Below, in pieces: positions 1 to 20,144 of a stretch of 20,144 nt of DNA. Positions within the stretch are counted from its first letter, which is position 1, and each line of letters begins with the position of its first letter. Both the position numbers and the translations under genes were made by a program. The DNA is from a virus. The DNA lies in the IMG/VR virus record IMGVR_UViG_3300025695_000129, positions 1 to 20,144 of that record; one strand, written 5' to 3'. The notes below the pieces were generated by a model, which was not told the origin of the DNA, made no database searches, and worked only from the letters and a program-made list of their open reading frames with translations.

Positions 1-118
1 CAATGTACATGAACTCCTCATCTTGAAAGTATCGTACATACTCACGACCACCCTTACCTATGACTTCAACACGACTAACAGCACTAAACTTACCTTCACT
101 CTTTTCTGTTTCAGTCAT
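1..118 (-). CDS. Hypothetical protein, 3' part cut off by the window edge
   Basis: An ATG at 118-116 opens a frame that stays open to base 1, giving 39 codons and an incomplete C-terminus. The visible part begins MTETEKSEGKFSAVSRVEVI and continues as a charged, soluble stretch ending near EFMYI. The start overlaps the stop of the upstream gene in an ATGA arrangement (TGA at 117-115), the same coupling used across this cassette. I do not recognise the family. The beta-rich look and the 'GREYVRYF' stretch suggest a small phage protein of unknown role, and nothing seen points to a catalytic function. Confidence 0.7.
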   Translation of the reverse strand, partial: MTETEKSEGKFSAVSRVEVIGKGGREYVRYFQDEEFMYI

Positions 119-303
119 CTTTCACCTTTTTCTATATTAATCATATAGTCACGAACATCTGTAGGATACTTCACTGGTCCGTCTTTGGGTTCATTGGCAT
201 CTTTTAGTTTCTTACGTATTGTTGTAATCCACGGTGCTTCACTGCCTGTCTCAATGCCATCCATATAGCCTTCTAGCCATATACAAAATTCTTTATGGTT
301 CAT
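115..303 (-). CDS. Small phage hypothetical protein, 62 aa
   Basis: Small soluble protein beginning MNHKEFCIWLEGYMDG. The pattern 'F..WLEGY.DGIE' followed by a basic 'TIRKKLKD' helix is typical of short early-gene proteins of coliphage-like viruses, but I cannot assign a function. The ATG at 303 is preferred over the GTG directly before it because a GAGGG Shine-Dalgarno lies about six bases upstream of the ATG. The 5' end overlaps the preceding 31-codon gene by 11 bases and the 3' end overlaps the next gene by ATGA. No cysteine cluster, membrane segment or signal peptide is visible. Confidence 0.75.
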   Translation of the reverse strand: MNHKEFCIWLEGYMDGIETGSEAPWITTIRKKLKDANEPKDGPVKYPTDVRDYMINIEKGER

Positions 304-388
304 CACTCACCCTCTCACGATTTATCTGAACAAACTCCTCGCACACCGTACTCATGTCAGCCCACTCTTTAGCTTGTACAAGTTTCAT
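293..388 (-). CDS. Very small hypothetical protein, 31 aa
   Basis: A 32-codon frame (MKLVQAKEWADMSTVCEEFV...) fills what would otherwise be an 81-base gap. Its ATG at 388 overlaps the TGA of the upstream zinc-finger/coiled-coil gene as ATGA. It is preceded by AGAGGAGCAAGGGAA, which supplies a Shine-Dalgarno, and its TAA at 295-293 lies just inside the next gene. Both junctions therefore match the cassette's translational-coupling pattern. The peptide is amphipathic and helical with one cysteine and no hydrophobic segment. The function is unknown, and the frame is short enough that chance is not fully excluded. Confidence 0.6.
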   Translation of the reverse strand: MKLVQAKEWADMSTVCEEFVQINRERVSDEP

Positions 389-804
389 TTCCCTTGCTCC
401 TCTAGCACAGCAATAGAACGCCAGCCTTCAGCTCTACGCTTATGCCACTCTACTTGCTCTTCAAGCTCTTCAGTTCTATTACGCTCAATGTCTAGCTTCT
501 CCTGTGTCTCTGCTATGGTGTTACGCAGATGCTTGTTGTATTGCTTCATGTTATTAAGGGCGTTCTCAACGTCCCCTAAGTTCCATTCAAGTTTCTCAAT
601 ACGCCCTGAGTTCCTTTGCATATGGATTTCTTTAGCATCTTGAAAGCCTCGTTTGTAATGGAACATAGCCGCTTCTTCTGCATCCCTATGTAGTACAGAG
701 TTACCTGACCCTTCAGTAATGTACTGATAACAAGGGTAACAAAGGTTATTGATGAAGTGTCCTTCATGGCTCTGGTTGGTACAATCTTTAACTAAACATT
801 TCAT
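385..804 (-). CDS. Zinc-finger plus coiled-coil phage protein, 139 aa
   Basis: The N-terminus begins MKCLVKDCTN and carries Cys3 and Cys8, then a CYPC pair around residues 22-25. Together these look like a small four-cysteine zinc-binding knuckle. From about residue 65 to the C-terminus the protein is a heptad-rich helix (EKLEWNLGDVENALNNM..., then TIAETQEKLDIERNRTEELE), so a coiled coil is expected. This Cys4-plus-helix layout occurs in many uncharacterised phage proteins encoded in accessory clusters; DNA or protein binding is only inferred. ATG at 804 is used rather than the preceding GTG. It overlaps the upstream TGA as TGATG, and an AGGAGGAAG Shine-Dalgarno lies inside the upstream gene's terminal Glu codons. 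Confidence 0.8.
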   Translation of the reverse strand: MKCLVKDCTNQSHEGHFINNLCYPCYQYITEGSGNSVLHRDAEEAAMFHYKRGFQDAKEIHMQRNSGRIEKLEWNLGDVENALNNMKQYNKHLRNTIAETQEKLDIERNRTEELEEQVEWHKRRAEGWRSIAVLEEQGK

Positions 805-1136
805 CACTCTTCCTCCTCTAGCATACTATCTATAATCTTACGCATCTCTAGTAGTCCTTTGTACATCCTTGATGCGCTTTCCTTTGGTTTGATGCGGTAT
901 TTAATATTTGGCCACCAGGTATTTGTGGCTTTTTTATGCCACCTGCAATCGTCATCATCAAAATACTCAATCTCAGCGCCTCTAGCCCACGCCACAATCA
1001 GGTTATGGTGTGGATGCCATTTAGAGCGATCTTCTACTACTATGCGTGCTGTTTTTATGTAGCGATCTTGGTTTATACCATCGCAAGCGTACTCACACTC
1101 ATAAAGCTGACCTGTCTCTTCGTCTCTTAGCTTCAT
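804..1136 (-). CDS. Conserved phage hypothetical protein with WAxGxEIEY motif, 110 aa
   Basis: The central part reads 'HHNLIVAWARGAEIEYFDDD', then aromatic residues and 'WPNIKYRIKPK'. This arrangement of an H..LI.AWA.GA.IE segment, a tryptophan-rich middle and a Y.YRIKP end is a widespread small domain in phage accessory proteins. I know of no experimentally established function for it. The C-terminus ends in a run of Glu codons that doubles as the Shine-Dalgarno for the next gene. The ATG at 1136 is chosen over the preceding GTG and has an AAGGAGAG site upstream. Its 5' end overlaps the previous gene by 38 bases, the longest overlap in this cassette. Confidence 0.8.
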   Translation of the reverse strand: MKLRDEETGQLYECEYACDGINQDRYIKTARIVVEDRSKWHPHHNLIVAWARGAEIEYFDDDDCRWHKKATNTWWPNIKYRIKPKESASRMYKGLLEMRKIIDSMLEEEE

Positions 1137-1446
1137 CACTCACTCTCCTTATATCACTCTCATTATATTCATCACAGCCTTCACTCATGTCAGCTATAGC
1201 TATAGGTGCGTCATCACCGCCCCACCACTCTTTAGCTTCACGCACATCTATAGTGTACTTACGAATGCACTCATTCCTATTTAGGTCACAGATATTATTA
1301 GCTCTTTTTAACCATTCGGTGAACAACCTATACGCCTCACCAGAATCATCCACTGTCTCTCCTTTATAATGAAATCCGTTAGCGTCCAGTTTAATTATCT
1401 CTTCTGGTATACCAGTCATACGAAATTGAATATTGCTTTCTTCCAT
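1099..1446 (-). CDS. Conserved phage hypothetical protein, 115 aa
   Basis: Protein beginning MEESNIQFRMTGIP, with the segment 'GFHYKGETVDDSGEAYRLF' near residues 25-45. A short beta-hairpin of the type 'GF.YKGE...D.GEAYR.F.EWL' is common in phage proteins of unknown role. The C-terminal half is charged and probably helical, ending RRRDRSAL. ATG 1446 shares one base with the upstream TGA (TGATG), with AGGAGGAAG supplied by the upstream QEEE codons. The 3' end runs 38 bases into the next gene. No catalytic motif, membrane helix or cysteine cluster is visible. Confidence 0.75.
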   Translation of the reverse strand: MEESNIQFRMTGIPEEIIKLDANGFHYKGETVDDSGEAYRLFTEWLKRANNICDLNRNECIRKYTIDVREAKEWWGGDDAPIAIADMSEGCDEYNESDIRRVSDEAKRRRDRSAL

Positions 1447-1490
1447 CACTCTTCCTCCTGTGCGGCTTGAATCATGGCTTTGTATGCTTT
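1444..1490. repeat. Diverged direct repeat of the MTFEEWW gene pair (copy A 3' end)
   Basis: Bases 1444-1490 match 2637-2683 with only a few changes; both cover the QAAQE(E/K)E 3' end and the next start codon. A second matched block is 1549-1586 with 2742-2779 (VPVEPTE codons). A 5' block of about 22 bases (tccaccattcttcaaaggtc) ends at the two ATG codons, 1724 and 2989. The middles do not align. Confidence 0.7.
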
Positions 1491-1724
1491 TACTTCATCA
1501 AGCGTCTCACCATCTACATGCGTATCCCACCAAGCATCAATCATTGCCTCTGTAGGTTCTACAGGTACAAGGACGTATCCTTCAGGAGGTTCGTATTCTG
1601 CGATAGGAACGTCATTTATACCCACTACATAACCAGCTTCCCAAGCTAACTGAGCCATCTCTTCTTCTACCATAATTATTGGGCAATCTTTATTGAGATT
1701 CTTCCACCATTCTTCAAAGGTCAT
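1446..1724 (-). CDS. MTFEEWW family phage protein, copy A, 92 aa
   Basis: N-terminus MTFEEWWKNL and C-terminus GYVLVPVEPTEAMIDAW...YKAMIQAAQEEE. The 'EPTEAM...YKAMIQAA' tail is a recurrent module at the ends of phage hypothetical proteins; its role is not known to me. It is a diverged paralogue of the 116-aa gene at 2639-2989. Both ends match at DNA level while the middle does not. I chose ATG 1724 because it forms an ATGA overlap with the upstream gene and has GGGAAGA upstream; a TTG twelve bases earlier is less likely. The terminal Glu codons form the Shine-Dalgarno for the next gene. Confidence 0.8.
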   Translation of the reverse strand: MTFEEWWKNLNKDCPIIMVEEEMAQLAWEAGYVVGINDVPIAEYEPPEGYVLVPVEPTEAMIDAWWDTHVDGETLDEVKAYKAMIQAAQEEE

Positions 1725-1915
1725 AGCTCTTCCCAATCCAAAGTATCTCTCTTACCAGTAAACACTAGCCACGCCATTTTTAACCTATGGATTAAGCAAA
1801 GCTCATCTCCGTAATATGGCCTTGCAGGAATCCAACTACCTTCCTTATCTAGCACCTGATCGTGCCTATAGTTGCTGATAATATCTCTTGGTGTAAATTG
1901 TGCAGGTATTCTCAT
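1721..1915 (-). CDS. Conserved phage hypothetical protein (WIPARP type), 64 aa
   Basis: Short protein containing 'GSWIPARPYYGDELCLIHRL' followed by 'KMAWLVFTGKRDTLDWEEL'. The combination 'W.PARP....L.HRL..AWLVFTG..D.L.W' is recognisable from many small phage proteins. It may contain a single amphipathic or weakly hydrophobic helix around AWLVFTG. The function is unknown, and I infer only membership of the family. ATG 1915 shares a base with the upstream TGA (TGATG), and the 3' end overlaps the next gene as ATGA, so it is embedded in the coupled chain. Confidence 0.78.
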   Translation of the reverse strand: MRIPAQFTPRDIISNYRHDQVLDKEGSWIPARPYYGDELCLIHRLKMAWLVFTGKRDTLDWEEL

Positions 1916-2484
1916 CACTTAACCCCAAACCTAGTCTCTTTCCCCATATCCACAAAGCCGATGCGAACCTCATCACCTAAGCGGTAGAAGTTGATATTGC
2001 TTACACCATGGCAGTGATCTTCCATCCACTCCATAATCTCAGCCAGAGTACCGACATAGAAAGTATCATCTTCTACGTTATGGATAGCGGCATACATTTC
2101 ATAGCCAGATACAGGCTCATCTTCCGACTCATTAGGCTCCCAATATTCACAGTCACACACATAGCGACCTTCAGCGTGTGAAGCATTACGGTTGTAACCA
2201 TGCGGAGCATCTGGATGCCTATTGCACTTCACTTCATTGGTGACGTACTCATCGCCTTCTGGCTCTTCATAATTCGCAAGCTCTTTACGTAGCTGTACGT
2301 TATCAGCGGCTATTCTGGTGATCTGTTCGTTAGCCGTTCGCAGTGCTCGGATAGAATCCAAGTGCTTTTGCTGACTTTCTTTAAGCTCTTCTCGCAATTC
2401 TTCGATGACCTCATCTCTGCCATTGCTCATTTTTTCAAGCTCATCTATGCGTTTCTGTTGTTGTTGCCATGCTTCATAGGTCAT
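1915..2484 (-). CDS. Coiled-coil phage protein with HPDAPHG/CDCEYW segment, 189 aa
   Basis: Residues about 8-70 form a coiled coil (QQQKRIDELEKM, then VIEELREELKESQQKHLDSI). Around residue 85 is a Cys/His segment with 'CNRHPDAPHGYNRNAS', then 'RYVCDCEYW', a set of potential metal ligands often seen together in phage hypothetical proteins. The C-terminal ~70 residues are mixed alpha/beta (MYAAIHNVEDDTFYVGTLAE...). The N-terminus MTYEAWQ resembles the MTFEEWW start of two neighbours, suggesting exchange of a common 5' segment. ATG 2484 has AGGAGGAAGAGGG upstream and forms ATGA with the upstream 52-aa gene. The function is not known. Confidence 0.8.
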   Translation of the reverse strand: MTYEAWQQQQKRIDELEKMSNGRDEVIEELREELKESQQKHLDSIRALRTANEQITRIAADNVQLRKELANYEEPEGDEYVTNEVKCNRHPDAPHGYNRNASHAEGRYVCDCEYWEPNESEDEPVSGYEMYAAIHNVEDDTFYVGTLAEIMEWMEDHCHGVSNINFYRLGDEVRIGFVDMGKETRFGVK

Positions 2485-2639
2485 CCCTCTTCCTCCTGAC
2501 TACAGGATATTTTGTTAGCAAATTCAACTAGCGAATACCCATCAGTAGATATTGGATTATCTAGGAAATCTTGATACTTGTTTTTACTAACCAAGTAATC
2601 CTTAGCTTTTTTATAACCATCAGCAGTCATATCAAACAT
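2481..2639 (-). CDS. Small hypothetical protein, 52 aa
   Basis: A 53-codon frame that begins MFDMTADGYKKAKDYLVSKN and ends CSQEEEG. It fills the 154-base gap between two larger genes. Its ATG at 2639 shares one base with the TGA of the upstream MTFEEWW protein (TGATG), and its TGA forms ATGA with the next gene. The last codons (CAG GAG GAA GAG) carry the Shine-Dalgarno for that next gene, as elsewhere in the cassette. The product is soluble and helical with a conserved-looking YKKAKDYL helix. No family is recognised. The two exact junctions make it a real gene in my judgement. Confidence 0.75.
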   Translation of the reverse strand: MFDMTADGYKKAKDYLVSKNKYQDFLDNPISTDGYSLVEFANKISCSQEEEG

Positions 2640-2683
2640 CACTCTTTCTCCTGTGCGGCTTGGATCATGGCTTTGTATATTTT
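2637..2683. repeat. Diverged direct repeat of the MTFEEWW gene pair (copy B 3' end)
   Basis: Second copy of the 47-base block at 1444-1490. With the two other matching blocks it shows that the genes at 1446-1724 and 2639-2989 descend from one ancestral gene or exchange their ends. Confidence 0.7.
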
Positions 2684-2989
2684 CTGCATATCTTCAGTAT
2701 AATCCCAAGGGTGCACCTCTAACCCTGCCTCTTCCATCTTCTCTGTAGGCTCCACAGGTACAAGGACGTAGCCTTCAGGTAGATAGGCAAGCATTGACTT
2801 ACCTCTAGGTCTTATCTGATTTGCCTTTATAATAGATTCCAAGTGATCAATGCGTTCTTGTTGGCAATCCCATGCTTCTTTGCAAGCTATTTTCGATTGC
2901 TCCACGTGTCCTGAACTCCAGTCAGATACAGGAGCACCATCTTTCCAAGAGTTGCCCCACGACTTTCTCCACCATTCTTCAAAGGTCAT
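2639..2989 (-). CDS. MTFEEWW family phage protein, copy B, 116 aa
   Basis: Starts MTFEEWWRKSWG and ends EGYVLVPVEPTEKMEEAG...YKAMIQAAQEKE. It shares both ends with the gene at 1446-1724, while the middle is different, with 'KIACKEAWDCQQERIDHLES' resembling the 'Q..RIDELE' helix of the 189-aa neighbour. ATG 2989 is preferred to an in-frame ATG at 2995. It makes the ATGA overlap with the upstream gene, and AGAAGGA sits eight bases before it but only two before the other. The middle helix probably forms a short coiled coil. The function is unknown. Confidence 0.8.
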   Translation of the reverse strand: MTFEEWWRKSWGNSWKDGAPVSDWSSGHVEQSKIACKEAWDCQQERIDHLESIIKANQIRPRGKSMLAYLPEGYVLVPVEPTEKMEEAGLEVHPWDYTEDMQKIYKAMIQAAQEKE

Positions 2990-3165
2990 CCCCATCGTCC
3001 TTCTAATATCATTGATGTTAGCTTACCTATGCACTCTTGATGGTGCTCTTCCCACTGCCTGCGCTTATCTGGTGACTCACCCTGTACCTTTGGGTACTCA
3101 GCTTTCTTCATCGCTTCTAGCGCTTTTATCATTGTGGCTTTACTTGCTTTGAACTCTACAGCCAT
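2986..3165 (-). CDS. Small helical phage protein, 59 aa
   Basis: A 59-residue, lysine-rich helical protein beginning MAVEFKASKATMIKALEAMK. A proline-containing turn (YPKVQGESPDKRRQ) is followed by a second helix (HHQECIGKLTSM). Two charged helices separated by a loop suggest a small soluble binding protein; I cannot name a family. ATG 3165 is preceded by GAGGAATAGTG, in which the GAGGAA Shine-Dalgarno is formed by the last codons of the upstream 28-aa gene. The 3' end overlaps the next gene as ATGA. Confidence 0.75.
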   Translation of the reverse strand: MAVEFKASKATMIKALEAMKKAEYPKVQGESPDKRRQWEEHHQECIGKLTSMILEGRWG

Positions 3166-3167
3166 CA

Positions 3168-3254
3168 CTATTCCTCAAATATAAAGGATGCTATTTCTGC
3201 CAAGGACCAGATGATAACTAGGCCAGCGCCAAACTGAAATACTAAATCACTCAT
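3168..3254 (-). CDS. Very small membrane protein, 28 aa
   Basis: A 29-codon frame with sequence starting MSDLVFQFGAGLVIIWSLAE and ending FIFEE. Residues 4-26 are almost entirely hydrophobic, so a single transmembrane helix is expected, with acidic tails at both ends. The ATG lies within the last codons of the upstream alpha-CTD-like gene (8-base overlap), with GGGGGC twelve bases before it. The TAG is two bases before the next ATG, and its GAG GAA codons give that gene its Shine-Dalgarno. A product this short could be missed by gene callers. Chance is possible, but the junctions and hydrophobicity argue for a real microprotein. Confidence 0.55.
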   Translation of the reverse strand: MSDLVFQFGAGLVIIWSLAEIASFIFEE

Positions 3255-3717
3255 CTGCAAATGCCCCCGAACGAATCAATGAAAACTCCTTTAGCGAGAC
3301 ATGGGAGATAGAGTTTTCGTCTAGTTTGGATTCCATGTACTCAATGTAGGCCATCAAGGTTTTAGATTTATTGAGTATTATGTTTACGCTATCATTAGTT
3401 TTTGACCTGATATCTACAAGCTGGTTGTATCTTTCAGCACACTCTGTCGCCTTTGATTTCCAGTACTCAATATCAATAGACATCCTACTGATTGTCATTC
3501 GGTTATCGTTGAGTCTGTTTATTGCATTCAGATAGCTTGTGCCTGATGACTCAATAGCGATCTCAACATCTCGGTTTGTCTTTCTACCAATTCCGTTAAA
3601 CATCTTAACAGACCCATAGCGTTCCCAATGCTTTTTTAGGTCATCCATAGTTTCAATGCCTTCGGCAATCAGGATATTTCTTGCCCTTATAGGTAAAAGA
3701 TCTTCAAAAGCGCTCAT
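3247..3717 (-). CDS. RNA polymerase alpha-CTD-like (HhH) domain plus coiled coil, 156 aa
   Basis: Residues 6-56 read as a helix-hairpin-helix unit like the C-terminal domain of bacterial RNA polymerase alpha. An 'LLPIRARNILIAEGIETMDD' segment matches the S.RA.N.L...GI.T..DL pattern. It is followed by an aromatic-rich helix and 'GIGRKTNRDVEIAI', matching the G.GKK..DEI..AL hairpin. The rest (about 60-140) is a charged helical, probably coiled-coil region. In the bacterial protein this fold contacts UP-element DNA and activators. Here a role in transcription control or DNA binding is inferred, not shown. The gene sits in a coupled chain right after the orphan primase zinc domain and a tiny membrane protein. 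Confidence 0.8.
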   Translation of the reverse strand: MSAFEDLLPIRARNILIAEGIETMDDLKKHWERYGSVKMFNGIGRKTNRDVEIAIESSGTSYLNAINRLNDNRMTISRMSIDIEYWKSKATECAERYNQLVDIRSKTNDSVNIILNKSKTLMAYIEYMESKLDENSISHVSLKEFSLIRSGAFADE

Positions 3718-3809
3718 CCTAACACCCCATCTAAGTAAGCTACGAACAGGAATAGACCTAAGATAATGGTCATAGCGAATGGTACTGACTCAAACCACTT
3801 AGACATCAT
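3714..3809 (-). CDS. Very small membrane protein, 31 aa
   Basis: A 32-codon frame, MMSKWFESVPFAMTIILGLF continuing LFVAYLDGVLG. Residues 10-27 form a clear hydrophobic helix, preceded by a short charged N-terminus. Both junctions fit the coupled pattern: the start lies inside the last codons of the primase-zinc gene, and the TGA overlaps the next ATG as ATGA. AGGAG lies five bases before the first ATG and eight before the second (3806), so either may be used. Single-pass proteins of this size in phage early regions can modify host membrane proteins, but no function can be read here. Confidence 0.6.
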   Translation of the reverse strand: MMSKWFESVPFAMTIILGLFLFVAYLDGVLG

Positions 3810-4203
3810 TTCTACTCCTAATCTCTTCGAATCCTTCCAGTCTAGACTTAGCTAGTTTAACTCTGCGCTTATCTGCCAGTGATAACGTATCCCATGACCG
3901 GTTATCTGCCATAGCAACTATAAGCTGATCCTGTGCCTCCGTTATCTTCATCTCCCTGGTGAATACAGGACGCTCATAGTCTTGGTCAGCAGGGAATAGC
4001 TCTTTACGATCTACTCCAAGAGCATCAACTACTGCTAGACCATTGGCACCACACACAAAGCAATATGCACCTACCGACCCATCATCACGCTCACTGATCA
4101 TTAGGTTCATATCCTTACCATCGTGAACAGGACAAGGTGCGCGGAACTTCTTGCCATAGTTCTTAAAGATTGGAAGTGCATGTAAGATTGCCTCAATCGC
4201 CAT
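3799..4203 (-). CDS. Orphan CHC2-like primase zinc-binding domain protein, 134 aa
   Basis: Contains Cys24, His27, Cys48 and Cys51 in 'APCPVHDGKDMNL...YCFVCGANG'. This is the CHC2-type zinc-ribbon pattern found at the N-terminus of DnaG-like and phage primases, where it recognises the priming site on single-stranded DNA. No TOPRIM or other catalytic domain follows: the remaining ~80 residues are charged helices ending RSRNDV. So this is a free-standing zinc domain, or one subunit of a split primase, and the catalytic partner is not in the window. ATG 4203 shares a base with the upstream TAA (TAATG). Its position downstream of an SF2 helicase supports a replication role. Confidence 0.8.
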   Translation of the reverse strand: MAIEAILHALPIFKNYGKKFRAPCPVHDGKDMNLMISERDDGSVGAYCFVCGANGLAVVDALGVDRKELFPADQDYERPVFTREMKITEAQDQLIVAMADNRSWDTLSLADKRRVKLAKSRLEGFEEIRSRNDV

Positions 4204-4379
4204 TAACCTAACTCCCCCTGTGCCTCATACAGATCACATTCCAAGCTTTCTATGTGACATTCAGTCTCATACCAAGCATCAGACTCTTCATCCATCTCTT
4301 CCTGCTCAAGCTTCAGATCCTCAATCTGACGCTCAAGATGCTCAACTCGCAGTGCTAAAGATTCCCAAGTGCGTGACAT
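4203..4379 (-). CDS. Small coiled-coil protein, 58 aa
   Basis: A 59-codon frame beginning MSRTWESLALRVEHLERQIE, then DLKLEQEEMDEESDAWYE and ending EAQGELG. Hydrophobic residues recur every three to four positions over the first 30 residues (L8, V12, L15, I19, L22), so a short acidic coiled coil is expected. GGAGG lies nine bases before the ATG, and the TAA shares a base with the next gene's ATG (TAATG). The codon structure and junctions make it a convincing gene. No family or function is recognised. It may partner the zinc-domain protein it is coupled to, which is inference only. Confidence 0.75.
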   Translation of the reverse strand: MSRTWESLALRVEHLERQIEDLKLEQEEMDEESDAWYETECHIESLECDLYEAQGELG

Positions 4380-4396
4380 AATTACACCCTCCGCAA

Positions 4397-4414
4397 AGCA
4401 GGCTTACGCCTGCT
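4397..4414 (-). other. Hairpin around a stop codon (possible weak terminator/attenuator)
   Basis: A perfect 7-bp stem (AGCAGGC/GCCTGCT) closes on a four-base loop that contains the TAA stop codon of the 51-aa gene. On the minus strand only three T residues follow (TTTGCGG), so as an intrinsic terminator it is weak. A transcription pause, partial attenuation or 3'-end protection is possible. Confidence 0.4.
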
Positions 4415-4559
4415 CCTCTCTGATTGAAACTGTATGAGTACATTCTTTGTCGGAGAATATTACTACTGCGCGATCAGCAAGCTCTTTAGTCTCAAAAGGC
4501 AGTGAGTAAATTACTTTGCCAGCTTTGCTGATTACTTCTACAACGTATGAGTTAGTCAT
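4404..4559 (-). CDS. Small hypothetical protein, 51 aa
   Basis: Protein beginning MTNSYVVEVISKAGKVIYSL, then PFETKELADRAVVIFSDKEC and ending REEQA. It has the look of one small alpha/beta domain: beta strand, hairpin, helix, strand. I chose ATG 4559 because AGGAGA lies eight bases upstream; an in-frame ATG eleven codons earlier (4592) has no such site. It is the first gene after the promoter at 4599-4626, so it should be among the most strongly expressed of this block. No family is recognised, and no metal-binding or membrane motif is visible. Confidence 0.75.
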   Translation of the reverse strand: MTNSYVVEVISKAGKVIYSLPFETKELADRAVVIFSDKECTHTVSIREEQA

Positions 4560-4598
4560 GATGGTGTCTCCTAGTGATTTCGTATTAACCATATGTGT

Positions 4599-4626
4599 AT
4601 TCTACCTAATCTTACCTAAATGTAAA
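4599..4626 (-). promoter_or_regulatory. Sigma70-like promoter for the downstream early block
   Basis: On the minus strand TTTACA (plus 4626-4621), a 16-base spacer and TAGAAT (plus 4604-4599) match the host sigma70 elements at five of six positions each. It lies just after the helicase stop and about 40 bases before the ATG of the 51-aa gene. Confidence 0.55.
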
Positions 4627-4642
4627 CACTTTTGTTACATTT
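4618..4642. promoter_or_regulatory. Palindromic operator candidate over the -35 element
   Basis: A perfect inverted repeat with 8-bp arms, AAATGTAA and TTACATTT, separated by nine bases. It spans the -35 element of the promoter and the helicase stop codon. The dyad spacing suits a dimeric helix-turn-helix regulator. The window encodes two candidate regulators, at 9218-9415 and 7497-7766. Binding is inferred. Confidence 0.5.
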
Positions 4643-6137
4643 ATTTACTCTTTGAGTACGCCCAGGCAATCTGGCGGCTCTTAATCCAGTTGGCAACCTC
4701 TGGAGTAAGCGGTTGTGGTTGTATATTGTGCTTGTCACCGAAGCCATACCAGGAGCCATACTTCTCACGGTACTTATGATCTACCCAGTGCTCCTTGTAA
4801 CCCTTCGAGCTGGCATAACCGACTAGCTGCCGGTAGAAGGATATCTTCTCTTCCCTGGTCGCAATCTTAGCCTCAGCTTTCTCTACCTTCTGCAGCTCTT
4901 CCTGTGTTGTCTCTATCTGTACTGCGATCGGTATCTCATAACCACAGCTGCAACGTATACCAATGAACTTGCGGTAACACTGCGGACAGTCATGAGTCTT
5001 AGCTTCTTTCTCCTCTTTATCCTTCACCAAGTTGCGCTCGTTATATTCCTTCTCACCGTCATCTAGGTATGCAGGTACGAAGTCCTCAGCAAAGCATCCG
5101 AACTGCTCTACATTGCCAGCGTGATCCAGCACAATGCAATTCTGCTTACCGGGATGCGTGCGCATTCCTCGACCTATTCTTTGGATCCAGGTTATTAACG
5201 ACCTTGTCGGATATGCATCTAAAATACAGGAGACCCCAGTGGAGTCGAAGCCGGTATTCAGTAGCTTAGAGCAGGATAAGATTAGGAACTCACCCTTGGT
5301 GTGAGCCTGGATGATGTCTTCACGCTCTTCTGGGTCCATATATCCATCTACGTGCTCAGCGCTTATACCGGCCGCTTGGAATTGACGCACCAACTCCTTC
5401 GAGTGGTTAATGCTAGGTGTAAATGCGATCGTCATGCGACCAAATGCACGGCGCTTCCAGTTCTCTATGATGTCACCATTCAGTGCTTTATCAGAGTCAA
5501 TTGCACGTACAAGATCACGCTCATCATAGTCCCGCCCACCAGTAGGGATAGCTCTTGTCTTAACACCTTCAAGGGCGATTCTCCGACTTGAATAGTAGTC
5601 CACAGGACATAGGTAGCCGCCAGCAAGAAGTTCCCTAGAAGTAGTTGGTACAATGAGGTCATCATAATATTTACCTAGCCCTTTACTGTATGGAGTGGCA
5701 GTCATGCCGATAAATGGAATAGCGTTAAGCTGCTCCATGATTCTGGTTAGGTACTTGTAGTGTGTATGAGCCTCATCTACGATCGCCAAGTCCCATGGGA
5801 ATGACTGTATGCCGAACTTATCCAGCCTGCGCGCCAGCGTCTGAGCTGAGGCTATCTGAAGCGGTTTCGAGTAATCAGTGCGCCAATGATCCCCCTGGAT
5901 AACACCAAACTCCAACCCCATACCGTCATATGCTTCAAGTGTCTGCTCGATAAGCTTGATACGATCGCAGATAATCACTGCTCGCTTACCCTTATTGACA
6001 ACCTCGTTCAGGATATATGCCGCGGTTATCGTCTTACCGAATGAGCATGGCGCTGCAAGTATTGGTCGCTTATGGCCGGTCTGCAGTGAGTGGCGCAACA
6101 TATCAATAGCTAGTTTCTGGTGGGGTCTTAGCTGCAT
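4641..6137 (-). CDS. DEAH-box superfamily 2 helicase with C-terminal zinc ribbon, 498 aa
   Basis: ATP-driven DNA helicase of the phage SF2 type. Visible motifs: Walker A APCSFGKT (29-36), the motif Ia region near 54-66, DEAH (121-124), TAT motif III (146-148), a strand 'MTIAFTPSINHSKELVRQF' opening the second RecA-like domain (~235-253), and motif VI QRIGRGMR (319-326). Cys384, Cys387, Cys396 and Cys398 form a small zinc ribbon near the C-terminus. The following ~90 residues ('EKISFYRQLVGYASSKGYKE...') resemble the tail of other phage helicases of this class. It probably unwinds DNA for replication or recombination. GGAGAAAGCC precedes the ATG. The gene follows the origin-like region and is read away from it. 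Confidence 0.92.
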   Translation of the reverse strand: MQLRPHQKLAIDMLRHSLQTGHKRPILAAPCSFGKTITAAYILNEVVNKGKRAVIICDRIKLIEQTLEAYDGMGLEFGVIQGDHWRTDYSKPLQIASAQTLARRLDKFGIQSFPWDLAIVDEAHTHYKYLTRIMEQLNAIPFIGMTATPYSKGLGKYYDDLIVPTTSRELLAGGYLCPVDYYSSRRIALEGVKTRAIPTGGRDYDERDLVRAIDSDKALNGDIIENWKRRAFGRMTIAFTPSINHSKELVRQFQAAGISAEHVDGYMDPEEREDIIQAHTKGEFLILSCSKLLNTGFDSTGVSCILDAYPTRSLITWIQRIGRGMRTHPGKQNCIVLDHAGNVEQFGCFAEDFVPAYLDDGEKEYNERNLVKDKEEKEAKTHDCPQCYRKFIGIRCSCGYEIPIAVQIETTQEELQKVEKAEAKIATREEKISFYRQLVGYASSKGYKEHWVDHKYREKYGSWYGFGDKHNIQPQPLTPEVANWIKSRQIAWAYSKSK

Positions 6138-6647
6138 GGCTTTCTCCAGGCAATAGTTGTCATTTAGAGAGCTGTTAGTGACCTATTAGCTCTACACACT
6201 GTTTGTTCTGATGCACATCTCAGGTAATCAGCAACCATTTATACTCAGGCTGGCAAGACCTGACCTACTAGGCATACTCGGTATGCTTCGTCACTATTAC
6301 GCTGTTTATCCCGCTCTCTAAAGGTTAGAGATGTGGTGAAAGCCTTTTGCTGCGGAGGGTCTGGCTTAGCCTCACAACTGTTTATACTGGGCAGATACAG
6401 TATCAGGTATAGCATCAGAACAAGCGTACTAAACCTGTTGCTGTGGATAACTTTACCCAAGCTGTGGATAACTAAGTGAATAACTTTCAGGAAGGTTGTT
6501 GCATCTATGCACAGGTGTGCACTAAAATGATAACTCCAAAGGCGCTGTGTAAAACAGGTACTAGGAGTTTTACTTCCGGTATTTAGCTTATCCAGTGCTT
6601 GGGGTCTGCAAACCCCACAGCGTCTTCCTAACTTACAATCTCCTAAC
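6138..6647. other. 510-bp non-coding region, candidate replication origin
   Basis: This is the longest stretch without a credible gene. It contains two perfect DnaA boxes (TGTGGATAA) and several inverted repeats. These are GCATAC/GTATGC at 6272-6286, ATACTG/CAGTAT at 6384-6403, GTAAAAC/GTTTTAC at 6549-6573 and TGGGGT/ACCCCA near 6600-6620. A 137-codon minus-strand frame spans most of it. Its composition (many Cys, Leu and His, no domain) and the absence of a Shine-Dalgarno argue against coding. No strongly AT-rich unwinding tract stands out. The helicase gene starts at its left edge and NinG ends at its right edge. Confidence 0.5.
6442..6483. other. DnaA box cluster
   Basis: TGTGGATAA occurs at 6442-6450 and 6463-6471, each the exact reverse complement of the consensus DnaA box TTATCCACA. 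Each sits inside a 13-base repeat GCTGTGGATAACT. A weaker copy, AGTGAATAA, lies at 6475-6483. The two perfect boxes start 21 bp apart, about two helical turns, and share one orientation. This is the classic layout for cooperative binding of host DnaA. Use as a phage origin is inferred. Confidence 0.6.
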
Positions 6648-7250
6648 TTAGTCGTCAACTCTAAATAATCGCTGATACAGATTAGCTCGGCGGTTAAATA
6701 TATCCTTTACGCGCTTCAGGTAATCGATCGTAAATTTCTTAGGCTCATTGTCTGACTCTAGGCGCTCGACCCGGTCTAAGCCCCATCGGCTTACCATGCC
6801 AGCTCTAAAGTTAGCAGCATCACCTGATCGATACCTATTGCAAGCAACACACTGACCGGCCGTATTATCTAAGCGGAACTTGTGTTGGCCATGTGCGCCC
6901 CTGGACAGCATATGACCGCAGTCACGTGTGCCACCGAACTTCTGCTCTGGCATCGAACCACAGGATATACATCCAGTAGTGCTATCCCTGAGCCTGACAT
7001 ATCTATTAAATGCTGACTGTGCCTCACGCACATAATCTGACTTGGTCTTAAGCTTCTGCTTGCGCTCTGCAGTCTCTTTCCTCAGAGCTTTTGTGTAGTC
7101 TTTCTTGCCCTTCTCAGACTTAGCATATGCAACCAGACACTCAACACAACAAAACGCCTTCAGGGAGCCATACAGAGCGTCTGAGGCGCTTATCTTCTTA
7201 CGACAGTTGCTACATCGTCTAGTGGCTGACTTCATTTGGTACTGGCTCAT
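6648..7250 (-). CDS. ninG: NinG-like recombination protein (lambda Rap family), 200 aa
   Basis: Matches the lambda NinG/Rap layout and length (~200 aa). An N-terminal Cys4 zinc site comes first (CSNCRKKISASDALYG, then FCCVECL), then a basic helix. The conserved core has 'TGCISCG', 'RDCGHMLSRGAHGQHKF', 'RLDNTAGQCVACNRYRSGD', the Cys/His set typical of this HNH-like structure-specific nuclease. Lambda Rap cleaves branched recombination intermediates such as Holliday junctions and D-loops, so a role in late recombination is expected. The start is uncertain. ATG 7250 (MSQYQMK) and ATG 7235 (MKSATRR) are both possible, and neither has a good Shine-Dalgarno. The gene overlaps the upstream one by about 30 bases, which suggests translational coupling. 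Confidence 0.9.
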   Translation of the reverse strand: MSQYQMKSATRRCSNCRKKISASDALYGSLKAFCCVECLVAYAKSEKGKKDYTKALRKETAERKQKLKTKSDYVREAQSAFNRYVRLRDSTTGCISCGSMPEQKFGGTRDCGHMLSRGAHGQHKFRLDNTAGQCVACNRYRSGDAANFRAGMVSRWGLDRVERLESDNEPKKFTIDYLKRVKDIFNRRANLYQRLFRVDD

Positions 7251-7503
7251 CGTTAAGCTTACAGCGGATACCCTCAACCATTCTGGTAATGTCCCTTGCC
7301 AGGTCATCCTTGGTAACAGCATCAGGTACGTTTTCGCAGTACAGAGCAATATCTATCAGACCATTAACCGATACATCTATAGCATCAAACATCGTCTGCG
7401 CCTGCTCTGACATCTCCTCAAGGATAGTCTCAAGATGAAATATATATTCATCATCAGACATATCCTTGCGACTGATTACCAACTCCTGAGTCTCCACTAC
7501 CAC
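7219..7503 (-). CDS. Acidic helical hypothetical protein, about 94 aa
   Basis: Largely helical acidic protein with the stretch MSDDEYIFHLETILEEMSEQ, followed by 'TMFDAIDVSVNGLIDIALYC' and a C-terminus EPVPNEVSH. The start is ambiguous. GTG codons at 7503 and 7497 follow a CAGGGAA site and overlap the upstream gene's end, while ATG 7461 has AAGGA almost touching it. I list the longest version. The 3' end overlaps NinG. No known family is recognised; position between a helix-turn-helix protein and NinG suggests a nin-region accessory gene of unknown role. Confidence 0.7.
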   Translation of the reverse strand: MVVETQELVISRKDMSDDEYIFHLETILEEMSEQAQTMFDAIDVSVNGLIDIALYCENVPDAVTKDDLARDITRMVEGIRCKLNDEPVPNEVSH

Positions 7504-7766
7504 TTCCCTGATAGTGCTAGGCGCTTAGCTGGTGTCATCTGCTCAAGTAGAGCAATTTCCTCAGCCTTAGAGCCCCTGTTGCGGCTTTCCATAAAGTCCA
7601 ACTTACCTAGCTTAGACTGCTTCCTGATAGTGGATTCAGATACATCATACTTCTTAGCTATCTGAAGTATTGTCCAGCCATTATCAACCAGCTTCTGTAC
7701 CTTACCAGTATTTAGGTCATGTTCTAGGATCTGGAACTTCTTATGAGATGCGGCGTGTGTATTCAC
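7497..7766 (-). CDS. Helix-turn-helix DNA-binding protein, 89 aa
   Basis: Residues 21-52 read as a clear helix-turn-helix: 'KVQKLVDNGWTILQIAKKYD' followed by 'VSESTIRKQSKLGKL'. The pattern (helix, G at the turn, 'I..IA..Y.VS.STI') is that of homeodomain-like or terminase-small-subunit-like HTH units. A site-specific DNA-binding role is therefore likely, either as a regulator or as a packaging or replication initiator factor. The C-terminus (GSKAEEIALLEQMTPAKRLA) is helical. The start is GTG 7766, in a GTGA overlap with the MazG-like gene, and AAGGAG lies eight bases upstream. The gene lies about 850 bases before the origin-like region. Confidence 0.8.
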   Translation of the reverse strand: MNTHAASHKKFQILEHDLNTGKVQKLVDNGWTILQIAKKYDVSESTIRKQSKLGKLDFMESRNRGSKAEEIALLEQMTPAKRLALSGKW

Positions 7767-8077
7767 TCAACGTCTCCTTCTTTAATAAATACGCCATTTT
7801 CATTGAGATAGCCTTTGCGTTCTTTAATATCTTCCCAAGCCACCTCCATGCACTCCTTTATGTCTGACTCGATCAGCTCCGCAATCATAATCAATACTAC
7901 GATGCAGTCACCGATATCATCCTTAGCAGCCTGATGGCGACCCTTAGCAATGTTATCTGCCAGCTCACCCATCTCACTCATAAGCTTAAGTGTCTGAGTG
8001 CGAGCATCACCGTTGATAGTGATGCCACGCTCCATACCCCAGTCAGCAATGCTGTGTGCTAGTTGTTCTAGTGTCAT
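7763..8077 (-). CDS. MazG-like nucleotide pyrophosphohydrolase, 104 aa
   Basis: Small all-helical protein of the MazG/dUTPase-like all-alpha NTP pyrophosphatase class. The metal-binding signature is visible as 'MSEMGELADNIAKGRH' (Glu35, Glu38) and, on the next helix, 'KDDIGDCIVVLIMIAE' (Asp54, Asp57), the E..E and E/D..D pattern that holds magnesium. Such phage enzymes hydrolyse NTPs or dNTPs, or modulate ppGpp-linked host responses; the substrate cannot be read here. Length fits the single-domain phage version. AAGGAT precedes ATG 8077, and there is a 9-base gap to the upstream gene. The 3' end overlaps the next gene as GTGA. Confidence 0.85.
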   Translation of the reverse strand: MTLEQLAHSIADWGMERGITINGDARTQTLKLMSEMGELADNIAKGRHQAAKDDIGDCIVVLIMIAELIESDIKECMEVAWEDIKERKGYLNENGVFIKEGDVE

Positions 8078-8086
8078 GTCTAATCC

Positions 8087-8524
8087 TTAGTATGCAAATG
8101 CAACGATAAACAATACCAGTAGTGCGACCATACCGATGGTCATCGTTACCAGCTTAGAGTTTACCCCGCCTACATATTCTGTAAGTGCGTCTATCTTGTC
8201 GCAGATATTATCAAGAGGCATACGCTCAATCTCACCTAGTTTATCAACAGGATCATTAACAACGTATGAGTCGGCCGGTGGTGCAATATCAATCTCCAGC
8301 TGCTCTTCTTCACCACCAGTCTGACGTATCCATTCATAATCCTCGGCAGCCTTCTGTTCCTTACGATCTGCCAGTCTTAGTTTATAGGTCTGAGAATATA
8401 TAGAACCTATTGAACGGCCTAGAGCCTCAGCCATAAACTCTGGCTTACATTCACGATCGATTAGATTGCGAAGCATATTATTATCAGAGTCTGTCCAGCG
8501 CTTACCTTGATTAGCTAGTTTCAT
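8087..8524 (-). CDS. Myb/SANT-like DNA-binding protein with C-terminal membrane helix, 145 aa
   Basis: Residues 8-51 form a Myb/SANT-like or GcrA-like helix-turn-helix: 'KRWTDSDNNMLRNLIDRE' followed by 'MAEALGRSIGSIYSQTYKL'. The middle (52-110) is acidic and probably disordered. Residues about 125-145 (VTMTIGMVALLVLFIVAFAY) are a strong transmembrane helix right at the C-terminus. A DNA-binding head with a tail anchor implies that the protein could tether phage or host DNA to the membrane; this is inference. ATG 8524 forms an ATGA overlap with the NinB-like gene. No lipobox or signal peptide is present. Confidence 0.8.
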   Translation of the reverse strand: MKLANQGKRWTDSDNNMLRNLIDRECKPEFMAEALGRSIGSIYSQTYKLRLADRKEQKAAEDYEWIRQTGGEEEQLEIDIAPPADSYVVNDPVDKLGEIERMPLDNICDKIDALTEYVGGVNSKLVTMTIGMVALLVLFIVAFAY

Positions 8525-8955
8525 GAGTTTTTCCTCTTGAGTTGTTCATACTGACAGTCGTCAGGTCTGGGTAGGTAGAGTGAGAGTGTGGCAGCATAGG
8601 CGTCCACCTGAGACATATAGCTGAACATCTCACCCTTGGTTAAATTCTTAGTAGATTTAAGCTGTACAGGAATGACAGCCGTACCGATGCGCTTCTCAGG
8701 CTCATAGCCTAAAAACTCATGCTTCATTTTGGTATGAATCTCATCGGTGCTGAAGTCTGTACCCTTGCGTACATTGATGAAGTCGGCAATCTCCTTCATC
8801 CACATCCAGTACAATGCGTTCTGAGACAGCGATCGGTTGCCGCGCTTGATCTCGAAGTTGAAGTAACCGTGCTCCTCAAGCATCTGGCGCATATCACGCA
8901 GACACTGAGCGATGCCTGGCTCAGAGCTTACCAGGCGTTTAACTGAGTCGTTCAT
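8521..8955 (-). CDS. ninB: NinB-like recombination mediator (lambda Orf family), 144 aa
   Basis: The core 'GNRSLSQNALYWMWMKEIAD' matches the NinB signature R.RSL.QN...W..L..I, and the length (144) is close to lambda NinB/Orf (146). The lambda protein binds single-stranded DNA and SSB and helps load annealing or strand-exchange proteins, substituting for host RecFOR. Later features, 'VIPVQLKSTKNLTKGEMFSY' and a helical C-terminus, fit the family. It overlaps both neighbours as ATGA. With the annealase, exonuclease, SSB and NinG it completes a phage recombination set. Divergence from lambda is high, so the family call is good but not certain. Confidence 0.82.
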   Translation of the reverse strand: MNDSVKRLVSSEPGIAQCLRDMRQMLEEHGYFNFEIKRGNRSLSQNALYWMWMKEIADFINVRKGTDFSTDEIHTKMKHEFLGYEPEKRIGTAVIPVQLKSTKNLTKGEMFSYMSQVDAYAATLSLYLPRPDDCQYEQLKRKNS

Positions 8956-9149
8956 TCTGCCTCCTCAGTCATCGTGTAAGCAGTACCGTCAGCCATGATG
9001 AATGACACACCATTACTAAAAAACTCATTACTGACGTAACCCGCGCTTATTTTTTCCTGCAGGTAATCAGCCGTATCGGCAGGATCATTGCAACGGTATA
9101 GCTCGACCCATGATTCACCACGTGATTTATAAACAGCGTACTCAGTCAT
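8952..9149 (-). CDS. Small hypothetical protein, 65 aa
   Basis: First gene behind the promoter at 9178-9206. The product begins MTEYAVYKSRGESWVELYRC, then an alpha helix (PADTADYLQEKISAG) and a C-terminal beta-like part ending TMTEEAE. It looks like a compact alpha/beta domain of unknown family. The start is taken at ATG 9149 because AGGAG lies six bases upstream; an ATG at 9155 directly abuts the AGGAG. The same AGGA-ATGAATATG arrangement occurs at the annealase start. The 3' end overlaps the NinB-like gene as ATGA. Confidence 0.78.
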   Translation of the reverse strand: MTEYAVYKSRGESWVELYRCNDPADTADYLQEKISAGYVSNEFFSNGVSFIMADGTAYTMTEEAE

Positions 9150-9177
9150 ATTCATCTCCTAGTTAAAGTACACAGCT

Positions 9178-9206
9178 ATAATCTAATCAATATATACAGA
9201 TGTCAA
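9178..9206 (-). promoter_or_regulatory. Sigma70-like promoter between the Cro-like gene and the nin block
   Basis: On the minus strand a perfect -35 TTGACA (plus 9206-9201), a 17-base AT-rich spacer and GATTAT (plus 9183-9178) are present. The element lies just after the stop of the Cro-like gene and about 30 bases before the next start codon. A TAATCT/AGATTA inverted repeat (9179-9184, 9212-9217) flanks it. Confidence 0.65.
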
Positions 9207-9217
9207 CAAAAAGATTA

Positions 9218-9415
9218 CTAAAGACCAATAAAATCGCACACTGACATCTCAAAATACTCTGCCAGCATCTCTAGTTTCTCGGTGTTGATATGCTTACTGT
9301 TGCGCCACTTGTATAGACACTGCCTAGATATATCTAGGTCAGCCTGCATCTGGCTAGCTGTAACACCTGCCATTGCCATTGCTATGTTGATGCTTCTACC
9401 GATATTGATTTCCAT
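9218..9415 (-). CDS. Cro/CI-type (XRE) helix-turn-helix regulator, 65 aa
   Basis: A single-domain regulator. Residues 6-40 include 'INIAMAMAGVTASQMQADLD' followed by 'ISRQCLYKWRNSKHI', the XRE/Cro helix-turn-helix with the recognition helix at about 29-37. The C-terminal helices ('KLEMLAEYFEMSVCDFIGL') finish the five-helix fold. At 65 residues there is no dimerisation or cleavage domain, so it resembles Cro rather than a CI repressor. GGAGG precedes ATG 9415. It sits between a terminator-like hairpin and a strong promoter, so control of the downstream nin/helicase block is plausible, including of its own read-through. Operator targets are inferred. Confidence 0.88.
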   Translation of the reverse strand: MEINIGRSINIAMAMAGVTASQMQADLDISRQCLYKWRNSKHINTEKLEMLAEYFEMSVCDFIGL

Positions 9416-9426
9416 ATTGCCTCCAT

Positions 9427-9452
9427 AAAAAAGCGCCAGTTTCCCAGCGCCT
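9427..9452 (-). terminator. Probable intrinsic terminator after the SSB gene
   Basis: On the minus strand AGGCGC, a 10-base loop and GCGCTT form a GC-rich 6-bp stem with one G-T pair, followed directly by TTTTTT. It lies between the SSB stop and the Shine-Dalgarno of the Cro-like gene. The short stem suggests partial rather than complete termination. Confidence 0.5.
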
Positions 9453-9460
9453 GGTCTTAT

Positions 9461-9745
9461 TTAAAACGGGATATCATCCTCGAAGTCATCCTGCGCAGCT
9501 TGTGGAGCTGTGCTTTGCTGTGCCGGCTTCTGATAACCCTGAGATGGATTCTCATCTTTAGGGCGTACACTGAAGCTGACAAGCGGAGCACGATCAGACG
9601 CGTCCTCAGCTTTCTTCCAACCCGACAGCCAGTAGTCTTTGCCATCAATGTTAATGCTGCCAGAGAAGTGCGGATGTTTATCAGACTGACGGTTCTCATT
9701 TTTCCAGATAGCGCCGCGATTAGTTTCATCATATTGATTGCTCAT
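9461..9745 (-). CDS. Small single-stranded DNA-binding protein with acidic C-tip, 94 aa
   Basis: An N-terminal beta-rich core ('GAIWKNENRQSDKHPHFSGS', then 'INIDGKDYWLSGWKKAEDA', then 'APLVSFSVRPKD') is followed by a disordered Gln/Pro-rich linker and the acidic tip DDFEDDIPF. The aromatic-rich core plus a D.DIPF-like end is the hallmark of SSB proteins, where the tip recruits partner proteins. The size is far below the ~178 residues of the host SSB, and this compact type occurs beside phage annealases. AAGGAAC precedes ATG 9745, one base after the exonuclease stop. It is probably the partner of the annealase, exonuclease and NinB-like proteins. Confidence 0.78.
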   Translation of the reverse strand: MSNQYDETNRGAIWKNENRQSDKHPHFSGSINIDGKDYWLSGWKKAEDASDRAPLVSFSVRPKDENPSQGYQKPAQQSTAPQAAQDDFEDDIPF

Positions 9746-9746
9746 A

Positions 9747-10352
9747 TTAGAGTTCCTTTAGTTTTTCATATTGAGTTTGTATTGCTTCACAGGCTTTCTC
9801 TACCTCAGCCGCCAGTAAGCTGATGTAATCCTCATCACGCTCTACTCTGACAATCAGAGCAGGCATATCAGGATGGTAGGAAACAAAGTCACACCACTCA
9901 CGCTCTGTCACCCAGAGCTGGCCCATGACCTGTTGTTTATATGTGCTCGGCAGTTTATTACCACGCAGGTAGCCAACATGCGTACTAGGCGCTGGGCATT
10001 TAATCTCTAGCAGTCCATTGTCACCAATCAGACCATCAGGACTAACACCGCACTCCAGAACGTCATGCTTACAAAAGCCAATCTCATCTACATCATTGCC
10101 AGATGCAAATTCGTAGAATGATCTAGCCTCTGGCTCTAACTCAGTGCCTCGCTGCATCCATTCAGTCACCTTAATCTCAGATGCCATATTGTTCATCAGG
10201 CGCTCAGCGATAAGTTGATTGATGTAACCTTCTGCAGATGTAGAAGGCTTACCTGCGGCAGTAATCAGCTTGGCAAAGCTGGAACCACTTGGACAACCCA
10301 AGCGATCACGCAGCCAGCCTTCTGTGCCCTGTTCGTAGACACAGATCCTCAT
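9747..10352 (-). CDS. YqaJ/lambda-Exo-like recombination exonuclease, 201 aa
   Basis: A 5'-to-3' exonuclease of the YqaJ viral recombinase (PD-(D/E)XK) superfamily. Visible signatures: 'QGTEGWLRDRLGCPSGSS' at the N-terminus (8-25), Gly-Thr-Glu near 69-71 with Glu73, the catalytic 'GVSPDGLIGDNGLLEIKCP' with Asp106, Glu116 and Lys118, and 'YKQQVMGQLWVT' near 138-149. It resects DNA ends so the annealase can pair single strands. ATG 10352 is used: it shares a base with the annealase TAA (TAATG) and has GGAGAA upstream. A longer in-frame start at 10397 adds a Cys-rich peptide and is unlikely. Its place between annealase and SSB supports the call. Confidence 0.9.
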   Translation of the reverse strand: MRICVYEQGTEGWLRDRLGCPSGSSFAKLITAAGKPSTSAEGYINQLIAERLMNNMASEIKVTEWMQRGTELEPEARSFYEFASGNDVDEIGFCKHDVLECGVSPDGLIGDNGLLEIKCPAPSTHVGYLRGNKLPSTYKQQVMGQLWVTEREWCDFVSYHPDMPALIVRVERDEDYISLLAAEVEKACEAIQTQYEKLKEL

Positions 10353-10972
10353 TACATATTCTCCGCAGCAGCAGCAGTGTGGATAGCTTTCTGGCAAGCA
10401 TCGTATGCCTGCTTGTACTGAGCCTGAGTTAGCTCATCCAGCTTATTCACCTTGTAATGCTTTAGGAGCTTACCTAGATCGCGCCCAGCGTGCTCTACAG
10501 CCTCGCCAAGCAACTTTGCCTCTGCCTTAGTGATAGATACTACTACAGGCTCAGAAACGCCTTCCTGAGCGTCTGAGGCGCTAGGGAATGCCTCGCCAGC
10601 GTAGATATTCAGACCTAGACCAAACAGAGCTAAAGTTTTAGTCATGCAACGCATGCGAGCAGTATTGATCTGCATGGCATCTGGGTTAGCGATAGCATTG
10701 TTCTTGTAGTTCAATACAGGCAGCCAGCCTTTACGATTCGCAGTATCTCTACCTACAGTAATAGACAGATCGCAGTGAACCATTACAGTACCGTTAGGCA
10801 ACCACTCCTCAGTAAACTCAATAGAGTTATTTGGGTAGTATTCCATAAGGGTTTTGTAAGCGAACGTCCAAGCGATATAATCAAGCCCACCTTTCTTCTC
10901 AACATGATCAGTGCAGTCAATGCGAGAAAAGGTGTCAAAGATAGTGCCTGCGATGGAGTTAGTTGCGGTCAT
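10352..10972 (-). CDS. Single-strand annealing protein, Sak3/DUF1071-like, 206 aa
   Basis: The stretch 'KKGGLDYIAWTFAYKTLMEY' matches the K..GL.Y..W.WAW......YP signature of DUF1071/Sak3 annealases. It is followed by beta strands with 'GTVMVHCDLSITVGRDTANR', a 'MQINTARMRCMTKTLALFGL' helix-rich core and a 'GLNIYAGE' turn, all usual for this fold. The C-terminal third is helical with an Ala-rich end. These proteins anneal complementary single strands during phage recombination. ATG 10972 (MTATNS) is preferred, with GAGGA seven bases upstream; ATG 10978 and TTG 10996 are alternatives. It appears to be the first gene of the leftward early block. Confidence 0.82.
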   Translation of the reverse strand: MTATNSIAGTIFDTFSRIDCTDHVEKKGGLDYIAWTFAYKTLMEYYPNNSIEFTEEWLPNGTVMVHCDLSITVGRDTANRKGWLPVLNYKNNAIANPDAMQINTARMRCMTKTLALFGLGLNIYAGEAFPSASDAQEGVSEPVVVSITKAEAKLLGEAVEHAGRDLGKLLKHYKVNKLDELTQAQYKQAYDACQKAIHTAAAAENM

Positions 10973-11006
10973 ATTCATATCCTCATTGGTTAGCAACAGA
11001 TTCTAT

Positions 11007-11034
11007 TTGACCATAGATAGTTTACATATACAAA
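11007..11034 (+). promoter_or_regulatory. Rightward promoter candidate in the divergent region
   Basis: TTGACC, a 16-base spacer and TACAAA lie about 30 bases upstream of the plus-strand gene. An imperfect palindrome GTTTACATATACAAAC (11020-11035) covers the spacer and -10 and shares ATGTAAAC, on the other strand, with the operator candidate at 4618. A leftward promoter for the annealase is expected in the same 90-base gap, but no clear one is seen. Confidence 0.4.
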
Positions 11035-11062
11035 CAACATAGCACACAAAGGTAAATAAATA

Positions 11063-11239
11063 ATGACAACAGACTACTGGTACAACCGCGCAAATAAGTT
11101 CCAATCAGATATAGACCACATCAAGTGGCAGATAGAGAATGACAAGACGGTTGATGTACAGCAGCTCAGGGAGATAAAGAATAGATTGGTAGAAGAGTTG
11201 ATGGTCTGCCGAGAGGCTATAGACCAGTTCAGTAAGTAA
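11063..11239 (+). CDS. Lone plus-strand small protein, 58 aa
   Basis: A 59-codon frame beginning MTTDYWYNRANKFQSDIDHI, then KWQIENDKTVDVQQLREIKN and ending AIDQFSK. The second half is a heptad-like charged helix, so a helical or coiled-coil protein is expected. AAAGGT lies about ten bases before the ATG, and a promoter candidate is further upstream. It is the only plus-strand gene I can support, placed between the early and late leftward units, and its stop codon lies in the A-run of the late terminator. A control gene is possible from position, but no DNA-binding motif is visible. The opposite strand here has no frame with a start codon. Confidence 0.68.
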   Translation: MTTDYWYNRANKFQSDIDHIKWQIENDKTVDVQQLREIKNRLVEELMVCREAIDQFSK

Positions 11240-11272
11240 AAAAAGAGCCAGCTACTGGTGCTTGTAGCTGGC
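11238..11272 (-). terminator. Strong intrinsic terminator of the late operon
   Basis: On the minus strand GCCAGCTAC and GTAGCTGGC form a perfect 9-bp stem around an 8-base loop, followed by CTC and seven T residues. It lies about 75 bases after the endolysin stop and should end leftward late transcription before the divergent control region. Confidence 0.85.
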
Positions 11273-11344
11273 CCAACCCCAGTCCATAGGATATCACATG
11301 GAGACTTACACGTTCACCCTATGCCTGTAGGCATTAACCAGAAC

Positions 11345-11725
11345 TTAATAAGACCATACAGTCGGCTCTGGGAAGCCATCATCTGCCGTAGCAGTGTCTA
11401 CATGGATAAACCGGCCATTACCCTTCTGCTGCACACCGATACGCTTAAATCCTAGCTCGAATGCCAGACGCATAATTTCATGTGCATCTGCTCGATCTAC
11501 ACCAATGTCAGCTGCTTTAGCTGAGCTATGCGCGCCAGGCTTACTCTTCTTAGCCTCTATGGGATGGTCAGGACAACGATACCCAGATGTGATTCGCATA
11601 GGTTTGCCATATGCCTCACGTAGCGCATCTAGCTTATCCATGAAGTCCTGGTCCATTGGTGATTCACCGCAGCCGCATTGGCACGCCATCTCACCTTCAC
11701 TAAAGTACTTTGCTGTCCAAGTCAT
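11345..11725 (-). CDS. M15-family peptidase endolysin, 126 aa
   Basis: A metallopeptidase of the M15A type (D-Ala-D-Ala carboxypeptidase or endopeptidase), used by phages as an endolysin against peptidoglycan. The zinc ligands are visible as 'GAHSSAKAADIGV' (His66, Asp73) and 'RFIHVDT' (His108), with Asp110 next to the last ligand and the usual 'ITSGYRCPDHP' substrate-groove segment near 45-55. No signal peptide or membrane helix is present, so access to the wall depends on the holin. A Cys-rich N-terminal 'ACQCGCGE' precedes the domain, as in related phage enzymes. ATG 11725 forms ATGA with the holin gene. It is the last gene of the late unit. Confidence 0.92.
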   Translation of the reverse strand: MTWTAKYFSEGEMACQCGCGESPMDQDFMDKLDALREAYGKPMRITSGYRCPDHPIEAKKSKPGAHSSAKAADIGVDRADAHEIMRLAFELGFKRIGVQQKGNGRFIHVDTATADDGFPEPTVWSY

Positions 11726-12117
11726 TTGGCCACCCCTTTCTGTTTCTCAAATGTGCGTAGACCACCAAGACCTAGCATACCCATCATAACAGTCATTAGG
11801 CTGCTCATGTCGAACTCTGGCAGTGGAGGTATCGTAACCCCTGCCGCAGTCACGCCGAACACGATCAGCGGCTGTAGGACAAAGTGGTACATAAATGCAA
11901 ATCCACACACCCAGCCGATGAACGGGCGCCAGCCGCCTTTAAATATTGAACCAGATGCAGCTTCTGCTTTATTGACCTCGATCTGAGCCATAGCAAGCTG
12001 CTGCGCGTGCTTCTCAGACATGGTAGCGATCTCATGTGCAAGAGCGTTCTTTTGGTCTTTGTCCTCTACGAACTTGTCCAGTAGCCCCGTCACAGGGCCG
12101 ATCAGTGCTGATAACAT
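11722..12117 (-). CDS. Holin, 3TM/GTA-type, 131 aa
   Basis: An amphipathic N-terminal part ('LIGPVTGLLDKFVEDKDQKN', then 'ALAHEIATMSEKHAQQLA') is followed by 'GSIFKGGWRPFIGWVCGFAF', which matches the 'F.GGWRPF.GW....' signature of phage 3TM holins (the GTA_holin_3TM type). Hydrophobic helices run at about 66-85, 86-98 and near 105-120 (MSSLMTVMMGMLGLGGL). It would permeabilise the inner membrane and release the M15 endolysin. GAGGTGACCT precedes ATG 12117, and the stop overlaps the endolysin ATG as ATGA. The family and the neighbour agree, so this is a firm call. Confidence 0.88.
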   Translation of the reverse strand: MLSALIGPVTGLLDKFVEDKDQKNALAHEIATMSEKHAQQLAMAQIEVNKAEAASGSIFKGGWRPFIGWVCGFAFMYHFVLQPLIVFGVTAAGVTIPPLPEFDMSSLMTVMMGMLGLGGLRTFEKQKGVAK

Positions 12118-12125
12118 AGGTCACC

Positions 12126-12431
12126 TCACTTCTTTAATGCACTTGCGCCAAAGAAAGCAGATACCAGTACCGCAATAGATGCAAAGTAGGTAGGTGCAAT
12201 ATCAGCGATCAGAGATGCGGCAGTTGTCATAGCAAACAGCTCAGCAAAGAATATACCCATTGGATATACAAGTAAGCCAATGAGAGCAAACCAAGCCATA
12301 CGCCTGATCGCATCACGCTGAGCATCGTCATCAAGCATCTTGCGTTTGCGATCTTCAAGCTCAATTATTGCCAGCTCTTCAGGATCTAGTTTTCCGTTTC
12401 CGTTCGTGTCGTACTTTTCTAGTTCGCTCAT
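12126..12431 (-). CDS. EF-hand membrane protein of the lysis cluster, 101 aa
   Basis: Residues 8-19, DTNGNGKLDPEE, match the canonical EF-hand calcium loop at every liganding position (D1, N3, N5, G6, L8, D9, E12). A charged helix follows ('LEDRKRKMLDDDAQRDAIRR'), then two transmembrane helices at about 45-68 and 78-98. The EF-hand would lie on the side of the N-terminus, probably the cytoplasm. It sits directly upstream of the holin with an 8-base gap and could tune membrane permeabilisation; this is inference. ATG 12431 shares a base with the upstream TGA (TGATG). A second holin or holin modulator is an alternative reading. Confidence 0.8.
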   Translation of the reverse strand: MSELEKYDTNGNGKLDPEELAIIELEDRKRKMLDDDAQRDAIRRMAWFALIGLLVYPMGIFFAELFAMTTAASLIADIAPTYFASIAVLVSAFFGASALKK

Positions 12432-13048
12432 CAGTAGGTCAACTCATCTAATGCAGTCCACACATCATCCATATCTTGCTGGAATCTACTCATATCCTTA
12501 CGAACCTGCTCCACAGCAGCTTTATACTGCTCTGTGTTAGCGGCAAAGCCTCTAAGCTCATCTTGGTTCTTAATGATACCTTCTAGACTGGTTTTTAATT
12601 GTGCTAGATTACCCTGTAGCTCTGACAGGTTCTGATCCTCTATGCGAGTCTCAACACGCTCAATACGCAAATCCAGCCGCCCCATATCCAAGTTGCTGAC
12701 AGTCTTAGAAACAACCGCAAGCCTCTCTTCAATCTCTGCCATGCCCTGCTCAAGGTCTAAGCGCATAGCTGCCATCTCCTGCTCTAACTCTAAGCGAGCA
12801 TCAGACAGGTCTTTCTTAAGCGGCCCTAGATCTGGTATTTCTTCTACCGCTTCCTCTACAGCCACCAAACGGCTATACAGCTCACTGGAAGTCCATATAG
12901 CGCCAGCACTACCACCAATCAAAGTCACAGCAAAACCAAGCACAGCGCTCTTCACAGGCACTGTAAATCCAAGCAGCTCAAACTCTGTTGATTCAGCTAC
13001 CGCTTCAACCTTATCCTCTATAGGATCACCGGAGCGCTTACCACTCAC
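12431..13048 (-). CDS. Membrane-anchored coiled-coil protein of the lysis cluster, 205 aa
   Basis: A short soluble N-terminus is followed by one hydrophobic segment near 33-53 ('SAVLGFAVTLIGGSAGAIWT'). Then comes a long charged coiled coil from ~60 to the end, with repeats such as 'LEQEMAAMRLDLEQGMAEIE' and 'LDLRIERVETRIEDQNLSEL'. The single anchor with a periplasm-facing coiled coil resembles an inner-membrane spanin in layout. It is longer than usual and no outer-membrane lipoprotein partner is evident, so spanin function is only a possibility. The start is GTG 13048 in a GTGA overlap, with GAGGG nine bases upstream. Confidence 0.75.
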   Translation of the reverse strand: MSGKRSGDPIEDKVEAVAESTEFELLGFTVPVKSAVLGFAVTLIGGSAGAIWTSSELYSRLVAVEEAVEEIPDLGPLKKDLSDARLELEQEMAAMRLDLEQGMAEIEERLAVVSKTVSNLDMGRLDLRIERVETRIEDQNLSELQGNLAQLKTSLEGIIKNQDELRGFAANTEQYKAAVEQVRKDMSRFQQDMDDVWTALDELTY

Positions 13049-13836
13049 TGGTAAATGCCCTCGCCATCCGAGTACACATTCTCTGTCTGGTATGGTGTGG
13101 TGAAGTATAAGGAATGGCTCATACCAGCCACATACGCCCCTGTGCTGCTGTAGTACGTTGTCGTTATGTAGCTGTTTACTACGTCTAGAGATGTGTAGGA
13201 ATTTTCTATCTCTACGCCATACTGATCCGCAAACTGATCCATGTGATCGGCCAGATGCGAATCTACTGCCGCGCTTGAGTATGCTGCGAATTCTTGGGCG
13301 TTTTTGTTTACCGCTGCTAGACTGTTGTTGTAGTTGTCTTGCATCGTATCTGTCACGCCATCGGCTGCTCCACTTGAAACTGCGTAATCCTGTAATGCCT
13401 CTGCCTCCACTGTGTTAGACACAGAGCTTGCCATAGTATTTATGGTTGTAACAGTTCTTAGTGCAACTGTCGCCTCAGCGTACTGATCTACAGATGACTC
13501 TAGATTAACCTTAGCCTGATTCGCTAAAGCCTCAAGCTGATCCTGTGCGGCATAAAAAGAATGATCTACGAACGCTTGAATAGCTTGATTGTAAGCATCC
13601 TGCTGAGCATCAGTGATTAACGCCTGTTGGTATGCATCGTTAGCTATGAACAGGTTATTATCTGCTGCACTCACCGCGCCAGCTACAAAATAGTTACCAG
13701 TTGTTACCTGATTGTCTATAACGCCGGATGTTGTGGTTACATTATTGATTACTGTCTGATCTGACGCATCAAGGTTAGCGGAGTGTGCTACGGAAGCGCT
13801 CAGACATACTGCGAGTGTCACTAGACGCATTTTCAT
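13045..13836 (-). CDS. Secreted Ala/Asn/Thr-rich protein with signal peptide, 263 aa
   Basis: N-terminus MKMRLVTLAVCLSASVAHSA is a typical Sec signal peptide with a cleavage site after AHSA (about residue 20). The mature part is rich in Ala, Asn, Thr, Ser and Gln, with few Lys or Arg. It alternates beta-prone ('VINNVTTTSGVIDNQVTTGN') and helical blocks ('QQDAYNQAIQAFVDHSFYAA'). The Tyr/Thr-rich C-terminus (YITTTYYSSTGAYVAG) is beta-like. Export to the periplasm or cell surface is expected; the function is unknown. ATG 13836 has GGAG close by; ATG 13830 is the alternative. Its first 62 bases overlap the end of the upstream secreted-protein gene in another frame. Confidence 0.75.
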   Translation of the reverse strand: MKMRLVTLAVCLSASVAHSANLDASDQTVINNVTTTSGVIDNQVTTGNYFVAGAVSAADNNLFIANDAYQQALITDAQQDAYNQAIQAFVDHSFYAAQDQLEALANQAKVNLESSVDQYAEATVALRTVTTINTMASSVSNTVEAEALQDYAVSSGAADGVTDTMQDNYNNSLAAVNKNAQEFAAYSSAAVDSHLADHMDQFADQYGVEIENSYTSLDVVNSYITTTYYSSTGAYVAGMSHSLYFTTPYQTENVYSDGEGIYQ

Positions 13837-14404
13837 TAATCTCCTGTGTCAGCTCTCGCTCCCAGCTTGGTTCGCCATGAAGCTTTACTGAATAGTTTGG
13901 CCTTTTCTCTGGGTACTTATCCCAGTAGATGTAAGCCATCTTACCAATGTACGTTTTTCCCTTGATCGTAATTGGACATGGTGTGCCAGCCTCATACATA
14001 GCCTCAAACACCCTAGCGTCATTGCACAGCAATGTCAGCGCCCCTATCTTCATTCCCTGATCATAGAGTACTTTTGATAGCTTTAGTTTCTCACAAAATT
14101 CATCTGTTTTATATGTGCCAGCAGAGATGCCAACAAATGCGGTCTGAGCGCCGCCAGAAAGCCCTATGAGACATGAGTCAGCACCGCTAGACATATACGT
14201 TGGTGCTATAGCCGAAGGAGGCGCAGCAGACTTGCTAGAGCCTGTCGTTTGATTAATGACTGTGCCTGAGTTTGTGGAGATATCACCGCCAGCTTGCTGA
14301 TTAGTATTCAAGTCACCTGTCTGAGTGTTACTTGAGTCAGCTAGCGCAGTTAGGCTACAGAAGCAGATAGCCAGTAATTTATAGCGAATGCGACTGCAAT
14401 CCAT
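13775..14404 (-). CDS. Secreted conserved phage protein, 209 aa
   Basis: Starts MDCSRIRYKLLAICFCSLTA and continues LADSSN, a basic plus hydrophobic stretch consistent with a Sec signal peptide. The cysteines do not form a good lipobox. A low-complexity linker ('NTQTGDLNTNQQAGGDISTN') leads to a domain with paired cysteines: 'SCLIGLSGGAQTAFVGISAG', 'FCEKLKLSKVL', 'LTLLCNDARVFEAMYEAGTP'. This 'SC..G.SGG...G.S.G...D..C...K...L...GM..GA..LLC.D.RV' arrangement recurs in phage late regions under 'hypothetical protein'. ATG 14404 is chosen for the GGAG eight bases upstream; ATG 14422 lacks a site. It overlaps both neighbours by 55-62 bases. Confidence 0.78.
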   Translation of the reverse strand: MDCSRIRYKLLAICFCSLTALADSSNTQTGDLNTNQQAGGDISTNSGTVINQTTGSSKSAAPPSAIAPTYMSSGADSCLIGLSGGAQTAFVGISAGTYKTDEFCEKLKLSKVLYDQGMKIGALTLLCNDARVFEAMYEAGTPCPITIKGKTYIGKMAYIYWDKYPEKRPNYSVKLHGEPSWERELTQEINENASSDTRSMSERFRSTLR

Positions 14405-14655
14405 ACTATACGCTCCATCCATAGGTTAGCGGCCGTACTTAGCTCCAACTTACGGATTCTTCTCTCATGGTCATCAGACCTAGTATGCGCCCTTTTAACA
14501 GCGTCATAAGCATTATTGTGGCGCTCCTCTAGGACAGCCAGTGACTTCATTGCTTCCGCAATATCTCTAAGACTGGCTTTTACATCAGACATATCATCTG
14601 TAAGCGACTTAGTCTTGACTTCTATTTCTATTAGTCTCTGGCTATCTGGAGGCAT
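14350..14655 (-). CDS. Tail-anchored coiled-coil membrane protein, 101 aa
   Basis: Residues 5-70 are charged helix with hydrophobic heptads ('LIEIEVKTKSLTDDMSDVKA', then 'IAEAMKSLAVLEERHNNAYD'). A transmembrane helix at the very C-terminus (about 80-98, ERIVWIAVAFAINYWLSASV) follows. This tail-anchored layout occurs in small phage membrane proteins near lysis genes, some of which are annotated as holins or spanin-like without proof. ATG 14655 shares a base with the upstream TAA (TAATG). The 3' end runs 55 bases into the next gene. I give no functional name. Confidence 0.75.
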   Translation of the reverse strand: MPPDSQRLIEIEVKTKSLTDDMSDVKASLRDIAEAMKSLAVLEERHNNAYDAVKRAHTRSDDHERRIRKLELSTAANLWMERIVWIAVAFAINYWLSASVA

Positions 14656-14945
14656 TAGTACGTTCCCTTCCAGATGCGGAGCTTATCAAAGTCACCTGAT
14701 AGCATCTTGGTCTTAATGAGATCGCTAATAGCTTCCTTGTCACTCCACTGCAGGCCAGCCTGCTTGATCCAGTCAGCCAGCATATCCATAGGGATCATGC
14801 CTACTAGGCGATTCTCACCCTGGACGCCACCGTGCATCTCACGAGCAGCCTCAGCCATACGAAGCTCTTGGGAGTAGTCATGGGTCTTCTGGTGGATGTA
14901 CTTCTTACTATCCTCGTCATACCAGACTTTCTCACCTATCTTCAT
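14655..14945 (-). CDS. Hypothetical protein of the head operon, 96 aa
   Basis: Soluble protein starting MKIGEKVWYDEDSKKYIHQK, with helices 'DYSQELRMAEAAREMHG' and 'MIPMDMLADWIKQAGLQWSD' and a C-terminus RIWKGTY. The 'GEKVWYDEDSKKYIHQKTHD' start recalls short virion or assembly proteins found after capsid genes, but I cannot assign a family. It overlaps both neighbours (ATGA upstream, TAATG downstream), so it is cotranslated with the 65-aa gene and the tail-anchored protein. A minor head or adaptor role is possible; there is no direct sign of it. Confidence 0.75.
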   Translation of the reverse strand: MKIGEKVWYDEDSKKYIHQKTHDYSQELRMAEAAREMHGGVQGENRLVGMIPMDMLADWIKQAGLQWSDKEAISDLIKTKMLSGDFDKLRIWKGTY

Positions 14946-15139
14946 TCTTCTGACTCCAGGTTAAGTTGTTCTTCCTGCACTGCAGCTTTACGAGTACGGC
15001 GTTTCTTCTCTACAGGTGCAGTAAACGGTTCAATATTCGTACCATACTGCTCTGCATTCTCTAATTCAACAATATCACCACGGCGGTACTTAACACCGGC
15101 AATACGGAATGAGCTGCGTGTGATTTTATAAGTAGCCAT
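14942..15139 (-). CDS. Small basic-tailed protein after the capsid gene, 65 aa
   Basis: Begins MATYKITRSSFRIAGVKYRR with a beta-rich SH3-like look ('GVKYRRGDIVELENAEQYG'), then a basic 'KKRRTRKAA' segment and an acidic end ESEE. The short 'G..Y..GD.VEL...' barrel-like pattern occurs in small phage head proteins coded after the major capsid gene. A completion or decoration role is possible but inferred. GAGGAT seven bases before ATG 15139 lies just after the terminator hairpin. Read-through or another promoter is therefore required for expression. The stop overlaps the next ATG (ATGA). Confidence 0.75.
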   Translation of the reverse strand: MATYKITRSSFRIAGVKYRRGDIVELENAEQYGTNIEPFTAPVEKKRRTRKAAVQEEQLNLESEE

Positions 15140-15152
15140 AAATAATCCTCAT

Positions 15153-15174
15153 AAAAAAGGGGGCCGAAGCCCCC
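15153..15174 (-). terminator. Strong intrinsic terminator after the major capsid gene
   Basis: On the minus strand GGGGGC, a TTCG tetraloop and GCCCCC are followed immediately by TTTTTT. The all-GC 6-bp stem with a very stable UUCG loop and a U-tract is a textbook intrinsic terminator, 17 bases after the capsid stop. Confidence 0.9.
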
Positions 15175-15190
15175 TCTATACTACACCAGA

Positions 15191-16147
15191 TTAAGATGTA
15201 GTGTTATCAAATACACCGCCTAGGGCAGCTTCGTTGCGAACAACGAGAGTACCTTCAGTGGTGATCTGGCGAGTGGTGTTATCGCCTGTCTTACCGAGTG
15301 CTACGTTCTTAGTTGGACGCAGGATCGCAAACTCAACCTTAGAGTTTTCGATGATGTACACATCACGTGCACGACACTCACGGCTCGGAACGAACTCGAC
15401 ATTTCCCCACGGAGTCATATAGATGCTCATCAGGTTGGCGACTTTACCATCAGCAGCACCGATAGTAGAACGCTGCGAGTTGTTACCCACGAAATCCAGT
15501 GCAGCTGCCATCTGGAATGCAGATAGGTAAACAGAGTCCGGCTTGCCGCCAGCTTCCCAGATAGACTGCATCACAGAGTCGAAGCGAGCCTGTGAGAATG
15601 CCTGCAGGGTAGTGGTCTCATCTGTACGAGCATCAGAGCCGTCACCAGTAGGGTCAGCACCTTCGTTAGCACCGAAGTCAGTGTTGGTAGCAACCCATGC
15701 ACCCAGACCTGCCATACGGCGAGCTGTAGTAGAGTTACCCGCAACCGCTGCTTGGTTGTCGAAGATAGCTTTTTCCATATCTAAACGCTGCTCTTTCGCC
15801 GCCTTCAGGGTCTGGTACCCGATTTCTCGTGCCCGACCGCTCTTCGAGAGACCTTCATCCGTGTCAGGCACGGTCACAGCGTCTTTGAAGATCTGGGTCC
15901 GGTTGCCGAGGCGGGTAGTCGCAGCGCGTGCAGAGGCAGATGTGCTATCGCCCTCGATGTGAGCATTGACAGCACTAGAACGAAGTGAGTCCGTTTGCCA
16001 TTCGTGGTAAGTGTTAGTCGCTTTCGTCTTCTTGATAGCGCTGTACAGTGGAGTTTCCTCAGGAGAAATCATCGAGATGATATCGCTTAGGTCTTCCTTT
16101 ATGCCGACTGAATCATATGAGTCGAACGTGTTCGATGGTTGAGCCAT
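15191..16147 (-). CDS. Major capsid protein, SU10/DUF5309 family, 318 aa
   Basis: Shell-forming HK97-fold capsid protein of the SU10 type. Signatures: the N-terminal 'KEDLSDIISMISPEETPLYS' (the 'DL...I..I.P.ETP' start of this family), 'KATNTYHEWQTDSLRSSA', 'IFKDAVTVPDTDEGLSK', 'AKEQRLDMEKAIFDNQAA' and, late, 'WGNVEFVPSRECRARDVYII'. A beta-rich end contains 'TEGTLVVRNEAALGGVFD'. The length fits the family (about 310-340). GAGGT eight bases before ATG 16147 is a strong start. It follows the scaffold candidate and precedes a strong terminator, as expected for the most abundant late product. Confidence 0.93.
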   Translation of the reverse strand: MAQPSNTFDSYDSVGIKEDLSDIISMISPEETPLYSAIKKTKATNTYHEWQTDSLRSSAVNAHIEGDSTSASARAATTRLGNRTQIFKDAVTVPDTDEGLSKSGRAREIGYQTLKAAKEQRLDMEKAIFDNQAAVAGNSTTARRMAGLGAWVATNTDFGANEGADPTGDGSDARTDETTTLQAFSQARFDSVMQSIWEAGGKPDSVYLSAFQMAAALDFVGNNSQRSTIGAADGKVANLMSIYMTPWGNVEFVPSRECRARDVYIIENSKVEFAILRPTKNVALGKTGDNTTRQITTEGTLVVRNEAALGGVFDNTTS

Positions 16148-16163
16148 GGTAATTTACCTCAAG

Positions 16164-17186
16164 TTATTTAAGATCTGGATCAATAAGTAATGCCATCATG
16201 TCATCAATACTACCTGACTTTCTGGCCTTGTCTTTTGCAGCTCGTCGAGCCTTAACCTTTGAGTCAGTCCGCTTAGCGCCGGGTTTAATAGCCGGTTTAG
16301 CCTTGCGTACCTTTTTCTCAGCAAGCGGTTTTTTATCCATCATCTCTGCATACTTAATGGCATAGTGAAGTGTTAGGAAATCTTGGTGATTCGTAACAGC
16401 TCCAACCTGCTCAGGTGTATAGTTTAAATACTTCTGAGCGCCAGACAGTAGATTATCCCGCCACTTAGCTGCCTTATCGGGGTCGCTGAGTTCAGGTATC
16501 TTCTGCTGTAGCATTTGAGCTTCCTGCACTGCATGAGCCTGCATGGCCCTCTGCTGTGCTTGGGTTTGGTACTGCATCTGCTGCTCTGCTTCAGCCATTT
16601 TCTGCTGATAAGCTTCCAGATCCTTATTGTACTTCGCCTGTTGGTTCAGGTACGCAACTGCGTCCGTCTCCCATAGCTCTTCTGATGGCGGTTTCGGTGC
16701 AACAAAGTCACCGTTCTGCGCCTGCTGGATCAAATGTGCTAAGTGCTGTCGATCCTGCATCAGGGACTCATACACAGACTCTGCCTGCTTACGTGCTTCG
16801 GCAGCCTGTTGCATCCCTTTTTGGACGTACTTTTGACCAGAGTAACCTTGCTTGAGATCGTCTAGGGTTACCTCAACTTCCTCACCGTCTACTTTAACAG
16901 TGAATGTTTCAGGCCCATCTTGATCTGGCTCGTCCTCATCGTCTTCGTACTCGTCCTCATCATCAGATTCTTCAGAGTCAGTATCATCTACGTCTTCCTC
17001 TTCTGATGCGTCAGACTCATCGGTGTCGTCCAGGTCTTCAGATTCATCAGCCGCGTCCTCTTCAGGTTTCGCAGCCTCCTCTTCGGTTTCCTCTTCAACG
17101 ACCGGTGCTTCTTCCGGCTCTACAATGTGAGCAAGTGCTTCTTCAAGGCTCAGCGCGCCTGTGTCACTAGATGCTGTCGTTTCCAC
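16164..17186 (-). CDS. Scaffolding protein candidate, 340 aa
   Basis: Residues about 20-90 are extremely acidic and low complexity (runs of Glu and Asp such as 'DEDEYEDDEDEPDQDGP'). They are followed by a small beta region 'FTVKVDGEEVEVTLDDLKQG' common in phage scaffolds. A long Gln/Ala-rich helix comes next ('AEARKQAESVYESLMQDRQH', 'AYQQKMAEAEQQMQYQTQAQ'), and the C-terminus is very basic ('KKVRKAKPAIKPGAKRTDSK'). An acidic head, helical middle and basic capsid-binding tail between portal and capsid genes is the scaffold pattern. The start is GTG 17186 with AAGGA seven to eight bases upstream. Low-complexity repeats could also inflate the apparent length. Confidence 0.85.
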   Translation of the reverse strand: METTASSDTGALSLEEALAHIVEPEEAPVVEEETEEEAAKPEEDAADESEDLDDTDESDASEEEDVDDTDSEESDDEDEYEDDEDEPDQDGPETFTVKVDGEEVEVTLDDLKQGYSGQKYVQKGMQQAAEARKQAESVYESLMQDRQHLAHLIQQAQNGDFVAPKPPSEELWETDAVAYLNQQAKYNKDLEAYQQKMAEAEQQMQYQTQAQQRAMQAHAVQEAQMLQQKIPELSDPDKAAKWRDNLLSGAQKYLNYTPEQVGAVTNHQDFLTLHYAIKYAEMMDKKPLAEKKVRKAKPAIKPGAKRTDSKVKARRAAKDKARKSGSIDDMMALLIDPDLK

Positions 17187-17206
17187 GGTGCAGTCCTTCC
17201 AGTAAG

Positions 17207-17443
17207 TTATTTATCCTTTAAATCGTGCATAACCTCCGCATCAAGTGCAGATTTTATGTACGCCTCAATAGCAGAAAGTGCTCTAAGCGTATCTTTCGCT
17301 ACCTTAATCTGTTCCATAGTAGCAGAACTGTGCAAGAAAATGCCAATCTGCTCCTGTTTCACGCCATCAAGTATTTCTTTAAACGCCTCATCGTTAGATA
17401 TACGTCTAAACCGAGAGGCGCGCTCCTTGATATCTATATCCAT
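17207..17443 (-). CDS. Small helical protein between portal and scaffold, 78 aa
   Basis: A 78-residue, mostly helical protein (MDIDIKERASRFRRISNDEA, then 'FKEILDGVKQEQIGIFLHSS', ending 'AEVMHDLKDK'). Small helical genes at this place in podovirus-like head operons are common, and I have no named family for this one. The segment 'FKEILDGVKQEQIGIFLHS....E.IKVAKDTLRAL..IEAYIKSAL' has the regular spacing of a helical-bundle protein. ATG 17443 shares a base with the portal TAA (TAATG). A minor assembly factor is plausible. Confidence 0.78.
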   Translation of the reverse strand: MDIDIKERASRFRRISNDEAFKEILDGVKQEQIGIFLHSSATMEQIKVAKDTLRALSAIEAYIKSALDAEVMHDLKDK

Positions 17444-19551
17444 TAGTACCTAGCCTGCTGTACAGCTTGTTGTGGAGCTGTGTCAGGGAATCGAGGCTCA
17501 GACTGCATTGCCTTGATACGTTCAACATCCACTGCAGTACCGTACTTACCGATAACCTCTGCAGCCTTAACCAGCAGATCCTGGTCCATCTTATCGCGCT
17601 CACGGTCATCCTGTGCCAGTGCCTTCTGAGCATCCAACTGGATCTTAGCCTGTACTTCCTGAAGCTTGGTCTGGGCTTTGATCTGCTCTGCTTGGACCTG
17701 AGCTTGAGCCAGTGCCGCATTAGGATCGGGCTGCTGCTGCTGTGCTGCCATCTGCTGTTGTTGCTGCATAAGCTGCTGCTCGATTTGCGGGTTCATTGGC
17801 ATATAGTAGCGATCAGAGTTACGCATACCACCAAGAGCTAGGATATCTGCCAAGGTGTTGCGGATGTTCGTCATTCCTACTAGGCCATTACCCGGACCGT
17901 AGCTCTGCCAGATCTGCATCTGGGTCTGTAGGGTCTGCATAAGTGCAGAAGCTTTCTCGTCTTCCTTACCAGTGCCAAGACCTACGTTCACAGAGATACC
18001 CATATCAGTATTCCATGACCGCGGATCGATCGGTGAAAACTGGTCACCCGATAGACGCATCATAACCTCATCAGGTGAGTTCTCTGCGACCAGCTTCAGC
18101 ATAAGCTTAAACAGGCGCGTCATGCCGCCTTCTGCAAAGTTACGTGCGATCACTTCAACCTGACCGGCAGCGGCTTGTACGGTTAGCTGTGCGGCCGTAG
18201 CAGTAGAGTTCTGCAGTGCATCAGGGTTAAGGCCCATAGACGCACGAGATACACCAGTCTTCTGCTCTATAGTACTATCGTAGTACTCCATGGCACCAAG
18301 GGTCTGACCGGCCACAAATGGGACTGCCATATCCTGGATAGCGCCAGCCTGCTTCATGCGCACCAGACCACCGATCTCATTGTTCATCAGGTCGTCTACA
18401 TTGACCATGCCTTCAACAAAACCTACACGAGGTGAGTTCGTCATGGCGATGTTATCTAGTACACCACGCAGCATGGCAGTAGCAGCGTCTTGGTCATTAA
18501 TGATTAGATCAGCAATAGAACGGCCGAAGAATGCGTGTGGCTCAGGGTCGCACTCGAACACTGCAAATGGAATCTCTGACCAAGGCTCAGCACTCAGTAG
18601 CTCGTAGTCCGTACCACCCATGATGATGCGGTGCAGCTGAGCAATGCCAGTGCCGTCAACATCCATCTTCATGTAACACTCGGTCACAGTGACGATCTTC
18701 ATTGCAGGATCTAGGATGTCATCTTCATTAATCTGATCGTAGCCGCGGCGCTCGAAGTCTTCTGCCTCAGCCATGGTGTCATAATCCATAACGCCTGAGA
18801 GCTGAGACACGACATCGTAGTCATAACCCATCTCTACCAGGTCTGATACGCGCATATCTGTACGGTGACCGATACAGTAAACATCATCAATGCTTCGAGA
18901 CGATCGTGATACAAAGAACTCTTCAGGAGGTACGCTCTCAATACAGAGCTTACCTTCATCGGAGTAGCGGTTGATCTTGAGCGTATAAGAAGGCATCTCC
19001 TGCTCTACGCCGAATTCATCAACCTGCATATACATCTCTGTAGACTGCTCAATGACCTCTACATCGTCTTCATTGACGACAAGCATCATCTCCTGCTCAG
19101 TCAGGTTGGATAGCGTGTATGACTCAGATGTCTGGTAAGTATCCCAGTAGACCTTAACAATGCCGGCCTTCTTCAGTAGTGCATCATGGAATACATCGGA
19201 TAGAACCCGGTAGCCATTCTTTTCAGTAAACTGTGAGTGGATATACTTGGTTGCAGTATCTGCAGCCTGAACATCTTGCGGTGTATTAGGCACATACTGA
19301 ACGTAATTCTCGTTAGATAGGAATATACGCATCAGACTAGGTTTGATGTTACGGATAGTATCTCGGACCTTAGTAGCAACAACAGTGCTGCGACCTTCGA
19401 CCTCACCGATATCAACTTGGCCATCGAAGTAGCGCTGGGCCTTGATACGGTCATCAGCGATCTCGGACTCGATAAAATCAACAGCATCATTCACAGCATC
19501 ACGTGCGATGTTCTTGATCTGATCTTCATCCATTGGTTGTAGCTCTGCCAT
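17443..19551 (-). CDS. Portal protein, 702 aa
   Basis: The portal ring forms the DNA entry and exit channel at one capsid vertex. The N-terminal ~130 residues (helical start, then 'STVVATKVRDTIRNIKPSLM' and 'DVFHDALLKKAGIVKVYWDT') and the middle 'FGRSIADLIINDQDAATAML' followed by 'MTNSPRVGFVEGMVNVDDL' are typical of long podovirus-type portals. So is the later 'GVSRASMGLNPDALQNSTAT'. The Gln-rich C-terminus ('QIEQQLMQQQQQMAAQQQQP', then helix with 'AQAQVQAEQIKAQTKLQEVQ') is a long helical tail, like the barrel region of P22-like portals. The length is consistent with that type. AAGGG eight bases before ATG 19551 supports the start. It precedes the small helical and scaffold genes. Confidence 0.92.
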   Translation of the reverse strand: MAELQPMDEDQIKNIARDAVNDAVDFIESEIADDRIKAQRYFDGQVDIGEVEGRSTVVATKVRDTIRNIKPSLMRIFLSNENYVQYVPNTPQDVQAADTATKYIHSQFTEKNGYRVLSDVFHDALLKKAGIVKVYWDTYQTSESYTLSNLTEQEMMLVVNEDDVEVIEQSTEMYMQVDEFGVEQEMPSYTLKINRYSDEGKLCIESVPPEEFFVSRSSRSIDDVYCIGHRTDMRVSDLVEMGYDYDVVSQLSGVMDYDTMAEAEDFERRGYDQINEDDILDPAMKIVTVTECYMKMDVDGTGIAQLHRIIMGGTDYELLSAEPWSEIPFAVFECDPEPHAFFGRSIADLIINDQDAATAMLRGVLDNIAMTNSPRVGFVEGMVNVDDLMNNEIGGLVRMKQAGAIQDMAVPFVAGQTLGAMEYYDSTIEQKTGVSRASMGLNPDALQNSTATAAQLTVQAAAGQVEVIARNFAEGGMTRLFKLMLKLVAENSPDEVMMRLSGDQFSPIDPRSWNTDMGISVNVGLGTGKEDEKASALMQTLQTQMQIWQSYGPGNGLVGMTNIRNTLADILALGGMRNSDRYYMPMNPQIEQQLMQQQQQMAAQQQQPDPNAALAQAQVQAEQIKAQTKLQEVQAKIQLDAQKALAQDDRERDKMDQDLLVKAAEVIGKYGTAVDVERIKAMQSEPRFPDTAPQQAVQQARY

Positions 19552-19562
19552 ACCCTATACCC

Positions 19563-20144
19563 TTAAAAGTCAGTTATAAGCTTTTGACTAGCGTCACCGC
19601 CAGTAGAACCAGCCTGTCGTGATGAATATGATATCCCGCCACGTAGAGCTGCATCAACAATCATACCCATGCGCTTAAACTGTGTCTCGGTCCAGCCGCC
19701 ACCCTGAAGTATCTTTTTAATAACCTCTGGATCATCCTGAAACATAACATCAACAACTTTATTAAGCTGTGCAGGTGTCAGGTCTACATTAAATAGGCTC
19801 TTAACACCCTCGCCAACACGAGCAATAGACTGTGGATCAAGTCGTGCAGCGCCAGCTATATCAAACACACCAAGGTCAGATTTACCTACATTCTCTCTAG
19901 CAGCTAACTGATCCGCAGTAATTGACTGACGTGTAGGATCTACAATATTTCTAACCTGTCGCGCATCCTCTGCAATACCAGACTTGCGCAGAATCTCTGA
20001 AAGATCTTCACCAGGGAACATACGCAGAAGCATATTTCCTTCAGGTGTGTTTTCATCCAGTAGCTTACCGTATAGCCCAGGTGATGTTTTAGCTTTATCT
20101 CGGAACGTACTCATGGCACCGGCTCTGAAATACTGAATGCCCAT
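19563..20144 (-). CDS. C-terminal part of a probable internal/ejection virion protein (5' end outside window)
   Basis: The frame is open to the window edge, so only the last ~193 residues or fewer are seen; the Met at the edge may be internal. The visible part reads 'FRAGAMSTFRDKAKTSPGLY', then 'MFPGEDLSEILRKSGIAEDA', then 'QVRNIVDPTRQSITADQLAA'. This 'RAGA...RDK......LR..FP...........N.V...S.TA..LAA' pattern is found near the C-termini of large phage internal or DNA-ejection proteins, so that is my best reading. The end is helical (LQGGGWTETQFKRMGMIVDA). It sits immediately upstream of the portal with an 11-base gap. The identity is moderate; a different virion protein is possible. Confidence 0.55.
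   Translation of the reverse strand: MGIQYFRAGAMSTFRDKAKTSPGLYGKLLDENTPEGNMLLRMFPGEDLSEILRKSGIAEDARQVRNIVDPTRQSITADQLAARENVGKSDLGVFDIAGAARLDPQSIARVGEGVKSLFNVDLTPAQLNKVVDVMFQDDPEVIKKILQGGGWTETQFKRMGMIVDAALRGGISYSSRQAGSTGGDASQKLITDF

Follow-up and report, generated by a model that had tools for sequence, protein, structure and literature searches.

Large ornate bacterial and phage RNAs such as GOLLD and ROOL are large, pseudoknotted non-coding RNAs of phages and prophages whose function is unknown (PMC12286853). In ColE1-type plasmids, the replication primer RNAII is a long RNA that folds as it is transcribed from its own promoter beside replication functions, while origins of the E. coli oriC and pSC101 type carry exact consensus DnaA boxes in the same orientation and with helical phasing. 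In lambda-type origins, which are activated by transcription, transcription runs through a replication region into replication genes (lambda replication promoters, PMC3985674). Here we examined a 510-bp non-coding stretch within a window of 20,144 nucleotides (IMG/VR virus record IMGVR_UViG_3300025695_000129, positions 1 to 20,144), which the original prediction had read as a replication origin at which the phage recruits host DnaA. We find that this stretch is mainly the gene of a large, intricately folded predicted RNA of about 470 nt that belongs to no known family and is carried by many uncultured phages beside their DNA-replication genes, and that in one small branch of them this RNA also contains perfect matches to the sites of the host replication starter DnaA. 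Like GOLLD and ROOL it is large and pseudoknotted, but it has no Rfam match of any kind, sits in the replication module, and has its own invariant blocks. It shares with RNAII a position beside replication functions and a promoter-like signal of its own, although no sequence relation is known, no R-loop or primer has been shown, and the element is followed at once by a coding gene. In contrast to oriC-type origins there are only two boxes (one in one relative), most members have none, and no AT-rich unwinding repeat array was identified. Compared with lambda-type origins, no O-type initiator iterons were found, and the conserved feature is a structured RNA.

The observation behind the original prediction is confirmed. 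Exact TTATCCACA occurs twice, on the minus strand and 21 bp apart start to start, which corresponds to two helical turns and is what was meant by boxes in phase. Each box lies in the identical 13-mer GCTGTGGATAACT, and there are no other exact copies in 20,144 bp. In 40,000 first-order Markov simulations of the 510-bp region, one or more exact boxes arose in 0.34% and two or more in none. The weaker third copy also exists, as TTATTCACT with 2 mismatches about 12 bp before box 1, as do the inverted repeats crowding the region, for example TTGTTCTGATGC/GCATCAGAACAA. The gap lies between the NinG stop and the helicase start codon, and since both genes are on the minus strand the helicase is read away from it, as stated. 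The module also has SSB, a RecE-like exonuclease, a Sak-like annealing protein, NinB and a primase-like fragment. What could not be seen from a single sequence is that the repeats belong to a conserved RNA fold.

Relatives of the helicase were used to fetch 13 viral loci. Exact DnaA boxes were not found in the homologous gap of most of these, but the upstream gap of several shared blocks with the minus strand of the window. Two such blocks, scanned over IMG/VR, gave 57 and 71 stretches, many of which carry both blocks about 140-190 nt apart with arms that change in a complementary way, while a minority are chance matches. The same RNA occurs in roughly 80-100 IMG/VR phage contigs, and clustering left about 60 distinct elements. 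A covariance model (R1) built from ten of them, without the window, finds the window at 88.8 bits (E=7.5e-23), and it also finds loci L003 and L004 (L numbers denote the fetched loci), in which the helicase lies more than 1 kb further on. As a control, 12 loci fetched by a look-alike motif gave no model hit. The features of the locus are collected in Table 1.

Table 1. Positions of the RNA, its helices and conserved blocks, the DnaA boxes and the neighbouring genes in the window.
Position	Strand	Feature	Support
7349-6648	-	NinG/Rap endonuclease, upstream gene (start codon uncertain)	phrog_171, E=4.3e-59
6658-6653	-	-35-like hexamer TTGACG, inside the last codons of NinG	see text
6635-6630	-	-10-like hexamer TAAGTT, 17-nt spacer; inferred start of transcription about 6623	position; start site inferred
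6622-6616	-	5' strand of first stem P1 (CGCTGTG), pairs with 6543-6549 (CACAGCG)	7 bp; relatives have a stem of other sequence at this place, e.g. GTGCCGG/CCGGCAC
6616-6601	-	inner hairpin GGGGTTTGCAGACCCC of the 5' domain (its first base is shared with the end of P1)	same hairpin in relatives with changed pairs
6594-6588		TGGATAA, candidate pairing partner of box 1	see text
6549-6543	-	3' strand of P1	
6471-6463	-	DnaA box 1, TTATCCACA (13-mer at 6461-6473)	exact; kept in L073, L186 and, as a single box, L003
6450-6442	-	DnaA box 2, TTATCCACA, 21 bp from box 1 (13-mer at 6440-6452)	exact; same spacing in L073 and L186
6423-6412 and 6214-6203		inverted repeat TTGTTCTGATGC/GCATCAGAACAA (6203-6214 and 6412-6423)	see text
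6341-6151	-	conserved 3' core domain of the RNA	covariance model R1
6335-6328	-	pseudoknot helix C, 5' strand CACATCTC; pairs with 6214-6221 GAGATGTG and crosses helices A and B	7-11 bp in most members, with different sequences
6318-6313	-	helix A, 5' strand GAGAGC; pairs with 6167-6172 GCTCTC	99.6% of cells paired in 46 sequences, 5 of 6 pairs with two-sided changes
6312-6300	-	near-invariant block GGGATAAACAGCG	
6295-6290	-	helix B, 5' strand AGTGAC; pairs with 6177-6182 GTCACT	100% of cells paired in 46 sequences, 5 of 6 pairs with two-sided changes
6286-6272	-	hairpin GCATACCGAGTATGC	variable hairpin at this place in relatives; model helix 3, 74.8% of cells paired
6262-6246	-	hairpin CAGGTCTTGCCAGCCTG	model helices 4-5, 95-97% of cells paired
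6236-6223	-	near-invariant block GGTTGCTGATTACC	
6221-6214	-	pseudoknot helix C, 3' strand	
6169-6151	-	invariant 3' block CTCTAAATGACAACTATTG; helicase start codon 13 nt further on	
6658-6245	-	137-aa ORF	see text
6137-4641	-	SF2 DNA helicase, downstream gene	phrog_16, E=9.5e-86
4203-3799	-	134-aa primase-like protein; similar short genes follow the helicase in relatives	matches only about the first 95 positions (zinc-finger part) of long primase profiles (phrog_6088)

The fold comprises a 5' hairpin domain, a variable linker and a pseudoknotted 3' core that ends in an invariant CTCTAANTGACNACTATKG block. Among 46 aligned members, the 22 nested pairs of the model were 92.6% paired compared with 76.2% after shuffling, with 159 two-sided changes compared with 47 and a covariation of 0.396 compared with 0.147. 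All five whole-structure measures beat the shuffles (0 or 1 of 500 reached the observed value), and sliding the partner by 1-3 columns destroyed the signal. Helix C makes a pseudoknot, and own partners score 18.7 against 12.8 +/- 0.39 for shuffled partners. A second pseudoknot, between the loop CATNGTG and AAGCN'AG, agreed in all 25 members where both parts were recognised, although it was not identified in the window. The 5' domain, an outer stem plus an inner hairpin, is less well aligned but shows changed pairs. Pairing of the 5' domain with the linker (GGACTGA/TCAGTCC type) was suggestive but not clearly significant by shuffling (18.74 vs 17.75 +/- 0.37, with at least one shuffle as high), and a possible long-range helix formed by the inverted repeat is a perfect 12 bp in the window but ranked only 3 of 24 in four sequences. 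A TTGAC/TTGAA hexamer falls 35-38 nt before the first stem in about 24 of 33 members with a recognisable 5' domain, despite differences in the upstream genes. In the window this signal would place the start of the RNA next to the first stem, but its -10 is weak and a generic promoter scan did not report it.

No Rfam 15 family matched the window region or its relatives, at gathering or permissive E-value thresholds, other than by chance-level matches. A type II hammerhead ribozyme (RF02276, 48.4 bits, E=8.8e-07) was found in a contig that also carries the new RNA (L102, 1108-1171, plus strand), but several kb away from it. Blastn with two members found no phage record in INPHARED, and named phages carrying the nearest helicase or NinG relatives had no convincing match among those examined. 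In bacterial genomes, R1 returned nothing in 369 genomes sampled from the class of a Massilia host, a result that is uninformative because the known weak Massilia match was also missed at those filters, while model R2 returned only the already known match in 199 genomes of another class. Searches of an open-access literature library turned up no description of this RNA; as only titles and abstracts were judged, absence of a prior report is likely but not certain. A hidden protein, the 137-aa ORF, is not supported, because relatives conserve RNA pairs over the same region. The 3' block is also not explained as a conserved start codon or leader peptide (ATGACNACTAT..), given that 8 of 44 members lack an ATG there.

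Most members lack DnaA boxes. Among 61 non-redundant elements, only that of the window (L002) and L073 had exact boxes, and L186 and L003 were added later. A scan for two exact boxes 21 bp apart in direct orientation, done without regard to the RNA, returned at least 120 viral stretches, which is more than chance should give, and the arrangement seems widespread in phage contigs. Of 80 such loci examined, one (L186) has the RNA (80.5 bits), with its boxes in the linker where the window has them. L073 has the same pair, and L003 has one exact box at a similar distance. These four divergent members therefore hold 7 of 7 perfect boxes at about the same place, in linkers that otherwise differ a lot. 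The linker of L008 (upstream of core 5519) has no DnaA boxes but four tandem GGACACTATA units with a 10-bp period. We asked whether box 1 merely pairs with TGGATAA in the 5' domain: this fits the window and L073 but is mismatched in L186, while L003 pairs better elsewhere (permutation rank 6 of 24). A protein-binding constraint is therefore the better reading of the boxes, in this branch only, and that DnaA is the protein is inferred solely from the exact match to its known consensus.

The RNA lies in the recombination/replication module, usually just ahead of helicase-primase genes. In five one-directional relatives from which 35-44 kb were read, the order is annealing protein/exonuclease/SSB/NinB/NinG, then the RNA, then a nuclease-like or other gene, helicase and primase-like gene, where those genes lie within the contig (gene names here are by resemblance to those of the window, and not all were searched). 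The first gene after the RNA varies and may be the helicase, phrog_7141, phrog_18407, a Mom-like protein or small proteins; in L042, L019 and L059 it is a Mom-like DNA modification protein (phrog_1384, E=2.3e-49 for L042). Its start codon is usually 8-20 nt after the invariant block. In a Massilia-type set that shares the 3' block, a TGCTGAT motif and perhaps helix A (E about 1e-5 to 1e-3), the element instead follows the helicase and primase. Two named bacterial genomes, Massilia frigida and Massilia aquatica (L127, L131), hold a prophage-type set with the same 3' block and TGCTGAT motif, perhaps a divergent branch of the RNA that needs its own model; we regard the kinship of this set as likely but not proven. 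A turning point in GC skew had been proposed beforehand as a check on the origin reading, but skew was monotonic and did not change sign at the element in the window or in the five one-directional relatives, although with all genes in one direction this says little.

The interpretation offered by the original prediction is thus only partly supported: a link to DnaA is plausible for a small branch, but the locus itself is an undescribed structured RNA. The analysis establishes, nearly to certainty, the conserved fold read in the helicase direction, through compensatory changes in dozens of relatives, and its residence in the recombination/replication module of different phage contigs, mostly just ahead of the nuclease/helicase/primase genes, while the neighbouring genes change. 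Transcription as a separate unit is suggested by the promoter-like signal and, like any function, remains an inference from sequence. In the explanation we favour, which is about as likely as not, the RNA would work in cis at the head of the replisome operon, folding as it is transcribed to control replication, either by setting expression of the helicase-primase genes or by forming the RNA part of an origin. Position, orientation and the boxes favour such a role, but it is deduced from position only, and because phage genes are tightly packed, closeness to the next start codon is weak evidence for cis action; the order in the Massilia-type set, the lack of a skew switch and the absence of the boxes from most members also speak against it. 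It is likewise about as likely as not that, in the branch of the window, the two perfect boxes in the linker bind host DnaA and tie the locus to replication control.

Other explanations could conceivably account for some of these findings. A DnaA-dependent origin as first proposed, with host DnaA binding the two boxes, opening the DNA and loading the replisome while the RNA is secondary, draws on boxes far above chance, the pair with its 21-bp spacing kept in three members and one box in a fourth, and the location at the head of the helicase-primase module. We consider it unlikely, given the absence of exact boxes from all but two of the 61 elements, the lack of a skew switch, the conservation of RNA helices rather than box arrays, and the frequency of tandem boxes at this spacing in viral contigs without this RNA. 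A cis-acting leader that controls transcription elongation or translation of the next gene or operon, with no part in starting replication, is possible but doubtful: the promoter-like signal, the start codon soon after the invariant block and the shared direction with the next gene agree with it, yet the next gene differs widely and no terminator-like structure was found in the window.

A trans-acting RNA (counter-defence, host takeover or scaffold), merely parked in the early region like GOLLD or ROOL, would fit the size and ornate fold, the independent promoter-like signal and the changing neighbours. This also seems unlikely, because of the strong tie to replication/recombination genes and the lack of a terminator after the RNA in the window. 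Least likely, and improbable in our view, is action as single-stranded DNA, for example as a priming or nicking site. Helices A and B do contain very few G-U pairs (3 of about 550 cells), but G-U and A-C counts do not separate RNA from single-stranded DNA, and the promoter-like signal at a nearly fixed distance from the first stem argues for RNA. A more far-reaching possibility, unlikely though compatible with the data, is a widespread family of phage origins built around a large pseudoknotted RNA, in which the transcript would fold at the origin and direct replication start, with single branches adding recruiting sites of their own, such as the DnaA boxes here.

Large structured RNAs with several pseudoknots are rare and usually do demanding work, such as catalysis, scaffolding or sensing. 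The predicted RNA described here has no Rfam relative and is carried by many uncultured phages next to their replisome genes, and because its fold is fixed by covariation, mutants can be designed at once. If it takes part in replication, it would be an RNA-based control step in phage DNA replication; if not, it is still a new family to annotate and a warning that origin-like gaps in phages may be RNA genes.
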